64,000 nt of DNA from Pelagibius sp. CAU 1746. Its GTDB lineage: Bacteria > Pseudomonadota > Alphaproteobacteria > Kiloniellales > Kiloniellaceae. Under the pieces are notes generated by a model. That model ran no database searches. It was not told where the DNA came from and saw nothing but the letters and a program-made list of their open reading frames with translations. The DNA is taken from positions 2,232,001 through 2,296,000 of the forward strand of contig NZ_JBDOQT010000001.1 of NCBI RefSeq assembly GCF_039839785.1, read 5' to 3'. Made by a program: the position numbers and the translations under genes. Numbering within the stretch: position 1 is the stretch's first letter; each line of letters opens with the position of its first letter. Positions 1 to 64,000 of this stretch are shown in pieces.

Positions 1-764
1 GCACAAGTGAGGAAACGAGTCCGGTTGCGGCCTCGCATATGAGTGAGGCAACGGTCCAGCATCTTCAGGCGGCCGGGGTGCCCGATAAGCTGGACATGCA
101 GCGTCAGGTGAAAAAAGGCGCCCGGCCAGTCGTAAGTCGCGTCGAATTCCTCCATCCAGACGCTCTCCGCCTCCGCTGCAGGCCGGATGCGCCGCTGCAC
201 GTCGCCGCCGTAGAGAAAGAAAGGTGCGTCTGCGAGATGCCACTGAACCGGCAGTTCGACAACCGGGGTAGGAAGCCCGTCTCTGAAGTGACGATAAGGG
301 CGAATCCGGTCCTGGAAGTTGCAAGACACCGTCACACCCTCTTCCAGGATGTAATCAAGTGTGTGCTTTGACCATTCCCAGGAGGCTGAGCGCCACGCCG
401 TGGGCCGGACGCCGCCGTTGCGCTCGACCGCTTCGATGCCGCGCGCGATCTCCTGTCGTTCTTCCGCTGGTGTCAGACCCAGGACCGAACGGTGGCTGTA
501 GGTGTGACTGCCCAGTTCGTGTCCGCGACGGCGAATCTCCGCAAGCGCTTCGGGATAGGTATCGGCCGTAATCCCCGGTATGAAGAAGGTCGCCTTGATT
601 CCGTGATGGTCGAGCAACTCGAGGACGGGTTTAAGCCCTTCCTTGATGGCGAAGGCCCCGTTCGAGAGGAGTACCGGCCGGTAGGCATCGGCCGGCAGCT
701 TGCCGGTCCAGATGGCTTCGGCATCAAGGCAGATGCCGATCACAACGGGGAACTGATCACTCAT
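1..764 (-). CDS. polysaccharide deacetylase-fold hydrolase (partial, runs off left edge)
   Basis: The reading frame is open from the ATG at 764 to the window edge (254 codons, no stop), so the C-terminus is missing. AAGGA lies 8 nt before the ATG. The protein has the NodB-type deacetylase layout: an acidic motif near the N-terminus (CLDAEA, Asp14), a KATFFIPG strand at about 57-64, and the metal-binding HxxxH in GHELGSHTYSH (His87, His91). This family hydrolyses C-N bonds of N-acetyl sugars, but PuuE-type and cyclic-imide hydrolases share the fold. It is the last visible gene of an oligopeptide-importer operon and has no signal peptide, so a cytoplasmic amide or imide hydrolase fits better than a wall deacetylase. 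That assignment is inference. Confidence 0.82.
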   Translation of the reverse strand, partial: MSDQFPVVIGICLDAEAIWTGKLPADAYRPVLLSNGAFAIKEGLKPVLELLDHHGIKATFFIPGITADTYPEALAEIRRRGHELGSHTYSHRSVLGLTPAEERQEIARGIEAVERNGGVRPTAWRSASWEWSKHTLDYILEEGVTVSCNFQDRIRPYRHFRDGLPTPVVELPVQWHLADAPFFLYGGDVQRRIRPAAEAESVWMEEFDATYDWPGAFFHLTLHVQLIGHPGRLKMLDRCLTHMRGRNRTRFLTC

Positions 765-903
765 GGCATTTTCCTTGCTGAGCAGCGCGTTGCTCATGCT
801 GTGGTCGGGCGGGCCGGGTGGCCGTTTTTCCTAAGTGCGCGAATGTTGGTGGTCTGCTGCGTTATCGGGTTCACCGTCCAGGGAGTCCACGCGCGACCGT
901 CAA

Positions 904-1926
904 TCAGCCCACAAAGGTCCGGAAATTCCGCAGCCAGTTGCCCCCCAGGATCGCCGCGACTTGCTGTTCGCTGTACCCCCGGTCGATGAGACCTTGCGTG
1001 AAGTTCGGCAGCTCGAGAATCGTAGACAGTCCTTTCGGATAGGTCTGCGTCAGGAACTCGTCGACGGTACCGAAGATGTCCGGCCGATAGGTGCGCCACC
1101 GGCGAGAAGCGGGCATGATGTGCCCATCGGCCCGGTAGGCCTCGGTGAAGTCGAGACCCAGCCCGATATGGTCGCATCCGATGAGATCGCGATAGTAGTC
1201 GCAGTGGTCCAGCATGTGATCAATCTCGGGATCCTTGGCGCGGACCGACTTCGGCAGGCCGCAGATACCGATGACGCCGCCCTTGGCAGCGATCGCCTTG
1301 GCGGTTTCGTCCTTGGTGTTCCGGTCGTTGGCATTGATGGAATAGGCGTTCGAGTGTGTGCAGACCGGGGCGCGAGACAGTTCAGTGGCCTCGGCGCGGG
1401 TTGCATGGCCGCAGTGCGAAAGGTCCAGAATCAAAGGGAGGCGGTTGACGATCTCTATAGCTTCCTTCCCCAGGAAGCTGACGCCGGCATCGCGGGTTTC
1501 ACCGCAACCGTCAGCCAGCAGGGTCGCGCCGGTGTAGGCGAGGCCGAAGTAGCGCATGCCGAGCCGGTGCATGATCGGGATGCGATCCAGCTTATCCTCG
1601 ACCATGACAGAGCCCTGGGTGCCGATGATGATGGCAAGCTTCCCGTCGGCTTGCGCCTTTTCGATGTCAGCGGAGGTCGTGGCGAGGGTAAGCAGGCCGC
1701 TCTTCTCGACTTTCTCCAGGCCGCTTTCGATGTTGGCGATCATCGTCGCCCAGTCGGTTTCGGCCCCGAAGGTGATGTTGCAGGCATTCACGCCGGCCTG
1801 CAGGCAACGCTCGGCATACTCATCGTCAAGGACATAGAACAGCGACAGGCAGTCGAAGACGAAGTGATCCCTGGTAAAGGCGATGGCTTCCGAACTGGCC
1901 CGGAGGTCTGGTTGGGGCTTACTCAT
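904..1926 (-). CDS. peptidase M19 (membrane dipeptidase) family protein with altered metal site
   Basis: 340 aa; the ATG at 1926 has AAGGAG upstream. The fold matches renal/membrane dipeptidase: DLSHCGH (His171), CTHSNAYS (His191) and DHIGLGLDF (Asp259) correspond to conserved M19 metal and substrate motifs. The usual first motif DGHND reads DCLSL at 25-29, and the usual bridging Glu in the IEG motif reads IIGTQGS (Gln104). The alpha-metal site is therefore probably lost or rebuilt. There is no signal peptide, so the protein is cytoplasmic. It sits between an MmgE/PrpD gene (25-nt gap) and the deacetylase-like gene, suggesting it processes an imported dipeptide-like compound. Family assignment is firm; activity is uncertain. 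Confidence 0.85.
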   Translation of the reverse strand: MSKPQPDLRASSEAIAFTRDHFVFDCLSLFYVLDDEYAERCLQAGVNACNITFGAETDWATMIANIESGLEKVEKSGLLTLATTSADIEKAQADGKLAIIIGTQGSVMVEDKLDRIPIMHRLGMRYFGLAYTGATLLADGCGETRDAGVSFLGKEAIEIVNRLPLILDLSHCGHATRAEATELSRAPVCTHSNAYSINANDRNTKDETAKAIAAKGGVIGICGLPKSVRAKDPEIDHMLDHCDYYRDLIGCDHIGLGLDFTEAYRADGHIMPASRRWRTYRPDIFGTVDEFLTQTYPKGLSTILELPNFTQGLIDRGYSEQQVAAILGGNWLRNFRTFVG

Positions 1927-1951
1927 GTAACTGCTCCTTGTCCTATCAAGC

Positions 1952-3316
1952 TTAGTGGCTGGGGGCGGCGAATTGATCGAAGAACAGCGGATCGACCGGC
2001 GTTTCCCCGAGATGCAGCAGCACATCCAGGGTCCGCTCTATCTGGCCGAGGGACAGCACGTTCGCACTGCCGCGGGCGTACTTGCGCCGGATCGCGTCCT
2101 CGTCCATCGGGTTCTGCGGATGCCCGAGGGAGTAAGTGATGCGCTTTGAGAGGGCATTTCCCTGTTTTGGACGAATCCGAACCTCGGCCCAATCCTGTTC
2201 CGGTCCGGTCGAACCGTGAGAATGGCTGTGCACCGAAACCTTGGAGCGCAAGTGCTGCATCCGCGTAGAGTTGATTATCTGCGGATCGCTGAAGGGCGCT
2301 TCCTCGGTCGGCTCATGGAGTACTGCAACGGCGACACAGTGGCTCATGTCGAAACGGGCGGTTGCCGGGCCGGTCGTTGTGTCATCTCCGGTGAGGCTCT
2401 GCGCCTCCACGTCGCTCACTGTCACCTCTATGCGGTCGATTCCGTCGGGAGGGAGATTTCCCTGCCGCTTGAGGTCGAGGATCGCGTCGATTGCGCGATG
2501 GGTCGCAATGCTGCAGGGATAGGGCTTCGACCACAATCCGGGATTGTCAATCGACGGAGTGAGCTGGGCGAGGGGCGGCAATGCCGTTTCCGCCGGGCAG
2601 CTTCCATTATAGATCCCCGTGAAGCCCCAAACGCCCTCCAGGGCGCCGGGACGCGCGCGGGCACCGCTCCGGGCAAGCAGCGCAGCCATGACGCCGTTCT
2701 GGGCCGCCATGCCCGCCAGCAACGCCTCTGCCGGCCACCCGGTTTCCCGCCTCGAGCCGGCGGCCATGCCGAGGGCCAGTGCCAGGGCGGAAGTGGCTTG
2801 GTCGCTGGTGAGGCGCAGTAGACGGGCTACCGCAGCAGCCGCCGCGATGGAACCGGCGGTCGACGTCGAATGCCAGCCCCTCTTGTAGTGTTCCTCTCCG
2901 CTGATTCCCGCGATGACAGCTTGGGCGTCGAGACCAATCACGTAGGCATCAAGCAAGTCCGCACCATCTGAATTAGCGAGCAGCCGCGCCGCGAGAATGG
3001 CGGGAACGAGGACTGCGCTGGGGTGGGAACGGAGGGGTTCGAAGACATCGTCGTGCTCAAGCGAATGAGCGGCCGTACCGCCGACCAGGGCGGCGCCGGA
3101 AGGTGACAGCGGAAGGTTGGCTCCCGGCATCATGATCCGGCCTGGCGCGGTAAAGCGCGCGGTGCGGCTGGCTTGCCCGGTCTGCGGACTGCTGTGACCG
3201 GCCAGCATGCAGCCGATGGTGTCGATGAATGCCAGTCTGGCTCGCTGAACCACCGCGTCCGGCCAGGCCCTTGGTGTCTCGGCGATGTGCTGCGCAAGGG
3301 CCTGCGTCGGCGTCAT
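1952..3316 (-). CDS. MmgE/PrpD family protein
   Basis: 454 aa, the usual length for the family. The N-terminal helical domain carries the typical AAHSLEHDD motif (residues 82-90), matching the substrate-site AHALEYDD of 2-methylcitrate dehydratase and relatives. The family includes 2-methylcitrate dehydratase, cis-aconitate decarboxylase and many uncharacterised lyases or isomerases. No methylcitrate-cycle genes are nearby, so a role in breaking down the compound imported by the linked ABC system is more likely. The start ATG overlaps the stop of the upstream ATPase gene by 4 nt, showing translational coupling. Confidence 0.88.
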   Translation of the reverse strand: MTPTQALAQHIAETPRAWPDAVVQRARLAFIDTIGCMLAGHSSPQTGQASRTARFTAPGRIMMPGANLPLSPSGAALVGGTAAHSLEHDDVFEPLRSHPSAVLVPAILAARLLANSDGADLLDAYVIGLDAQAVIAGISGEEHYKRGWHSTSTAGSIAAAAAVARLLRLTSDQATSALALALGMAAGSRRETGWPAEALLAGMAAQNGVMAALLARSGARARPGALEGVWGFTGIYNGSCPAETALPPLAQLTPSIDNPGLWSKPYPCSIATHRAIDAILDLKRQGNLPPDGIDRIEVTVSDVEAQSLTGDDTTTGPATARFDMSHCVAVAVLHEPTEEAPFSDPQIINSTRMQHLRSKVSVHSHSHGSTGPEQDWAEVRIRPKQGNALSKRITYSLGHPQNPMDEDAIRRKYARGSANVLSLGQIERTLDVLLHLGETPVDPLFFDQFAAPSH

Positions 3317-4320
3317 TTCACAGCCTCATTGCGGCGCGGTTCGGCCTCCTCGGCATAGTGACAGGCGGTGCGGGTCTCGCCGAAGCTGCGGAGAACCGGG
3401 ACTTCCTCGCGGCATCGCGCACCGGCCATCGGGCAGCGGGTGTGAAAGCGGCATCCCGTCGGCGGATTGATGGCTGAGGGAACTTCTCCGGTCAGCGGTA
3501 TACGGCGACGTCGTCTTGCCCGCTCCGGGTCGGGAATAGGGCTGGCTGCGAGCAGGGCGCGGGTGTAGGGATGGCGGGGAAGGTTGAAGACATCGTCGGT
3601 GCCGCCTTCCTCGATCACCTGGCCCAGGTACATCACGAGGACGCGGTCGGCCAGGGAGCGAACGACGCCCAGGTCGTGCGTGATGAACAAATAGGACAGG
3701 CCAAGATCCTGTTGCAGACGCCGCATCAAGGCCAGAACTTGTGCCCTTACCGAAATGTCGAGCGCCGACACCGCTTCATCGGCAATAACCAGTTTCGGCC
3801 GGACGGCGATCGCCCTGGCAATTCCTACGCGTTGCCGCTGACCGCCGGAGAACTGGTGTGGATACCGCTCCAGGAAGTCGGCGCCGGGGCTGAGGCCAAC
3901 CATGTCGAGCAGCCGAATCGCTTCCTCGCGCAGCAGGGCCTTGGGGACCACGGCATTGGCGCGCAGGGGCAGAGATAGGGTTTGCAGAATGGTGCGCCGC
4001 GGGTTCAGCGACTCGAAGGGGTCTTGGAAGACCATCTGGACCCGCCGCCGGAAATCGTTGTCGCGCAGGGTGCCGCTGCTTGTGACAGACTTTCCGGAGA
4101 GGGCGACTTCGCCGGAGGTGACATGGGCCAGTCCCAGGATCGACCGGGCCAGGGTTGTCTTGCCGCAACCGGATTCGCCGACGACGGCAACGACTTCCCC
4201 CCGGTTGACGGAGAAACTGACGCCATCGACAGCCCTTACCGTGCCGGGCGATGGTCGGAAGGCCCCGCCGCTCAGAGGGTAGTGAACTTTGAGATCGTTT
4301 ACCTCCAGCAGGGGCGTCAC
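3313..4320 (-). CDS. oligopeptide/dipeptide ABC transporter ATP-binding protein (DppF/OppF type)
   Basis: 335 aa from the GTG at 4320, chosen because GGAGG lies 7 nt upstream and the codon overlaps the previous stop (GTGA). An in-frame ATG 24 nt upstream is less likely. Walker A is GESGCGKT (48-55), the signature is FSGGQRQRVGIARAI, and Walker B is LVIADEAVSALD. The C-terminal Opp/Dpp extension has its usual cysteines (GCRFHTRCPMAGARC). It energises import together with the preceding ATPase as a heterodimer. Confidence 0.93.
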   Translation of the reverse strand: MTPLLEVNDLKVHYPLSGGAFRPSPGTVRAVDGVSFSVNRGEVVAVVGESGCGKTTLARSILGLAHVTSGEVALSGKSVTSSGTLRDNDFRRRVQMVFQDPFESLNPRRTILQTLSLPLRANAVVPKALLREEAIRLLDMVGLSPGADFLERYPHQFSGGQRQRVGIARAIAVRPKLVIADEAVSALDISVRAQVLALMRRLQQDLGLSYLFITHDLGVVRSLADRVLVMYLGQVIEEGGTDDVFNLPRHPYTRALLAASPIPDPERARRRRRIPLTGEVPSAINPPTGCRFHTRCPMAGARCREEVPVLRSFGETRTACHYAEEAEPRRNEAVK

Positions 4321-5291
4321 GATCTTTCCTCCAGGAGAAAGCACCGGCCCTTGCGCAGTCCGGACAGCTCGAGAAGGTCTGGGGAATCGCGGTGGCAGCG
4401 ATCAACCGCTTCGCGACAGCGAGGGCGGAACCGGCAGCCTCCGGGCAATGCCGACAGATTGGGTGGATTGCCCTCGATGGTCTCGAAAGCCTCGACTTTG
4501 TGCTCGATGGAGAGCGAAGAGCGGAGCAAGGCCCGGGTATAGGGGTGCTTCGGATCCTGGAACAACTCGTCGACGGGGGCTTCTTCGACGATCTGTCCCG
4601 CGTACATTACGTAGACGCGCTCGGCATATTCGGCCACGAGCCCAAGGTCATGGGTGATGAGGAGGAGGGCGCTGTTGAGTTCGCGGCGAAGCTCGCTCAG
4701 CAGGTCCATGACCTGGGCCTGGATCGTCACGTCCAGGGCGGTGGTCGGCTCGTCCGCAATCAACAGGGCCGGATTGCACGAGATCGCGATCGCGATCAGA
4801 ACACGCTGACGCATGCCGCCGGAAAGCTGGTGAGGGTAATAGCGGAGCACCACGTCAGGCGCCGGAATCTTAACCCGCCTCAGTGCCTCCAGAGCCAGCA
4901 GGGCGCAGTCCGCGTGGTTTTTCGTGCCATGAGCCGCGATCGCCTCAACGATCTGGTCACCGATACGCATGACCGGATTGAGGAATGTCATCGGGTCCTG
5001 GAAGATCATCGCCATCTGACTGCCTCGTACGCTCTTCATGCGGTCTGGTGGCAGGTTGACGAGCTCCGTTTCATTCAGTCGGATCGACGACTTCGGATCG
5101 ATCTCCGCGATCGGCGGAAGCAGACGCATCAATGAGAGCGCGGTCATGCTTTTTCCGCATCCCGACTCACCGACGAGGGCGACGGACTCGCCTGGTTCGA
5201 CCGAGAGCGCGACGTTGTCGACAGCCGTCACATTGGCCGTTTCGCTGCGGAGTCTCGTGACAAGGTTGCGGACCTCAAGCAGGGGTGACAT
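4317..5291 (-). CDS. oligopeptide/dipeptide ABC transporter ATP-binding protein (DppD/OppD type)
   Basis: 324 aa from the ATG at 5291, which begins MSPLLEVRNL as in family members; longer in-frame extensions overlap the upstream permease. Walker A is GESGCGKS (41-48), the signature is LSGGMRQRVLIA, Walker B is LLIADEPTTALD, and the C-terminal Opp region is GGCRFRPRCREAVDRC. It lies 2 nt after the permease stop and overlaps the next ATPase by 4 nt. Confidence 0.93.
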   Translation of the reverse strand: MSPLLEVRNLVTRLRSETANVTAVDNVALSVEPGESVALVGESGCGKSMTALSLMRLLPPIAEIDPKSSIRLNETELVNLPPDRMKSVRGSQMAMIFQDPMTFLNPVMRIGDQIVEAIAAHGTKNHADCALLALEALRRVKIPAPDVVLRYYPHQLSGGMRQRVLIAIAISCNPALLIADEPTTALDVTIQAQVMDLLSELRRELNSALLLITHDLGLVAEYAERVYVMYAGQIVEEAPVDELFQDPKHPYTRALLRSSLSIEHKVEAFETIEGNPPNLSALPGGCRFRPRCREAVDRCHRDSPDLLELSGLRKGRCFLLEERS

Positions 5292-5293
5292 GG

Positions 5294-6163
5294 CTAGCGC
5301 TCGCGTGATCGTGGGCTGAAGACGTCGTTCAAGCCGTCGCCGACCAAGTTGATGGCAAGGACGGCGAGGGCGAGAAAGAGGCCGGGGAACAAGGTCGACC
5401 ACCACGCAGTCCGCATGATCTGCTGTGCCTGATGGAGCATCAAGCCGAGACTGATCTGGGACGGGTCGCCAAGCCCGAGATAGCTCAGTCCTGCCTCCAA
5501 CAGCATGGCCTGACCGACCTGAAGCGTTGCGTTGACGACCACTGGCATGAGCGCATTGGGCAGGATTTCGACGAAGATCAGAAACAACGTACTGGCGCCG
5601 GCAACGCGTGCCGCATCGACGAACTGGCGGTTTCTCAGGCTCAGGAACTCCGCCCGGACGATGCGTGCGAGCTCCGGCCAGGAGAGCAGCGAGATCGCCA
5701 GTATTATGTTAACCAGGTTGGCGCCAAAGAAGGCGACCAGCACCACCGCGAGGAAGAATCGTGGAATGACCTGAAAGATCTCGGTCACACGCATCAGAAC
5801 GTCATCCACGCGGCCGGTGAAGAAGCCCGCCACTGAGCCGATTGTGATTCCGAGCAGGGTAGCCACCGCGGCCGCGATGACACCGACGATCAGGGAGACC
5901 CGGATACCGACCAGGACGCGGCTCAGAAGGTCGCGGCCGAGTTCGTCGGTGCCCATCAAGTGTGCGAGGTTTGGCGGCTCCAAGGGGTTGCCGGCGTTGG
6001 TGTCAGTGGGGGAATGAGCGGACAGCCAGGGGCCGGCCAGCGACAGGACCAGGAGCAGGACCAGTATAGCAAGCCCCAGGGTCGACAGGCGGTTGCGCCT
6101 GAAGATCGCCCACACGCCCGGTGCCCTTGCGACCGGTGTCTCGAGATCCGCCGCCTGCGTCAT
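5294..6163 (-). CDS. oligopeptide/dipeptide ABC transporter permease (DppC type)
   Basis: 289 aa inner-membrane permease. It has the extended hydrophobic N-terminus and first TM segment (about residues 30-50) typical of DppC/OppC, then five more TM segments. The EAA-type coupling loop is DAARVAGASTLFLIFVEILP, which contacts the ATPases. A conserved MGTDELGRDLLSR segment lies after TM1. The start overlaps the stop of the DppB-type gene by 4 nt. Confidence 0.93.
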   Translation of the reverse strand: MTQAADLETPVARAPGVWAIFRRNRLSTLGLAILVLLLVLSLAGPWLSAHSPTDTNAGNPLEPPNLAHLMGTDELGRDLLSRVLVGIRVSLIVGVIAAAVATLLGITIGSVAGFFTGRVDDVLMRVTEIFQVIPRFFLAVVLVAFFGANLVNIILAISLLSWPELARIVRAEFLSLRNRQFVDAARVAGASTLFLIFVEILPNALMPVVVNATLQVGQAMLLEAGLSYLGLGDPSQISLGLMLHQAQQIMRTAWWSTLFPGLFLALAVLAINLVGDGLNDVFSPRSRER

Positions 6164-7140
6164 TTGTATACCACTCGCGGGTCGAGCAAGGCGTAGATCA
6201 CATCGGTGATGACGTTTGCGGTGATGACCATGATCGAAAGGACGGTGAAGAGGCCCAGCAAAACCGGATAGTCTCTTGCCATGATCGCTTCATAGAGAAG
6301 GCGCCCGGTGCCCGGCCAGGCGAAGACGGTTTCGGTCAGGACCGACCCGGCCAGCATGAAGCCGAAATTCAGACCGATTACGGTGACCACCGGCATCATC
6401 GTGTTTGGCAGCGCGTGCCGCCATGCCACGCGCCTTTCGGACACGCCCTTAGCTCTCGCCGTGGTGATGTAGTCGAGGGTCATCGTTTCCTGCATTTTCA
6501 CCCTCGTCAGTCGAAAGATCAGCGTCAGGTGATAGACGGAATAGGTCGCGGCCGGGAGGACCAGATGATGCAGCAGGTCCATCAGCCTTCCGAATCCCTG
6601 ACTTGGCGCGCGGAGTGAGTACATGCCCTGGACCGGGAACCAGGCCAGGTGCAAGGCAAAGATCAGCAACAGGATCTGACCGAGCCAGAACACCGGCATC
6701 GAATAGCTGGCCAGAGCGACGAACGTCATGGCGTTATCGCCGAAGGAGTAGGGGCGCCGCGCGGCGGCCACGCCGAGGAGGATGCCGAGGCCGCTGGACA
6801 GCACCAGCGCCGTTCCCATCAACAGGAGGGTCGGCGGCAGGCGGCTGACGATCAGATCGATGACGTCCTGGCGGTAGCGAAGGGAGTATCCGAGATCGAA
6901 CTGGATCGCTTTATAAAGATAGAGGCCCAGTTGCTCGATCAAAGGTCGGTCGAGGCCGAATTCGGTTCGCAACTGCTCCAAGTACTCCTCGGTCGTCTCC
7001 ATGTTGCCGGTGAGCACGTCGAGAGGATCGCCAGGTGCGCTGTGAATCAGGAAGAAGTTGATGATGATAATGACAAAAATAAGGGGGATCGCCTGCAGAG
7101 CGCGGCGCAAGGCGTAGATTAGCAGGTGGGTTGCCGCCAT
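6160..7140 (-). CDS. oligopeptide/dipeptide ABC transporter permease (DppB type)
   Basis: 326 aa with the DppB-type N-terminal TM (LRRALQAIPLIFVIIIINFF), the following PGDPLD segment, and the coupling loop TTARAKGVSERRVAWRHALP. It pairs with the DppC-type subunit to form the pore. It follows the binding-protein gene after a 74-nt gap that contains a stable hairpin. Confidence 0.93.
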   Translation of the reverse strand: MAATHLLIYALRRALQAIPLIFVIIIINFFLIHSAPGDPLDVLTGNMETTEEYLEQLRTEFGLDRPLIEQLGLYLYKAIQFDLGYSLRYRQDVIDLIVSRLPPTLLLMGTALVLSSGLGILLGVAAARRPYSFGDNAMTFVALASYSMPVFWLGQILLLIFALHLAWFPVQGMYSLRAPSQGFGRLMDLLHHLVLPAATYSVYHLTLIFRLTRVKMQETMTLDYITTARAKGVSERRVAWRHALPNTMMPVVTVIGLNFGFMLAGSVLTETVFAWPGTGRLLYEAIMARDYPVLLGLFTVLSIMVITANVITDVIYALLDPRVVYK

Positions 7141-7179
7141 CAGACGATCCCCGGAAGTTTACGAGGGAGAGAGGTGGTT

Positions 7180-7206
7180 CAGAGGGATTCGGCCCGAATC
7201 CCTCTG
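7180..7206 (-). terminator. hairpin between binding-protein and permease genes (attenuator-like)
   Basis: A perfect 13-bp inverted repeat (CAGAGGGATTCGG / CCGAATCCCTCTG) is separated by one base; the innermost pairs would open to form a loop. It lies just after the binding-protein stop and has no T-run. It therefore looks like a 3' mRNA-stabilising or partial attenuation element that lets the binding protein be made in excess of the permeases. Confidence 0.6.
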
Positions 7207-7214
7207 CGCCTTGC

Positions 7215-8810
7215 TTAGTCGTTCAGGTAGGCGCGCTCGCGCGACTGAATGTACCCGAAAGGAGTCGTGATAACGTCCGCGAAGCGCGACGATACCAGGT
7301 TCACGACCGGCACCTCGAACAGAGGCAGGGCCGGCAGGTCGGCGAACAGTATTTCCTGGGCCTGGCGCCACAGGGCCGCCCGCTCCTCACGGGAGGTGAT
7401 GGCGTGCTCCTTGTCGAAGATCGCATCCAGATCGGGGTTGGAGTAGCCCATGCCGTTCACGAAGGGGATCTTCTTGATCTGCTTGCTGTGATAGCGGGGG
7501 GTGATGCTGATGGTCGGATCGGGGCCGGTGGTGAACAGTTGATGCGCCATGTCGAAGTCCCACTGCCGGAAGACCTTTTCAATGAAGGCGGACCGGTCGG
7601 AGGCTTCGATGCGCACGTCGATGCCGACTTTGCTTAAATTGTCCTTGATGATCTCGGCGGCCCGGCCTTCGTATTCCCGGCCGGTCGCCCAGGCAATCCT
7701 CAGGCTGAAGCGGATTCCATCAGCATTCCGAGCGTGCCCGGCCTCGTCGAGCAGTCGATTGGCGGCATCGACATCCACGTTGGTATAGAGGTCGTTCCGG
7801 TCGTCGAAGATCCAGCCAAGGCCGCTGTTGACATGGCTGTGAGCAACCCGGCCCTCGCCGAACAGGGCTTTCTCAACGATGTTCTTCCGGTCGATCGCGT
7901 GGGCAATCGCGCGACGAACACGAACGTCTTTGAGAAACTCGTTCCTGTGGTTGAAGAGCAGGAACTCGTTCGTCGCCGCCCCTTCGCCGCCACGATCGAC
8001 AACCTTGAAGGCATCGTCCTTGCGGAAGCGGGCGACTTGGTCGTATGGCACGATGTACCAGTGCAGGAAGTCGACTTCTCCGCGCTCAAAGGCGAGAAGA
8101 CGGGAGGCTGCGTCGGGGAGAAACTGAACGATGACCCGGTCGAGATAGGGCTGCCCATTCTTGAAATAGTCGTCGTTACGCTCCAACTCGATATAGCTGC
8201 CGCGCTCCCATTTCACGAACTTGAAGGGTCCGCTTCCGATCGGCGCAAAGTTCGCCGGGTTGGTCTTGGGATCGGTTCCTTCGTAAACGTGCTTTGGCAG
8301 GATAAGCGTACCGGAGCCGAGGACGTTCCCGATTACTGTCATGAACGGCGCGTAGGGTTCTTTAAGCGTGATCTCGAAGGTGAAGCGGTCTGTTGCGACC
8401 GCGGAAGCGACATTGCTGTACCAGGATGCGGCGCGGGGGTGAACCTTCGCTATGATTTCATTGAATGTGAACTCGACATCTTCGGCGGTTACCTGCACGC
8501 CATCATGCCAAGTCGCATTCTCCGCAAGGTGAAAGGTGTAAACCAGACCGTCATCGGAGATGGCCCAGCCGGTTGCCAGGTCGGGCTGCGGCTCGAAGTT
8601 GAAGTCAATCGAGATCAGGCCATTGAACACGTTGGAGGCCACCATCAAGGCCGTCGTGTCGGTTGCCATATGAGCGGTTGCGGTCGACGGCTCACCCTCG
8701 ATGCCGATGATGAACGTGCCGCCTTGTGTCGGTTCGGATGCGGCCGAGCCGCTCATGGTTCCGGCAATCGACAAGGCAATTGTCGCAGCGGCGATACGTA
8801 AGTGCTTCAT
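7215..8810 (-). CDS. ABC transporter substrate-binding protein, family 5 (oligopeptide/dipeptide type)
   Basis: 531 aa, the typical length of family 5 solute-binding proteins. An N-terminal signal peptide (about residues 1-25, ending in SGSAAS) sends it to the periplasm. The WAISDDGLVYTFHLAENATW region and the repeated hydrophobic or aromatic motifs of DppA/OppA-like proteins are present. It is the first gene of a seven-gene operon that continues to the left edge, so it defines import specificity. The ligand cannot be read from sequence; the downstream dipeptidase-like and deacetylase-like enzymes point to an amide-containing compound. Confidence 0.92.
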   Translation of the reverse strand: MKHLRIAAATIALSIAGTMSGSAASEPTQGGTFIIGIEGEPSTATAHMATDTTALMVASNVFNGLISIDFNFEPQPDLATGWAISDDGLVYTFHLAENATWHDGVQVTAEDVEFTFNEIIAKVHPRAASWYSNVASAVATDRFTFEITLKEPYAPFMTVIGNVLGSGTLILPKHVYEGTDPKTNPANFAPIGSGPFKFVKWERGSYIELERNDDYFKNGQPYLDRVIVQFLPDAASRLLAFERGEVDFLHWYIVPYDQVARFRKDDAFKVVDRGGEGAATNEFLLFNHRNEFLKDVRVRRAIAHAIDRKNIVEKALFGEGRVAHSHVNSGLGWIFDDRNDLYTNVDVDAANRLLDEAGHARNADGIRFSLRIAWATGREYEGRAAEIIKDNLSKVGIDVRIEASDRSAFIEKVFRQWDFDMAHQLFTTGPDPTISITPRYHSKQIKKIPFVNGMGYSNPDLDAIFDKEHAITSREERAALWRQAQEILFADLPALPLFEVPVVNLVSSRFADVITTPFGYIQSRERAYLND

Positions 8811-9252
8811 GCGGTGGATCCCCCTGTCCTATCAGCAGTCTGCCGACCAGGTGACGGCCGCGGTTCGCCCTTTATTTGCGGTCCGTTCCGGCTTCCCTTG
8901 GCGGGAGCCTCGTTATCGGCTGGTCAAACCAATAGGCAAAGTGAAGGACACTTTCTGTTGAAACTGAAGCGACTAAGGGAGACCATCGGAAAATTCGATT
9001 GTACTGTTCGCGGGGGACGATGCGTAGCAAGCCGACAGGTGGTGGCATGCTATGCTATCAAGATCGTCATTCGCCGAAAGAGTCGGCCCGGGTGGGTTAC
9101 TTCCGGCAGCCGTTGACGGTGTGAGCCGTTCTTTGGTGCCGAGGCTACGAAAGCGGGAACGGTCGAGGGTGCGTCCGCTGCGTCCTCAATCCTTTTGGTG
9201 GAAACCCGGGATGACCAATCCTGGCAGTCAATTCTCTTCTCGGGGTTAAAGA
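8811..9252. promoter_or_regulatory. divergent intergenic region between importer operon and LysR gene, with a dyad
   Basis: 442 nt without a convincing gene. The only clear element is a perfect inverted repeat AAAGTG-N5-CACTTT at 8938-8954, about 128 nt upstream of the binding-protein start and about 300 nt from the LysR start. Its position in a divergent LysR/target gap makes it a candidate regulator site. I could not assign -35/-10 boxes with confidence. Confidence 0.45.
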
Positions 9253-10212
9253 ATGGAGCTTCCGCCGGAGTTCAACTTAAAGGCGCTACGGATATTCTCC
9301 ATGGTGGCCGAGTCCCGCAACATGACAAAGACGGCGCGTCTGCTGAACACCACTCAATCGAGTGTGTCGGAAGCAATTGCGCAACTTGAGGGGGCGCTCG
9401 AAGCGGACCTGTTCGATCGCAACACGCGGCCCATCAAGTTGACGCATGCCGGAGTTCGTCTCTATCGGGTGTCCGGCGAGGTCTTGCGGGCCACGGCAGA
9501 GGCTTACAACGCCGTCCGCGAAGTGCGAGAGGTGGGGCTCTCCAGCTTGACCGTGGCAATGGTCGAAAGCATGGCAAATATTCTAGGGCCCGTCCTGGTC
9601 GACGAGATGAGTGACATATCGAACCGATGGCGGATCTGGGTCGGCAGTTCTCTGAACAACCATGCCGAGCTGTTGAACCACGCCGCCGACATCATCATCA
9701 CCGCATCGGATGAACTGGATGATATGGACAGCCTGGAGCGGCATGCACTTGTCCGAGAGAATTTCATCGTCATTGTACCCAAATCCTGGCGGCTCAAGCG
9801 CATCGACCTGGAGGATCTGAGCCGGCGGCCCTTCATACGCTATTCTCAGCGCTCTGCAATCGGCCTTAAGGTGGAGCGGCAGATCAATCGGATGAAGCTG
9901 GATCTGCCGTTCCGAATGGAGTTCGACAGCATTGCCGGCTTGCATTCCAGCGTTGCAAAGGGGCTCGGCTGGAGTCTTTCCACACCATTGTGCCTGATGA
10001 ACGACGTAGGCGTCCTGGATCGGGTGGAAGCCGTGCCGCTGCGCCGCCACGTCTTTTCGAGGATCCTTACCATGATTGGACGAAGCGGATATCTGGGGGC
10101 CGCACCGGAGAGGCTTGCCGGATCGGCCCGGGAAACGCTGCAGGAGATGCTTGTCGGCACGTTGTTCGGGCGATGGCCCTGGCTTTCCGGCGAGATCGAT
10201 ATCCTCGATTAG
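9253..10212 (+). CDS. LysR-family transcriptional regulator
   Basis: 319 aa. The N-terminal winged helix-turn-helix (about residues 5-63) contains LKALRIFSMVAESRNMTKTA and TTQSSVSEAIAQLEGAL, the standard LysR DNA-binding pattern. The C-terminal effector-binding region follows. It is divergent from the oligopeptide importer operon and so is probably its regulator, responding to the substrate or a catabolic intermediate. Confidence 0.9.
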   Translation: MELPPEFNLKALRIFSMVAESRNMTKTARLLNTTQSSVSEAIAQLEGALEADLFDRNTRPIKLTHAGVRLYRVSGEVLRATAEAYNAVREVREVGLSSLTVAMVESMANILGPVLVDEMSDISNRWRIWVGSSLNNHAELLNHAADIIITASDELDDMDSLERHALVRENFIVIVPKSWRLKRIDLEDLSRRPFIRYSQRSAIGLKVERQINRMKLDLPFRMEFDSIAGLHSSVAKGLGWSLSTPLCLMNDVGVLDRVEAVPLRRHVFSRILTMIGRSGYLGAAPERLAGSARETLQEMLVGTLFGRWPWLSGEIDILD

Positions 10213-10726
10213 AACACCCGTCATGGCGAGGCGTGGCTCTGGCGCCGTACTCGGGTCGCCTCGACTGCTTCCGTCTAAGCGGCCCGCCTGTCCGGCCTAG
10301 GAAGGTGCCGCCTCGTACGTAGCAGGGGGGCTCGATCAGTGGATGCGCGGCGACGAAGGCCTCGTCAGCCTAGATGTGGTGACCTGCCAAAAAGGGCTCG
10401 TGGGAGATGACGGCATCGTCAGGAGGCCCGATACCTCAGAACAGCTTCCAGAAAAGCGTGGTTCGTTGCCGTTCGGCCTCGTTGACCGCGAGAGACAATC
10501 ATGCGGAGAATCGTGCTGCCGGCAAAGTCAGCGCCTAACCACCCCGCTGATCGGCGAGACAGGAATTCCGCTCCTGGCGCCAAGCGGCTGTCCGCCGATG
10601 TGAGACTGCCCGTCTGAAAATGCGCATATGTGAGACACTACGGTCTCTGTGGAGCCTCATGTAAAGACGCTGAGCCTCGGAGACGAGGTGGAGTGACGGA
10701 TCCTCCGGGCGTGGGGTGGACTTAGG
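10213..10726. other. 514-nt intergenic region between convergent genes, no gene recognised
   Basis: Short open frames here have no recognisable protein features. The stretch contains a direct repeat ATGTGAGAC at 10598-10606 and 10628-10636, separated by GC-rich spacer. A small inverted repeat GAGAC-N6-GTCTC follows at 10632-10647. The composition looks less constrained than the flanking genes, so decayed DNA or the end of an old mobile element is possible but not shown. Confidence 0.4.
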
Positions 10727-11587
10727 TTACGAAGGAAGGCCGGGGCGTGCGATTCGGACATCGACGTTGGCCGCGTCCAGGGCGGCGGCGAGCGCTTTTG
10801 GCGGCGCGGCATCCGTGATGAGGATGTCCAAGTCCTCCAGCGGCGCGATCTTCATCAGCGACATGCGTTGGAACTTGGCGGAGTCGCAGAGCGCGATCTT
10901 GAGGGCGGCGCGCCGCAGGTAGACGCGTTTCATGTCCACTTCCTCGAAGGAATAGTCGAACAGCCCTTCGCTTGTGACCCCGGACACGCCTATTACGGAA
11001 ACGTCGAACCACAAGGCCTCGAACTGTGCCACGGCCGAAGGACCGCAGACCGATTGCTCGCCGTCGCGCAGCCGGCCGCCGGCGATGTAGACGTCCGCGG
11101 CCGTACCATCGAGTTCGGCGGCGATCCGCATGCTGTTGGTGAAGATCTTGGTGTGTTCCAGCTTGCGCAGCAATGTCGCCAAGAGAAATGTGGTGGTGCC
11201 GACGTCCAACGCGATGGTGCGGTACTTCGCGACGATCTCCGCGGCGGCGCCTGCTATCGCGAGTTTGGCCTCCCGCCTCTGTTGGAGGCGGGAGTCGAAG
11301 CTCGGCTCGTCCTTGTCCATTGTGACCGGGGGCGGCGCGCTGGGCGCGATGGCGCCACCGTGGACGCGCACCAGGCGTCCTTCGCGTTCCAACTCGATCA
11401 GGTCGCGCCGTATCGTCATATCCGATACATCGAGTTCCGCCGCCAGGGCAGAGACGGTAACGGCGCGCTCCGCCGAGAGCTGGTCGAGAATGCAGAGATG
11501 CCGCTTCCGCGTGGGGATTCGGGGACGCGATTCCTTCGGGCCGGCGGTGTCTCCCGCCTGATTCAAGTGATTGGTATCGTCAATCAT
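10727..11587 (-). CDS. DeoR-family transcriptional regulator
   Basis: 286 aa from the ATG at 11587 (AGGA 7 nt upstream); a TTG 36 nt further up is less likely. The N-terminal DeoR helix-turn-helix is clear (VSALAAELDVSDMTIRRDL), followed by GRLVRVHGGA. The C-terminal sugar-phosphate-binding DeoRC domain includes DVGTTTFLLA and GVSGVTSEGLFDYSFEEVDMK. It is divergent from an amino-acid-type ABC importer and probably represses it. A DeoR regulator implies a phosphorylated sugar or sugar-acid effector. Confidence 0.88.
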   Translation of the reverse strand: MIDDTNHLNQAGDTAGPKESRPRIPTRKRHLCILDQLSAERAVTVSALAAELDVSDMTIRRDLIELEREGRLVRVHGGAIAPSAPPPVTMDKDEPSFDSRLQQRREAKLAIAGAAAEIVAKYRTIALDVGTTTFLLATLLRKLEHTKIFTNSMRIAAELDGTAADVYIAGGRLRDGEQSVCGPSAVAQFEALWFDVSVIGVSGVTSEGLFDYSFEEVDMKRVYLRRAALKIALCDSAKFQRMSLMKIAPLEDLDILITDAAPPKALAAALDAANVDVRIARPGLPS

Positions 11588-11963
11588 GGCGTAATCCTGC
11601 GGGCGATGAGGCACGTATTGCAAGCCAGCTTAGCATGCCGCCCGTGGAACGAACATATTCGATTGTGATTGTGTTTATTTTTGTTCAAGGCTCTGCCTCT
11701 ATCTGGGGCTTTGCAGACTTCGCGATCTCCTCAACGCCGGCTTGCCTTCATCTAAAATCTAAGGTTTTAAATGGCTTTAGATGTGCCAACCCGCGAGGCG
11801 ACGAATCAGAATACGACGCTGTTCCGCGCAATCCCGCTTGATCGAATCTGAGATTTGTTCCAACATAATCAAACAAAAATGTGCTCATCATTGTTTGTTT
11901 GTGACGAAGCGATCAAGGATGGCGCAAGTTGTTTCCCAAACCTATGGAACAGGGGTGCGATCG
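11588..11963. promoter_or_regulatory. divergent AT-rich control region with CAAACAA/TTGTTTG dyad
   Basis: 376 nt, markedly AT-richer than the coding DNA. An inverted repeat CAAACAA (11870-11876) and TTGTTTG (11891-11897) lies about 67 nt before the binding-protein start. A second TTTATTTTTGTTCAA stretch lies near the DeoR start. DeoR-family operators are often T/G-rich repeats of this kind, so these are candidate operators. No gene is seen here. Confidence 0.5.
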
Positions 11964-12830
11964 ATGAACCAGCTGTCTGCAATGAAGTGGCGTTTAGGTG
12001 CGCCGCAGTCGAGCCTGCGAAATGCGGCCGTTTCGCTTGGAAGCCTGGCGGTTGCCGTTGTCCTGGCGGCAAATGCCGCGCCGGCGGCGGCCGGCCAACT
12101 GGCGGCGCCCGCGGAGCTCGCCGACAAGGGGACCATCACCTATTGCGCGACGCTGGATAACCCGCCGCGCGCCAACTACGACACCGAGCGGCGTCCGGTC
12201 GGATTCGAGGTCGAACTCGGCACCGAGATCGCCGCCCGCATGGGGCTTGAGGTCAATTGGGTGCAGCTCAAGTTCGTCGGCCTCATCCCGGCGCTGCAGG
12301 CGCAGCAGTGTGACGCGCTTATGCAGGAACTGTTCATCAAGCCCTCGCGCCTCGAGATTATCGAGATGGTTCCGTTTTCGCGGACCGGCCAGCGCATCGT
12401 GGCGCCCAAGGACAATGCCGAGACCGTCGACAGCCTCGAGGCGCTGTCAGGCAAGAAACTGGCCGTTCCGAACGGCACGACCATCCACAATCTCGCCAAT
12501 GAAGCGAACGAGAAGCTGAAGGCCGAGGGCAAGCCGGAAATCAATCTGGTCGTCCTGCCCACGACGACCGAAACCTTCCATCAATTGGCGACCGGCCAGG
12601 TCGAATACGTCGGAACCACGACGACGGCGGCGTCCTACTACGTCGGCTTGCGGCCTGAGGCGTTTCGCCTGGAAGGCCAGCCGTTCGGGCTGATCCTCAC
12701 CGGGATCGGTATTCGCAAAGGCAACGAAGAGCTCGTTTCGGCGATCCAGGCCAGTCTCGACTCCATCATGGCGGACGGGACCTATACGAAGCTGATCGAA
12801 AAGTGGAACATGCAGGGATCGGAACTCTGA
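11964..12830 (+). CDS. ABC transporter substrate-binding protein, family 3 (polar amino-acid type)
   Basis: 288 aa from the ATG at 11964, chosen because AGGGG lies about 8 nt upstream and because it gives a normal signal peptide ending about AAPAAAG (residues 35-45). An alternative ATG lies at 11919. The mature protein starts with LADKGTITYCATLDNPPRAN and has GFEVELGTEIAARMGLEVNWV, the standard pattern of family 3 periplasmic binding proteins. Ligands in this family are amino acids, opines or related compounds; this one is not assigned. Confidence 0.88.
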   Translation: MNQLSAMKWRLGAPQSSLRNAAVSLGSLAVAVVLAANAAPAAAGQLAAPAELADKGTITYCATLDNPPRANYDTERRPVGFEVELGTEIAARMGLEVNWVQLKFVGLIPALQAQQCDALMQELFIKPSRLEIIEMVPFSRTGQRIVAPKDNAETVDSLEALSGKKLAVPNGTTIHNLANEANEKLKAEGKPEINLVVLPTTTETFHQLATGQVEYVGTTTTAASYYVGLRPEAFRLEGQPFGLILTGIGIRKGNEELVSAIQASLDSIMADGTYTKLIEKWNMQGSEL

Positions 12831-12831
12831 T

Positions 12832-13614
12832 ATGGAGTTCGACTGGTATTTCTTCTGGGACCGCCTGGTAAACCCGGGAGATGCCTTCCTGATGGCCCTT
12901 GGCCGAACCGTTGCGATGGCCGTCCTGGCGATGTTGCTGGGGCTGGCCATCGGAACGCTGGTGGGCTTCGGACGGTTGTCGCGCTTTAAGCTGCTGAGTG
13001 GCCTCTGTGCGTTCTACGTCTGGCTGGTTCGGGGCATTCCGGTCCTGGTGCTGCTGGTGTTTTTCTTCTCCGGCCTCGCGGCGGCCGGGTTCTTCAGGTT
13101 CTCGGATCTTACAATTTTCGGCATCACGCTCTCGGCCTCCTTCCAGGCTGCCGTGATCGGCCTTGCGATTCACGAAGGGGCCTATATGGCCGAGATCGTG
13201 CGTAACGGGATCCAGGCAGTGGCGCGCGGCCAGATCGAAGCGGCGAAATCCTTGGGGATGGGAACCCTCATGGTAACGCGCCGGATTGTCCTGCCCCAGG
13301 CCACGCGCGTAATCGTCCCGCCACTCGGCAACGACTTCAATCACATGCTGAAGACGACCTCGCTGGCGAGCGTGATCGGCGTGCAGGAGATATTTCTGCT
13401 TACCGAGAGTATGTCGGCGGTAACCTTCAAGACTTTCGAGCTGCTGATTCTGGTCTCGCTCAACTACCTGCTCCTGACCACCATCTGGAACATCGTACAA
13501 GGCATCATCGAGACCAGGCTGCGGGCCCACGAACTAGACGAAGCTGTCTCCGGCTGGCGTCAGAGCATGAGCTACTATCTGCTCGGCCGGGCCGGGGCTG
13601 ACGACAGGCGATGA
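12832..13614 (+). CDS. amino-acid ABC transporter permease
   Basis: 260 aa, polar amino-acid permease family (HisM/GlnP type). It has the typical N-terminal TM (GRTVAMAVLAMLLGLAIGTLVG), the VWLVRGIPVLVLLVFFF segment, and the coupling loop EAAKSLGMGTLMVTRRIVLP. It begins 1 nt after the binding-protein stop and overlaps the ATPase gene by 4 nt. It is the only permease in the operon, so the pore is probably a homodimer. Confidence 0.92.
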   Translation: MEFDWYFFWDRLVNPGDAFLMALGRTVAMAVLAMLLGLAIGTLVGFGRLSRFKLLSGLCAFYVWLVRGIPVLVLLVFFFSGLAAAGFFRFSDLTIFGITLSASFQAAVIGLAIHEGAYMAEIVRNGIQAVARGQIEAAKSLGMGTLMVTRRIVLPQATRVIVPPLGNDFNHMLKTTSLASVIGVQEIFLLTESMSAVTFKTFELLILVSLNYLLLTTIWNIVQGIIETRLRAHELDEAVSGWRQSMSYYLLGRAGADDRR

Positions 13615-14390
13615 CTATGGACGATCGATCGAATTGGCTGGTTCGCGCGGAGAACCTGGACAAGTGGTTCGGCGAGCACCAGGTGCTGAAAAGCGTGAGC
13701 CTGAATGTCTCCCGGGGCGAAGTCGTCTCGATCATCGGCCCTTCAGGTTCGGGGAAAAGCACCTTTCTGCGTTGCATCAACCAGCTCGAAACCTATCAGG
13801 GGGGGCGGCTGTTCGTGGCCGGCGATCTCATCGGCTATAGCGAAAGGCAAGGCAAGCTGGTGCCTTTGGGCAACCGCCAAATCGTCGCCCAGCGGCGCCA
13901 CATCGGCATGGTGTTCCAGCAGTTCAACCTGTTCTGGCATATGACGGTGCTCGAAAACATCATCGAGGCGCCGGTGCTCGTGCTTGGGCAGTCGAAGAAG
14001 CAAGCTATCGACAGGGCGATGTCGCTATTGGAGCGTGTCGGCTTGGCGGAGAAGGCGCACGCCTATCCGCTCAAGCTCTCAGGCGGACAGCAGCAGCGCG
14101 CCGCCATTGCCCGTGCCCTCGCCATGGATCCCGACCTGATGCTCTTCGACGAGCCCACCAGCGCTCTCGATCCCGAAACGACCGGTGAAGTGCTGGCGGT
14201 GATCAGGGAACTCGCCGAAAGCGGCATGACGATGATGATCGTCACGCACGAGATGAACTTCGCGCGCCAGATCTCCGACCGCCTGGTCCTGATGGAGGAC
14301 GGGCGGATCGAGCACGAGGGCTCGCCGGATCATTTCTTCGGCTCCGCCCAGAGCGACCGCCTGAAGGCCTTCCTCTCGACCATACATTAG
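13611..14390 (+). CDS. amino-acid ABC transporter ATP-binding protein
   Basis: 259 aa, GlnQ/HisP type. Walker A is GPSGSGKST (about 43-51), the signature is LSGGQQQRAAIARAL, Walker B is LMLFDEPTSALDPE, and the H-loop is VTHEMNFARQ. It completes the three-gene importer. A GC-rich hairpin follows the gene in the convergent gap. Confidence 0.94.
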   Translation: MTMDDRSNWLVRAENLDKWFGEHQVLKSVSLNVSRGEVVSIIGPSGSGKSTFLRCINQLETYQGGRLFVAGDLIGYSERQGKLVPLGNRQIVAQRRHIGMVFQQFNLFWHMTVLENIIEAPVLVLGQSKKQAIDRAMSLLERVGLAEKAHAYPLKLSGGQQQRAAIARALAMDPDLMLFDEPTSALDPETTGEVLAVIRELAESGMTMMIVTHEMNFARQISDRLVLMEDGRIEHEGSPDHFFGSAQSDRLKAFLSTIH

Positions 14391-14424
14391 CCTCTCGCTC
14401 GTTCTCGACCCGCCTCTGGCACGA

Positions 14425-14452
14425 CGCGGCGCCATGGTTTACCGGCGCCGCG
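14425..14452. terminator. GC-rich hairpin in convergent gap
   Basis: A perfect 9-bp stem CGCGGCGCC / GGCGCCGCG encloses a 10-nt loop, with GGT/ACC able to pair further inside the loop. It lies between the convergent ATPase and SDR genes. There is no clear T-run, so it may be a weak or bidirectional terminator. Confidence 0.5.
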
Positions 14453-14465
14453 CCGTGGCGGCGCC

Positions 14466-15230
14466 TTACGTCATGTAGACGCCGCCGGTCACATTGATGC
14501 CCTGTCCGGTCATGAAGCGCGCGGCGTCCGAGGCGAGGAAGACGACGACGTCGGCGACGTCCTCGGGGGTTTCGAGGCGTCCGAGGGGGGTCTGGTCGAT
14601 GTAGGATTGCAGGACCGCCTCCGGTGTCGTGCCGAGCAGTTCCGCTTCCCAGGCCGCCTCGCGGTCCTGCATCGGCGTTTTCACGAATCCGGGGCATACG
14701 GCGTTGACGCGAATGCCGTCGGCCGCGACCTCGCGCGCCAACGCCTGTGTCCAGCCGATGACGGCGAACTTGCTCGCGGAATAGTGGGTCAGCAGCGGGG
14801 CGCCGACCTTGGCGGCAAGCGATGCGGTGTTGACGATCACGCCCTTCGTGCCATGGGCCAGGAAATGGCGTACGGCGGCCTGGTTGGTCAGAAAGACGCC
14901 CTTGGCGTTGATCGAGAAATTGAAGTCCCAGTCCGCTTCCGTCAGATCCACCGCCCGCTTCATGCTCGAAACGCCGGCATTGGCATGCACCACCGTGATG
15001 GGGCCGAGCGCGGCGGCGGCTTCGTCGAAGACCCGCGCGACGGCGGCGGCATCGGTCACGTCCAGGCCAAAAGCGCGCGCTCTCGGACCGATTTCCGCAG
15101 CGACGGCCGCGGCGCCCTGCTCGTCCTTGTCGGTGACGGCGACCTGCGCTCCTTCTCGGCCAAAGGCCAGGGCGGTGGCGCGGCCGATGCCATTTGCTGC
15201 GCCTGTGATCAGAACGGTTTCGGTTTTCAT
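14466..15230 (-). CDS. SDR-family NAD(P)-dependent oxidoreductase
   Basis: 254 aa from the ATG at 15230 (MKTETVLITG). The Rossmann motif is TGAANGIG (10-17). The catalytic triad pattern is visible as Ser in NTASLAAKVG and YxxxK in YSASKFAVIGWTQA. The C-terminus is the usual FLASDAARFMTGQGINVTGG. The classical SDR substrate may be a sugar alcohol or sugar, since the gene is divergent from a DeoR regulator and a carbohydrate operon and probably belongs to that pathway. Confidence 0.92.
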   Translation of the reverse strand: MKTETVLITGAANGIGRATALAFGREGAQVAVTDKDEQGAAAVAAEIGPRARAFGLDVTDAAAVARVFDEAAAALGPITVVHANAGVSSMKRAVDLTEADWDFNFSINAKGVFLTNQAAVRHFLAHGTKGVIVNTASLAAKVGAPLLTHYSASKFAVIGWTQALAREVAADGIRVNAVCPGFVKTPMQDREAAWEAELLGTTPEAVLQSYIDQTPLGRLETPEDVADVVVFLASDAARFMTGQGINVTGGVYMT

Positions 15231-15334
15231 GGGGACCCCGCTGTTTGTTAATCCTGTAATTTTCCGACGGGGAAGCTCAGGATTCAATAGATTTGTGAGT
15301 GAAATAACAAAATTTGATTGATTAATCACAAACT

Positions 15335-15352
15335 ATGTGATGTTTTTCACAT
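15335..15352. promoter_or_regulatory. CRP-like palindrome in SDR/DeoR divergent promoter
   Basis: ATGTGA-N6-TCACAT is a perfect 6-bp dyad that contains the TGTGA-N6-TCACA pattern of CRP-family sites. It lies 21 nt upstream of the DeoR start. A second dyad, TTTGTGA (15292-15298) with TCACAAA (15326-15332), shares the half-site. They could bind a CRP-like protein or the adjacent DeoR regulator. Confidence 0.55.
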
Positions 15353-15372
15353 CAGAAGGATGTTGCGGATCG

Positions 15373-16191
15373 ATGACCAGCGAAAGCGAAATCAAAACCA
15401 CGAAGCCGGAGAAGCGCCTTTCCGGACCGGACAGGCGTGACCGGCTGGCCTTGCTTCTGGCCCAGTCCGGCTACCTGTCGATCTCTCAACTGGCCGAGCA
15501 CCTGAATGTGTCGGAAATGACCATTCGCCGGGACCTCGACCAGATGGTGGAGAAAGGGGTTGCGGAGCGCGCGCATGGCGGTGCGGTGCCGATCACCAGC
15601 ACGCGGACCTGGGGGATCGATCTCCTGGAGCCGGAAATCGACGAGCGCATCCAGCGCAACAGCGATGCCAAGGCGCGCATCGGCAAGCTGGCCGCGAGCC
15701 TTGTGGAGCCGGGACAGACGATCGCCCTGGACATCGGCTCGACCGCGCTGTGCATGGCCCATGCCGTCAAGGACATGGACATCCGGGTTTTCACCTACAG
15801 CTTGAAGATTGCCCTGTTCCTGTCGTCGGGGGTGCCGCGGCTCTATATGCCCGGCGGCGAGATCCGCGGCTCCGAACCCTCGGCCGTGGGATCGATGACC
15901 CGCAATCAGCTCAAGAGTTTTCGCTTCGACTGGGCGTTTCTCGGGGCCAGCGGGCTCGCGAACGAGGGCCTCTTCGACTACTCGCTGGAAGATGCCGAAG
16001 TGAAGCGGGCGATGATCGAATCCGCGGAGCGGCGCGCAGTGCTGCTCGACAGTTCGAAGTTCGGGCGCCTTTCGATCGTCAAGATAACCGATCTCAGTTC
16101 GATCAATGCCCTGGTGTGCGATCAGGAGCCAACCGGCAGCCTCGCGGAAAAGCTTCACGAGGCTGGTGTCAAAGTGTGCGTTGCCGAGTGA
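15373..16191 (+). CDS. DeoR-family transcriptional regulator of the carbohydrate operon
   Basis: 272 aa from the ATG at 15373; ATGs at 15337/15340 lie inside the palindrome and lack a ribosome site. The HTH is ISQLAEHLNVSEMTIRRDLDQ, followed by RAHGGAV. The DeoRC effector domain contains ALDIGSTALCMA and GASGLANEGLFDYSLEDAEVKRAM. As first gene of the operon and divergent from the SDR gene, it probably represses both in the absence of a sugar-phosphate effector. Confidence 0.88.
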   Translation: MTSESEIKTTKPEKRLSGPDRRDRLALLLAQSGYLSISQLAEHLNVSEMTIRRDLDQMVEKGVAERAHGGAVPITSTRTWGIDLLEPEIDERIQRNSDAKARIGKLAASLVEPGQTIALDIGSTALCMAHAVKDMDIRVFTYSLKIALFLSSGVPRLYMPGGEIRGSEPSAVGSMTRNQLKSFRFDWAFLGASGLANEGLFDYSLEDAEVKRAMIESAERRAVLLDSSKFGRLSIVKITDLSSINALVCDQEPTGSLAEKLHEAGVKVCVAE

Positions 16192-16216
16192 CGCATCGTT
16201 TCAGAAAGAGGACCTT

Positions 16217-17017
16217 ATGATTTTCGAATGCTTCGGTGAAAAACGGAAAGTTGTAATAGCCATGGCGCACATCGGAGCGCTTCCGGGCTCGCCGCTTTAC
16301 GATGCCGATGGGGGCATGAACAAGCTCATTGACGATGTCCTGAGCGATATCGGCAAGCTGCAGGCCGGCGGCGTCGATGCCATCATGTTCGGCAACGAAA
16401 ACGACAGGCCCTACCTGCTGAACGCGACTCCTGAGAGCATCGCCGCGATGACCACTGTCGTGAGTGTGGCCAAAGAGGAAATCAAGGTCCCCTTCGGCGT
16501 GAACTACCTGTGGGATCCGGTTGCTTCGGTCTCCATCGGCGCCGTGACCGGCGCTTCCTTCGTGCGTGAGATTTTTACCGGTGTGTTCGCTTCCGACATG
16601 GGCGTCTGGGCACCTGACTGCGCGACGCCGATGCGTCTGCGCCGGAACCTCGGCCGCGACGACATGAAGCTGTTGTTCAACATCAATGCGGAGTTCGCGC
16701 ACAGCCTGGACCAGAGGCCGATCGAACTGCGCGCCAAGAGCGCTCGTTTCTCCTCTCTTGCCGATGCCATCCTGGTGTCCGGTCCGATCACCGGCCAGCC
16801 GGCGGATTCCTCCGATCTGCGCAAGGTTGCGGAAGTGATCGACGACGTGCCCGTCTTTGCCAATACCGGCGTCAACATCGACAATGTCCAAGACGTTCTC
16901 TCCGTGGCCGACGGCTGCGTCATCGGTACGCATTTCAAGGTCGACGGCAATACCTGGAACGCCGTCGACGGCAGCCGGGTGAAGCGGTTCATGGACGTCG
17001 TCGAAGGGCTTCGTTAG
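16217..17017 (+). CDS. BtpA/SgcQ family protein
   Basis: 266 aa from the ATG at 16217 with AGAGG upstream. The sequence matches the BtpA/SgcQ family: VIAMAHIGALPGSPLYD near the N-terminus, GGVDAIMFGNENDRPY, FGVNYLWDPVASVSIGAVTGA, and a C-terminal VFANTGVNIDNVQDVLSVADG with GTHFKVDGNTWNAVD. The family looks like a TIM barrel; members are linked to photosystem I assembly (BtpA) and to the E. coli sgc sugar operon (SgcQ), but the reaction is not established to my knowledge. Here the neighbours are a sugar kinase, a HAD phosphatase and a sugar importer, so an aldolase, epimerase or lyase role on a sugar phosphate is plausible (inference). Confidence 0.88.
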   Translation: MIFECFGEKRKVVIAMAHIGALPGSPLYDADGGMNKLIDDVLSDIGKLQAGGVDAIMFGNENDRPYLLNATPESIAAMTTVVSVAKEEIKVPFGVNYLWDPVASVSIGAVTGASFVREIFTGVFASDMGVWAPDCATPMRLRRNLGRDDMKLLFNINAEFAHSLDQRPIELRAKSARFSSLADAILVSGPITGQPADSSDLRKVAEVIDDVPVFANTGVNIDNVQDVLSVADGCVIGTHFKVDGNTWNAVDGSRVKRFMDVVEGLR

Positions 17018-17025
17018 GGCGTATC

Positions 17026-18537
17026 ATGTCCGCGGTTCTCGGCATCGATATCGGTACGACCTCGACGATCGGCGTGATTCTGCGCCCGGACGAGGAGGGC
17101 CTTTGCCTGGCCTCGCGGCCGGTGACCTTTCAGGCGCCGCAACCGGGTTGGGCGGAGGAAGATCCCGAAGAGTGGTGGGCCAACGTCTGCGCGATCGTTC
17201 CGCAGCTTCTTAGCGAGAGCGGGATGAAGGCCGACGACATTGCCGGAGTCGGTGTCGCGGGGATGCTGCCGGCCGTCGTGCTGCTGGATGAGGAGGGGCG
17301 CGTATTGCGCCCCTCGATCCAGCAGTCGGACGGACGTTGCGGGCGGGAGGTCGAGGATCTGCTGGCGGAGGTGCCGGAATCCGATTTTCTCGCCAGGGCC
17401 GGCAACGGCATCAACCAGCAGCTCGTGACCGCGAAGCTGCGGTGGATAGAAAAGCATGAACCTGACGTGTTTTCGCGGATCGCCACGGTCTGCGGATCCT
17501 ATGACTACATCAACTGGCGGCTGACGGGCCGCCGCGCCGTCGAGCAGAACTGGGCGCTGGAAGCCGGCTTCGTCGACGTGCATGAAAGACGGCTTTCCGC
17601 CGATCTTATCGCTCTTGCCCACATTCCCGAGACGGCGATACCGCCCCTGGTCGCATCGCACGAAGTTCTCGGGCAGGTAACCGCGCAGGCCGCGGCGCAG
17701 ACGGGTCTGAAGGCTGGCACGCCGGTGGTCGGCGGAGCGGCGGATCACATCGCGTCGGCTTTTGCCGCCGGCATCGCGGGCAGCGGTGACGTGCTGCTGA
17801 AGTTCGGCGGCGCCGCGGACATTCTCATCGCGACGGAACGGGCCGTGCCGGACCCGCGCATGTACCTGGACTATCACCTGGTCCCGGGTCTCTATATGCC
17901 GAACGGCTGCATGGCGAGCGGCGGGTCGGCGCTCAACTGGTTCGTCGATCACTTCGCGGCCGGCGAGACGGCCGCCGCCGCCCGCGAGGGGGTGACGCCC
18001 CATGCCTACTTGGACCGCCTGGCGGAGGAGATCCCGCCGGGTGCCGGCGGCGTTCAGGTCATTCCCTATTTTCTGGGCGAGAAGACGCCGATCCACGATC
18101 CGGATGCCCGCGGCATCGTGACGGGGCTCAGTTTCAATCATCGCCCGGCGCATATGTGGCGCGCGCTCCTGGAGGGCTTCGGCTACGCCTTTCGCCACCA
18201 CATCGAGGTGTTGAACGACATGGGGCACCCGACGCGCCGCTTCGTGGCCTCCGACGGTGGCGCCCGCTCCCGGCTGTGGATGCAGATCGTCGCGGACATC
18301 CTGCAGCAGCCGGTTCAGCTTCTCACCGGTCATCCGGGGTCCTGCCTGGGGGCGGCCTGGATGGCGGTGATCGGATCGGGCCTCTCGCAGGACTGGACCG
18401 GTTCCCGCAAATACATCCGGGAAGGCGAGGTGATCCGGCCAAACGCGGCGAACGCCCAGGTTTACCAGGAGGGCTACGGGCGTTTTCGCCAGACGTACCG
18501 CGCCATGGCCGCCGTCGAACCCAAGAGCAGACCATGA
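17026..18537 (+). CDS. FGGY-family carbohydrate kinase
   Basis: 503 aa, full length for FGGY kinases. The N-terminal ATPase-fold motif is GIDIGTTSTIGVIL (6-19), and the C-terminal domain carries VASDGGARSRLWMQIVADIL, equivalent to the FGGY signature 2 region. The family phosphorylates pentoses, pentitols, glycerol or related polyols; the closest overall pattern is xylulokinase-like, but the substrate is not clear. The stop overlaps the HAD phosphatase start (ATGA). Confidence 0.92.
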   Translation: MSAVLGIDIGTTSTIGVILRPDEEGLCLASRPVTFQAPQPGWAEEDPEEWWANVCAIVPQLLSESGMKADDIAGVGVAGMLPAVVLLDEEGRVLRPSIQQSDGRCGREVEDLLAEVPESDFLARAGNGINQQLVTAKLRWIEKHEPDVFSRIATVCGSYDYINWRLTGRRAVEQNWALEAGFVDVHERRLSADLIALAHIPETAIPPLVASHEVLGQVTAQAAAQTGLKAGTPVVGGAADHIASAFAAGIAGSGDVLLKFGGAADILIATERAVPDPRMYLDYHLVPGLYMPNGCMASGGSALNWFVDHFAAGETAAAAREGVTPHAYLDRLAEEIPPGAGGVQVIPYFLGEKTPIHDPDARGIVTGLSFNHRPAHMWRALLEGFGYAFRHHIEVLNDMGHPTRRFVASDGGARSRLWMQIVADILQQPVQLLTGHPGSCLGAAWMAVIGSGLSQDWTGSRKYIREGEVIRPNAANAQVYQEGYGRFRQTYRAMAAVEPKSRP

Positions 18538-19190
18538 AGATCGAAGCCATCGCGTGGGACATCGACGGAACGCTGATCGACAGCGAGCCCACCCACTTGA
18601 AAGCCCTGATCGCGACCTGCGACGGCTACGGCGTCGATATCTCGGACCTGCCGGAGGATACCTTCGTCGGAGTCAGCGTCCATGGAGTCTGGGAAGCGCT
18701 TGTGCGGAGATTTCCGGCCCGCCTGGGGCGCGACGAGTGGATCGCCAGGATCAACGACCATTATCGAAAGCTCCGCCGCGAACTTCGGATACAGCCTTTT
18801 GCGGTGGAGACCATTCTGAAAGCGCGAGACCTCGGGCTTCGCCAGGTCGCGGTCTCGAACTCCAACCGCAGCGTCGTGGACGTCAACCTGGAGATGCTGG
18901 GCGCCAGCGGCATATTCGATTTTTCCTTGAGCCTCGACGACGTGGCCAAGGGTAAGCCGGACCCAACTCCCTATCGCCTGGCGGCCAACCGTCTGGGGCT
19001 GGTCCCGCAGCAGGTGGTGGCTGTCGAAGACAGCGAAACCGGCCTGCGCAGCGCCGCCGCGGCCGGATGTCTCGCCGTCGCCATCTCGGCGGACGGCGTG
19101 CGGCTATCTCCGGCGGATCGCCGGATCACGGGCCTGGACGAACTCCCGGAGATTCTCGCCGCCGCGAGGAGCGGTTTGGCGACGGCCTGA
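18534..19190 (+). CDS. HAD-superfamily hydrolase (beta-phosphoglucomutase-like subfamily)
   Basis: 218 aa. Motif I is WDIDGTLID (nucleophile Asp9, acid/base Asp11), motif II SNSNRSVVD, motif III KGKPDPTPYRLAA and motif IV VEDSETGLRSA. A helical cap lies between motifs I and II (about 15-95), as in sugar-phosphate phosphatases and beta-phosphoglucomutases. The gene overlaps the kinase by 4 nt, so a kinase and a probable phosphatase or phosphomutase are made together. The latter may remove a side product or release a processed sugar. Confidence 0.9.
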   Translation: MKIEAIAWDIDGTLIDSEPTHLKALIATCDGYGVDISDLPEDTFVGVSVHGVWEALVRRFPARLGRDEWIARINDHYRKLRRELRIQPFAVETILKARDLGLRQVAVSNSNRSVVDVNLEMLGASGIFDFSLSLDDVAKGKPDPTPYRLAANRLGLVPQQVVAVEDSETGLRSAAAAGCLAVAISADGVRLSPADRRITGLDELPEILAAARSGLATA

Positions 19191-19241
19191 GTATTTTTCC
19201 GAAGAAACAGCACAATGACGTGGAGGCAAAAGGACAAAACG

Positions 19242-20483
19242 ATGAATAGGAAAGCAAAGTATCTTCTGGGAAGTTTCGCAATCGGCTGCTTGCTAACGGC
19301 GACTGCGAGCGCAAGCGAGGCAGCGGAACTCAACATCATCATCGAGGAAGTGCCCGAGTACGATATCGTGCGTGAACTCAGCAAGGAGTTCACCAAAGCA
19401 CATCCCGATATCACCATCACCTTTGACGCGATGCCGTTCGATGCGATGCGGGACAAGATCCTGACGTCCTCTCTGGCGCCCTCGGCGGTCTACGATGTGA
19501 TCATCGTCGATAATCCCTGGATGCAGCAGTTCGCCCGCGCCGGCTACCTTGAGGAACTGGACGGGCGCATTGCCGAAAGCCAGGGCTACGACTTCGAGGA
19601 CTTCATCGAGCCGATCCGCAACGTCGGCGTGGTGGATGGCAAGATCTACGGCGTTCCCTACTACAACTATGCCCTGGGGTTGATTGTCCGCCAGGACATC
19701 TTCGACGAAAAAGGGCTGACCGTTCCCTCGAACCTGGAAGACTATGTCTCGGTGGTGAAGGAACTCACGACCGATGGGATGGCGGGCGTCGCGATGCAGC
19801 CGCAGCGTGGCTATAAGATCATGGAGGAATGGAAGAACTGGCTCTATGCGACCGGTGGCGAAGTGACCGACGAGTCGGGCAATGTCACCATCGACAGCCC
19901 GGAGGCCGCCCAGGCCCTGAACCTCTACATCGAGACCTACAAGGCCGCCGCGCCGGAAGGCTCCTTGAACTGGGGTTTCGACGAGGCGCTGCGGGCGGTG
20001 GCTTCCGGCCGCGCCGCGACCATGCTCAGCTACAACTGGATGCTGCCGACCTTGAACAAGAAGGACGGAATCGCGGGTGATCTCGCCGGTAAGTTCAAGC
20101 TCTACGAGGTGCCGGGCGGAAAGGCGGTCTTGGGGGCCTGGCACTGGTCCGTCACCGCAAATTCGGAGCAGAAGGACGCCGCCTGGCAGTTCGTCTCCTG
20201 GATCACCAGCAAGCAGGTCGACAAGCAGCGTGTCATCGCCGGTGGAGCGCCCATGCGGACGAGCGTGGTCTCGGACCCTGAGGTTTGGGAGCAGGGATTC
20301 GGCGAGGAATACTACAAGACCGTTCTGTCGATTCTCGAGGACGCCGCGCCGCTTGCAACCGGCAACAGCGCCGAGGAGGTCATCGAGATCGTGGGGACGG
20401 AGCTTAGCGCCGCCGTTTCCGAGCAGAAGTCCGTCGAGGACGCGCTTAAGGATGCGGCACGCCGTGTCGAGCGCGCCCAGTAA
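19242..20483 (+). CDS. sugar ABC transporter substrate-binding protein (family 1)
   Basis: 413 aa from the ATG at 19242 (AAGGA 7 nt upstream). The signal peptide is roughly residues 1-29 (LLGSFAIGCLLTATASASEA). Mature features of family 1 binding proteins include KEFTKAHPDITITFDAMPFD, YDVIIVDNPWMQQF and GVPYYNYALGLIVRQD. It is followed by a strong hairpin and then the two permease genes, so it is probably made in excess. Ligand unknown. Confidence 0.92.
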   Translation: MNRKAKYLLGSFAIGCLLTATASASEAAELNIIIEEVPEYDIVRELSKEFTKAHPDITITFDAMPFDAMRDKILTSSLAPSAVYDVIIVDNPWMQQFARAGYLEELDGRIAESQGYDFEDFIEPIRNVGVVDGKIYGVPYYNYALGLIVRQDIFDEKGLTVPSNLEDYVSVVKELTTDGMAGVAMQPQRGYKIMEEWKNWLYATGGEVTDESGNVTIDSPEAAQALNLYIETYKAAAPEGSLNWGFDEALRAVASGRAATMLSYNWMLPTLNKKDGIAGDLAGKFKLYEVPGGKAVLGAWHWSVTANSEQKDAAWQFVSWITSKQVDKQRVIAGGAPMRTSVVSDPEVWEQGFGEEYYKTVLSILEDAAPLATGNSAEEVIEIVGTELSAAVSEQKSVEDALKDAARRVERAQ

Positions 20484-20497
20484 TCCGCAGTTGGCAT

Positions 20498-20522
20498 ACG
20501 GCCGGAGATTTTCTCCGGCCGT
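20498..20522 (+). terminator. strong hairpin with T-tract between binding-protein and permease genes
   Basis: A perfect 11-bp stem ACGGCCGGAGA / TCTCCGGCCGT with a TTT loop is followed by TTGCTTTT. It has the form of an intrinsic terminator, 14 nt after the binding-protein stop. Since the permease genes continue in the same direction with no obvious new promoter, it is probably a leaky attenuator that sets the binding-protein to permease ratio. Confidence 0.75.
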
Positions 20523-20545
20523 TTGCTTTTGAGGAGCCGGCCCGC

Positions 20546-21388
20546 GTGTCGCTGCGTCTTCGTCTGATCCTGCCGCTGGCCCTGCTGCTCGCGGGCATCA
20601 TGATCTATCCGCTGGCTTTCTCCGGCTGGATATCTTTGCACGACTACCGGCTGACCCGAATTGACGATGTGCGTTTCGAGGGCAGCGGCAACTACGAGTT
20701 CATACTCTCCGACGGTTCGTTCTGGAACGCGCTCAGCAACACCTTCGTTTTCGTGGGCGGCGCGGTCACCTTGGAACTGGTCATCGGCCTCGGTTTGGCG
20801 CTGCTGCTGCAGAAGCTGGTGCGGTTTCAGAACGTCGCTCGCGCCATACTACTGGCGCCGATGTTCATCACGCCGATCGCCGTCGGGTTGATGTTCCGCT
20901 TTCTTCTGAATTCCGAACTCGGCGTGATTCCCCATTATCTCGCCGCTCTGGGCATCACCGTAGACTGGTTCGGCCCGGATCTCGCCTTGTTCAGCATCAT
21001 CCTGATCGACGTCTGGCAGTGGACGCCGTTCATGGTTCTGATGCTCCTGGCGGGGCTGGAGGCCTTGCCGCGGTCGCCTTTTGAGGCCGCCAGGGTCGAT
21101 GGCGCCTCGGCCTGGCTGACCTTCCGCAAGTTGACCCTGCCGATGTTGCAGCCGGTGATCGTCGTTGCCGTCATCATCCGGGCACTGGATGCCTTCAAGG
21201 TCTTTGAATATGTCTATGCGATTACGCGCGGGGGTCCCGGCGACGCGACGGAGACCATTCAGTTCTTGATCTACAAGACCGGATTCCGGTTCTTCCGGCT
21301 CGGCGAAGCCGCGTCGATGGCGTTCGTCCTGGTGACGATAACCCTGGCGCTGGTTGTTGCCCTTTATATGTCGACGAGACGCAGGTGA
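20546..21388 (+). CDS. sugar ABC transporter permease (MalF/UgpA type)
   Basis: 280 aa with six TM segments (first at about residues 7-27). The coupling loop is EAARVDGASAWLTFRKLTLP and is followed by the conserved MLQPVIVVAVIIRALDAFKVFEYVYAIT region of MalF-type sugar permeases. The start is a GTG close after the attenuator hairpin, with GAGG upstream. Confidence 0.92.
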   Translation: MSLRLRLILPLALLLAGIMIYPLAFSGWISLHDYRLTRIDDVRFEGSGNYEFILSDGSFWNALSNTFVFVGGAVTLELVIGLGLALLLQKLVRFQNVARAILLAPMFITPIAVGLMFRFLLNSELGVIPHYLAALGITVDWFGPDLALFSIILIDVWQWTPFMVLMLLAGLEALPRSPFEAARVDGASAWLTFRKLTLPMLQPVIVVAVIIRALDAFKVFEYVYAITRGGPGDATETIQFLIYKTGFRFFRLGEAASMAFVLVTITLALVVALYMSTRRR

Positions 21389-21398
21389 GGCCCGCGGT

Positions 21399-22226
21399 AT
21401 GAAGACCAAGCGATACTCGGCGAAAATCGCACAACTGGCCGTCGAAATTGTCGTCGCCGCGGCGGTGGCGGTGGTGCTGTTCCCCTTTATCTGGATTTTC
21501 CTCGCCTCGATCAAGCCGTCGCACCTCGTATCCGAACCGGACGTCTGGGTTTTCACTCCCTCGCTCAGCAACTGGATCGAGGTGGTCGCCGGCTCGGAAG
21601 TCCCCCGGAACGTCCTCAACAGCCTCATCGTGTCCGTATCGACGGTGGTGATCGCGCTGCTGGTCGGATGCCCGGCGGCCTACTCCTTTTCGCGGTTCAA
21701 GGCGGGCGGAGCTTCGCGCTTCGCCATCCTGGCCGCGGAAATGATGCCGCCGGCGATCCTGATCCTGCCGCTGTTTCTGGTCTTCTACCGGCTGGGGCTG
21801 ATTGACAGTCTGGCGGGCGTGATCATTACCCATCTGACGCTCGTCGTTCCGGTCGTCACTTGGTTCCTCATCAGTTTTTTCGACGAGGTGCCGCGCGAGC
21901 TGGAGGAGCAGGCGATGATCGATGGCTGCACCCAGTTCCAGGCCTTCTGGCGTGTCGTGCTGCCGACCATCCGCCCGGGGATCGCGGCTGCGTCGGTTTT
22001 CGGCTTCGTACTGTCGTGGAATGACCTCTTCTACGCGCTCATCCTGACCGGTGGCGAGAGTCGCACGCTGCCGGTGGCCATAGCCGGGTTCTGGACCTTC
22101 CGCGGCGTGGATATGGGAAAGATGGCTGTGGCCATCCTGCTTGCCGTCGTGCCGATTCTGGTCGTTTCCTTCTTTGTTCAGAAACATCTGATCCGCGGCC
22201 TCGGCGGCGGTGCAGTCAAGACGTGA
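21399..22226 (+). CDS. sugar ABC transporter permease (MalG/UgpE type)
   Basis: 275 aa from the ATG at 21399, 10 nt after the previous stop with GAGG upstream. The first TM segment (about 15-36) ends in PFIWIFLASIKPS, typical of MalG-type subunits. The coupling loop is EEQAMIDGCTQFQAFWRVVLP. It partners the preceding permease. Confidence 0.92.
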   Translation: MKTKRYSAKIAQLAVEIVVAAAVAVVLFPFIWIFLASIKPSHLVSEPDVWVFTPSLSNWIEVVAGSEVPRNVLNSLIVSVSTVVIALLVGCPAAYSFSRFKAGGASRFAILAAEMMPPAILILPLFLVFYRLGLIDSLAGVIITHLTLVVPVVTWFLISFFDEVPRELEEQAMIDGCTQFQAFWRVVLPTIRPGIAAASVFGFVLSWNDLFYALILTGGESRTLPVAIAGFWTFRGVDMGKMAVAILLAVVPILVVSFFVQKHLIRGLGGGAVKT

Positions 22227-22236
22227 GGTTCCGCCT

Positions 22237-23325
22237 ATGGAAGGCGCCCAACTGATACAAGTCACCAAGAAATTCGGCGCGGTCGAGATACTCAAGGGCA
22301 TAGATCTCACCATCCAGCCCCGCGAATTCACGGTCTTCCTCGGCCCTTCGGGGTGCGGCAAGTCCACGACCCTGCGGCTGCTGGCTGGCTTGGAGCGCCA
22401 GACGTCCGGCGAGATCTGGATCGCCGGGCGCAATGTGTCCGATCTCGAGCCAAGGCAGCGCGACGTTGCCATGGTTTTCCAGAACTATGCGCTTTATCCC
22501 AACATGACCATTGCCGAGAACATGGGGTTCGGCCTGAAAGCGCGGAACATGCCGAAGGCGGAAATCGCCGACCGGGTGGAGAAGGTAGCGCGCCTGCTGT
22601 CCTTGTCGGACCTTCTGGACCGCAAGCCCAAGCAGCTTTCCGGCGGCCAGCAGCAACGCGTGGCGATTGGGCGGGCGATCGTCCGAAATCCGAACCTCTT
22701 CCTCTTCGACGAACCTCTGAGCAATCTCGACGCGAAGCTGCGGGTCGAGATGCGCACGGAGTTGCTGCGGCTGCACCGTGAACTCGGTGCGACCACCGTC
22801 TACGTGACGCACGACCAGGAAGAAGCCATGACCATGGCGGACCGCATCGTGGTGATGAACGGTGGGCAAATCGAGCAGATGGGAACGCCCGCCGACATCT
22901 TCTTTCGGCCCGCAAGCGTCATGGTGGCCGGGTTTGTCGGCAGCCCTTCGATGAATTTTCTGCAGGGAACCGTGGCGGACGGCAGGCTGGTCACCGAACT
23001 GGGAGCTTTCGGGATCGCGACCGGCGGCCTGCCGGAGAAGAGCCCGGTGACGATGGGCCTCAGGCCGGATGACTTCTACTTTCCGGAGGACCTGGCCGGG
23101 GAGGAGACGGCAGGCACCATCGATTTCCTGGTCGAGTTCGTCGAGTTGCTGGGCGCGCGCGGAATCGTGACGCTGCGGAAATCCGGCATTGTTATGAAGG
23201 GGGTATTCGAGGAGCGCTTTCTGCAGCGGTTGCAGGAGGGCTCTGAGGTGCGCCTCGCGGTTTCCCGCAACAGGCTGCACCTTTTTGATGGCGTTGAAGG
23301 TACCCGCTTGGGGGACGCGGTCTAA
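22237..23325 (+). CDS. sugar ABC transporter ATP-binding protein (UgpC/MalK type)
   Basis: 362 aa from the ATG at 22237, 10 nt after the permease stop (GAGG upstream). Walker A is GPSGCGKST, the signature is LSGGQQQRVAIGRAI, Walker B is LFLFDEPLSNLDAKLR, and the H-loop is VTHDQEEAMTM. A C-terminal TOBE/regulatory domain (about 240-362) follows. It is the last gene of the carbohydrate operon. Confidence 0.94.
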   Translation: MEGAQLIQVTKKFGAVEILKGIDLTIQPREFTVFLGPSGCGKSTTLRLLAGLERQTSGEIWIAGRNVSDLEPRQRDVAMVFQNYALYPNMTIAENMGFGLKARNMPKAEIADRVEKVARLLSLSDLLDRKPKQLSGGQQQRVAIGRAIVRNPNLFLFDEPLSNLDAKLRVEMRTELLRLHRELGATTVYVTHDQEEAMTMADRIVVMNGGQIEQMGTPADIFFRPASVMVAGFVGSPSMNFLQGTVADGRLVTELGAFGIATGGLPEKSPVTMGLRPDDFYFPEDLAGEETAGTIDFLVEFVELLGARGIVTLRKSGIVMKGVFEERFLQRLQEGSEVRLAVSRNRLHLFDGVEGTRLGDAV

Positions 23326-23443
23326 GGGGCAGAGCACGCGCGTACCCTTCGCGTGGCGTTCTTCTCCTGCGGTCGGCTAGACTGTGGGGCGGTGTTCGGC
23401 GCAGAGCCGGCACCGACCCCGAACCTAGCAAGGCAGGCCGCCC

Positions 23444-24109
23444 ATGATGAACCTTGTCGCCCCGACCGAGCTCCTCTTGACCGTCGATATTCTTTCGGTG
23501 GTGGTTTTTGCGGTTTCCGGCGCCCTGACGGCCTCGCGCAAGAGCCTGGACGTCGTCGGTTTCATGTGGCTCGCCGTGCTGACCGGCGTCGGCGGCGGCA
23601 CCGTGCGCGACCTGCTCCTGGATGTGCCGGTCTTCTGGATGGTCGCGCCCCATCACATCGTCGCCTGCCTCGTCACTGCCGTGGCGGTGCATTTCTCGGC
23701 CCATCTCGTTGAATCCCGCTACCGCCTGCTGCTCTGGTTCGACGCCCTGGGGCTCGCACTGGTCACCGTCGCCGGGACCGCCAAGGGCCTGGACAACGGC
23801 ACCGGCGCGGTGGTCGCGGTCGTCATGGGCGTGATCACCGGCACGGTGGGCGGGATCGTGCGCGATCTCGTCGGCAACGAGCCCTCGGTCATCCTGCGTC
23901 GTGAGATCTACGTCACCGCCTCGGGGCTCGGCGCCTGTACCTACGTGGCCCTCGCGGCACTGGCGCTGCCCAGCCTGGCGGCGGGTGCGGCGGGCGTCGC
24001 GGTTACCTTCGCGGTGCGCGGCTTGGCCATCACCTACAACTGGTCGATGCCGGCATACCGCCGCAGGGACGGCCGCAAGGTCGAGGAGATCGAGGGCTTA
24101 CGGAAATGA
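23444..24109 (+). CDS. trimeric intracellular cation channel (TRIC/UPF0126) family membrane protein
   Basis: 221 aa. Two repeated three-TM units are visible, each with a glycine-rich GGGTVRDLL-type motif: GVGGGTVRDLLLD at about 50 and GTVGGIVRDLVGNEPSVILR at about 128. This pattern is diagnostic of the bacterial TRIC/YadS group, potassium-permeable channels or small-molecule carriers. It stands alone between the sugar operon and the convergent haemoglobin gene. Confidence 0.9.
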   Translation: MMNLVAPTELLLTVDILSVVVFAVSGALTASRKSLDVVGFMWLAVLTGVGGGTVRDLLLDVPVFWMVAPHHIVACLVTAVAVHFSAHLVESRYRLLLWFDALGLALVTVAGTAKGLDNGTGAVVAVVMGVITGTVGGIVRDLVGNEPSVILRREIYVTASGLGACTYVALAALALPSLAAGAAGVAVTFAVRGLAITYNWSMPAYRRRDGRKVEEIEGLRK

Positions 24110-24276
24110 CGCGCGGGCGGTCCAGAAGCTGAATCGCGGGGCGGGCGCCGGGGCGTCCGGCAGCAGCGGCCCGGTCGGGCCCGCCGGCTGTCGCTGCGCC
24201 GCGCGGCGGGTGTGCAGGCCCCCGGCTTGACACCTGGCGGGACGACGAATGGAGATCGAGCGCGTGCCGCCCCGGG

Positions 24277-24738
24277 TCACGGCGCCGTTCCCTGCGGCGC
24301 CGGGGGAACGGAGAGAGGGCCGCCGGGATGGAAGAACATGCCGAGTTGGAAGCTCTCGGCGATGCGCTGCGCACGCTCGATGAAGACGGCGGCGATATCG
24401 GGCGGACAGACCTCTTTGGCGGTTTTCCGGAACAGCGCCAGCCACTGGGTGAAGTGCTCCGGACGGACGTCCTTCAGCCGCATGTGGGCAGGCAGTGGCC
24501 GGCCCTTGTAGCGGCCGCTCACCAGCGTCACGGATGACCAGAAGTCGCACATCTTGGCGAGGTGGTCGTCCCAGCGTTCGCCGATGACCCGGTCGAAGAT
24601 CGGGCCCAGGACGGCGTCGGCGCGGACCTTGTCATAGAAGGTATGCACCAGCGCCCGTATCATCTCTTCCGTGATGTCCGGGTGCACCGGCCGCCGCAGC
24701 AGGTTCCGGGCTTCGGGGGCGGGATTCGGTGATGTCAT
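24277..24738 (-). CDS. group III truncated haemoglobin
   Basis: 153 aa. Residues 18-130 fit the 2-on-2 globin fold: ITEEMIRALVHTFYDKVRADAVLGPIF, then DDHLAKMCDFWSSVTLVSGRYKGRPLPAHMRL containing the probable proximal-side His, and HFTQWLALFRKTAKEVCPP. The order and spacing are those of group III globins, linked to NO or reactive nitrogen defence. A dyad closely matching the one before nsrR lies 72 nt upstream, so NsrR control is likely. The C-terminal 20 residues are Pro-rich and unstructured. Confidence 0.92.
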   Translation of the reverse strand: MTSPNPAPEARNLLRRPVHPDITEEMIRALVHTFYDKVRADAVLGPIFDRVIGERWDDHLAKMCDFWSSVTLVSGRYKGRPLPAHMRLKDVRPEHFTQWLALFRKTAKEVCPPDIAAVFIERAQRIAESFQLGMFFHPGGPLSVPPAPQGTAP

Positions 24739-24809
24739 GGCAAGTTTCCCCGCAGTGGCACAGGCAAGGCGTAAGCTTCGCGGATCAGCCTAGTTGGCTG
24801 CGGTTCAGT

Positions 24810-24832
24810 AAGCAATATGAAAAATACTTCTT
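24810..24832 (-). promoter_or_regulatory. NsrR-like operator upstream of truncated haemoglobin
   Basis: A 23-bp imperfect dyad, read on the minus strand as AAGAAGTATTT then T then TCATATTGCTT less the shared centre. Its half-sites (AAGAAGTAT and, reversed, AAGCAATAT) resemble those of the near-perfect dyad in front of nsrR in this window and the known AAGATGCAT-type NsrR half-site. It lies 72 nt before the globin start. Confidence 0.6.
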
Positions 24833-24850
24833 TTAAGAAACCCGCCCCGG

Positions 24851-25549
24851 CTAGGGGTGGTCCGTGGGGGTGTCGAGGCGCCGGGACCAATCCTCGACGC
24901 TATGGCGTTCCAGGCGCCTGCGCGCGAGGCCGCGCCAAGACGGGGCGAGAGGGGACAGTTCGGCGAGCTGGCGGAGCAGGTCCCTGTCGAGGGTGTCGTG
25001 GTAAAGAACCTGCAGGATGCGCGCCAGGGGCCAGTCTTCCGCGCAGCGGTCGACGAGGGCGAAACCGTCGCCGGGCCCGACGCGGCCTTCGTCCAGAACC
25101 CGGTAGTACCACCCGGTGCGTCCCGATTCCTGGACGCGGCGGGCCATCGTCGGAAGCCCGAAGCGCTCGTTCAGCCGCCAGCACGGTTGCCGGGCCTGAG
25201 TGACCTGTACCGTCGCCGTTCCAAGCCGGTAAACGTCACCGATGCAGACGTCGGCTTCCGTTATCCCTCGGGTCGAGATGTTCTCGCCAAAGGCGCCCGG
25301 GGCCGCGAGGTGTCCCGCGATCCCCGGACATTCCGCTCTCCAGGCCGGATAGTGGTCCAAAGCGTAGTGGTGAACCGCCTTCTCCGGGCCGCCGTGATGC
25401 TTCCTGTCTCCTTGCTCGTCTCCCTCCAGGCCGCTTCGCGCAACTTCGACGGCGCCGGACACCGGCCGCTTGAGAATACCGCTCGCAACGCCGCGTCGGC
25501 CCAGTGGAGCGAGCTTTCCGACGAGGGCGGCGACGATTGAGAGTTGCAC
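24851..25549 (-). CDS. MOSC domain protein (YiiM-like)
   Basis: 232 aa, starting at GTG 25549. The MOSC core is recognisable: GLEGDEQGDRKHHGGPEKAVHHYALDHYPAWR, PGAFGENISTRGITEADVCIGDVYRLGTATVQVTQARQPCWRL, with the conserved Cys (Cys121 region, QPCWRL) proposed to bind the molybdenum cofactor or sulfur. YiiM-type proteins reduce N-hydroxylated compounds with Moco. The gene lies 18 nt beyond the globin operator but is oriented in the same direction upstream of the globin, so both may be transcribed together. Confidence 0.9.
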   Translation of the reverse strand: MQLSIVAALVGKLAPLGRRGVASGILKRPVSGAVEVARSGLEGDEQGDRKHHGGPEKAVHHYALDHYPAWRAECPGIAGHLAAPGAFGENISTRGITEADVCIGDVYRLGTATVQVTQARQPCWRLNERFGLPTMARRVQESGRTGWYYRVLDEGRVGPGDGFALVDRCAEDWPLARILQVLYHDTLDRDLLRQLAELSPLAPSWRGLARRRLERHSVEDWSRRLDTPTDHP

Positions 25550-26084
25550 GGCGGGGGATCTTTTCTCTTTGACGGATGGCTATCGAGTTCGGGCGCTTTT
25601 CTCGCTGCGCGCCGAGCATAGCGGCCTGTACCAGCCGGCGCCAGACAACCGCCTGCACTTCGGCGATGCCGGCCGATCCGACCGGCGGGGCGAGTGCCGC
25701 CAGCTAAGCGAAGCCCGTCGCAGGGCGGGGACCAGGGCGATTTCCACCGGCCTTGGCGTCAAAGCGGCGGTCTCCCTGAAAGGCTTTGGCTTTCCCGCTT
25801 GACAACGGGGTTGGGAGAGGCAATCTAAACACATTATGATGGCTTTTCCGATTACCTCGAACTTTCTTCGACTGGGCAATCCTCTCGCAGGACATTGACC
25901 CCCGGCTCGGCCATCGTGCGTCCCCCGAGCCTGGGGGCGAGGCTTCCCATTTCATAGCCGTTTATAGCTTTGCCGGGCTTTTTTAGCCTCCAAGGACGCT
26001 CCAAACATCCGATCTCAGTGCGAACCAGGAGCCGCTAGGGCCTGGGCGGAAGCGCCCGGCTGCCTCAGCGCACAGGAGGTGGTC
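25550..26084. other. 535-nt intergenic region, no gene recognised
   Basis: No open frame here shows protein-like features. The right half is AT-richer (about 25800-26000) and should hold the promoter of the Rnk-like gene. A TTGACA hexamer at 25799-25804 has no good -10 at the right spacing. An AGGAGG at 26074-26079 serves the next gene. Confidence 0.4.
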
Positions 26085-26477
26085 TTGCTCGAAAATACTG
26101 CTTCTCAGTCGTTGCCCAACATCGTCGTGTCCGATAGCGACTACGATCAGTTGGTCTCCATTGCCTCGGCCGCGCTCAGGCGCATACCCGAAATCGCGGA
26201 GTCCCTCCTTACCGAATTGGAGCGCGCCAAGGTGGTTTGCGCGGAGGGATTGCCGCGCGGCATTGCCCGCCTGGGCTCAACCGTCACCTTCTCCTCAGAC
26301 GAAGGGCTGCCCCAGCGGGTGACCCTCGTCTTGCCGGTCGATGCGAACATCGTCGATGGAAAGATCTCGATTCTGACTCCGGTGGGAATCGCACTTCTGG
26401 GCCTTTCCAAAGGCCAATCGATCATGTGCCGAGGGCGAAGCCAGCAGCGGCGCCTGACCGTGCAGGCGGTCGAATAG
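26085..26477 (+). CDS. Rnk/GreA-C-terminal-domain protein, copy 1
   Basis: 130 aa from the TTG at 26085, chosen because AGGAGG lies 5 nt upstream; a GTG at 26079 overlaps that ribosome site. Helical N-terminus (about 10-50), then an FKBP-like domain with VTLVLPVDANIVDGKISILTPVGIALLGLSKGQSI, the pattern of the GreA/GreB C-terminal domain and of Rnk. Such proteins bind RNA polymerase and affect the NTP pool or elongation. A second, diverged copy follows 85 nt downstream. Confidence 0.85.
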   Translation: MLENTASQSLPNIVVSDSDYDQLVSIASAALRRIPEIAESLLTELERAKVVCAEGLPRGIARLGSTVTFSSDEGLPQRVTLVLPVDANIVDGKISILTPVGIALLGLSKGQSIMCRGRSQQRRLTVQAVE

Positions 26478-26562
26478 CTCCGCGCGTCTCAAGGACTGAT
26501 TTTCAAGTTGTGGCGGCCCAGGCCCGGGCTTCAGCGCGGGCTTGGCCGCACGGAGGTAAACG

Positions 26563-26979
26563 ATGAGCAGATACGCAACGTGCCAACTGACGGCGAGGGA
26601 CTTCGTTGTCCTGCAAAACCTCGTCAGCAGTCAGCGCCTCGGCGCCGCACGGCTTCAGGAGCAGATGTGCGAGAAGCTTGCCTCGGCCGTGGTTCTCGCC
26701 CCGGCCGAAATCCCGGCGCAGATCGTGACACTGGACTCTCGGGTCCGCTTTCGGCGCGAGGGCCGGCTGGCGGAGACCCGGGTCGTCTCCGTCAGCGACG
26801 ACAGCCACCCCTTGGGCGCGGCTCTCTCCGTGACGACTCCCTTGGGGCTCGCCCTGCTGGGCCGGCGCCCGGGAGACAAGGTCACGGTTCAGGATCTCCA
26901 TGGAGAAGACACGCGGGCGGAAGTCATCGCAGTCATCTATCAACCCGAAGCGGCCGAGCGGCGGCTCCGCCCCGCTTGA
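26563..26979 (+). CDS. Rnk/GreA-C-terminal-domain protein, copy 2
   Basis: 138 aa; GGAGG lies 7 nt before the ATG. It has a helical N-terminus (TARDFVVLQNLV) and a GreA-C-like domain with LGAALSVTTPLGLALLGRRPGDKVTV. It has the same architecture as copy 1 but low identity outside the PLG(I/L)ALLG core, so the pair is an old duplication. Rnk-like proteins interact with RNA polymerase and are often stress-regulated. Confidence 0.86.
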   Translation: MSRYATCQLTARDFVVLQNLVSSQRLGAARLQEQMCEKLASAVVLAPAEIPAQIVTLDSRVRFRREGRLAETRVVSVSDDSHPLGAALSVTTPLGLALLGRRPGDKVTVQDLHGEDTRAEVIAVIYQPEAAERRLRPA

Positions 26980-27087
26980 GCCTTGGCTATAGCGACCGGA
27001 AGCGGAGCGCCGCAGGGCCGGACCGACGACGACCGGCCGCGACCGCATCTGGGGCCGGCCTACCTGGAAAGCAAAGCGATACACCGA

Positions 27088-27915
27088 ATGACACGGCCTT
27101 GCAGACTGAGTAAACAGGACCGCCATTCGAGGATTCTCGATGAGACCAAGTCCTGTGTCTTCGTGCGGATATCCGATCTTGCGGACCGGCTCGGCGTCTC
27201 CACGGAAACCGTGCGCCGGGATCTCGACGAGCTTTCCGAGAGCGGCCTGATCGATCGGGCCTACGGCGGCGCCACGGCGCCGTTGCCGAGGGGCGCGAAG
27301 GCCGGCGGCCGCGTGGCCGATGGCGGCGGCGTCGATGAAGCGGCCGCAATTGGGGCCGCAGCCGCCCAACGTGTGAAGCCTGGACAGACCGTCATGCTGA
27401 GCGGAGGCGGTATCGTTCTGCACACTGCGCGAGAGCTCGCGCGGCTCTCGGTCAACCTGATCGTCGTCACCAACAGTGCCGCCATTGCGGCGGTGGTCGC
27501 GAAGAACCCGACTATTCAAGTGATTCTCCTGCCCGGGGTCTACAATCCGGCGGAAGGCTGCGTCGGCGGCGAGGATACCGTCGAGTACTTGAAGCAGTTC
27601 CATGCGGACGTAGCCGTCGTCGAGGCCTCGGCGCTGACCAGGGAAGGGCCCTATGAGGAGACCTCGGTTGCCGCCACGGTGAAGCGCGCCATGCTGCAGC
27701 GGGCGGCGAAGAAGGTGCTGGTCGCCGCCGGAGTGGCGCAGTGGTGCAAGCCGGTCCGCAAGGTCTGCACGTTGGGCGCCGTAGACGAAGTCGTGGTTTA
27801 CGAGCGCCTGGCGAAACCCATCGCCGCGGCGGCGCGCAGGGCCGGTACGGCGGTCTCCAACGCCTCGTCCTTTCACACCCCAAGCAGAAGCCGGACGGCC
27901 GCCGGCGGCGCGTAG
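27088..27915 (+). CDS. DeoR-family transcriptional regulator
   Basis: 275 aa from the ATG at 27088; a TTG 105 nt upstream would run into the Rnk-like gene region. The HTH is VRISDLADRLGVSTETVRRDLDEL, followed by IDRAYGGA. The DeoRC domain is visible but atypical: VMLSGGGIVLHTARELA replaces the usual D(I/V)GTT motif, and the Lys-containing EETSVAATVKRAMLQRA motif is kept. No metabolic operon is adjacent, so its target is unclear. Confidence 0.83.
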   Translation: MTRPCRLSKQDRHSRILDETKSCVFVRISDLADRLGVSTETVRRDLDELSESGLIDRAYGGATAPLPRGAKAGGRVADGGGVDEAAAIGAAAAQRVKPGQTVMLSGGGIVLHTARELARLSVNLIVVTNSAAIAAVVAKNPTIQVILLPGVYNPAEGCVGGEDTVEYLKQFHADVAVVEASALTREGPYEETSVAATVKRAMLQRAAKKVLVAAGVAQWCKPVRKVCTLGAVDEVVVYERLAKPIAAAARRAGTAVSNASSFHTPSRSRTAAGGA

Positions 27916-28433
27916 CCTGGGCACGCGTCCGCAAGCCTTCCGCAGCCGGCTGGGGCGGGGAAGGGCCACCGCTTGATACGGTCAGGTGGGTGGGGACGTT
28001 GGGCCGCGCCGCCCCGCGGATTGCCAACCAGCAGCAAATCTTTGCGGCGTCTGATTCGCCGCGTCATTGAATCAAATCGGGAGATTGTTGCCGGTGCCTT
28101 GGATCGAGAGGCGCCGGGGCGGATCGTATCGATTCCATCGATAGTGGGAATCGAGATTATTTGATTGATCAAAAATGCATGTTTTAAGATCATGCGCCGC
28201 GACGACCCTCGGTCATGGGATTCGGCATCGTCCACCGGCATTGCCGCAGGCGGGTTCTCCGTCGTGAAGGTCGCAGAGCCGTGGGCTCCGGTTGCGCCTG
28301 CCGCACCCGGCAACGGCCGGCCGCGGACTCTGCGAAAGGAACCAGCGTTGCGAGCCGGTAATCGATGACGCTCCGTCGATGGAGCGCCGAAGAGCTTTTG
28401 CGAGCACAAGTTGGGGATGAAGGATTTTACGGA
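27916..28433. promoter_or_regulatory. norZ upstream region with two dyads
   Basis: 518 nt without a convincing gene. TCGATTCC (28129-28136) and GGAATCGA (28147-28154) form a perfect 8-bp inverted repeat with a 10-nt spacer. TTTGATTGATCAAA follows at about 28160-28173, palindromic and FNR-like but with a 2-nt rather than 4-nt centre between TTGAT and ATCAA. Just downstream is an AT-rich stretch with ATGCAT. These are the best candidate operators for NO- or oxygen-responsive control of the NO reductase. Confidence 0.45.
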
Positions 28434-30746
28434 ATGAACAGCACGAAGAAGCTTTGGATCATTCTGGCGGCGATAATTTTTGTTTCCTTCGGGGTGCTGC
28501 TTTGGTCGGGCAGCCGCATCTACGAGGCCGCACCGCCTGTCCCCGAGGCAGTCGTCACGCAAAGCGGCGAAACGGTCTTTGGCCGCGCCGAGATCGAGCG
28601 CGGCCGTCAGGTCTGGCAATCCATGGGCGGCATGCAGTTGGGGTCGATTTGGGGGCATGGCGGCTACGTCGCGCCCGACTGGAGCGCCGATTGGCTGCAC
28701 CGCGAAGCCCTGGCCCTCATGGATATTTGGGCGCGCGAGGCCGGGGGCGGGGGATACGAGAGCCTTGCCCCCGAGGAGCAGGCCGCGCTGCAGGGGCGCC
28801 TGCAAGACCGTCTGCGTGAGAACACCTATGCGCCCGCGGATGGCACCATCACGGTCAGTGACGATCGCGCCGCCGCGATAGCCGAGGTTTCTGCGCACTA
28901 CGAGAGCCTTTTCGGCACCGATCCGCAGACGGCGGGGCTGCGCGAAGCCTATGCGATGAAGAACGACACCGTGCCGGACCCGGAGCACCGCCGACTGCTC
29001 GGCGCCTTCTTCTGGTGGACCGCCTGGGCGGCGACGACTGAGCGCCCGGACAGCACCATCACCTATACCAACAACTGGCCGAGCGAGCCGCTCGTCGGCA
29101 ACCGCCCGCCCGCCAGCACCTTCGTATGGTCCGCCTTCAGCGTGCTCTTTCTGCTGGCCGGTGTTGCCCTGCTTGGCTGGCACCATGCGGTAACGCATGG
29201 CCGCGGAGAGACGCCTCACTCTCCGCCGATGCACGACCCGCTGCGCCTGGTCAAGGTCACACCCTCCATGCGCGCCACGGCAAAGTACTTCTGGGTCCTG
29301 CTCGCGCTGTTTCTGGTGCAGATTCTCTTTGGCGCCATTACCGCTCACTACCAGGTGGAGGGCCAGGACGCTTATGGTTTCGAGTTGTCCCAGTACCTGC
29401 CTTATTCGCTGAGCCGTACCTGGCACACGCAGCTCGCCGTGTTGTGGATCGCGGTCGCTTGGCTCGGTACGGGCCTTTACATCGGCCCGGCCATCTCCGG
29501 GCACGAGCCGCGCTTCCAGCGCGCCGGAGTGAATGTCCTCTGGCTGTGCCTGCTGGTGATCGTCGTGGGCGCCTTCGCCGGGCAGTGGCTGGCCGTCATG
29601 CAGACCCTGGGATTGGAGTACAATTTCTGGTTCGGCCACCAGGGCTGGGAATACGCCGACATCGGGCGCTTTTGGCAGTGGTTCCTCTTCATCGGTCTGA
29701 TGCTGTGGCTGCTCCTGGTCGGCCGGGCCCTCTGGCCGGAGCTGACAGGCAGGTCGGAGACCCGCTCGATCGTTGGCTTGCTGTTCCTCTCCACGGTCGC
29801 CATCGGCGTCTTCTTCGCCGCCGCGCTGATGTGGGGGGAACACACCCATATATCGATGGTGGAGTACTGGCGCTGGTGGCTGGTCCATCTCTGGGTCGAG
29901 GGCTTCTTCGAGGTCTTTGCGACGGCCGTCATCGCCTTCCTCTTCACCCGTCTGGGGTTGATCGCGGTGCGCACGGCGACCGTCGCGGTGCTTTTCGCGA
30001 CCATCATCTTCATGTCGGGGGGCGTTCTCGGCACGCTTCACCACCTCTACTTCGCGGGCTCCCCGACGCCGGTGCTGGCGCTGGGCGCCAGCTTCTCGGC
30101 CTTGGAGGTCGTGCCGCTGGCCTATGTCGGCTTCGAGGCCTATCACACCTGGCGTCTCGGCGGCTCGACACCCTGGATGCGGCGCTACCGCTGGCCGGTG
30201 ATGTTCTTCATCGCCGTGGCCTTCTGGAATCTGGTCGGCGCGGGCCTCTTCGGTTTCCTGATCAATCCGCCGCTTTCGCTCTACTACATGCAGGGCCTCA
30301 ACCTGACACCCCTGCACGGGCATACGGCCCTCTTCGGCGTCTACGGCATGTTGGGGATCGGCTTGGTGCTGTTCTGCCTGCGCGGGCTGAAGCCCGACCT
30401 GGCCTGGCACGAAGGCATCCTCAAGGTCAGTTTCTGGTGCTTCAACATCGGTCTGGCTCTCATGGCGCTCTTGACCCTGTTGCCGCTCGGCACCCTGCAG
30501 CTGCTTGCGGCCATCGACAACGGGTACGCCTATGCGCGCTCGGCCGAATTCATGCAGCAGCCCATCGTCGACCTGCTCGTATGGATGCGGGTGCCCGGCG
30601 ACATCATCTTTTCGATCGGCGCCGTTGCGCTGGCGGTTTTCGTCGCCGGGCTGTGGATCTCGCCACGGCGCGAGGGTGAAGGGCGCAGAGCCGATGAAGG
30701 CGAGCCGGGGCCGGCGCCCGGCGAGTCACCGGCCCGAGGGCGCTGA
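28434..30746 (+). CDS. norZ: quinol-dependent nitric oxide reductase (single-subunit)
   Basis: 770 aa from the ATG at 28434 (AAGGA upstream). It reduces two NO to N2O in the inner membrane using quinol. The N-terminal extension has a TM (8-26) and a periplasmic domain with GSIWGHGGYVAPDWSADWLH, typical of qNOR rather than the NorCB complex. The catalytic domain has about 12 TM segments. Candidate haem and FeB ligands include His331 (WHTQLAVLW), the WGEHTHISMVEYW region (Glu469, His470), His536-His537 (TLHHLYFAG) and His628/His630 (LHGHTALFG). A SirB2-like gene follows by 32 nt. Confidence 0.94.
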   Translation: MNSTKKLWIILAAIIFVSFGVLLWSGSRIYEAAPPVPEAVVTQSGETVFGRAEIERGRQVWQSMGGMQLGSIWGHGGYVAPDWSADWLHREALALMDIWAREAGGGGYESLAPEEQAALQGRLQDRLRENTYAPADGTITVSDDRAAAIAEVSAHYESLFGTDPQTAGLREAYAMKNDTVPDPEHRRLLGAFFWWTAWAATTERPDSTITYTNNWPSEPLVGNRPPASTFVWSAFSVLFLLAGVALLGWHHAVTHGRGETPHSPPMHDPLRLVKVTPSMRATAKYFWVLLALFLVQILFGAITAHYQVEGQDAYGFELSQYLPYSLSRTWHTQLAVLWIAVAWLGTGLYIGPAISGHEPRFQRAGVNVLWLCLLVIVVGAFAGQWLAVMQTLGLEYNFWFGHQGWEYADIGRFWQWFLFIGLMLWLLLVGRALWPELTGRSETRSIVGLLFLSTVAIGVFFAAALMWGEHTHISMVEYWRWWLVHLWVEGFFEVFATAVIAFLFTRLGLIAVRTATVAVLFATIIFMSGGVLGTLHHLYFAGSPTPVLALGASFSALEVVPLAYVGFEAYHTWRLGGSTPWMRRYRWPVMFFIAVAFWNLVGAGLFGFLINPPLSLYYMQGLNLTPLHGHTALFGVYGMLGIGLVLFCLRGLKPDLAWHEGILKVSFWCFNIGLALMALLTLLPLGTLQLLAAIDNGYAYARSAEFMQQPIVDLLVWMRVPGDIIFSIGAVALAVFVAGLWISPRREGEGRRADEGEPGPAPGESPARGR

Positions 30747-30778
30747 GTGTCGGGAGACGCGAGGCCCGCTCTCCAGCC

Positions 30779-31180
30779 ATGAGCGAGTTCTACGCCGAGA
30801 TCCGACTCGTCCATGTCTGGGCGGTGGTCGCAAGCGGTTTGCTCTTCGCCCTGCGCGGCCTTGCCGGTGTTCTGGGCGCGGCCTGGCCGCGCGCGGCGCC
30901 CCTCTGGCACCTCAGCATCGCCATCGATACGGTGTTGCTGACGGCAGCGCTCATGCTGATGACCGCCGTCGGGCAGTATCCCTTCGTCGACGGCTGGTTG
31001 ACCGTGAAGGTGACGCTGCTGGCCGTTTACGTCGGTCTCGGCATCGTGGCGCTTGGCGGCCGGCGTTCACCAACGGCCCGCTTCTCCGCCTGGTTGGCCG
31101 CCTTGCTCATTTACGGGTTCGTGGTGTCGGTCGCCTTGACCCGCGATCCCTTGGGGCTGATCGGGGCGCTCGTCAACTGA
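30779..31180 (+). CDS. SirB2-like integral membrane protein
   Basis: 133 aa with four TM segments. The N-terminus IRLVHVWAVVASGLLFALRGLAG and the central PLWHLSIAIDTVLLTAALMLMTAVGQYPFVDGWLTVKVTLLAVYVGLGIVALG match the SirB2 family, small membrane proteins of unknown biochemical role. It lies 32 nt after norZ in the same direction, so it is probably co-transcribed and may assist NO reductase assembly or haem supply (inference). Confidence 0.82.
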   Translation: MSEFYAEIRLVHVWAVVASGLLFALRGLAGVLGAAWPRAAPLWHLSIAIDTVLLTAALMLMTAVGQYPFVDGWLTVKVTLLAVYVGLGIVALGGRRSPTARFSAWLAALLIYGFVVSVALTRDPLGLIGALVN

Positions 31181-31219
31181 TGCGGCGGCCGCTGGAGACT
31201 CGGCCAGGCGGGCCGGGCG

Positions 31220-32161
31220 CTAATGCAGTGGTTCTTCGTGCCGGCCGGCGGTCTTCGCAAGGCGGGCGGTGAGGAGGCTGATGCCTTCGACCATCCGCTC
31301 GAGCGAGGCTTGAGCGGGCGGCAGCAAGGCCTCTTGCTCCGTCCGGGCGGCCAAGTCTTCGTAGATCTCGCTGGCGCTTTCCAAGACCCGCAGCGCTCTC
31401 TGCAGCACAGCGGCCGCGCCGCCCTCCGGTGCCGCCGGCTTCTCGTCCAAGGCTGCCGTCGGCGGCCCCCGGCGGGCTTCGCGCTCGGCCAGTTCGCCGA
31501 GCAGCCGCGCGCTCTCCCGGTCGCCAAGCTGGTCCAGCCGCCGGGCGGCGGCGCGCAGCGCCACGGCGGCCTCGCCCGCCAGCCGTGCCTCCAGCGCCTG
31601 GAAGTCGTCCAGCGTGGTGATCTGCAGCGGCGGGCGCCGCGCGGCCTCCGCCTGGCTGTCGTGGAAGGCAAGGCGCCGTTTCACTCGCAGTTCGGCGGCA
31701 TGGCTCAACTCTTCCCGGGCCAGCTTTTCAGCTTCGCGCGCGACTTCGGCATCCTCGGCATGAGCGGCGACATAGCTGTAGAGCGCAAAGGCGCGCTCCT
31801 CGTTGGTGACGGCGATGGCGAGAGCGCGGTAGGGGGTCAGCAGGCTGCTGTCGCGCACGCTGTCCCAGGATTCAGCAAGCTCCGGGGGCAGCGTCCAGGT
31901 GAAGCTGCCGGCTGCGGGGACCGGCTGGTGGAGCTTCTCGCCGAGGCGTAAGACCCAGTCGACATGCTGCAGTTCGAGCTCCCGCATCTCGCGGAACGCC
32001 GCAGCGGTCGATCCTTCGCCCCGGGCCTCCATCAGCTCCGCAAGCTGGCCGTAGCGGGCCACCGCCTCGTGCTCGATGGCATTGGCGAGACCCAACAAGG
32101 CCTCCAGGCTGTCGATCCTGACGCTGGGGTCGGACGTTAGCAGCGGCGGTCGCTCGATCAT
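31220..32161 (-). CDS. ferritin-like diiron protein
   Basis: 313 aa from the ATG at 32161, with GGAGG 14 nt upstream (long spacing). The first half has rubrerythrin/ferritin-like helices: NAIEHEAVARYGQL and REMRELELQHVDWVL (ExxH), then AVTNEERAFALYSYV and KLAREELSHAAELRV (ExxH). That gives a full Glu/His set for a diiron site. The second half (about 175-313) is Ala/Glu-rich helical with no recognised motif. It is divergent from nosR and shares the FNR-type box region, suggesting a role in iron handling or NO/peroxide defence under oxygen limitation. Confidence 0.8.
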   Translation of the reverse strand: MIERPPLLTSDPSVRIDSLEALLGLANAIEHEAVARYGQLAELMEARGEGSTAAAFREMRELELQHVDWVLRLGEKLHQPVPAAGSFTWTLPPELAESWDSVRDSSLLTPYRALAIAVTNEERAFALYSYVAAHAEDAEVAREAEKLAREELSHAAELRVKRRLAFHDSQAEAARRPPLQITTLDDFQALEARLAGEAAVALRAAARRLDQLGDRESARLLGELAEREARRGPPTAALDEKPAAPEGGAAAVLQRALRVLESASEIYEDLAARTEQEALLPPAQASLERMVEGISLLTARLAKTAGRHEEPLH

Positions 32162-32256
32162 GCGTTCTTTTAAGTCCTCCGGCCGTCGGGCGGGGCCGTA
32201 CGGAGTGACGGCCGCGCCGAGGCTGTCATCAGGCGCAAAATAAAAAATTCCGGCAT

Positions 32257-32270
32257 TGACTAAGATCAAT
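32257..32270. promoter_or_regulatory. FNR/NNR-type box in nosR promoter region
   Basis: TTGACTAAGATCAA matches the FNR-family consensus TTGAT-N4-ATCAA with one difference. A -10-like TAGTTA lies at 32292-32297, which would put the box centre about 41 nt upstream of a start site near 32304, the classic activating position. It also lies about 96 nt before the ferritin-like start. Confidence 0.75.
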
Positions 32271-32316
32271 TCCTATTGTGCTGTAATAACATAGTTATCC
32301 GTAATCCTAGGAGAAT

Positions 32317-32331
32317 ATGCGACTACCGTGA
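32317..32331 (+). other. possible four-codon leader ORF overlapping nosR start
   Basis: ATG CGA CTA CCG TGA begins 3 nt after AGGAG, and its TGA shares its last A with the nosR ATG (TGATG). If translated it would couple re-initiation to nosR. The ribosome-site spacing is short for this ORF and long (17 nt) for nosR itself. Confidence 0.3.
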
Positions 32332-34556
32332 TGCGAGAAAAACCTTCCGAGTGTTTCAAACGCCGGGGACAATTACTTATAAGTTTGTTAACTGCAGTAT
32401 TGATTTTTATCAATTCGGCAGATGGCTTTGGTCAAAACGCATCGCGGCTGGAAGGGCTGATCGGCGAGTTGACGCCCGCCGATCTGGTCGCCGAGGCGCA
32501 AGAATTCGGAGCGCTGCAAGGCAGCCCGCCGCTGATCCCCCTGATGCGGGACGGCACACCCATCGCCTACGCATTTCTGACCACCGATTTCGTCGACACC
32601 ACCGGCTATTCCGGCAAGCCCATCGACGTGATCGCCGCAATCGATGCGGAAGGCACCATCTTGGCGGCCAAACTGGTCGAGCATCACGAACCCATCGTGC
32701 TGATCGGCATTCCCGAGGCGCCCATCGTCGAGTTCATGTCGGCCTATATCGGCTACAATCCGATCCGAGCGGCAGCGGCGGGGCGCTCTGCCCCCGAGGT
32801 GGATATCGTCAGCGGCGCCACGGTAACGGTGCTGGTCATCGGCGACAGCCTGGTGCGCGCTGCGGCCCGGGCGGCGCAGCAACTGGGCCTCTCGCTGGCC
32901 GGCGGGCAGGAAACCGCCTGGACCCTCGATCTCGAGGCCGGCGAAGTCTCCGACTGGCAGACCCTCCTGGGCGAGGGGGCGGTGCGCCGCCTCAGTCTCT
33001 CCGTGGGCCAGGTCAACGAGTCCTTCGCGCGCTCGGGCAACGAGAAGGCGGCGCGCCGGCGTGAGCGCGGCCAGCCCGAGGATCCCTTTATCGATCTTTA
33101 CATGGCTGTGGTCAGCCAGCCGGCGATTGGGCGCAGCCTGCTGGGCGAGGCCGAATACGCCAACCTGCAGAACCTTCTGGACGAGGGCCAGCACGCGATT
33201 CTCATCGCCGGGGAAGGGCGCTACTCCTTCAAGGGCTCGGGCTATGTGCGCGGAGGCATCTTCGACCGCATCGAGCTGATCCAGGGCACCGAGACGATTC
33301 GGTTCCGCGACCGCTTGCACCGCCGCGTCGGTGATCTTGCCGCCGAAGGCGCGCCACACTTCAGCGAGATCGGCGTGTTTGCGATTCCGGAAGGCGCCAA
33401 CTTCAATCCCGCGGCGCCCTGGCGCCTGCAGCTTCTGGTGCAGCGTCCGATCGGCGCCTTGGACAAAGCCTTTACCAGTTTCGAGGTCAGTTATCGGATT
33501 CCCGAGCAGTACCGCCAGCGCGACGCCAGCGTCCTTGACGGCCAGCAGGCGCAGCCCGCCGCGGCGGCGCCGGCGCCGTCGGCGCCTTCGGCCGCGCCCG
33601 CCGTCGGCGACGACCAGCCGCCGCTGTGGCAGAGACTGTGGCGCAGCAAGGTCGCTTCCATCGGGATCCTGGGCGTCATGCTTCTGGCTCTGACCGGCCT
33701 GTTCTTCTTCCAGGACTGGTTCGTCAAGCGGCCGGTCCTCTTCGACCGCCTGCGCCTCGCCTATTTGGCGGTGACGCTGTTCTGGCTCGGCTGGGTGGCC
33801 CAGGCGCAGCTCTCGGTGGTCAACGTGCTGGCCTTCACCAACTCGCTGCGGACCGACTTCCAGTGGTCGTACTTCCTCATCGACCCGCTGATCTTCGTTC
33901 TCTGGTTCGCGGTCGCGGCGGCTCTTCTGTTCTGGGGGCGGGGACCCTTCTGCGGCTGGCTTTGCCCTTTTGGCGCGCTGCAGGAGCTGAGCAATCGCCT
34001 CGCCAAGTTGGTCAAGATTCCGCAAATCACCGTGCCGTGGTGGCTGCACGAGCGGTTGTGGCCCGTCAAATACATCATTTTCCTCGGCCTGTTCGGCGTC
34101 TCTCTGGGTTCGCTTGCCCTGGCCGAGCAGCTTGCCGAGGTCGAACCTTTCAAGACGGCGATCATCCTGCATTTCATGCGCGAATGGTGGTTCGTGCTCT
34201 TTGCAGCGGCGTTGCTGGCGGCCGGGCTCTTCATAGAGCGGTTCTTCTGCCGCTATCTCTGCCCGCTGGGGGCAGCCTTGGCGATCCCCGGGCGGCTGCG
34301 CATGTTCGATTGGTTGAAGCGCTACCGTGAATGCGGCAACCCTTGTATGCGCTGTCACAATGAGTGTCCGGTCCAGGCGATTCATCCGGAAGGGCATATC
34401 AATCCCAACGAATGCATCTCCTGTTTGCACTGTCAGGTTCTCTACCACCACGACCGGAAGTGTCCGGTGATGATCCAGCGCCGCCTGAAACGCGAGAAGC
34501 GGGCGGCGCTCTCGTCACCCGGGATGGGGCCGGATTCCGGCCAGGCGGCGCGCTAG
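32331..34556 (+). CDS. nosR: NosR, membrane flavo-iron-sulfur protein for N2O reduction
   Basis: 741 aa from the ATG at 32331. It supports N2O reductase expression and electron supply. A signal/TM segment (14-33) is followed by a periplasmic FMN-binding domain with VSGATVTV, where the second Thr is the likely covalent FMN site. A Pro/Ala linker comes next (about 405-425), then several TM segments with two polyferredoxin-type cysteine motifs (PFCGWLCPFG and FFCRYLCPLG). A C-terminal ferredoxin domain carries CGNPCMRCHNECP and NECISCLHCQ. The first 35 codons are unusually AT-rich and include a perfect FNR consensus. Confidence 0.96.
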   Translation: MREKPSECFKRRGQLLISLLTAVLIFINSADGFGQNASRLEGLIGELTPADLVAEAQEFGALQGSPPLIPLMRDGTPIAYAFLTTDFVDTTGYSGKPIDVIAAIDAEGTILAAKLVEHHEPIVLIGIPEAPIVEFMSAYIGYNPIRAAAAGRSAPEVDIVSGATVTVLVIGDSLVRAAARAAQQLGLSLAGGQETAWTLDLEAGEVSDWQTLLGEGAVRRLSLSVGQVNESFARSGNEKAARRRERGQPEDPFIDLYMAVVSQPAIGRSLLGEAEYANLQNLLDEGQHAILIAGEGRYSFKGSGYVRGGIFDRIELIQGTETIRFRDRLHRRVGDLAAEGAPHFSEIGVFAIPEGANFNPAAPWRLQLLVQRPIGALDKAFTSFEVSYRIPEQYRQRDASVLDGQQAQPAAAAPAPSAPSAAPAVGDDQPPLWQRLWRSKVASIGILGVMLLALTGLFFFQDWFVKRPVLFDRLRLAYLAVTLFWLGWVAQAQLSVVNVLAFTNSLRTDFQWSYFLIDPLIFVLWFAVAAALLFWGRGPFCGWLCPFGALQELSNRLAKLVKIPQITVPWWLHERLWPVKYIIFLGLFGVSLGSLALAEQLAEVEPFKTAIILHFMREWWFVLFAAALLAAGLFIERFFCRYLCPLGAALAIPGRLRMFDWLKRYRECGNPCMRCHNECPVQAIHPEGHINPNECISCLHCQVLYHHDRKCPVMIQRRLKREKRAALSSPGMGPDSGQAAR
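32400..32413. promoter_or_regulatory. perfect FNR consensus inside nosR coding sequence
   Basis: TTGATTTTTATCAA is an exact TTGAT-N4-ATCAA match within codons 24-28 of nosR, encoding part of the signal/TM segment. It lies 143 nt downstream of the promoter-region box. Function is unknown: it may modulate the promoter, drive an internal start or be chance in an AT-rich hydrophobic stretch. Confidence 0.5.
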
Positions 34557-34619
34557 GGGCGGGCCGGCAACGCAGGCGGGCATCAAGGGGGTGCCCCCTC
34601 TATTTGGAAGGAATACGAA

Positions 34620-36542
34620 ATGACGAAACGCAACAACGAAGAGACAGGGGTATCCAGGCGTGACCTGATGGGCGGGACCGCCAAGGCGGCCACTCTCGCC
34701 GGCTTGGGCGGCCTGACCGGCGGTTTCGCCGGCGGTGCCCTGATGTCGCCGAAAGTGAGCCAAGCCCAAGAGGCCCATGGAGGCGAAGTCGCGCCCGGCG
34801 AGCTGGATGAATACTATATCTTCTTCTCCAGCGGCCAGAGTGGCGAGATGCGGATCGTCGGCTGCCCTTCCATGCGCGAGCTGATGCGGGTGCCGGTGTT
34901 CAACCGCTGCAGCGCCACCGGCTGGGGCCTGACCAACGAGAGCAAGAAGATCCTCACCGAGGGTCTGCTGCCCGAGACGCGGGAATACCTGGAAAGCCAG
35001 GGCGGGATCTATCTGAACGGCGACCTGCACCATCCGCATATGTCGTTCACGGACGGCACCTACGACGGACGCTACGTCTTCATGAACGACAAGGCCAACT
35101 CGCGCGTGGCCCGCGTCCGCTGCGATGTCATGAAGTGCGACAAGATCATCGAGGTGCCGAACATGGAGGCGGTGCACGGGCTGCGGGTGCAGAAGTTCCC
35201 GCGCACCGGATACGTCTTCGCCAACGGCGAAGACCGCCTGCCGCTGCCCAACGACGGCAAGATCCTGGACGAGCCGGATAAGTATCACGGCGTCTTCACC
35301 GCGATCGACGGCGACACCATGAAGATTGCCTGGCAGGTCATGGTCGACGGCAACCTGGACAACGTCGATGCCGACTATCAGGGCAAGTACTGCTTCTCCA
35401 CCTGCTACAACTCCGAAGGCGGCGTGACCTTGGCGGAGATGACCGCCGCCGAGCAGGACTGGGTGGTCATTTTCAACATCGAGCGGATCGAGGAAGCGGT
35501 GCGCAACGGGGACTTCACCGAGATGCACGGCGTCCCCGTGATCGACGGGCGCCACGGTTCGCGCTACACCCGCTACGTGCCGATCCCCAACAGTCCGCAC
35601 GGTATCAACACCGCGCCGGACGGCATCCACGTGGTGGCGAACGGCAAGCTGTCGCCGACCGTCTCGGTCATGGACGTGCGCCGCTTCGACGACCTCTTCG
35701 AGGACAAGATCGAGCCCCGCGGCGTTATCGTGGCGGAACCGGAACTGGGCCTTGGCCCGCTGCACACGGCCTTCGACGGCAAGGGCAACGCCTTTACGAC
35801 GCTGTTCATCGATAGCCAAGTCTGCAAATGGAACATTGCAGACGCGATCCGCGCTTTCAATGGCGAGGATGTCGATCCGATCGTCCAGAAGCTGGATGTG
35901 CATTACCAGCCGGGCCACAACCACACCTCCATGGGGCAAACCAAGGAGGCCGACGGCCGGTGGCTGCTGTCGCTCAACAAGTTCTCCAAGGACCGCTTCC
36001 TCAATGTCGGACCCTTGAAGCCGGAGAACGACCAGTTGATCGATATCTCCGGCGACGAGATGCGCATCGTCCACGACGGCCCGAGCTTCGCCGAGCCGCA
36101 CGACGCGACCATCGTCCATCGTTCCAAGGTGAACCCGGTCCATGTCTGGGATCGAAACGACCCCATGTGGGAAGACGCACGCCGCCAGGCGGAAGCCGAC
36201 GGGGTGGTGCTGGAGGACGCCGCCGAGGTGATCCGCGACGGCAACAAGGTGCGAGTCTATATGTACTCTGCCGCTCCGGTGTTCAGCCTCGAGAAGTTCA
36301 CCGTCAAGCAGGGTGACGAGGTCACGATCTATCTCACCAACATCGACGACGTGGAGGATCTGACGCACGGCTTTACGCTGGTCAACCACGGCGTCGCCAT
36401 GGAGGTGGGGCCGCAGGCGACTGCCTCGGCCACCTTCATCGCCGGCCGGCCGGGCGTGCACTGGTACTACTGCCAGTGGTTCTGCCATGCGCTGCACATG
36501 GAGATGAAGGGACGCATGCTGGTCGAGCCCCGATCGACCTGA
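34620..36542 (+). CDS. nosZ: nitrous-oxide reductase, TAT-exported (clade I type)
   Basis: 640 aa, usual length. It reduces N2O to N2 in the periplasm. The twin-arginine signal is SRRDLMGG (12-19), followed by a hydrophobic stretch and cleavage near QAQEA (about 50). CuZ-site histidines are visible in DLHHPHMSF (His137, His138), [15 protein letters not shown] (about 431-437) and EPHDATI. The C-terminal cupredoxin CuA site is [16 protein letters not shown] (Cys618, Cys622, His626, Met629). It lies 63 nt after nosR. Confidence 0.97.
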
Positions 36543-36561
36543 CGCCGGGTCTTCCGACCTG

Positions 36562-36592
36562 GGCCGGCCGGCGGCGTCGCCGCCGGCCGGCC
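36562..36592. terminator. 31-nt GC palindrome between nosZ and nosD
   Basis: GGCCGGCCGGCGGCG and CGCCGCCGGCCGGCC form a perfect 15-bp inverted repeat around one base, 20 nt after the nosZ stop. There is no T-run. It is probably a very stable 3' hairpin that protects nosZ mRNA or lowers read-through into nosDFYLX. Confidence 0.6.
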
Positions 36593-36636
36593 TCGTCAGG
36601 CCGGCTTGGCCAAACAGGATTCGGTTGAGTGATATC

Positions 36637-37899
36637 ATGATACGCGAAATCGTGTGCACGTTTGCGACGCTGTCTCTGCTGGCCGCCGCGCCGGTCGCGG
36701 CCGAAGTGCGTGACGTGGCACCGGGACTGCCGCTGGCCGACGCCGTCGCGGCGGCCCGGGACGGCGACGTGCTGCGCCTGCTTCCCGGTGTGCATTCCGG
36801 TCCGGCCGTGATCGATCGGCAGCTTACGCTGACGGGCGAGGAGGGCGTCGAGCTGGTGGGGAACGGCAAGGGCAGCGTGCTGACCCTGACGGCGCCGGGG
36901 ATCCGCATAGAGGGCCTGACCATCCGCGGCTCCGGCCGGGATCTGCCGGCCATGGATTCGGGCATCCTCGTCAGGCAGCAGGCGCCGAAGGCGGTAATAC
37001 GCAACAACCGCTTCGAGGGAAACCTCTTCGGCGTCTACCTGCACGGAGCGGCCGGCTCCTTGGTGGAGAACAACGTCATCATCGGCCACGACGACCTGCG
37101 CCTCTCGGAAGTCGGCAACGGCGTGTCGATCTGGAACGCGCCGGGCGCGCAGGTGACGGGCAACAAAATCCGCTACGGCCGCGACGGCATCTTCGTCACG
37201 ACCAGCCGCGACAACCTGTTCAAGGACAACAGCTTCAAGGATCTTCGCTTCGCGATTCACTACATGTACACCCAGGACAGCCGCGTGATCGGCAACCGCT
37301 CCGAGGACAATCACGTCGGCTGGGCCATCATGTTTTCCGACCGCCTGGAGATCCGCGACAACGTCAGCATCCGGGACCGCGATCATGGATTGATGCTGAA
37401 TGCCACCAACGAATCGCAGATCACCGGCAACATCGTGCGTGACGGCGGCGAGAAGTGCGTCTTCATCTACAACGCCAACAAGAACCTCGTCGCCGACAAT
37501 CTCTTTCAGGGCTGCCCCATCGGGGTTCATTTCACCGCCGGCTCGGAACGCAACCGGGTGACCGGGAACGCCTTCATCGGCAACCGCACGCAGGTGAAGT
37601 ACGTCGGCACCCGGACCGTTGAGTGGAGCGTCGACGAGCGCGGCAACTATTACAGCGATCACCCGGCCTTCGATCTGGACGGCGACGGCATCTCCGACAA
37701 GCCCTACCGGCCCAACGACCTTATCGATGAGATTCTGTGGACGCTGCCGCAGGCCAAGCTGCTGCTCAACAGTCCGGCGGTGACGACCATCCGTTGGGCG
37801 CAGTCGCGCTTTCCCGCCCTCTATCCCGGCGGGGTCGTCGACAGCGCGCCGCTGATGCAGCCGCCCCGGGCTCGCGCTATTCCGGAGGCGGCCCGATGA
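36637..37899 (+). CDS. nosD: NosD, periplasmic copper-site assembly protein
   Basis: 420 aa from the ATG at 36637; a TTG 12 nt earlier is possible. A signal peptide ends at about PVAAEVRDV. The body is a run of parallel beta-helix (CASH) repeats with the pattern ...VTGNKIRYGRDGIFV...NLFKDNSFKD..., as in NosD proteins. It works with the NosFY ABC transporter in building the CuZ cluster of NosZ. The stop overlaps nosF by 4 nt. Confidence 0.95.
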   Translation: MIREIVCTFATLSLLAAAPVAAEVRDVAPGLPLADAVAAARDGDVLRLLPGVHSGPAVIDRQLTLTGEEGVELVGNGKGSVLTLTAPGIRIEGLTIRGSGRDLPAMDSGILVRQQAPKAVIRNNRFEGNLFGVYLHGAAGSLVENNVIIGHDDLRLSEVGNGVSIWNAPGAQVTGNKIRYGRDGIFVTTSRDNLFKDNSFKDLRFAIHYMYTQDSRVIGNRSEDNHVGWAIMFSDRLEIRDNVSIRDRDHGLMLNATNESQITGNIVRDGGEKCVFIYNANKNLVADNLFQGCPIGVHFTAGSERNRVTGNAFIGNRTQVKYVGTRTVEWSVDERGNYYSDHPAFDLDGDGISDKPYRPNDLIDEILWTLPQAKLLLNSPAVTTIRWAQSRFPALYPGGVVDSAPLMQPPRARAIPEAAR

Positions 37900-38816
37900 A
37901 AAACATCGTCACACTGGCCGGCGCGACGAAGACCTACGGCGCCCTGACCGCGGTCGAGAACGTGAGCTTGGAGCTGCGGTCGGGCGAGGTCCTGGCTCTG
38001 GCCGGCCACAACGGCGCCGGCAAGACCACGCTGGTCAAGCTCATACTGGGGCTGATCGTTCCAAGCGCGGGCCAGGTTCGCGTCTTCGACGGCAACCCGG
38101 CCCGCGCCGGGGCCTCGGAGGCGCGCCGCAGGCTGGGATTCCTTCCGGAAAACGTCGCCTTTCACGGCGCCATGACGGGCTGGGAGTTGTTGGCATTCTA
38201 CGCCCGGCTGAAACGTTGCTCCTTGGCGCAGCTCGACGAGCTGCTGGAGCGGGTCGGCCTCGGCGAAGCCGCGCAGCGGCGCGTCGGGACCTATTCCAAG
38301 GGGATGCGCCAGCGCCTCGGACTCGCCCAGGCGCTGATCGGCGCCCCCGAACTGCTGCTGCTCGACGAGCCGACCAGCGGCCTCGATCCGGCCTCGCGCG
38401 CCGACTTCTACCGGGCGGTGGACGAGCTGCGCGGTGACGGCGTGACGGTGCTGATTTCCACCCATGCGCTGGCCGAGATCGAAGATCACGCGGACCGCAT
38501 CGCGGTGCTGCACGGCGGCCGGCTCATCGCCCTGGGCGGTGTCGCCGAGCTGCGACAGGCGGCGGCCCTTCCCATCCATCTGCGCTTCACGGTCGCCCCG
38601 TGCAGCACCGGGCGGCTGCTCGAACGTCTCGGCGATCAGGTCGAGGTGGTGGCGCGCGGCGAGCGGCTGTTGGAAGTGGCCTGCGCTCCCGCTGCCAAGG
38701 CGCGGCTTCTGGGCAACCTCGGGGAGCTCTGGGAAGTGGTGGAGGACGTGGCGCTGGAGGTGCCCGGCCTGCCGGCGGTCTACAGCCGGCTCGTCGGCAA
38801 GGAGGAGGGGCAATGA
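37896..38816 (+). CDS. nosF: NosF, ABC transporter ATPase for NosZ maturation
   Basis: 306 aa; GGAGG 7 nt before the ATG. Walker A is GHNGAGKTT (about 39-47), the signature is YSKGMRQRLGLAQALIG, Walker B is LLLLDEPTSGLDPAS, and the H-loop is ISTHALAEIE. With NosY it probably supplies a sulfur species or energises copper-site assembly. The stop overlaps nosY by 4 nt. Confidence 0.95.
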   Translation: MKNIVTLAGATKTYGALTAVENVSLELRSGEVLALAGHNGAGKTTLVKLILGLIVPSAGQVRVFDGNPARAGASEARRRLGFLPENVAFHGAMTGWELLAFYARLKRCSLAQLDELLERVGLGEAAQRRVGTYSKGMRQRLGLAQALIGAPELLLLDEPTSGLDPASRADFYRAVDELRGDGVTVLISTHALAEIEDHADRIAVLHGGRLIALGGVAELRQAAALPIHLRFTVAPCSTGRLLERLGDQVEVVARGERLLEVACAPAAKARLLGNLGELWEVVEDVALEVPGLPAVYSRLVGKEEGQ

Positions 38817-39637
38817 GAGCCGTTCACGTCATCGCGGGTCAGGAGATCCGCGTCGGCCTGCGCAATCGTTGGATTATCGCCACCACACTGCTGCTCGCCG
38901 CCCTGGCGTTGAGCCTTACTCTGCTGGGCAGCGCCCCCACCGGCACGGTGGATGCCGGCTCTCTGGCGGTGGTCGTCGTTAGCCTGTCCAGCCTGACGAT
39001 CTTCCTGCTGCCGCTGATCGCCCTGCTGCTGTCGTTCGATACCATCGTCGGCGAGCAGGAGCGCGGCAGTCTGGTACTGCTGCTGGCCTACCCGGTCGCC
39101 CGCTGGGAGGTGCTGCTGGGCAAGTTCCTCGGCCAGGCGGTGATCCTCGCTTTCGCGACGGTCGTCGGCTACGGCAGCGCGGTGGCGGTACTGTTGCTGC
39201 GCGACGGCTTGGGCGCCGACGGCTGGCCTGCCTTCGTCGCCATGCTCGGCAGCTCGGTCCTGCTCGGCGCCGCTTTTCTCGCTCTTGGCAGCCTCGCCAG
39301 CGTCATCGTGCGCGAAAGGGCGACGGCCGCGGGTATCGCCGTCGCCGTTTGGCTCCTCTTCGTACTGCTTTACGACACGGCGCTGCTGGGGCTGCTGGTG
39401 GCGGACCAGGGGCGCTTCGTCGGGCCCGCCGTGTTCGATGCCCTGCTGCTGCTCAATCCGGCGGACGCCTATCGGCTGTTCAATCTGACCGGCAGCGAAG
39501 ACGTGAGCGTTTACGCGGGCATGGCGGGGCCCGGCGAGTCGGGCCTTTCGCCGGCCGTCCTGCTGGCGGCGCTGGCGGCCTGGGTGATGGTGCCGCTGGG
39601 TCTTGCCGCGGTGGTTTTCTCCCGGAGGCAGATATGA
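38813..39637 (+). CDS. nosY: NosY, ABC transporter permease for NosZ maturation
   Basis: 274 aa, six TM segments, ABC-2 type. N-terminal QEIRVGLRNRWIIATTLLLAALALSLTLLGSAP and the cytoplasmic FDTIVGEQERGSLVLLLAYPVARWEVLLGKFLGQ are typical. It overlaps nosF and nosL by 4 nt each. Confidence 0.95.
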   Translation: MRAVHVIAGQEIRVGLRNRWIIATTLLLAALALSLTLLGSAPTGTVDAGSLAVVVVSLSSLTIFLLPLIALLLSFDTIVGEQERGSLVLLLAYPVARWEVLLGKFLGQAVILAFATVVGYGSAVAVLLLRDGLGADGWPAFVAMLGSSVLLGAAFLALGSLASVIVRERATAAGIAVAVWLLFVLLYDTALLGLLVADQGRFVGPAVFDALLLLNPADAYRLFNLTGSEDVSVYAGMAGPGESGLSPAVLLAALAAWVMVPLGLAAVVFSRRQI

Positions 39638-40179
39638 GCCGCTGTCGAAGCCCTCTTCTTGCCGCCTTGCTCCTGGTCTTCGCCGCGGGCTGCGACGGTG
39701 GCGAGGAGACCGTGGCGGTGCCGCCGCCCGAAGAGTACGGCGGCGAAGCCGTCGGCTACTTCTGCAACATGCTGCTGGCCGAACACAGCGGACCCAAGGG
39801 GCAGGTACATCTTTCCAGCCGTGCTACGCCGCTGTGGTTCTCCTCGGTCAGGGATACCGTCGCCTTCACTTTGCTGGAAGGCGAACCCAAGAACGTCGCC
39901 GCGATCTACGTCAACGACATGGGAGCGGCGACCGACTGGACGGAGCCGGAGCCCGGCACCTGGGTCATGCTGAAAGAAGCCTGGCTGGTTATCGGCAGCA
40001 GGCATATGGGGGGTATGGGATTGCCGGAAGTGGTGCCTTTCGGCACATCCGAAGCAGCACGGGACTTCGCGGCGGAGTATGGCGGGCGCGTCGTCCGCCT
40101 TGCGGAGGTGCCGGCCGACTATGTGCTCGGCTCGCCGCAGTTGCCACAGGGCGAAGGGAGCAGTCATGACGCGCACTAA
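39634..40179 (+). CDS. nosL: NosL, copper-chaperone lipoprotein
   Basis: 181 aa. The lipoprotein signal peptide ends in LVFAAGCDG, with Cys20 as the lipidated residue. NosL domain features follow: GYFCNMLLAEHSGPKGQVHL (the CxM copper motif, Cys45/Met47 region) and the C-terminal MGGMGLPEVVPFGTSEAARDFAAEYGG. It delivers Cu(I) to apo-NosZ. It overlaps nosX by 14 nt. Confidence 0.95.
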   Translation: MSRCRSPLLAALLLVFAAGCDGGEETVAVPPPEEYGGEAVGYFCNMLLAEHSGPKGQVHLSSRATPLWFSSVRDTVAFTLLEGEPKNVAAIYVNDMGAATDWTEPEPGTWVMLKEAWLVIGSRHMGGMGLPEVVPFGTSEAARDFAAEYGGRVVRLAEVPADYVLGSPQLPQGEGSSHDAH

Positions 40180-41173
40180 GCTGAACCATGGGGGCGTGAC
40201 CAGGCGGCGCTTCATCGCCATCTCCGCTGCCGTCGCCGGCGCCGCCACCGGCGCCTGGCCCGGTCGGGGCCGGGCCGCCGCCGCGCCGCTGGTCGAATGG
40301 CGCGGCGTCGCCCTGGGAGCGGCAGCGAGCCTTCGGCTGGCGCATCCGGATCCTGTCGCCGGCCGCGCGCTGCTGCGCCGCTGCGTCGACGAGATCGAGC
40401 GCCTGGAGAGGATATTCAGCCTCTACCGGGAAGAGTCGGCGCTGTGCCGCTTGAACCGCGACGGCGCGCTCGAGGGGCCGCCTTTGGAACTGGTTGAACT
40501 GCTGTCGTACGCCGGCCGGGTCAGTGCGCTGACCGGGGGCGCTTTCGACGTGACGATCCAGCCGCTGTGGCTGCGGTTGCGCCGGCATTTCCAGGCGCCG
40601 CACGCGGATCCGCGGGGGCCGCGGCTCGACGACGTCTTGCCGCTCGTCGACTGGCGCGGCCTGGAGGTCTCACCGGCGCGTCTTGCCTTCGCGCGTTCCG
40701 GCATGGCGGTAACGCTGAACGGCATCGCCCAGGGCTATATCACCGACCGGGTGGGCGACTTGCTGCGCGATGCCGGCATGACCTCCGTGCTGATCGACCT
40801 CGGAGAAATCCGCGCGCTCGGCTCGCGGCCGGACGGCGCGCCCTGGCGCGTCGGCCTCTCCGCTGCGGAGAGCGCTGGCGGTATCGCGCGGCGGCTGGAC
40901 CTGTCCGACGCGGCCCTTGCCACCTCGGGGGGCTACGGATTGATGTTCGACGCCGCGGGGCGCTACGGCCACCTGCTGGATCCGCGCAACGGGCGCTCGG
41001 TGCCGCCGGGGCGGTCGGTCTCGGTGGTCGCGCTCCGGGCGACGGTCGCAGATGCCGCCTCCACGGCGCTCAGCGTCCTGCCGGACGGCAAGGCGTCAGG
41101 CGTCCTGAAGGGGCTCGGCGCCAGTGCCGCTTACATTCAGTCCGCGGGCGGAACCACCGTGATCGAAGTCTGA
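40166..41173 (+). CDS. nosX: NosX, FAD:protein FMN transferase (ApbE family)
   Basis: 335 aa with a twin-arginine signal (TRRRFIAISAAVAG, 13-26), so periplasmic. It attaches FMN covalently to NosR. ApbE motifs include FSLYREESALCRLNRDG, GGAFDVTIQPLW, TLNGIAQGYITDRV and the C-terminal HLLDPRNGR with the Mg-binding TVADAASTALSVL. AAGGGAG lies upstream of the ATG. It is the last gene of the nos operon. Confidence 0.94.
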   Translation: MTRTKLNHGGVTRRRFIAISAAVAGAATGAWPGRGRAAAAPLVEWRGVALGAAASLRLAHPDPVAGRALLRRCVDEIERLERIFSLYREESALCRLNRDGALEGPPLELVELLSYAGRVSALTGGAFDVTIQPLWLRLRRHFQAPHADPRGPRLDDVLPLVDWRGLEVSPARLAFARSGMAVTLNGIAQGYITDRVGDLLRDAGMTSVLIDLGEIRALGSRPDGAPWRVGLSAAESAGGIARRLDLSDAALATSGGYGLMFDAAGRYGHLLDPRNGRSVPPGRSVSVVALRATVADAASTALSVLPDGKASGVLKGLGASAAYIQSAGGTTVIEV

Positions 41174-41214
41174 TCGCCACGGCAGGGCGCCCTCGTCACG
41201 GAGGCCCCGCTGTG

Positions 41215-41231
41215 CCGGGGTATTTCCCCGG
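41215..41231. terminator. hairpin after nosX, convergent with nsrR
   Basis: CCGGGG-TATTT-CCCCGG forms a 6-bp stem with a 5-nt loop in the 73-nt gap between convergent nosX and nsrR. No T-run on either side; probably a modest terminator. Confidence 0.45.
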
Positions 41232-41246
41232 AGGATGCAAAGGGCT

Positions 41247-41696
41247 CTAGGCGGGCGGCGCCGACGTGAGGTCGAGAAGCTGGCGCAATCGCCGCTTGGA
41301 CTTGATGAGGTCGGCGAGGGTGTAGCGGTCGAGCACCTCCAGGAAGGCCTCCAGGGCTTCGTCCAGCGCCGTTGCGAGCACGCAGCTGCCATGGAGCAGG
41401 CAGTCGACGGCGCCTTCTCCGAAGCACTCGACCATGCGGAAGTCCGGCTCGGTCTTGCGTACCACCTCGCCGACGCAGATGTCCTCGGGCGGCAGCGCCA
41501 GGTGCAGGCCGCCGCTCTTGCCGCGCACCGTCGTCACGAGGCCTTCGTGGCCGAGGTCCTGCACGATCTTCATCAGATGGTTCTTGGAGATGCCGTAGCA
41601 GTCGGAGATTTCCTGGATGGTCGCCCGTCCGCCGCCCTTCAGACCGAGGTACATCAGTACCCGCAGGGTGTAGTCGCTGTAGACGGTCAGTCGCAT
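41247..41696 (-). CDS. nsrR: NsrR, Rrf2-family NO-sensing repressor
   Basis: 149 aa. It has an Rrf2 winged helix-turn-helix (TIQEISDCYGISKNHLMKIVQDL) and the three cluster cysteines Cys91, Cys99 and Cys105 (CFGEGAVDCLLHGSC), plus Asp8 as possible fourth ligand, as in [4Fe-4S] NsrR. NO damages the cluster and releases DNA. A near-perfect dyad sits 45 nt upstream, implying autoregulation, and a similar one precedes the truncated haemoglobin gene. Confidence 0.93.
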   Translation of the reverse strand: MRLTVYSDYTLRVLMYLGLKGGGRATIQEISDCYGISKNHLMKIVQDLGHEGLVTTVRGKSGGLHLALPPEDICVGEVVRKTEPDFRMVECFGEGAVDCLLHGSCVLATALDEALEAFLEVLDRYTLADLIKSKRRLRQLLDLTSAPPA

Positions 41697-41740
41697 TGCC
41701 GGTCTCCGTTGCGGGGCCTCCTAGCTACGGGGCCTCCTAT

Positions 41741-41763
41741 AAGAAGCATATCATATGTTTCTT
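41741..41763. promoter_or_regulatory. NsrR operator upstream of nsrR
   Basis: A 23-bp dyad: AAGAAGCATAT, a central C, then ATATGTTTCTT, with one mismatch between the arms. It matches the form of known NsrR sites (11-1-11, AAGATGCATTT-type half). It lies 45-67 nt before the nsrR ATG. Confidence 0.8.
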
Positions 41764-41804
41764 ATTGCGGAAGTCCAAGGCCCGGCAGAGGTGTCCGGAG
41801 GTGC

Positions 41805-42665
41805 TCAGTAGAAGGCGCCTTCGGTGTGGGCCGCCAGCTTGCGCATGGCGCCGAGCGCGGCGCCCGTCAGTTCCTCATTCAGGTCCACGGGATAGACGAC
41901 GTAGGCGGGCAGGGCGAAAACCGGCGCGGCCTCCAGGTGCGTCAGACGCCCGGCCTCGAGGTGGTCGTTTACCAGGCGGGCCGGAAAGTACCCGGCGCCG
42001 CCCCGGGCCAGCACGTGCTGCAACCCCAGCCAGCCGATGTTGGCGGTCAGGGCCGGGCCGATGAAGTTGGGGAAACTGGCGCTGTGGCGGGCATAGAACT
42101 CCGGTCCCCAGTCGATGTAGACGTAGTCGGGCCCGGGCTCCGGCGCGGCCTCCGGATCGGTCGACACCAGGATCAGGCGTTCCTCCAAGAGCTGCTCGAC
42201 CTTGAGGCCGGGGCGGCTCTGCGGGGTATACATGACGCCGATGTCGATGCGGCCCTCGACCAGCCCCAGCATGAGGTCGGGCTCGAAGCCGATCTCGGCG
42301 CGGATGGACACGTCGGGGGCTGCCGCGCGCATGTGCGGCAGCCAGTTCAGCAGGAGCTGCTCCCACAGGCCGAAGCGTCCTCCCACCGTCAGCGACGCCC
42401 GAAAGCCGCGCGGGACGCCGACGTCGTGGCGCGCCTGCTGCACCGTGCGAACGAGGGTTGAGGCATGCCGCTCGAACTGGCGCCCCGCGGGCGTCAGTGT
42501 GGTGCCGCCCTTGTTGCGCACGAAGAGGGTGCAGCCGAGATGGTTCTCCAGGGCATGGATGCGGGCGCTGACCGTCGATTGCGTGACGTGAAGCCGCTCG
42601 GCGGCGCCGACGAAGTTGCCCGCGGCAACGACGGTGAGGAACGTCCGTGCGAGTTCGGTATCCAA
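41805..42665 (-). CDS. LysR-family transcriptional regulator
   Basis: 286 aa from the TTG at 42665 (GGAGG 7 nt upstream; MDTELARTF). The N-terminal HTH is TFLTVVAAGNFVGAAERLHVTQSTVSARIHALENHLG in two parts typical of LysR proteins, and a LysR effector domain follows. It is divergent from the nitronate monooxygenase gene, with a perfect T-N11-A-type palindrome just upstream, so it probably controls that gene and itself. Confidence 0.9.
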   Translation of the reverse strand: MDTELARTFLTVVAAGNFVGAAERLHVTQSTVSARIHALENHLGCTLFVRNKGGTTLTPAGRQFERHASTLVRTVQQARHDVGVPRGFRASLTVGGRFGLWEQLLLNWLPHMRAAAPDVSIRAEIGFEPDLMLGLVEGRIDIGVMYTPQSRPGLKVEQLLEERLILVSTDPEAAPEPGPDYVYIDWGPEFYARHSASFPNFIGPALTANIGWLGLQHVLARGGAGYFPARLVNDHLEAGRLTHLEAAPVFALPAYVVYPVDLNEELTGAALGAMRKLAAHTEGAFY

Positions 42666-42706
42666 GGCCCGTCCTCCGCAGTGTCGTAAAGCGTTCGATT
42701 GAAATA

Positions 42707-42725
42707 ATATCGAATAATTCGATAT
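42707..42725. promoter_or_regulatory. LysR-type operator palindrome
   Basis: ATATCGAA-TAA-TTCGATAT is a perfect 8-bp inverted repeat and contains the T-N11-A core of LysR-family sites. Outer TTGA/TCAA arms extend it. It lies 42 nt upstream of the LysR start. Confidence 0.75.
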
Positions 42726-42862
42726 CAAATGCTCAGAATCGTTGTTTGTCAAAAGAATCCGTAGTTCCTATCCTGAAGCGGCTCGGGTGGGATGGCACCA
42801 GGCCACACCGTCGCCGGGGTAGGACCGGCAGGACGCCGCCGCCCGGCTGCGGCGCCATCCCT

Positions 42863-42920
42863 CCCAGCGCCGGGCCCAGCGCCCAGCGCCAGGCCCAGAG
42901 CCAGGCCCAGAGCCAGGAGA
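42863..42920. repeat. short tandem repeats (CCCAGCG and CCAGGCCCAGAG units)
   Basis: Two or more CCCAGCG units are followed by two exact 12-nt CCAGGCCCAGAG copies at 42889-42912 and a partial third. This looks like slippage-generated simple sequence in the spacer between divergent genes. Confidence 0.7.
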
Positions 42921-43110
42921 GACAGGAGGAAGTTCTGGAACACTACTTTCGCGGGATCGGGCGCGGGCCGGCGGCCATCGGCGGCTTCTCGGCCGGCGTC
43001 GGCCAGAGCAAGGCGATCTGGGCCTTTGCCGCCAATAACGAAACTTGCGGGGACGCCGTCGTGTCGAAGGCGCCCTTGGCGCGGCACGGCCGGCGAGGGG
43101 GAGGCGGCCT

Positions 43111-44139
43111 GTGACCGCAGGCGGGGTCCTCGCGACACCGCTTTGCGATCTCCTCGGCTGCCGCTATCCGGTGCTGCAGGCGGGTATGGGAGGCGTCGCC
43201 CGAGCGGAACTGGTCGCCGCCGTCGCCGAGGCGGGAGGTTACGGTTTTCTCGGCATGGTGCGGGAGCCGCCGAAGCTCATCGCCGAAGAGATCGACGGGG
43301 TACGGGCGCGTACCGAGCGGCCCTTCGGTGTCAATCTCATCCCGGCGGCGACGGACCCCGGTCTGTTGACCGACCAGTTGGCCGTCTGTTTCGAGAAGGC
43401 GGTGCCGTCTCTGTGCTTCTTCTGGGAAGTGGACGCTCGCGCGGTGGCCAGCGCCAAGGAGGCCGGCTGCCAGGTGCTCTACCAGGTCGGATCGGTGGAG
43501 GAGGCGCGCGCCGCCGAGGCGGCCGGTGCCGACGCCGTAATCGTCCAGGGCTACGAGGCGGGGGGGCACGTCCGCGGCGGACTCACCTCGCTGGTGCTGC
43601 TGCCGCAGGTGGTATCGGCGGTGTCGATCCCCGTGGTCGCCTCCGGCGGTTTCGCTTCCGGCGAAAGCCTGGTCGCGGCGTTGGCGCTGGGGGCTCAGGG
43701 AATTCACTGCGGCACCGCCTTCTTGGCCACCGAGGAGTCCTTCGCGCACGGCTATCACAAGCAGCGTGTCGTCGCGGCCCGGTCGCAGGATACCTTGCAC
43801 ACCGATGCTTTCGCCATCAACTGGCCCCCGGCTTCGCCGGTGCGGGTGATCGCCAACAGCCTGACCGCCAGCCTTGGCGCGCGCCTGCACGGCTACCGGC
43901 CGGAGGACTTCGAGCGTCAGGTGGTGGCGGAGGATGCGGGGCGTCCGCTCTATCGCTTCAGCACGGACTCGCCTTTGAAGAGCACCAGTGGCGACTTGGA
44001 AGTGCTGGCCCTCTATGCGGGCCAGGTTTGCGGCGTGGTGGATCGCGTGGTCCCGGCCGCCGAGCGGATCGGGCAGATCGTTCAGGAGGCCCGCAGGACA
44101 CTGCGGCGGCTGGCGGACCGGGAGGGTGAGGGCGGATGA
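43111..44139 (+). CDS. nitronate monooxygenase (2-nitropropane dioxygenase family)
   Basis: 342 aa from the GTG at 43111 (GGAGG upstream). FMN-dependent TIM-barrel oxygenase: LGCRYPVLQAGMGGVARAELVAAVAEAGGYGFLG, VIVQGYEAGGHVRG (catalytic His region), VVASGGFASGESLVAALALGAQGIHCGTAF (FMN phosphate binding) in separate segments. It oxidises alkyl nitronates to carbonyls plus nitrite. The stop overlaps the next gene by 4 nt. Neighbouring nitrogen-oxide genes make detoxification of nitro compounds plausible. Confidence 0.9.
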   Translation: MTAGGVLATPLCDLLGCRYPVLQAGMGGVARAELVAAVAEAGGYGFLGMVREPPKLIAEEIDGVRARTERPFGVNLIPAATDPGLLTDQLAVCFEKAVPSLCFFWEVDARAVASAKEAGCQVLYQVGSVEEARAAEAAGADAVIVQGYEAGGHVRGGLTSLVLLPQVVSAVSIPVVASGGFASGESLVAALALGAQGIHCGTAFLATEESFAHGYHKQRVVAARSQDTLHTDAFAINWPPASPVRVIANSLTASLGARLHGYRPEDFERQVVAEDAGRPLYRFSTDSPLKSTSGDLEVLALYAGQVCGVVDRVVPAAERIGQIVQEARRTLRRLADREGEGG

Positions 44140-45281
44140 GCAAAGCGCCGCCGGTGCGGGCTTGGGACGAGGTGCGGAGCTGGCGCCGCGAGACCCGCGG
44201 CGCGCTGCTGGCGCGGCGGTCGTCGATTCCGCGTGGCGAAAGGCTGTTTCTGCGGCCCTTGATCGGTGGGCAGATTCACCTGCAGTTCCCCGAGCTGCGC
44301 CATGCCTGTATCGGCTTCTACTGGCCCATCAAGGCCGAGATCGACCTTCGGCACCTGGTACGGGATTTCGTGAGCCTGGGTGCTGAGGCCGCCCTGCCTG
44401 TGGTGGTGGAAAAAAACCGGCCGGTGGAGTTTTGGGCCTGGCGTCCGCGTATGAAGATGTCGCGCGGCTTCTGGAACATTCCGGTGCCGGCCGAGCGTCA
44501 TCCGGTGCGGCCCACCGCCCTGCTCGTGCCCTTGGTGGGTTTCGACGAGGGCGGCTATCGTTTGGGGTACGGCGGCGGCTACTACGACCGCACCTTGGCT
44601 GCGCTCGATCCGCGGCCGCTGACCATCGGGGTCGGCTATGCCTGCGGTCGTCTCGCGACCATCTCCCCGCAGCCGCATGACATTCCGCTCGATGCCATCG
44701 TCACCGAGGCCGGCGTGACCCGTCATCGCTACCGTGGCGTGCCGCTAACCCCCGCCGGCGTCTCCGGCGGCGGGCAGGGCCCGGCCAGCGGGACTGCGGG
44801 GGGAAGCTATGCCTCGCCGCCCTGCAGCATGCACGAGCTGGATCCCAGCTACCTCGGCTACATGAGCCGGGAGGAGACGCTTTCGTTGTTGAACGAGCTG
44901 CTGGAAGGCGAGCGTGCGGGCGCCCGCGTGCTGGCGGAAATGGGGCGCGAGGCGAGGGAGGCGGCGGAACGTGCCACCCTGCGGGACGTCGCGATGGACG
45001 AGGCCCGTTTCTGCGCCATGCTGTCCCGTCATGTCCGGCGCCTCGGCGGCTCTCCGAGTGCCGCCGTCGGCGCCTTTCACGGCAAGGTGTTGGCGCTCGA
45101 CGCGCCGGCCGAGCGCCTTACCTTGCTGAACCGCGGACAAGGCTGGGTCGTGCGTAAGCTCGAGGAAGCCTGCGCAAGGATCGCCGACGACGAACTTCTG
45201 CATGACCTTCGCGAGATGCAGCGGGTTCACGCGCACAATATCGCCCGTTGCGAAGAGCTGGTGCCGCCGCCTGGCGGATAA
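44136..45281 (+). CDS. 5-formyltetrahydrofolate cyclo-ligase fused to a DUF6306-like helical domain
   Basis: 381 aa, about twice the usual length. Residues 1-200 are a complete cyclo-ligase: an N-terminal basic region with RRETRGALLARR, then the hallmark GYRLGYGGGYYDRTLA (140-155) that binds ATP/folate. Residues 201-232 are a Gly/Ser/Pro linker. Residues 233-381 (DPSYLGYMSREETLSLLNELLEGERAGARVL...) are all helical and resemble the DUF6306 family, with ferritin-like spacing of Glu and His (LLEGERAG, MDEARFCAMLSRH). The first domain converts 5-formyl-THF to 5,10-methenyl-THF. Role of the second is unknown. Confidence 0.82.
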   Translation: MSKAPPVRAWDEVRSWRRETRGALLARRSSIPRGERLFLRPLIGGQIHLQFPELRHACIGFYWPIKAEIDLRHLVRDFVSLGAEAALPVVVEKNRPVEFWAWRPRMKMSRGFWNIPVPAERHPVRPTALLVPLVGFDEGGYRLGYGGGYYDRTLAALDPRPLTIGVGYACGRLATISPQPHDIPLDAIVTEAGVTRHRYRGVPLTPAGVSGGGQGPASGTAGGSYASPPCSMHELDPSYLGYMSREETLSLLNELLEGERAGARVLAEMGREAREAAERATLRDVAMDEARFCAMLSRHVRRLGGSPSAAVGAFHGKVLALDAPAERLTLLNRGQGWVVRKLEEACARIADDELLHDLREMQRVHAHNIARCEELVPPPGG

Positions 45282-45356
45282 CGGTTGGCTGCGCTTTTCG
45301 AGGCGTGACACGCAGCGGCTGCCGACCCCTGCTGCGCCGGGTGAGGCGGGCCCGCG

Positions 45357-45722
45357 CTACGCGGGCGGACCGGCATAGACGGCAAGCAGATCCATTTGCA
45401 GACCCAGAAGGGCAAAGATCACGTTGAGGGCCCAGGCGATGGTCAGGCCGCGGGAGAGATGGGTGTAGAAATCCCATCCGACGTTTGGGGCGCAGCGCCA
45501 GACCGAAATGACGATCCAGGCGGTATAGACGAGCAGAAGCGGCAACAGAAGCTGTGCGGCGGCGAGGTTGCCTGCATAGATCGCCGCGGCGTAGAGGCAG
45601 GCCAGGACGGTGCTTGCGAGCACGCCGTACAGCCAGAAAACCTTCCAGAGTTCCCCTTCTCCGCGCCAGTAGCGAAGCAGGAAATTCGGCGGCTGTGTCC
45701 CGGAAGAGGATTGCGTTGCCAT
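45357..45722 (-). CDS. small membrane protein of unknown function
   Basis: 121 aa from the ATG at 45722 (GGGAG 8 nt upstream). Three hydrophobic segments are visible: VFWLYGVLASTVLACLYAAA, LLLPLLLVYTAWIVISVW and LTIAWALNVIFALLGLQ. The N-terminus carries a GEGELWKVFW motif seen in small alphaproteobacterial membrane proteins of unknown role. I do not recognise a function. Confidence 0.65.
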   Translation of the reverse strand: MATQSSSGTQPPNFLLRYWRGEGELWKVFWLYGVLASTVLACLYAAAIYAGNLAAAQLLLPLLLVYTAWIVISVWRCAPNVGWDFYTHLSRGLTIAWALNVIFALLGLQMDLLAVYAGPPA

Positions 45723-45851
45723 ACTCGAGGCTCCCACATGACTGGTGCTCCGAATGGCTATCCTCTCCCCGGCTGGGCGGAGAGACAAACGAATATAATC
45801 GAAGTTCGGTATCGAAGGTTTTGTTGTGCCGCCAGGACCAAGGCGGCAGAC

Positions 45852-46553
45852 CTAGCGCGCCACCCGATAGAGCCGCTTGTACTCGCCGGGATTCTCGTTG
45901 ATGGAGCGGGTGGCTTCCAGGAAGACGTCGAGCTCGGCGGGAGTCATGGGCGCGGTTTCCATCTCCAGGGTCTCGCGCCGGATGGGAATGGCCTGGGCGA
46001 TGGGCGTGCCGGCGGGCAGGGTGCCCACGAAGTCGGAATCGGTCCAGACCGCCGGAATATGGGTGAAGACGTCGTGGTAGCGGTCGTTGTCGACCAGGCC
46101 GGTGATGGTGCGGTAGGGCAGGTCGAGGCGGTTCATCGGGTGGGTATAGAGGATCGACCAGCCGTCCTCCGGCTCGGCGGCCCAGAGGTTGCGGAACTTC
46201 ACCGGGATCCAGCCGGGCTTGAACAGCGGCGAGCCCTCGACCTGTTCGGCGACGTGGAAGTGGATCGGCGAGCGTGGCACGTGCGGCGGCAGGTCGTCGG
46301 GCAGGCCCTCCCAGTGCCACTCGAAGCGGCCGCGGTCGACGTGCAGGTCGCAGGCCAGCGGCAGCATGAAGCCGTGGGTCATGGCGTCGATCACCGGCGG
46401 GCAGCCCTTCACCGTCTTCACCTCTTCCTCGAAGTCGTTGGCCCAGGCGGTCAGCGGCATGGTCTTCAGCCAGTCGGGCGAGCTGCGCTTGGCGGGCTGC
46501 GGCTTGGGCAGGTGGGGTTCCAACTCGGGAAAGCAGCGGAACTTGATTTTCAT
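45852..46553 (-). CDS. uncharacterised protein (DUF6065-like)
   Basis: 233 aa, soluble, no signal peptide. It is rich in aromatic and Pro residues (SSPDWLKTMPLTAWANDF, THGFMLPLACDLHV, HFHVAEQVEG, NLWAAEPEDGWSILYTHPMN), a pattern I associate with the DUF6065 family found near glycan or virion genes. The assignment is tentative and no activity is known. It overlaps the upstream TPR gene by 4 nt, so the two are made together. Confidence 0.65.
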   Translation of the reverse strand: MKIKFRCFPELEPHLPKPQPAKRSSPDWLKTMPLTAWANDFEEEVKTVKGCPPVIDAMTHGFMLPLACDLHVDRGRFEWHWEGLPDDLPPHVPRSPIHFHVAEQVEGSPLFKPGWIPVKFRNLWAAEPEDGWSILYTHPMNRLDLPYRTITGLVDNDRYHDVFTHIPAVWTDSDFVGTLPAGTPIAQAIPIRRETLEMETAPMTPAELDVFLEATRSINENPGEYKRLYRVAR

Positions 46554-47062
46554 GCGGTGTCCTTTCCCGGACCCTGCGCCGGCGCGTCGATCCGCAGCTC
46601 GCGTTTCAGGGCCTCGATATCGAGCCAGAAGCTGCCCTGCGGCTGGTCGACCATGGCGAAGAGCACGGTCTTGTAAAGCTTGGGATTATGACGCACGGCT
46701 TGGCGGTAGTGGTCCAGGGCGCTCTCGGTGTCGCCGCCGCGCTGCAGGCAGATGGCCAGCTCCAGGTGGGCCCAGGCGTAGTCGGGCTTGATCTTCAGCG
46801 CCCGGCGGTAGGCCTGGACCGCGCCCTCGAGGTCGCCACGCGCGCGGCGGATGTTGCCGATGCGGATCTCGGCTTCGGCGAAGCCGGGGAAGACCCTGAC
46901 GGCTTCCTGCAAAAGGGCCTCGGCCTCCGCGCCGCGGCCTTGCTTCAACGCTGCCACGGCGCGGTTGCGCAGGACGGCCGCCGCCTTCACGTGTTCGGGC
47001 AGGCCGGTGCCGGGGGCGCCGGGACGGGATTGCGGGCTGGAACGCGGCGTGGGGGCGGTCAT
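46550..47062 (-). CDS. TPR-repeat protein
   Basis: 170 aa. At least three tetratricopeptide repeats are visible between residues 25 and 140: AVAALKQGRGAEAEALLQEA, IRRARGDLEGAVQAYRRALK, and LAICLQRGGDTESALDHYRQ with YAWAHLE between. The C-terminal part (LYKTVLFAMVDQPQGSFWLD) is not TPR. It probably acts as a protein-protein scaffold for the co-transcribed DUF6065-like protein. Confidence 0.8.
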   Translation of the reverse strand: MTAPTPRSSPQSRPGAPGTGLPEHVKAAAVLRNRAVAALKQGRGAEAEALLQEAVRVFPGFAEAEIRIGNIRRARGDLEGAVQAYRRALKIKPDYAWAHLELAICLQRGGDTESALDHYRQAVRHNPKLYKTVLFAMVDQPQGSFWLDIEALKRELRIDAPAQGPGKDTA

Positions 47063-47120
47063 GGTCTGGAAGCTAGCCCCCCGACGTGGTCGGGGTCAAC
47101 AAACCGGATACCGGGCCCGC

Positions 47121-48302
<1,182 letters not shown>

Positions 48303-48583
48303 GTCCGGACCGGGCCTCCTTTCCGCTTGTCGCCGCCAAGGTAACACCGGAAGGATGCCACGGGCGTTGATTTGCTGCGCGGGACGATGGCACAGCAGCG
48401 CCGGGGGGCGTACCGGCCGCCGGGAGGGGCCGGCCCGGGGCCTGCGGCGCCACCCGCAGGCCGCGATATGGGGGTGCCGGCCCGGCCGCGGGCCCGAAGA
48501 TCGAAGCGTCTCAGCCCCGCGCTGCACCCGGCAGGCCCGTAAATCGCTTGACCGGCACTGGATTCCCGCAAATAGATGGGGCG

Positions 48584-50302
<1,719 letters not shown>

Positions 50303-50306
50303 GCCC

Positions 50307-51053
50307 TCAGTCGCTTTCGATATTGATGGTCAGGGTGCGGCGCAGGATCGAGGGATCGTTGCCGGTCATCGGCCAGACCGCGTGCCAGGAGTTATAGGTC
50401 TTTACGAAGACCAGGCACTGGTTGGGCTCGAAGGGGAAGGTCTTCACGCAGTCGACTTCGTCGAAGTCCATGTAGGCATTGGTGTAGTTGTAGCTGCGGG
50501 TGCGATCCTTCGGCCAGACGATGCTGGTGCCGCCGCCGTAGTCGTCGTTCCACTCGCCCTCCCGCAGGATCGGGATCACCATGGTGACGACCTTGGAGCG
50601 ATGGTCGGTGTGCGGGCGGATGCTGCCGCCGGTCACCGGCATGGAAGAGAACTCGAAGCGTGACCGCAGTCTCGGAAAATGCGGCTGCGGGCTGCCCTTC
50701 TTCAGCGCTTTGAAGCGCCGGATCATGCGCTCCTTGAAGGGAATGTTCGCCAAGCCCAGGTCGATGTTGTGCGACTTCAGCATCGCCATGGTATCGGTGA
50801 TGAATTGCTCGCTCTTGATGTAGGCGTAGAAGCGGCCCCAGGCGGCGTTCTTGCTCAGGTGATCGAAGTAGCCGGCCTTGTTGTTGTGCTTGGACAGCGA
50901 GTACTTGACGCCGTTGAACTCTTTCAGGACGAAAGTCTTGTCGTCCGGGAAGGTTTCGACCAACTCCTTGTAGAAGTCGGGATCGATGGCGCCGCGGGCG
51001 ATGCCGATGGGATAGGGTTCGTAGTCGAACTTGATCGCGTCAAATTTCAGCAT
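50307..51053 (-). CDS. 2-oxoglutarate/Fe(II)-dependent oxygenase-like protein
   Basis: 248 aa. A double-stranded beta-helix iron triad is visible: HTD in SIRPHTDHRS (His148, Asp150) and His224 in YNSWHAVWPM, with Arg238/239 (RRTLTINI) as the 2-oxoglutarate-binding residue. The N-terminal helical part (IDPDFYKELVETFP) is typical of Fe(II) oxygenases acting on large or surface-linked substrates. It overlaps the FkbM methyltransferase gene by 7 nt. Confidence 0.82.
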   Translation of the reverse strand: MLKFDAIKFDYEPYPIGIARGAIDPDFYKELVETFPDDKTFVLKEFNGVKYSLSKHNNKAGYFDHLSKNAAWGRFYAYIKSEQFITDTMAMLKSHNIDLGLANIPFKERMIRRFKALKKGSPQPHFPRLRSRFEFSSMPVTGGSIRPHTDHRSKVVTMVIPILREGEWNDDYGGGTSIVWPKDRTRSYNYTNAYMDFDEVDCVKTFPFEPNQCLVFVKTYNSWHAVWPMTGNDPSILRRTLTINIESD

Positions 51054-51904
51054 GCTGCTGCCTTGGCCTCTGCTGGGCGGAAAATTGCGTTGTAGGCAAC
51101 CTCTTCAGGGTCCTTGCCCGCATTGATCTGGCGCAAGCCGCCCATGGTGTCGTTGCGGCCGGAAAAGGCATAGCCCTGGGCCTGCATGAAGCCGAAGAGG
51201 GCATCCTTCTCGCGGGCGTTCACCTCGACGCTGATCACGCGCGGCCGCTGCGCGCCGGCGAGCAGGCCGCGCATGCCGCGCAGAATGCGCGCTTCGTTGC
51301 CGTCGACGTCGATCTTGATGACGTCCGGTGCGCGCATCGCGCCGGCCTCGATCAGTCCGTCCAGGCTGGCGCCGTACTTCATCTCGGTCACCAGGGGGGT
51401 GAAGTCGGCTTCGTTCATGTCCACCGCTTCGTGGAGCTGACTGCCCGACGACCCCGGCTCGACGCTCAGATAGTGGAACGGAAAGACGCCGGCCTCGTCG
51501 GTCAGCGCCAGGGAGAAGGGTGTCATGCGGTCGCTGTAGCCGTTGAGGCGGATGTTCTCCACCAGGCTGGCGAAGTTGGCGGCCAGGGGTTCGAAGGAAT
51601 AGACCCTGCCGCTGGGGCCGACCCGGGCGGCGGCCATAAGGCTGTAGAGGCCGATGTTGGCGCCGATGTCGCAGAACACGTCACCGTCGCGCAGTTCCCG
51701 GCGGATCAGCTCGACGGTCCCCGTTTCCTTCAGATAGATGCTGGAGACGCGCCACAGCTCGCGGAATGACACCGGATCTATGCGGTAGCTGTGCTCTTCG
51801 TCGCGCAGGCGGCAACGCCCCATCAGACTGCGTGCGATGCCGAAGCGCAGCTTGGCCAAGCGCCGCCGCACTCCTTTGAGCTTGGAGTATCCAAGTTCTG
51901 CCAT
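51047..51904 (-). CDS. FkbM-family SAM-dependent methyltransferase
   Basis: 285 aa. The SAM-binding motif is FCDIGANIGLYSLMAA, followed by VYSFEPLAANFASLVENIRLNG and a later DVIKIDVDGNEARILRGM, the FkbM pattern. Such enzymes O-methylate sugars or lipid-linked intermediates. The N-terminus is basic and amphipathic and may bind membrane. It is co-directional with the oxygenase and the glycosyltransferase-methyltransferase fusion. Confidence 0.9.
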   Translation of the reverse strand: MAELGYSKLKGVRRRLAKLRFGIARSLMGRCRLRDEEHSYRIDPVSFRELWRVSSIYLKETGTVELIRRELRDGDVFCDIGANIGLYSLMAAARVGPSGRVYSFEPLAANFASLVENIRLNGYSDRMTPFSLALTDEAGVFPFHYLSVEPGSSGSQLHEAVDMNEADFTPLVTEMKYGASLDGLIEAGAMRAPDVIKIDVDGNEARILRGMRGLLAGAQRPRVISVEVNAREKDALFGFMQAQGYAFSGRNDTMGGLRQINAGKDPEEVAYNAIFRPAEAKAAAC

Positions 51905-51934
51905 GTCGTTCCGTTCTGCTAGCGGCGCCGTGGT

Positions 51935-53341
51935 TCAGCCGCGAAAGACCCTGTCGCTCTTGCCCTTGCCGATTTTCGCTTTCAGCTGGGCGCAGAGCTG
52001 CCATTTGACGCCCGGATTGCGCCGCGCCGCCGCTTCCAGCTGCTCGCGCCACCATTCCGGCGGCTGCAGGGTGCAGTGGGCGTTCTGGCCGTCCGGCAGG
52101 AACTTCTTGGCCGGATAGCAGGCCGCCACGGCATAGACGAAGTGCCGCGCATGGCGGAACAGCTTGTCCAGCACCCAGGGGATGTCTTCTTCGGTGATGT
52201 GCTCCAGCACGTCGGTGCAGATGACGCCGTCGTACTTCGGCTCGACCGGGCCGGAGAAGGGCTCATAGCCCGGATCGTAGCACGTCACCTTGGTTGCGCC
52301 CCACTCGTCCTGCGCCTTGAAGCGCGATTCCGCCGCTTCGCCCGGGTAGGGTTTGTAGAACTGCGCCTTGCCGGAGCCGTAGTCGAGCAGCGTCGTGGCG
52401 TCGCATTCCTTGATCAGGTTGGCGATCGGGCCGACATGCTCGATCAGCGACTTGCCGGAGAAGGTCTTCTTCGCCGGGCGCCCGGCCTCGGGGGAACCTT
52501 CCTGATGCATGGTCTTGTACATCTCGACCAGCTTTTTGTAGCGCGGGCTGGGGTTCTCCTCGGTGAAGAGCGTGAAGCCGGCGGCGTCGGCCGCGCGCTC
52601 CATCTCGAACCAGACCTCGCCGTTGGGGTTCTCCTTGTATTTGAGAACCTTGGGGAAGGGACGCCAGGGCTGCATCTGCAGGGTGGTGTAGTGCAGCAGC
52701 TTGGAGACGCCGGGCTCGTACTCGTGGTCGCGGGAGTTCCAAACCCCCGGCAGCAAGCCCCAGAGGTTGTTGTCGTGCACGCGGTGACGGAAGAACTTGT
52801 GGCGTTCGCCGCGCTGGGCGTCCTCATGGTGCCAGATCTTGGACATCTTCTCGCAGTCGAGCAGCATCACTGCGGTTTCCTTTTCGGTGATGCAGAGCTG
52901 CCCGGCGCCCTTCATGTCCATATCGAAGAGCTCGGCCGGGTCGGTCAGGTAGATCTGGTCGACGTCGTTGTAGATCGCCCGGCCGGTCTTGCCCGCCAGG
53001 TCGGGGATCGCATAGCGGTAGGCCGTGAAGCCGGTCTTCCACTTCAGCCGGTCGTAACCCTTCAGATCCTTCATCAGGTAGATCTCGTAGCGCCGCGCCG
53101 GATCGCGGTGCTGCAGGACCGACCAGACGAAGATGCGTTCCGCGCGGTGCTGCGCCGGTTCGGTCCCCAGGAAGATCCGCACCGGCGGCTTCCCGCTGGG
53201 GGCGACGCCGGGGTCCGGGTCGATCGCCACCAGTTCGGGTTCGTCGCGGGTGCCCGCGGGCCGGTCACGCTCCAGCCGCAGCAGATGCCCCCATCGCTTG
53301 TGGTAGTACTTGGTCTTGAAACTCGGTTGGGCGAGGGTCAC
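51935..53341 (-). CDS. glycosyltransferase-methyltransferase fusion protein
   Basis: 468 aa from GTG 53341. Residues about 54-270 resemble a GT-A (GT8-like) glycosyltransferase: VRIFLGTEPAQHRAERIFVWSV, then RAIYNDVDQIYLTDP with the DxD metal motif (NDVDQ), then HDNNLWGLLPGVWNSRDHEYE. Residues about 310-440 form a class I methyltransferase: TTLLDYGSGKAQFYKP (SAM motif I), VTCYDPGYEPFSG, DGVICTDVLEHI. A single polypeptide that both transfers a sugar and methylates suggests modification of one surface glycan. Each half is clear in form, but neither specificity is known. Confidence 0.78.
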   Translation of the reverse strand: MTLAQPSFKTKYYHKRWGHLLRLERDRPAGTRDEPELVAIDPDPGVAPSGKPPVRIFLGTEPAQHRAERIFVWSVLQHRDPARRYEIYLMKDLKGYDRLKWKTGFTAYRYAIPDLAGKTGRAIYNDVDQIYLTDPAELFDMDMKGAGQLCITEKETAVMLLDCEKMSKIWHHEDAQRGERHKFFRHRVHDNNLWGLLPGVWNSRDHEYEPGVSKLLHYTTLQMQPWRPFPKVLKYKENPNGEVWFEMERAADAAGFTLFTEENPSPRYKKLVEMYKTMHQEGSPEAGRPAKKTFSGKSLIEHVGPIANLIKECDATTLLDYGSGKAQFYKPYPGEAAESRFKAQDEWGATKVTCYDPGYEPFSGPVEPKYDGVICTDVLEHITEEDIPWVLDKLFRHARHFVYAVAACYPAKKFLPDGQNAHCTLQPPEWWREQLEAAARRNPGVKWQLCAQLKAKIGKGKSDRVFRG

Positions 53342-53557
53342 GGAACTAAACTCTCTTCAGCAGAAATGGGTCAAAGCGGAAGACGGTCTTCGCGCCCGCA
53401 AAACAATGGGTGGTCACAGCCGCCGCCGGCCAAGGACCGCGTGTTCAGCCTCATTCCGGGCCCCGGCGGCTGCGCCCCCACTGGCGGCGCCGGACCCAGC
53501 CAAAAATCGGTCAGCAGACCGATCACGTTTAGAACAAGGGGGGCTTTCAGGCAAGAT

Positions 53558-54904
53558 TCAGATCGCCGCGGCCCCGGCCCGGCGGTACTCGTCCCAGCGG
53601 TCCTGCAGGGCCTGGCTGAGGATCACCAGCTCGCCCTGATACAGGCTCAGCGCCTCCATCAGCAGCGCCAACTCCGATTCCGCCTCGTGGCCGGGCGAAT
53701 AGGCGTTGGGAATCCTGCTGTCGCCGGGATAGCTGCCCGCCGGGTGGCTGTAGAGGTCGACCCCCGAGATGACGAGGCGGGCGGGCTGCAGCGCCACGGC
53801 GACGGCCAGCATGGCGGCGCCGTTGGTGGGGCGCACCCCGTCCCAGCGCGGTTCGGAAAGGTAGAGGCCGAAGCGCTCGATGGTGGCGTAGCGCAGGCCC
53901 TTGAGGTCTGGCCGCATCAGGCGCGTGACCAGCAGGCGGGCCTCCGACTTGATGGATTGGAGGCCGAAGATCGCGCCCTTGACCGTCGCCAAGGTCGCCT
54001 TGGAGCCGGTGAAGACCATGTCCGGCCGGGTCAGGAAGCCGCGCTCCAGCCAGCTATGGTTGACGCGGAACAGAACGTCGTACTCGACCTTGCCGACTTC
54101 CGGGGCTTCCGAGGAGGGGCCGTTGCCGAGGCAGAGGATGGTCCGCGGATCACCAAGCGCCCGGCGCAGGGCTTCGATATCGTCCAGGCGCCGGACGTGG
54201 CCGGCCAGCAGGCGGCGTAGCCGCGGCTGGGCCATGGCCCACAGCGCCAAGGCCTCCAGCCGCCGCCGGATCGGCCGCTGTTTGCTGCGGTTCAGCTTCA
54301 AGTCCTGCATCAGCAGGCGGGCCAGCACCGGCATGGCGGCTGCGGTACGGTCTTCGGCCGCACCCGCCAGCAGGCTGATCCGCTGCCGCGCCACTCCTGC
54401 TCCGGCGAGGCGGTCGGCGGCGGCGGCGTCGAGGACGAAATGGTGCTCGATGCGCTCCGGCCCGGCCCCCAGGGCCCGCGCGTCCGGCGCCGCCGCGCCG
54501 CCGGGCATCTGCCCTATGGCGGAGGGCGTGGCGCGGCGGTTGGCGGCGCGCAGGATGGGCCGGTCGCCTGGCTGCAGGTCGCCCAGGATCATCAGGCAGC
54601 GGACGTTGAGATTGATGAGGAAGCGATTGGCGATATAGGCGAAGGGCAGGGGCGGCGGCAGGACCACCGCTTGCGGATAGGCTGCGCGAAGCCATTCGCG
54701 CGTCTCCAGGTCCGGCGCGGTGAAGAGGATGTCGAGGCGCGGATAGCGCTCGGCCAATGCCGCGATCAGACAGCGCGCGGTTTCGAAGTCGCCGCGCTTG
54801 CGGCCGATGAACCAGAACGTCCGCTCCCCCGGATTGCTGGCCTGGCCGCAGCGCACCAGGAAGCCCTCCGCCGGTGCGGGGGTCTGGGGGGAGGCCTCGA
54901 CCAC
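53558..54904 (-). CDS. bipartite glycosyltransferase: Kdo-transferase-like N-half, GT42-like C-half
   Basis: 448 aa from GTG 54904 (GGAGG upstream), 2 nt after the ELM1 gene stop. The reading frame stays open far upstream, but that part has the composition of a shadow of the ELM1 gene. Residues about 28-110 (TFWFIGRKRGDFETARCLIAALAERYPRLDILFT, in parts) resemble the N-terminal domain of GT30 Kdo transferases. Residues about 230-440 resemble GT42 sialyltransferase-like enzymes: ILCLGNGPSS, DVLFRVNHSWLE, TNGAAMLAVAVALQPARLVISGVDLY. Both matches are by pattern and remote. Confidence 0.68.
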   Translation of the reverse strand: MVEASPQTPAPAEGFLVRCGQASNPGERTFWFIGRKRGDFETARCLIAALAERYPRLDILFTAPDLETREWLRAAYPQAVVLPPPLPFAYIANRFLINLNVRCLMILGDLQPGDRPILRAANRRATPSAIGQMPGGAAAPDARALGAGPERIEHHFVLDAAAADRLAGAGVARQRISLLAGAAEDRTAAAMPVLARLLMQDLKLNRSKQRPIRRRLEALALWAMAQPRLRRLLAGHVRRLDDIEALRRALGDPRTILCLGNGPSSEAPEVGKVEYDVLFRVNHSWLERGFLTRPDMVFTGSKATLATVKGAIFGLQSIKSEARLLVTRLMRPDLKGLRYATIERFGLYLSEPRWDGVRPTNGAAMLAVAVALQPARLVISGVDLYSHPAGSYPGDSRIPNAYSPGHEAESELALLMEALSLYQGELVILSQALQDRWDEYRRAGAAAI

Positions 54905-54906
54905 GG

Positions 54907-56142
54907 TCAGCGCGCCTCCACGAGCTGCCGCACGCGCTGGGTCAGGGCGTCGAGCCGGGGTGGCTGGGTCGCAGCGGCCGGCGGGCGGCCGTCGCCGAAG
55001 GCCCGGGCGACGCCCGCGGCGATCATGCCCCGGTGCATCAGCTCCAGATCGCGTGGCGGCACCACCAGCCCGCGCTGGATCAGGCCCTCGCAGAACCGTG
55101 CCCAGAGCCCCTGGTCCCCGGCAGACTTGCCGTGGCCCTGCGCGGCCTTCAGCACCCCGGTGGCCAGCCGCGCACGCAGGGATTCGGGCTTGGGCGGGAC
55201 GGGATAGATGTAGAGCGGCTTGGCGGCGCCGGCGGCCTCGGCCAGCATCGACTCGCTCTCGCCGGTTACCACCAGTATATCGGCCTGGGCCAGGTAGCCC
55301 AGATAGGGATTGTCCTGCTGGTCGCGGCGCCAGAAATGCATCGCGGCCGCGGGCGCGCCTTCTTTCAAGGCCTGCTCCACCGCGGCGCCGCTGCGCCGGC
55401 TGGTCACGCAGGTGAGGGAGCCGCCCAGGGCCTCGGCGAAGGCCTGCGCCTCGCCGGCCATGCGTGCCGCCGTCTCCGCCGTCAGGCGGTGGTGCGCGGT
55501 GGTGCCGCCCACCAGCAGGGCGACGCGCGGGCGGGCCGCGCCGTCGAAGAGATCGGGCCAGCGCGCCGCGGCAGCCTGCAGGCGCGCCGGCGTCACCTGG
55601 GTCGGCGGCAGCAGCAGTTCCAGCCGCTTGGGGTGGGCGGGCTGCTGGAAGTGGGCACAGGCGACGGAGAGATCGAAGTCCCCTGCCACGTTGGCCGCTT
55701 TGCGGCCCAGTTGCACCAGCTTGCTGCGGCCGCCGCTCTGGCGCTTGATCCAGCGCGCGATGGGGGCCGTGCGGCGGCCCATGGCGATGACCAGGTCCGG
55801 CCAAGGGGGCGAGAGGGCGTCGGAGCGTGCGGCGTCGAGCGAGAGGCGGCTGGCGCCCAGCAGTCGGTTGCTGAGGCGGTTCAAAGCCGTGAATCGCAGC
55901 TCGCGGGTCTCGTAGGGCCAGCCCAGCGCCTCGGCCAGGCCCACCGCCTGGGTGGTGTGGCCGGGGCGGTCGTCGAGCAGCAGCCACAGCCGCGGCGTCG
56001 CCGCGGGGGGACGGTCTTGGTCCGGATGGGGCACCATCTCGGCTGTGCGCGGCTCCAGAACGGGCATAAGAGGGACGAAAACCGGTGGCTTCAAGTACCG
56101 ATGGGGCGCGGCTTCCTCCACGAAATCCCGTGACAGGGTCAT
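54907..56142 (-). CDS. ELM1 family protein (glycosyltransferase-like)
   Basis: 411 aa. Features of the ELM1/mitochondrial-fission family common in alphaproteobacteria: LWLLLDDRPGHTTQAVGLAEALG, LVIAMGRRTAPIARWIK, LGRKAANVAGDFDLSVAC, VALLVGGTTAHHRL and DILVVTGESESMLAEA. The two Rossmann-like halves look like a GT-B fold. The N-terminal 30-40 residues are non-conserved; an internal start is possible. It is translationally close to the bipartite glycosyltransferase, which supports a role in cell-surface glycan synthesis. Confidence 0.85.
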   Translation of the reverse strand: MTLSRDFVEEAAPHRYLKPPVFVPLMPVLEPRTAEMVPHPDQDRPPAATPRLWLLLDDRPGHTTQAVGLAEALGWPYETRELRFTALNRLSNRLLGASRLSLDAARSDALSPPWPDLVIAMGRRTAPIARWIKRQSGGRSKLVQLGRKAANVAGDFDLSVACAHFQQPAHPKRLELLLPPTQVTPARLQAAAARWPDLFDGAARPRVALLVGGTTAHHRLTAETAARMAGEAQAFAEALGGSLTCVTSRRSGAAVEQALKEGAPAAAMHFWRRDQQDNPYLGYLAQADILVVTGESESMLAEAAGAAKPLYIYPVPPKPESLRARLATGVLKAAQGHGKSAGDQGLWARFCEGLIQRGLVVPPRDLELMHRGMIAAGVARAFGDGRPPAAATQPPRLDALTQRVRQLVEAR

Positions 56143-56263
56143 TGCCGACGCCTGGACATAGGGTTTATATCCAGCGGCCAGCGGGGTAAAGCGCGCTGAT
56201 CGACGCAGGCAGCCGTGTCAGGCCCCACGGAGTTCCGCAGATCCCCAAGCGATACGGGAATTT

Positions 56264-57022
56264 ATGTCTATCTTAGTTCTGGTCCGACACGGCAAGACGG
56301 AGTGGTCGAGCCAGAATCGCTTTGCCGGCTGGGCCGATGCGCCGCTGAGCGCCACCGGGGAGCAGGAGGCCCGGCTCGCCGGGCAGAGCCTGGCCGCCGC
56401 CGGCCTGCGCTTCGATCTCTGCTGCACCTCCTACCTCAGCCGGGCCACCAAGACCTTGGAAATCCTGCTGGAGGAACTGGGCCAGCGCGATCTGCCGGTG
56501 GAGCGCAGTTGGCGCCTGAACGAGCGCCACTATGGGGCCCTGCAGGGCTTCAACCGGGCCAAGATGGCGCTGCAGTACGGCAACGACAAGGTCGCGGCCT
56601 GGCGGCGCAGCTTTACCGCCGAACCGCCGGCCTTGCCGGACGGCGATCCGCGCCTGCCGTGTCTCGATCCCCTCTATGCCGGCATCGACCCGGCGCTGCT
56701 GCCGCGCGGCGAGAGCCTGGAGCAGGCGGCCGCGCGGGTGGCGCCCTGGTGGCGGGACTTCTTGGCCCCGCGTCTCGGCCAGGGCGAGAACGTCCTGGTG
56801 GTCGCCCACACCAGCAGCATCCGCGGGCTGGTGCGCGAGATCGAAGGCCTGAGCGGCGAAGAGGCCGCGGGGTTCCGCATCGCCACCGCCCTGCCGGTGG
56901 TTTACACCCTGGACGCGGGCCTGAATGTCGCCGGCCGGCGGGAATTGACCGCGGGCTGGAGCAGCCGGTTGCGCAAATTCATCAACAAGCACAAGCCGGG
57001 CACGCGGATTTCCTGGATTTAG
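56264..57022 (+). CDS. gpmA: 2,3-bisphosphoglycerate-dependent phosphoglycerate mutase
   Basis: 252 aa. Histidine phosphatase fold: LVRHGKTEWSSQNRFAGWADAPLS carries the phospho-His (His9), then RLNERHYGALQGFNRAKMALQYG and YWR-type RAAWRRSF region, and the second His in VVAHTSSIRGLV. Length and insert pattern match GpmA. It interconverts 3- and 2-phosphoglycerate. Two positions differ from the usual motif: Lys replaces Glu in RHGE(S/T), and HTSSIR replaces HGNSLR. Confidence 0.88.
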   Translation: MSILVLVRHGKTEWSSQNRFAGWADAPLSATGEQEARLAGQSLAAAGLRFDLCCTSYLSRATKTLEILLEELGQRDLPVERSWRLNERHYGALQGFNRAKMALQYGNDKVAAWRRSFTAEPPALPDGDPRLPCLDPLYAGIDPALLPRGESLEQAAARVAPWWRDFLAPRLGQGENVLVVAHTSSIRGLVREIEGLSGEEAAGFRIATALPVVYTLDAGLNVAGRRELTAGWSSRLRKFINKHKPGTRISWI

Positions 57023-57120
57023 CGGCGTTGCGCCGGGTTGGGGCAGGGCGTTGATTGTTGCCCGCCTTGCTCTTAGTTTTGAGCGCGAATCGCGTTCCTG
57101 AAGAAAAGGCAGTCCCTCAC

Positions 57121-57882
57121 GTGTTGTTCGCCAGAACGCCCTGGTCCGGCCGCAAGTACTTTCTCGACAAGATGACCCTGCGGGAGTTGGCGTGGGCCTA
57201 CGCGACCTACCCGGCGATCCAGGTCTATGCGCTACTCGGCCTCGCCGGCATCGCGCTTGCGGCCTATTGGGGCGGTGAGCCCCTGGCCCTGGCCGCGGCG
57301 GGGGCGGCGACGGTCCTGGTCTATCCCCTGGTCTGGTATCTGCTGCACCGCTTCGTGCTGCACGGCCGCACGCTCTACAAGTTTCCGCAGACCGCCGCCC
57401 TGTGGAAGCGCATCCACTTCGACCACCACCAGGACCCCAACGACCTGGGCGTCCTCTTCGGCGCGCTCTACACGACGCTGCCGACCATCCTGCTGGTCAC
57501 CCTGCCGATCGGCTGGTTGATCGGCGGGCCGGCGGCGGCGGCCCTGGCGGCGGCGGCGGGGATGCTGACGACCTGCTTCTACGAGTTCTGCCACTGCATC
57601 CAGCATCTGCCCTTCACGCCGAAGCGGGAGTGGCTGCGCCGTATCAAGCGCTATCACCTGGCGCACCACTTCCACAGCGAGCACGGCAACTACGGCATCA
57701 CCAACTACTTCTGGGACCGGCTGTTCGGCACCTTCTACGCCGAGCCCAAGACCTTTCCGCGCAGCGAGACGGTCTTCAATCTGGGTTACACCGGAGCGGA
57801 GTCCGCGCGCTTTCCCTGGGTCGCCTCGCTGTCCGGCATCGCGCCCGGCAGCGCGGTACTGCGGCGCGGCCGCGAGGAATGA
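57121..57882 (+). CDS. fatty acid hydroxylase / sterol desaturase family protein
   Basis: 253 aa from GTG 57121 (AAAAGG about 13 nt upstream); a TTG at 57055 would add 22 residues. Four TM segments hold the diiron histidine boxes HRFVLH (76-81), HFDHH (99-103), HCIQH and HLAHHFHSEHGNYG (from 179). This is the FA2H/sterol desaturase pattern, hydroxylating lipid acyl chains or related lipids. The stop overlaps the GNAT gene (ATGA). Its context suggests a lipid with an N-acyl chain. Confidence 0.85.
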   Translation: MLFARTPWSGRKYFLDKMTLRELAWAYATYPAIQVYALLGLAGIALAAYWGGEPLALAAAGAATVLVYPLVWYLLHRFVLHGRTLYKFPQTAALWKRIHFDHHQDPNDLGVLFGALYTTLPTILLVTLPIGWLIGGPAAAALAAAAGMLTTCFYEFCHCIQHLPFTPKREWLRRIKRYHLAHHFHSEHGNYGITNYFWDRLFGTFYAEPKTFPRSETVFNLGYTGAESARFPWVASLSGIAPGSAVLRRGREE

Positions 57883-59048
57883 CCGCGCCCCGGGCTTTGC
57901 GCAAGGAAGGTTCCGTGACGGTAAAGGCCGTCGAAACCCCCGGCGACCGCGAAGCCTTCATTCGGGTGCCCTGGGCGCTCTACCGCGACGATCCGGCCTG
58001 GGTTCCGCCACTGCTCATGGAGCGGCGCGACCACCTGAACCCGAAGAAGAACCCTTTCTTCCAGAAGGCCGAGGCGCGCTTCTGGCTGGCGCTGCGCGAC
58101 GGCCGTCCGGTGGGCCGTATCTCCGCCCAGGTGAACCGGGCGCACCTCGATCGCCACAACGACGCGACCGGCCACTTCGGCATGCTGGAAGCCGAAGATG
58201 ACGCCGAGACCTTCCGGGCGCTGCTGCAGGCGGCGGAAGACTGGCTGCGCGGCCGGGGACTGACACGCATCGCCGGGCCCTTCAGTCTTTCGATCAACGA
58301 GGAGTCCGGCCTGCTGGTGGAGGGCTTCCACTATCCGCCCTCTTTGATGATGGGACACGCGCGGCCCTATTATGCGGCGCGACTGGAGGAACTGGGCTAC
58401 GCCAAGATCAAGGACCTGATCTGCTACCACTACGATGCCAGGAACGACCTGCCGCCGGCGGTCGCCCATGTCATGCGCAAGGCCATGACGTCGCAGGATC
58501 TGGTGATCCGGCCGCTCGACATGAAGAACTACGCGCAGGATCTGCGCGTTATCCGCGACATCTTCAACGATGCCTGGTCGGAAAACTGGGGCTTCATCCC
58601 GATGTCGGAGGCGGACCTGCAGCACATGGCCAAGGAGCTGAAGCCCATCGTGCGCCCGCAGTCGATCGCCATCGCCGAGCTTGGCGGCGAGCCGGTCGCC
58701 ATGGCCATCGGCCTGCCCAACGTGAACGAGGCCATCGCGGATCTGAACGGGCGCCTGCTGCCCTTTGGCTGGGCCAAGCTGCTGTGGCGCCTGAAGGTCA
58801 GGACCACGAAGACCGCGCGGGTGCCGCTGATGGGGGTGCGCAAGGCCTATCACAGTTCCCTGCTGGGCGCGGCCCTGGCGATATCGGTCATCGAAAGGAT
58901 CCGCGAGTCGCAAAAGGCGCTGGGTGTGGAGAGCGGCGAGTTGTCCTGGATACTTGAGGACAACCTGCCCATGCGCCGCATGATCGAGCAGTTCGGCGGC
59001 GAAGCCTACAAGACCTATCGCATCTACGCCCGCGGGCTCGGGTCATGA
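57879..59048 (+). CDS. large GNAT-type N-acyltransferase (possible bacterial ceramide synthase type)
   Basis: 389 aa, ATGA overlap with the hydroxylase. The N-terminal region FIRVPWALYRDDPAWVPPLLMER and KKNPFFQKAEARFWLALRDGRPVGRISAQVNRAH, then INEESGLLVEGFHYPPSLMMGHARPYY, and the C-terminal SGELSWILEDNLPMRRMIEQFGGEAYKTYRIYA are the pattern of a GNAT protein group found in alphaproteobacteria. The Caulobacter bacterial ceramide synthase belongs to this kind of protein, as I recall. Hydroxylase and nucleotidyltransferase neighbours make an N-acyl lipid product plausible; the exact reaction is inference. Confidence 0.72.
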   Translation: MTAPRALRKEGSVTVKAVETPGDREAFIRVPWALYRDDPAWVPPLLMERRDHLNPKKNPFFQKAEARFWLALRDGRPVGRISAQVNRAHLDRHNDATGHFGMLEAEDDAETFRALLQAAEDWLRGRGLTRIAGPFSLSINEESGLLVEGFHYPPSLMMGHARPYYAARLEELGYAKIKDLICYHYDARNDLPPAVAHVMRKAMTSQDLVIRPLDMKNYAQDLRVIRDIFNDAWSENWGFIPMSEADLQHMAKELKPIVRPQSIAIAELGGEPVAMAIGLPNVNEAIADLNGRLLPFGWAKLLWRLKVRTTKTARVPLMGVRKAYHSSLLGAALAISVIERIRESQKALGVESGELSWILEDNLPMRRMIEQFGGEAYKTYRIYARGLGS

Positions 59049-59845
59049 GCGAGGGGACGCCGGCGCGCTTTGCCGCCCTGGTGCTGGCGGCGGACCGCGG
59101 GCCCGACGATCCGGTTTCGCGGGCCGCCGGGGTGGCGCACAAGTGCCTGGCGCCGGTCGCCGGCAAGGCCATGCTGGAACGGGTGGTCACCGCCCTGGCG
59201 GCCAGCGCCCAGATTGGCCGCATCGCCGTTTCCCTGCGCGACCCGGCGCTGCTGGGGCAACTGCCGGCCTTGGCGCCGCTGGTGGAGGAGGGGCGGCTGG
59301 TCGCCTTGCAGGCGGCGGGCTCGCCCAGCCGCAGCGTGCTGCAGGCGGCCCGGGATCTCGGCGAAGCCTTTCCGCTGCTCGTCACCACCGCCGATCACGC
59401 CCTGCTGACGACCGCGATGGTCGATCACTTCTGCACCGCCAGCCGGGCAAGCGGCGCGGCGGTGACGGCGGGGTTGACCGCCTCGGCGGAGCTGCTGGCG
59501 CGCTATCCGCAGTCCAGGCGTACCTACCTCGCGTTCAAGGACGAGCGCTATTCCGGCAGCAACCTCTTCACGCTGATGAGCCCGGCGGCACTGGCGCTGC
59601 CCGAACTGTGGCTGCGGGTCGAACGGCAGCGCAAGCAGCCCTGGCGCATCGCCGCCGTTTTCGGCCCGCTGCTGCTGCTCGGCTATTTGTTGCGCCGCTT
59701 CACCCTGGACCAGGCCATGGCGCGCGTCTCGGCACGCCTGGGGGTCGCCGTGGCTGCGGTCAAGATGCCCTTCGCCGAAGCGGCTATCGACGTCGACAAG
59801 CCCGAAGACCTGGCGCTGGTCGAAGAGATTCTGGCGAGAGCGTAA
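59045..59845 (+). CDS. nucleotidyltransferase-like protein (MobA/GT-A fold)
   Basis: 266 aa; overlaps the GNAT gene by 4 nt. The N-terminal LVLAADRGPDDPVSRAAGVAHKCLAPVAGKAMLERVV is a variant of the LAGGxGxR...K signature of NTP transferases, with the usual GG replaced. LLVTTADHALLTTAMVDHF is the metal-binding Asp region, and AAIDVDKPEDLALVEEIL the C-terminal motif. It probably couples a head group to CTP or GTP. It is convergent, 6 nt from the second nucleotidyltransferase. Confidence 0.78.
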   Translation: MSEGTPARFAALVLAADRGPDDPVSRAAGVAHKCLAPVAGKAMLERVVTALAASAQIGRIAVSLRDPALLGQLPALAPLVEEGRLVALQAAGSPSRSVLQAARDLGEAFPLLVTTADHALLTTAMVDHFCTASRASGAAVTAGLTASAELLARYPQSRRTYLAFKDERYSGSNLFTLMSPAALALPELWLRVERQRKQPWRIAAVFGPLLLLGYLLRRFTLDQAMARVSARLGVAVAAVKMPFAEAAIDVDKPEDLALVEEILARA

Positions 59846-59851
59846 ACGGGC

Positions 59852-60625
59852 TTAGGACGACTCGGCGGCAGCCAGATTGTCGTCGGGCTTGGGGCGCCAG
59901 GAGGCGACCATGCGCTTGGCCGTCTGCAGGTCCACCGGATAGTCGATCTCGCACCAGTCGCGCCCGCTGATGGTAACGGCCTGGATCTCGACCTGCGGGG
60001 CCAGGGCCGCGATGACCGAGAGGTACCACTGGCGGAGCGCCGCCGGATCGCGCATTGCGGCCTCCAGCGCTGCGGCAAAATGCCGCGGACCGTCCCCGCG
60101 GAAATACAGCATGCCGATGGACTCGCCCTGGACGCGCTCGGCCGGCAGCTTCTTGCCGATGTCGAGCAGGCGGCTGCCCTGCAGTTCCACCTTCATGTCG
60201 TCGTCGTCGTACTTCTCCTTGTGGTCCACCGCCAGGCTGACCGGGGCCGGCGGGCTGGCCAGCAGGGTCTCCAGCACTGGCAGGCTGAACAGGGTATCGC
60301 TGTTCAGCAACAGGAAGTCCCCGGCCATCTCGTGGCGGGCCATCCAGCAGGTCGCCAGGTTGTCGGCGACGCCGTAGAAGGGGTTGTAGACGCAGCGGAA
60401 GCTTGCCGAGGGCCAGCGCCGGGCAAAGCTCTCCAGACGTGCCTCGACGGCCGCCAGATTGAAGCCGGCCAGCACCACGATGTCCTCGACACCGCAGGCG
60501 ACCAGCGATTCGATCTGCCATTCCAGCAGCGATTTGCCGCCGACTTCGAGAAGGGCTTTGGGCTCCACTTCCGTGAGGGGGAGCAGGCGCTTGCCTTGGC
60601 CGGCGCCGATAATCAAGGCTTTCAA
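59852..60625 (-). CDS. sugar/choline-phosphate-type nucleotidyltransferase
   Basis: 257 aa from TTG 60625, beginning KALIIGAGQGKRLLPLTEVEPKALLEVGGKSLLEWQIESL after the start; this is the full NTP-transferase signature (GAGQGKRLLPLT). GDFLLLNSDTLFS holds the catalytic Asp, and the C-terminal WCEIDYPVDLQTAKRM is typical of phosphocholine/phosphoethanolamine-type or hexose-1-phosphate enzymes. No clear ribosome site precedes the TTG. It faces the other nucleotidyltransferase tail to tail. Confidence 0.85.
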   Translation of the reverse strand: MKALIIGAGQGKRLLPLTEVEPKALLEVGGKSLLEWQIESLVACGVEDIVVLAGFNLAAVEARLESFARRWPSASFRCVYNPFYGVADNLATCWMARHEMAGDFLLLNSDTLFSLPVLETLLASPPAPVSLAVDHKEKYDDDDMKVELQGSRLLDIGKKLPAERVQGESIGMLYFRGDGPRHFAAALEAAMRDPAALRQWYLSVIAALAPQVEIQAVTISGRDWCEIDYPVDLQTAKRMVASWRPKPDDNLAAAESS

Positions 60626-60737
60626 CGCGGAATGGATCCCAGGTGGCGATTTTTGGCTTTCACGCAGGCGGTTTTGATCACATGTTCCTTGTGTTACGTC
60701 AACCTCTGAGCTGCCCTGCGGCGGCGGACCCTGCCCG

Positions 60738-61661
60738 ATGTTCACCCTGGCCCATATCTCAGACCCGCATCTCGGCCCCTTGCCGAGGGTTCGTGTCAGA
60801 GATCTGATGAACAAGCGCTTTTTCGGCTGGCTGTCGTGGATGCGGCGGCGCCGGGGTATCCACCGGCTGGAGGTGCTGGCGGCCCTGGCCGAGGACCTGG
60901 GTACTCTCGCGCCCGACCATCTGGTGGTGACCGGCGATCTGACCAACATCGCTCTCCTGGAGGAGTTCTCGCGGGTCGCCGAGTGGCTGCAGGGCCTGGG
61001 GACGCCGGAGGGCGTCTCAGTGATCCCGGGCAATCACGATGCCTATGTGGCGGTGCCCTGGGAAACGTCGCTGGCCAAGTGGCAGCCCTTCATGACCTGC
61101 GAGGCGGGGCAGGGCGGCGATGCCGGTGCTGATGCCAGCCACCGCGGCGGGCCGGAAAGCTTCCCCTTCGTGCGCTACCGCGGCCCGGCGGCCATCGTCG
61201 GCCTCTCCTCGGCCCAGGCGACGCCGCTGTTCTGTGCGCACGGCACCTTGGGGACGGCGCAACTGGAGCGCCTCAGGACGCTGCTGCGGCGCCTCGGCGA
61301 AGAGGGGCGGTTCCGCGTCGTGCTGCTGCACCACCCGCCGAGCCTGGACAACATCGCCTGGCGCAAGCGTCTGGTGGATGCAGTGCCTTTCCGCGAGGTG
61401 ATCGCCGAGGCGGGTGCCGAGCTGATCCTGCACGGCCACGACCACAACTTCGGCGTAGAGCGGATCCCAGGGCCCGGGGGCGATGTGCCGGTGATCGGCG
61501 TGCCCTCCGCTTCCGCCGGCCGGGCAAGCAAGCATCCGATCGCCCACTACCAGCTCTACGATATCGAGCGCGACGGCAAGGGCTGGCGCGTCGGCGTCAG
61601 GGCGCGGGGCTTCGACGCGGCCCGCGGCTGCTTCCAGGAGGCCCGCAGCTACGCGCTGTAA
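60738..61661 (+). CDS. metallophosphoesterase
   Basis: 307 aa, calcineurin-like phosphoesterase. Metal motifs: AHISDPHLGPL (Asp8, His10), VVTGDLTN (Asp60 region), PGNHDAY, and HGHDHNF at the C-terminal side; a central LLHHPPS is also typical. It hydrolyses a phosphoester or a pyrophosphate such as CDP-linked lipids. It is adjacent to two nucleotidyltransferases and may supply or remove phosphate in the same pathway. Confidence 0.9.
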   Translation: MFTLAHISDPHLGPLPRVRVRDLMNKRFFGWLSWMRRRRGIHRLEVLAALAEDLGTLAPDHLVVTGDLTNIALLEEFSRVAEWLQGLGTPEGVSVIPGNHDAYVAVPWETSLAKWQPFMTCEAGQGGDAGADASHRGGPESFPFVRYRGPAAIVGLSSAQATPLFCAHGTLGTAQLERLRTLLRRLGEEGRFRVVLLHHPPSLDNIAWRKRLVDAVPFREVIAEAGAELILHGHDHNFGVERIPGPGGDVPVIGVPSASAGRASKHPIAHYQLYDIERDGKGWRVGVRARGFDAARGCFQEARSYAL

Positions 61662-61667
61662 GCGGTG

Positions 61668-62231
61668 TCAGCCCTGGAGATAGAGGATCGATATGCGGAG
61701 GCTGGTAAGGCCGCTGTCGATGCTGAACAGCGTTTCCTCCAACTCCGGCTTGCCGAAGCGGAAACCGGGATTCTGGGAGAAACCGTAGCCTTCGGTGGGG
61801 ATGCCGAGGAAGTCCCGGTCGAATTTCTTGTTCCCGTTCTCGTCATGATAGAGTGCAACCGAATAGCGGCCGTTGGCGGGGGCCTCCAGGCAAAGCACGG
61901 TTTCGCCCTCATGGGCCTCGACCCGGATCCGGTCGAGCCTCTTGCCGCTCTTCAGGAAGGTCTCGGGGTCGTCCGAATAGAGAACGGCGGTGATCAGGCC
62001 CTTGGAGTTGCGAACGTTGTCCACCGTCACCTGGATCGTGCTGGCCGCTGGATCGCTTGCGGCCGCCACCGGGGCGGTGCATTTGGCCTCCAGGGGTTCC
62101 TCGCCCCGCGCCGGGGAGGATCCGGCCCAGGTCAGGGCGGCGGCGGCGAAGACGGCCGTCAGCAGGGGCAGGAAGGCATCTTTTGTCTGGACCGTACGGG
62201 AACTGGGACCCATCTTCGCATTCCCATTCAT
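61668..62231 (-). CDS. DUF2141 domain protein, secreted
   Basis: 187 aa from the ATG at 62231 (longer and shorter starts exist). A hydrophobic signal segment (FLPLLTAVFAAAALTWAGSSPARGE) sends it to the periplasm. The DUF2141 domain is clear: QVTVDNVRNSKGLITAVLYSD, LEAPANGRYSVALYHDENGNKKFDRDFLGIPTEGYGFSQNP in adjacent parts. The acidic DENGNKKFD loop resembles a calcium-binding site. Function unknown; relatives are often found near carotenoid or lipid genes. Confidence 0.85.
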   Translation of the reverse strand: MNGNAKMGPSSRTVQTKDAFLPLLTAVFAAAALTWAGSSPARGEEPLEAKCTAPVAAASDPAASTIQVTVDNVRNSKGLITAVLYSDDPETFLKSGKRLDRIRVEAHEGETVLCLEAPANGRYSVALYHDENGNKKFDRDFLGIPTEGYGFSQNPGFRFGKPELEETLFSIDSGLTSLRISILYLQG

Positions 62232-62355
62232 TGCAAGCCGGAAGGATGCCCGAGGCGGCACCATCTGATATTACGGGGCGGGGGCGGTTGCCATCCCCCC
62301 GCGGCTCCCGCGAGAGCCCGGGCCAGCGTCAGTTCAAGCGAGGTATGACCGCAGC

Positions 62356-62814
62356 GTGACTTTGTCAAGTAAGCCCAACGAGACCATGGCCAAGTTCGGC
62401 TACCCCGGCAGCCTGATCCGCGATTACCGCCGCTGGGTGGTGCTGCTGCGCCCGCATCAGGCGACGCTGGCCGCCCTGGTGCTGGTTTGCAAGGACGAGG
62501 CGCAGGCCTTCGGCGACATCTCGGGCGAAGCCTTCGCGGAGTTGCAGCAGGTGATCGGCGACATCGAGGCGGGGCTCGGCGCCTTCCGCCCCTATCGGAA
62601 GATCAACTACCTGATGCTGATGATGGTGGACAAGGACGTGCATTTCCACGTCCTGCCGCGCTATGACGCGGCCCAGGAGTTCCAGGGACTCGTCTTCGAG
62701 GACACCGGCTGGCCGGCGGCCCCGGCGCTCGCCGGCGGCCTCCATCCGGAGCCCGCGGAGCTGGACGAACTGGCCGCTGCGGTAAGGGCGGTTTGGCCGG
62801 CCCCGGCCGGCTGA
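62356..62814 (+). CDS. HIT-family hydrolase/transferase
   Basis: 152 aa from GTG 62356; the ATG at 62386 is an alternative. The histidine-triad motif is DVHFHVLPRYD, close to HxHxHxx but with Val/Phe and a final Pro-Arg instead of the third His, as in a subgroup of HIT proteins. The N-terminus KFGYPGSLIRDYRRWVVLLRPHQATLAALVLVCKD is typical. It may cleave nucleotide-linked compounds. Confidence 0.85.
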   Translation: MTLSSKPNETMAKFGYPGSLIRDYRRWVVLLRPHQATLAALVLVCKDEAQAFGDISGEAFAELQQVIGDIEAGLGAFRPYRKINYLMLMMVDKDVHFHVLPRYDAAQEFQGLVFEDTGWPAAPALAGGLHPEPAELDELAAAVRAVWPAPAG

Positions 62815-62843
62815 CGAGAACGGAGAGCGTTAGCGGCCCTGCC

Positions 62844-64000
62844 ATGTCGACCATCAACAGCTACATCCTGCGGCAGACGCTGGGTCCGCTCTTCGCGGCC
62901 ATCGGCATCGCACTGCTGGTATTGCTGACCGAGCGCATGCTGCGGCTGCTCGACCTGGTGCTGGATACCGGCGGCGGGCTGACGGTGTTGCTGCAGATGC
63001 TGGCCTTCCTGGTGCCGCACTACATGGCTTTGGCGCTGCCGGTCGCCTTCTTTCTTGGCGTGCTGCTGGCTTTCAGCCGCCTGCACCACAGCCGTGAGTT
63101 GGACGCGCTCGGGTCGGCGGGCATCAGCCTGTCGCGCCTCATGGTCCCGGTGGTCCTTCTGGGGATCGGCCTTTCGGTCCTCTCGGCAGCGAATTTCGCA
63201 GTGGGCCAACCCTACACGCGCTACATCTATCGCGCCCTGGTGCACAATGTGTCGGAGGCGGCGGCGAACGTCTATCTGAAGGAGCGAACCTTCATGGAAG
63301 TGAAGGGCGTGACCTTCATGGCCGAGCGCATTTGGCGCAACAGTCAGGAGTTTGCGAAGGTCTTCATCTACCAGGAGGACGACAAGGGCCAGGCGATCGC
63401 GACGACGGCCGAGCGAGGCAGCCTCCACGTGGCCCCGAAGGGCGAGCAGTCGACCTTGCTGCTGCGTGACGGCGTGCGGCTGGAAACGCCGATCGAAAAG
63501 CCGGACGAGGCCGGGGCGGAGAGCCGCAGTTCCGCCGGCCAGGCAGGCGCCCTGCAGTTCGACCAGCTTCAGGTGCCCATCGACCTGGTGGGACAAGAGG
63601 GGTTCCGGCCGCGCGGCGAGGATGAACGCGAGCTCACCCTCTTCGAGCTTTGGCGCTATCGCCACGCACCGCCGCAGGGGGTGACGACGGACCAGATGCT
63701 GGCGGACTTCCACGATCGCCTCGTGCGCAGCTTCTCCGTTCTCTTTCTGCCTTTCCTGGCGGTGTCCTTCGCCCTGGGGCCGCGGCGTGCGCGGCAGTCC
63801 TACGGCATCGCCGCGGGCCTGCTGATTCTGGTGGCCTACAATCAGGCCCTCAGCATCGGCAAGTCGCTGGCTTCTATCGGCAGCGTGCCGCCTCTTCTCG
63901 GGCAATGGCTGCCTTTCGCCGCCCTGGCGCTGGGCAGCGCCTGGCTCTACTACCGCAGCGCTTTCGTGGTGCCGCCGGGCGGCGCCGGCCGTTTCTCTCC
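62844..64000 (+). CDS. lptF: LptF, LPS-export ABC permease (partial, runs off right edge)
   Basis: 386 codons visible, no stop. YjgP/YjgQ family: N-terminal TM (TLGPLFAAIGIALLVLLTERML), MALALPVAFFLGVLLAFSRLHHSRELDALGSAGISL, a periplasmic beta-jellyroll region (about 130-280), then C-terminal TM segments (SFSVLFLPFLAVSFALGPRRARQSYG onward). With LptG and LptB it extracts LPS, or in some alphaproteobacteria perhaps another outer-membrane lipid. The residues seen so far match LptF more than LptG because of the TINSYILRQ start. Confidence 0.9.
   Translation, partial: MSTINSYILRQTLGPLFAAIGIALLVLLTERMLRLLDLVLDTGGGLTVLLQMLAFLVPHYMALALPVAFFLGVLLAFSRLHHSRELDALGSAGISLSRLMVPVVLLGIGLSVLSAANFAVGQPYTRYIYRALVHNVSEAAANVYLKERTFMEVKGVTFMAERIWRNSQEFAKVFIYQEDDKGQAIATTAERGSLHVAPKGEQSTLLLRDGVRLETPIEKPDEAGAESRSSAGQAGALQFDQLQVPIDLVGQEGFRPRGEDERELTLFELWRYRHAPPQGVTTDQMLADFHDRLVRSFSVLFLPFLAVSFALGPRRARQSYGIAAGLLILVAYNQALSIGKSLASIGSVPPLLGQWLPFAALALGSAWLYYRSAFVVPPGGAGRFS

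Follow-up and report, generated by a model that had tools for sequence, protein, structure and literature searches.

A Caulobacter-type sphingolipid gene cluster in Pelagibius with a candidate ceramide hydroxylase and a variant phosphoglycerate mutase

The right end of the 64,000-nucleotide stretch of Pelagibius sp. CAU 1746 DNA analyzed here (the window) carries a row of genes that a preliminary description had singled out as a fatty acid hydroxylase, a GNAT protein, two nucleotidyltransferases, a phosphoesterase, and LptF packed together, all of which are present by Pfam matches (Table 1). Genes for a phosphoglycerate mutase, a DUF2141 protein, and a HIT-domain protein lie among or beside them and had been omitted from that description. 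The window edge at position 64000 cuts the lptF gene itself and splits what is almost certainly a complete, contiguous Caulobacter-type gene cluster for bacterial sphingolipids. Reading onward confirmed the prediction of a serine palmitoyltransferase (Spt) to the right of the edge, where it was found at a distance of 4.4 to 8.9 kb together with an acyl carrier protein (ACP), a CerR-type reductase, and a fatty acyl-AMP ligase. This Spt is of the proteobacterial type (NF047599, 636.6 bits against the NCBI curated cut-off of 500). Homologues of LptG2, CpgA, CpgB, and CpgC are also encoded beyond the window. The earlier view of the visible genes as the modifying and exporting half of a pathway to ceramide phosphoglycerate was accurate. 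A CDP-alcohol transferase and a DAGK-type kinase are among the genes found.

Table 1. Coordinates of the genes at the locus, within the window unless stated otherwise.
Feature	Position	Strand	Family match or remark
Variant 2,3-bisphosphoglycerate-type phosphoglycerate mutase (cluster-type dPGM)	56264..57022	+	TIGR01258
Scs7/FA2H-like membrane fatty acid hydroxylase, proposed ceramide N-acyl hydroxylase	57055..57882	+	PF04116 E 2.8e-23; likely start GTG 57121 inside this open frame
CerS/bCerS ceramide synthase (GNAT), CC_1154 orthologue	57879..59048	+	PF00583
CofC/MobA-like nucleotidyltransferase, CC_1153 type	59045..59845	+	NTP_transf_3; weak TIGR03552 CofC
CpgD-type CTP:phosphoglycerate cytidylyltransferase, CC_1152 / CCNA_01210 type	59852..60625	-	MobA/NTP_transf_3; TTG start
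Calcineurin-like metallophosphoesterase, CC_1158 type	60738..61661	+	PF00149
DUF2141 protein	61668..62264	-	PF09912 E 1.7e-29
HIT-domain protein, proposed CPG2-module part	62356..62814	+	PF01230
LptF2 permease	62844..64076 (window ends 64000)	+	PF03739 E 3e-68
ACP, acyl-ACP/AMP ligase, CerR beside Spt	L009 15678-15929, 16047-17057, 17118 to L010 914 (downstream pieces)		

The gene identities and their membership of one cluster are established by sequence, gene order, and kinship. The same arrangement was seen in another 6 genomes from this genus and also in a second family within the order, and most of it is kept in Caulobacter endophyticus (locus L161), so the packing of these genes is not due to chance. 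ACP, the acyl-ACP/AMP ligase, and CerR lie beside Spt in C. endophyticus and other loci, too. A scan for promoters and terminators across 56-64 kb yielded sites no more numerous than in shuffled sequence.

As had been suspected from its resemblance to the ceramide-synthase kind, the GNAT protein is by sequence a ceramide synthase (CerS): It is about 50% identical to the C. endophyticus CerS, and its position in the gene order matches. Searching the PDB with CerS retrieved no relative. The gene of the CC_1153-type nucleotidyltransferase, which retains the motifs DHALL and DVDKPEDL, follows cerS immediately in most loci. CpgD is 46-48% identical to the Caulobacter copies with the motifs GQGKRL, YDDDDMK, and ESIG aligned, and its best PDB match is CTP:phosphocholine cytidylyltransferase. 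Homologues of the ceramide kinase CpgB and of CpgC, CpgA, and CpgD occur in order at the Pelagibius locus and are 30%, 41%, 47%, and 48% identical, respectively, to those of L161, where the metallophosphoesterase (46%) has its counterpart at the equivalent position and the DUF2141 protein (38%) at the equivalent place at 6.7 kb on the minus strand. For CpgC, a single-sequence PDB search gave no relative, but a fold search did place the protein: Its model (pLDDT 93.9) has Tam41 with CTP-Mg as best PDB match (7ecd, E 1.6e-8, TM 0.54-0.59), and PF09139 is matched by 6/30 CpgC homologues. The HIT protein carries the motif MVDxDVHFHVxPRY, with PF01230 matched by 22/22 aligned homologues. Its gene is found only where CpgA occurs and co-occurs with CpgA and CpgD; it therefore marks the module for ceramide diphosphoglycerate (CPG2) and is a new candidate for CPG2 steps.

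Viewed as a whole, and with the roles proposed for hydroxylase and mutase included, the locus probably serves to make anionic phosphosphingolipids (ceramide phosphoglycerate and CPG2) and to export them to the outer membrane. Beyond the gene identities, we infer the target of the hydroxylase, the CpgC reaction, the roles of the mutase and the HIT protein, and transport. In the proposed pathway, AasR, ACP, Spt, and CerR together with the GNAT ceramide synthase would build the ceramide backbone, and the Scs7/FA2H-like di-metal hydroxylase, coupled to CerS, would hydroxylate its N-acyl chain. CpgB would then phosphorylate the ceramide, and the CpgC model suggests a Tam41-like enzyme that probably converts ceramide-1-phosphate to CDP-ceramide. 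The variant phosphoglycerate mutase would provide 2-phosphoglycerate, which CpgD would turn into CDP-glycerate, from which CpgA would attach the second phosphoglycerate. Completion of the head group would fall to the phosphoesterase and the CC_1153-type transferase, probably along with the HIT protein, and LptF2/LptG2 would move the lipid outward.

The mutase lies far above the curated TIGR01258 cut-off (259.6 bits against 81.7) and ends in a basic C-terminal tail (KHKPGTRISW); a separate glycolytic iPGM is present in this genome. The cluster enzyme retains the catalytic RHG histidine, the NERHYG glutamate, the second AH histidine, and the WRR phosphate clamp. The full canonical dPGM motif set (RHGxSxWN, AHGNSLR, and IPTG) is nevertheless absent, and the cluster clade instead shows RHGKTEWS, AHTSSIR, and IATA, i.e., changes of AHGNS to AHTSS, of IPTG to IATA, and of N to S/G after RHGxTxW. 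With its active-site motifs changed in this way, the protein may be something other than an ordinary 3PG/2PG mutase. D-2-phosphoglycerate is preferred by CpgD, according to work whose authors considered the in vivo phosphoglycerate isomer uncertain and suggested that a dedicated supplying enzyme may still be missing from the known set (PMC12275187). The cluster mutase may supply 2-phosphoglycerate to CpgD and is thus a concrete candidate for this dedicated head-group supplier, which points to 2-phosphoglycerate as the isomer. Among openly licensed papers, we found none that pairs a mutase with sphingolipids and a gene cluster.

Members of the histidine-phosphatase superfamily are often phosphatases, and the mutase-like protein of a genuine CPG2 locus might accordingly make glycerate or trim a head-group phosphate. 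Active-site motifs altered throughout the clade and a basic tail that could contact the membrane or an anionic lipid would fit such an activity, but the preserved catalytic histidines, glutamate, and clamp and the high TIGR01258 score speak against it, and we regard it as rather unlikely. Less likely still is that the gene is a passenger, i.e., a second glycolytic copy that came to lie beside the cluster by chance and was inherited along with it. Such a chance neighbor had been suggested by our survey of 385 alphaproteobacterial genomes, which yielded 52 CerS loci and in which the mutase was found at none of the other CerS loci, nor was it at the other loci of the Caulobacter comparison; in most other families, the cluster lacks it. 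A search at the level of the order then showed the gene to be fixed in the cluster in its own genus, a sister genus, and a second family: The cluster-type mutase stands beside the hydroxylase-CerS pair in 9/9 copies of the order and in none of the genomes without CerS, including members of the same family. It keeps the equivalent place (about 50% identity) not only in 6 other genomes from the genus but also in the sister genus and the second family. Cluster mutases form one distinct clade (support 100/100) with motifs of its own, and one of the compared genomes also keeps a separate, normal dPGM away from the cluster.

The hydroxylase gene is translationally coupled to cerS in 33/52 of the alphaproteobacterial loci, where it lies directly 5' on the same strand with gaps of mostly -35 to 44 nt; at the locus described here, the cerS start overlaps its stop (ATGA). 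This adjacency spans 22 families, although this genome contains just two PF04116 genes, and the hydroxylase occurs both with and without the CPG2 module. Its profile matched a single protein in the PDB, the yeast ceramide hydroxylase Scs7p (E 7.6e-28), and a Foldseek search with its AlphaFold model retrieved 4zr0/4zr1 (E 2.3e-5, TM about 0.54) as the only PDB entries with E <0.001. The protein carries the di-metal histidine boxes HxxxxH, HxxHH, HxxxH, and HxxHH, and 10 histidines are invariant in 23 sequences aligned to Scs7p (H98, H103, H121, H124, H125, H180, H184, H201, H204, and H205). This kinship to Scs7 was not part of the preliminary description. On this evidence, we infer that the enzyme hydroxylates the N-acyl chain of ceramide. 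It is improbable that its substrate is some other lipid (ornithine lipid, carotenoid, hopanoid, or sterol) and that it only travels with CerS: PF04116 does span many substrates, and NCBIfam gives a very weak OlsE match (20 bits, with the cut-off at 475), but the tight coupling across 22 families irrespective of the CPG2 module and Scs7p as sole PDB relative argue for ceramide. The hydroxylase-CerS pair would then point to a likely ceramide hydroxylase of the human FA2H family for some 20 alphaproteobacterial families and beyond.

The permeases of the locus can be assigned as LptF2/LptG2 because the genome holds a second, canonical LptF/LptG pair elsewhere (2.610-2.613 Mb). A role of these genes in making LPS or capsule, in which LptF would be the ordinary LPS permease, might be hinted at by ELM1, a kdo-transferase-like gene, and further potential glycan genes left of the locus, but it is hardly credible and was rejected, given that canonical LptF/G and the LPS gene LpxC are encoded elsewhere, that Spt exceeds its cut-off, and that Spt, CerS, CerR, AasR, and CpgA-D all fall within the cluster. 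By Pfam, LptC is present as a single copy away from the locus, although a diverged copy could escape Pfam. LptC2 (CC_1168) is encoded at the Caulobacter locus, but clusters of beta- and gammaproteobacteria in the literature likewise come without CC_1168, which therefore does not define this kind of cluster.

A tentative joint reading, which we hold possible without leaning toward it, is that the mutase is a neofunctionalised histidine-phosphatase-family enzyme, dedicated to the lipid pathway, that determines which phosphoglycerate isomer goes into the head group (or remodels it once lipid-bound), and that the Scs7-like gene encodes a widespread bacterial ceramide hydroxylase.

The closest known system is the phosphosphingolipid cluster of Caulobacter crescentus (CC_1168-CC_1152, CCNA_01210-01223; PMC11324152, PMC12275187). 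Its part CC_1165-CC_1152 corresponds to the Pelagibius locus in gene content and local order, and C. endophyticus has the gene set and local order published for CC_1168-CC_1152. Work in Caulobacter has established roles for Spt, CerS, CpgB, and CpgD and shown CpgA, CpgC, CC_1153, and CC_1158 to be required or contributing; CPG2, a lipid whose synthesis is understood only in part, aids survival when LPS is absent. The Pelagibius locus shares the ceramide genes aasR, cerR, acp, spt, and cerS, the CPG2 genes cpgA, B, C, and D, CC_1153, and CC_1158, and lptF2 and lptG2, and with C. endophyticus L161 the local order MPE-(DUF2141)-HIT-lptF2-lptG2. In contrast to Caulobacter, the blocks are rearranged into a single 16-kb stretch, the hydroxylase gene overlaps cerS, the mutase gene is added, and LptC2 was not detected by Pfam. 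Hydroxylase and mutase are thus two genes beyond the Caulobacter plan. Neither is needed in general because Caulobacter has no mutase in its cluster yet produces CPG2, and because its sphingolipid is hydroxylated by an unrelated enzyme of the DesA type whose gene lies elsewhere. In Caulobacter, this hydroxyl group is linked to colistin sensitivity. Compared with dPGM/GpmA (TIGR01258; PDB 1e58, 3lnt, 5vve), the cluster mutase is 45-48% identical to the free dPGMs of the order and keeps the catalytic His, Glu, and Arg, but differs by AHTSSIR, IATA, WS/WG, the basic tail, and its location in a sphingolipid cluster. CpgC shares the CTP-binding nucleotidyltransferase fold of the CDP-diacylglycerol synthase Tam41 (PDB 7ecd, 6ig2), its best structural match, but is only about 15% identical, and its proposed substrate is ceramide-1-phosphate. 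The hydroxylase, finally, shares fold and histidine-box pattern with yeast Scs7p and human FA2H (PDB 4zr0, 4zr1), but comes without their cytochrome b5 domain, and its gene accompanies that of a GNAT ceramide synthase not related to its eukaryotic counterpart; if the Scs7-like gene does encode a ceramide hydroxylase, these bacteria would combine a hydroxylase homologous to that of eukaryotes with a ceramide synthase that is not.

The preliminary description had suggested a possible sphingolipid-type locus here and proposed looking for genes for serine palmitoyltransferase (Spt), acyl carrier protein and a reductase to the right of the window, which covers G000:C1:2232001-2296000. All three were found in the 26 kb read beyond that edge (L009 and L010), with Spt scoring 636.6 bits against a curated equivalog cut-off of 500; the feature is real and was correctly read, and it is almost certainly a locus for ceramide and ceramide phosphoglycerate (CPG).

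Genes of the locus and its left flank; coordinates above 64000 are L009 position + 54000
Feature	Position	Strand	Place
5-FTHF cyclo-ligase fused to DUF6306	44136-45281	+	left of locus
Class I/II aminotransferase	47121-48527	-	left of locus
Large gene, no Pfam match	51935-53341	-	left of cluster
Kdo-transferase-N-like gene	53558-54880	-	left of cluster
ELM1 (Mito_fiss_Elm1, PF06258)	54907-56142	-	left of cluster
Variant dPGM	56264-57022	+	
FA_hydroxylase	57055(57121)-57882	+	
GNAT (CerS)	57879-59048	+	
MobA-like NT	59045-59845	+	
CpgD-type NT	60625-59852	-	
Metallophosphoesterase (MPE)	60738-61661	+	
DUF2141	62264-61668	-	
HIT protein	62356-62814	+	
LptF2	62844-64076	+	
LptG2	64124-65206	+	
CDP-alcohol phosphatidyltransferase (CpgA)	65327-66493	+	
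DAGK-type kinase (CpgB)	66490-67491	+	
CpgC	67495-68415	+	
Spt	69673-68459	-	
ACP	69929-69678	-	
CerR-like reductase	71057-70047	-	
Fatty acyl-AMP ligase	72914-71118	-	

The cluster's LptF/LptG genes are a second pair besides the canonical one at 2.610-2.613 Mb, and LpxC was found in the genome, so the cell should make LPS as well as sphingolipid.

We are highly confident that the locus contains the CPG2 module. Among 61 loci with both CpgB and CpgC, 22 lack CpgA, CpgD and HIT alike; loci with CpgA have CpgD in 29/39 and HIT in 26/39 cases, and neither was ever found without CpgA in the loci compared. This association (Fisher p near 1e-8, ignoring kinship and truncated stretches) was unchanged when counted by family, and the presence of MPE, LptF2 or hydroxylase does not track with CpgA. 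In Caulobacter, CpgA and CpgD attach the second phosphoglycerate (PMC12275187), and HIT tracks CpgA, so the HIT protein is probably part of that step. PF01230 is matched by all 22 HIT homologues (22/22), the stretch NYLMLMMVDxDVHFHVxPRY is near-invariant in the family, and the first histidine of the HIT triad is apparently replaced, with a varying D, H or E-type residue before VHFH. For CpgC (model pLDDT 93.9), the best structure match is the Tam41 CDP-DAG synthase with CTP-Mg, and 6/30 homologues match the Tam41 family; this supports a published InterPro hint (PMC11324152) to a CTP:ceramide-1-phosphate cytidylyltransferase (CDP-ceramide synthase), an assignment that we moderately favor.

The hydroxylase gene lies immediately 5' of CerS on the same strand in 33 of 52 CerS loci compared in the class, where the gap is mostly -35 to +44 nt. 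Overall it occurs in 60/139 loci (22 numbered families, Nitrospirales and some gammaproteobacterial MAGs), a count that takes related genomes separately and not as independent events. PF04116 is matched by just two genes of the genome. A PDB profile search with the hydroxylase matched solely yeast Scs7p, a ceramide very long chain fatty acid hydroxylase (E 7.6e-28), which is also the only structure match with E <0.001 to its AlphaFold model (pLDDT 86.5), and ten histidines invariant among the hydroxylases align with those of Scs7p. Ceramide is the likely substrate of this hydroxylase. The gene is absent from the Caulobacter and Azotobacter loci compared, and Caulobacter N-acyl hydroxylation has been reported for the DesA-type enzyme CC_0202 (PMC11324152), so that two unrelated hydroxylases likely fill one role in separate lineages.

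The cluster mutase scores far over its subfamily cut-off, in a genome that also encodes an iPGM. No such mutase lies near any other CerS among the 52 loci at class level. In the order-level comparison, six further members of the genus (L197-L202) all have it between ELM1 and the hydroxylase, as do a sister genus (G438, L207, L218) and, at ~50% identity, another family (G392, L203). All nine cluster-type copies in the order adjoin a hydroxylase-CerS pair (9/9), and none occurs in genomes of the family that lack CerS. RHGxTxW(S/G), AHT(S/A)SIR and IATAxP are common to all nine, and every copy except that of G392 also carries a basic tail that ends in ISW. The order's free dPGMs lack such a tail and read AHGNS(L/I)R. 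In an unrooted tree, a branch supported at 100/100 separates the cluster copies, including that of G392 (itself on a long branch), from the remaining sequences, among them the G392 free copy. We consider service in the sphingolipid pathway reasonably probable for this mutase. Caulobacter CpgD prefers D-2-phosphoglycerate, and its authors raise the possibility of a dedicated phosphoglycerate enzyme yet to be identified (PMC12275187; PMC13228409); the cluster mutase is a candidate for it in this lineage, and a role as 2-PG supplier is a tentative proposal. Because the active-site motifs are changed, it could instead be a phosphatase or lipid-acting enzyme.

ELM1, the kdo-transferase-N-like gene and the large gene keep their left-side position in the genus and G392, and ELM1 adjoins the hydroxylase-CerS pair in four other loci (L058, L059, L062, L111); their products could glycosylate sphingolipid. 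Two CerS-like matches per genome occur in G159 (L053, L098), G264, G341 and G408, and in G159 the second protein is ~39% identical and its gene adjoins one resembling Spt, suggesting that this genome has another sphingolipid-like pathway. CerS clusters also lie on contigs titled Desulfobulbaceae, Desulfuromonadales, Geobacter, Nitrospirales and Gemmatimonadetes (L113, L115, L119, L125, L130, L147, L155, L158, L179), outside the usually described alpha/beta/gamma group; some may be MAG binning errors, and L130, from Desulfoprunum, comes from an isolate.

The locus has the gene complement of the Caulobacter cluster CC_1168-CC_1152 (PMC11324152). Both the genus and Caulobacter endophyticus have DUF2141 between the phosphoesterase and HIT genes, and several further loci (L057, L064, L141, L142, L148, L168) carry it close to CerS or Spt; CC_1157 is probably either the HIT or the DUF2141 gene. 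The Caulobacter endophyticus locus (L161) reads CpgC-CpgB-CpgA (-), MPE, DUF2141 (-), HIT, LptF2, LptG2, CerS, NT1153 and thus shares the string MPE-DUF2141-HIT-LptF2-LptG2 with the locus studied here, whereas CerS-NT1153 stands at the front in the latter and after LptG2 in Caulobacter endophyticus.
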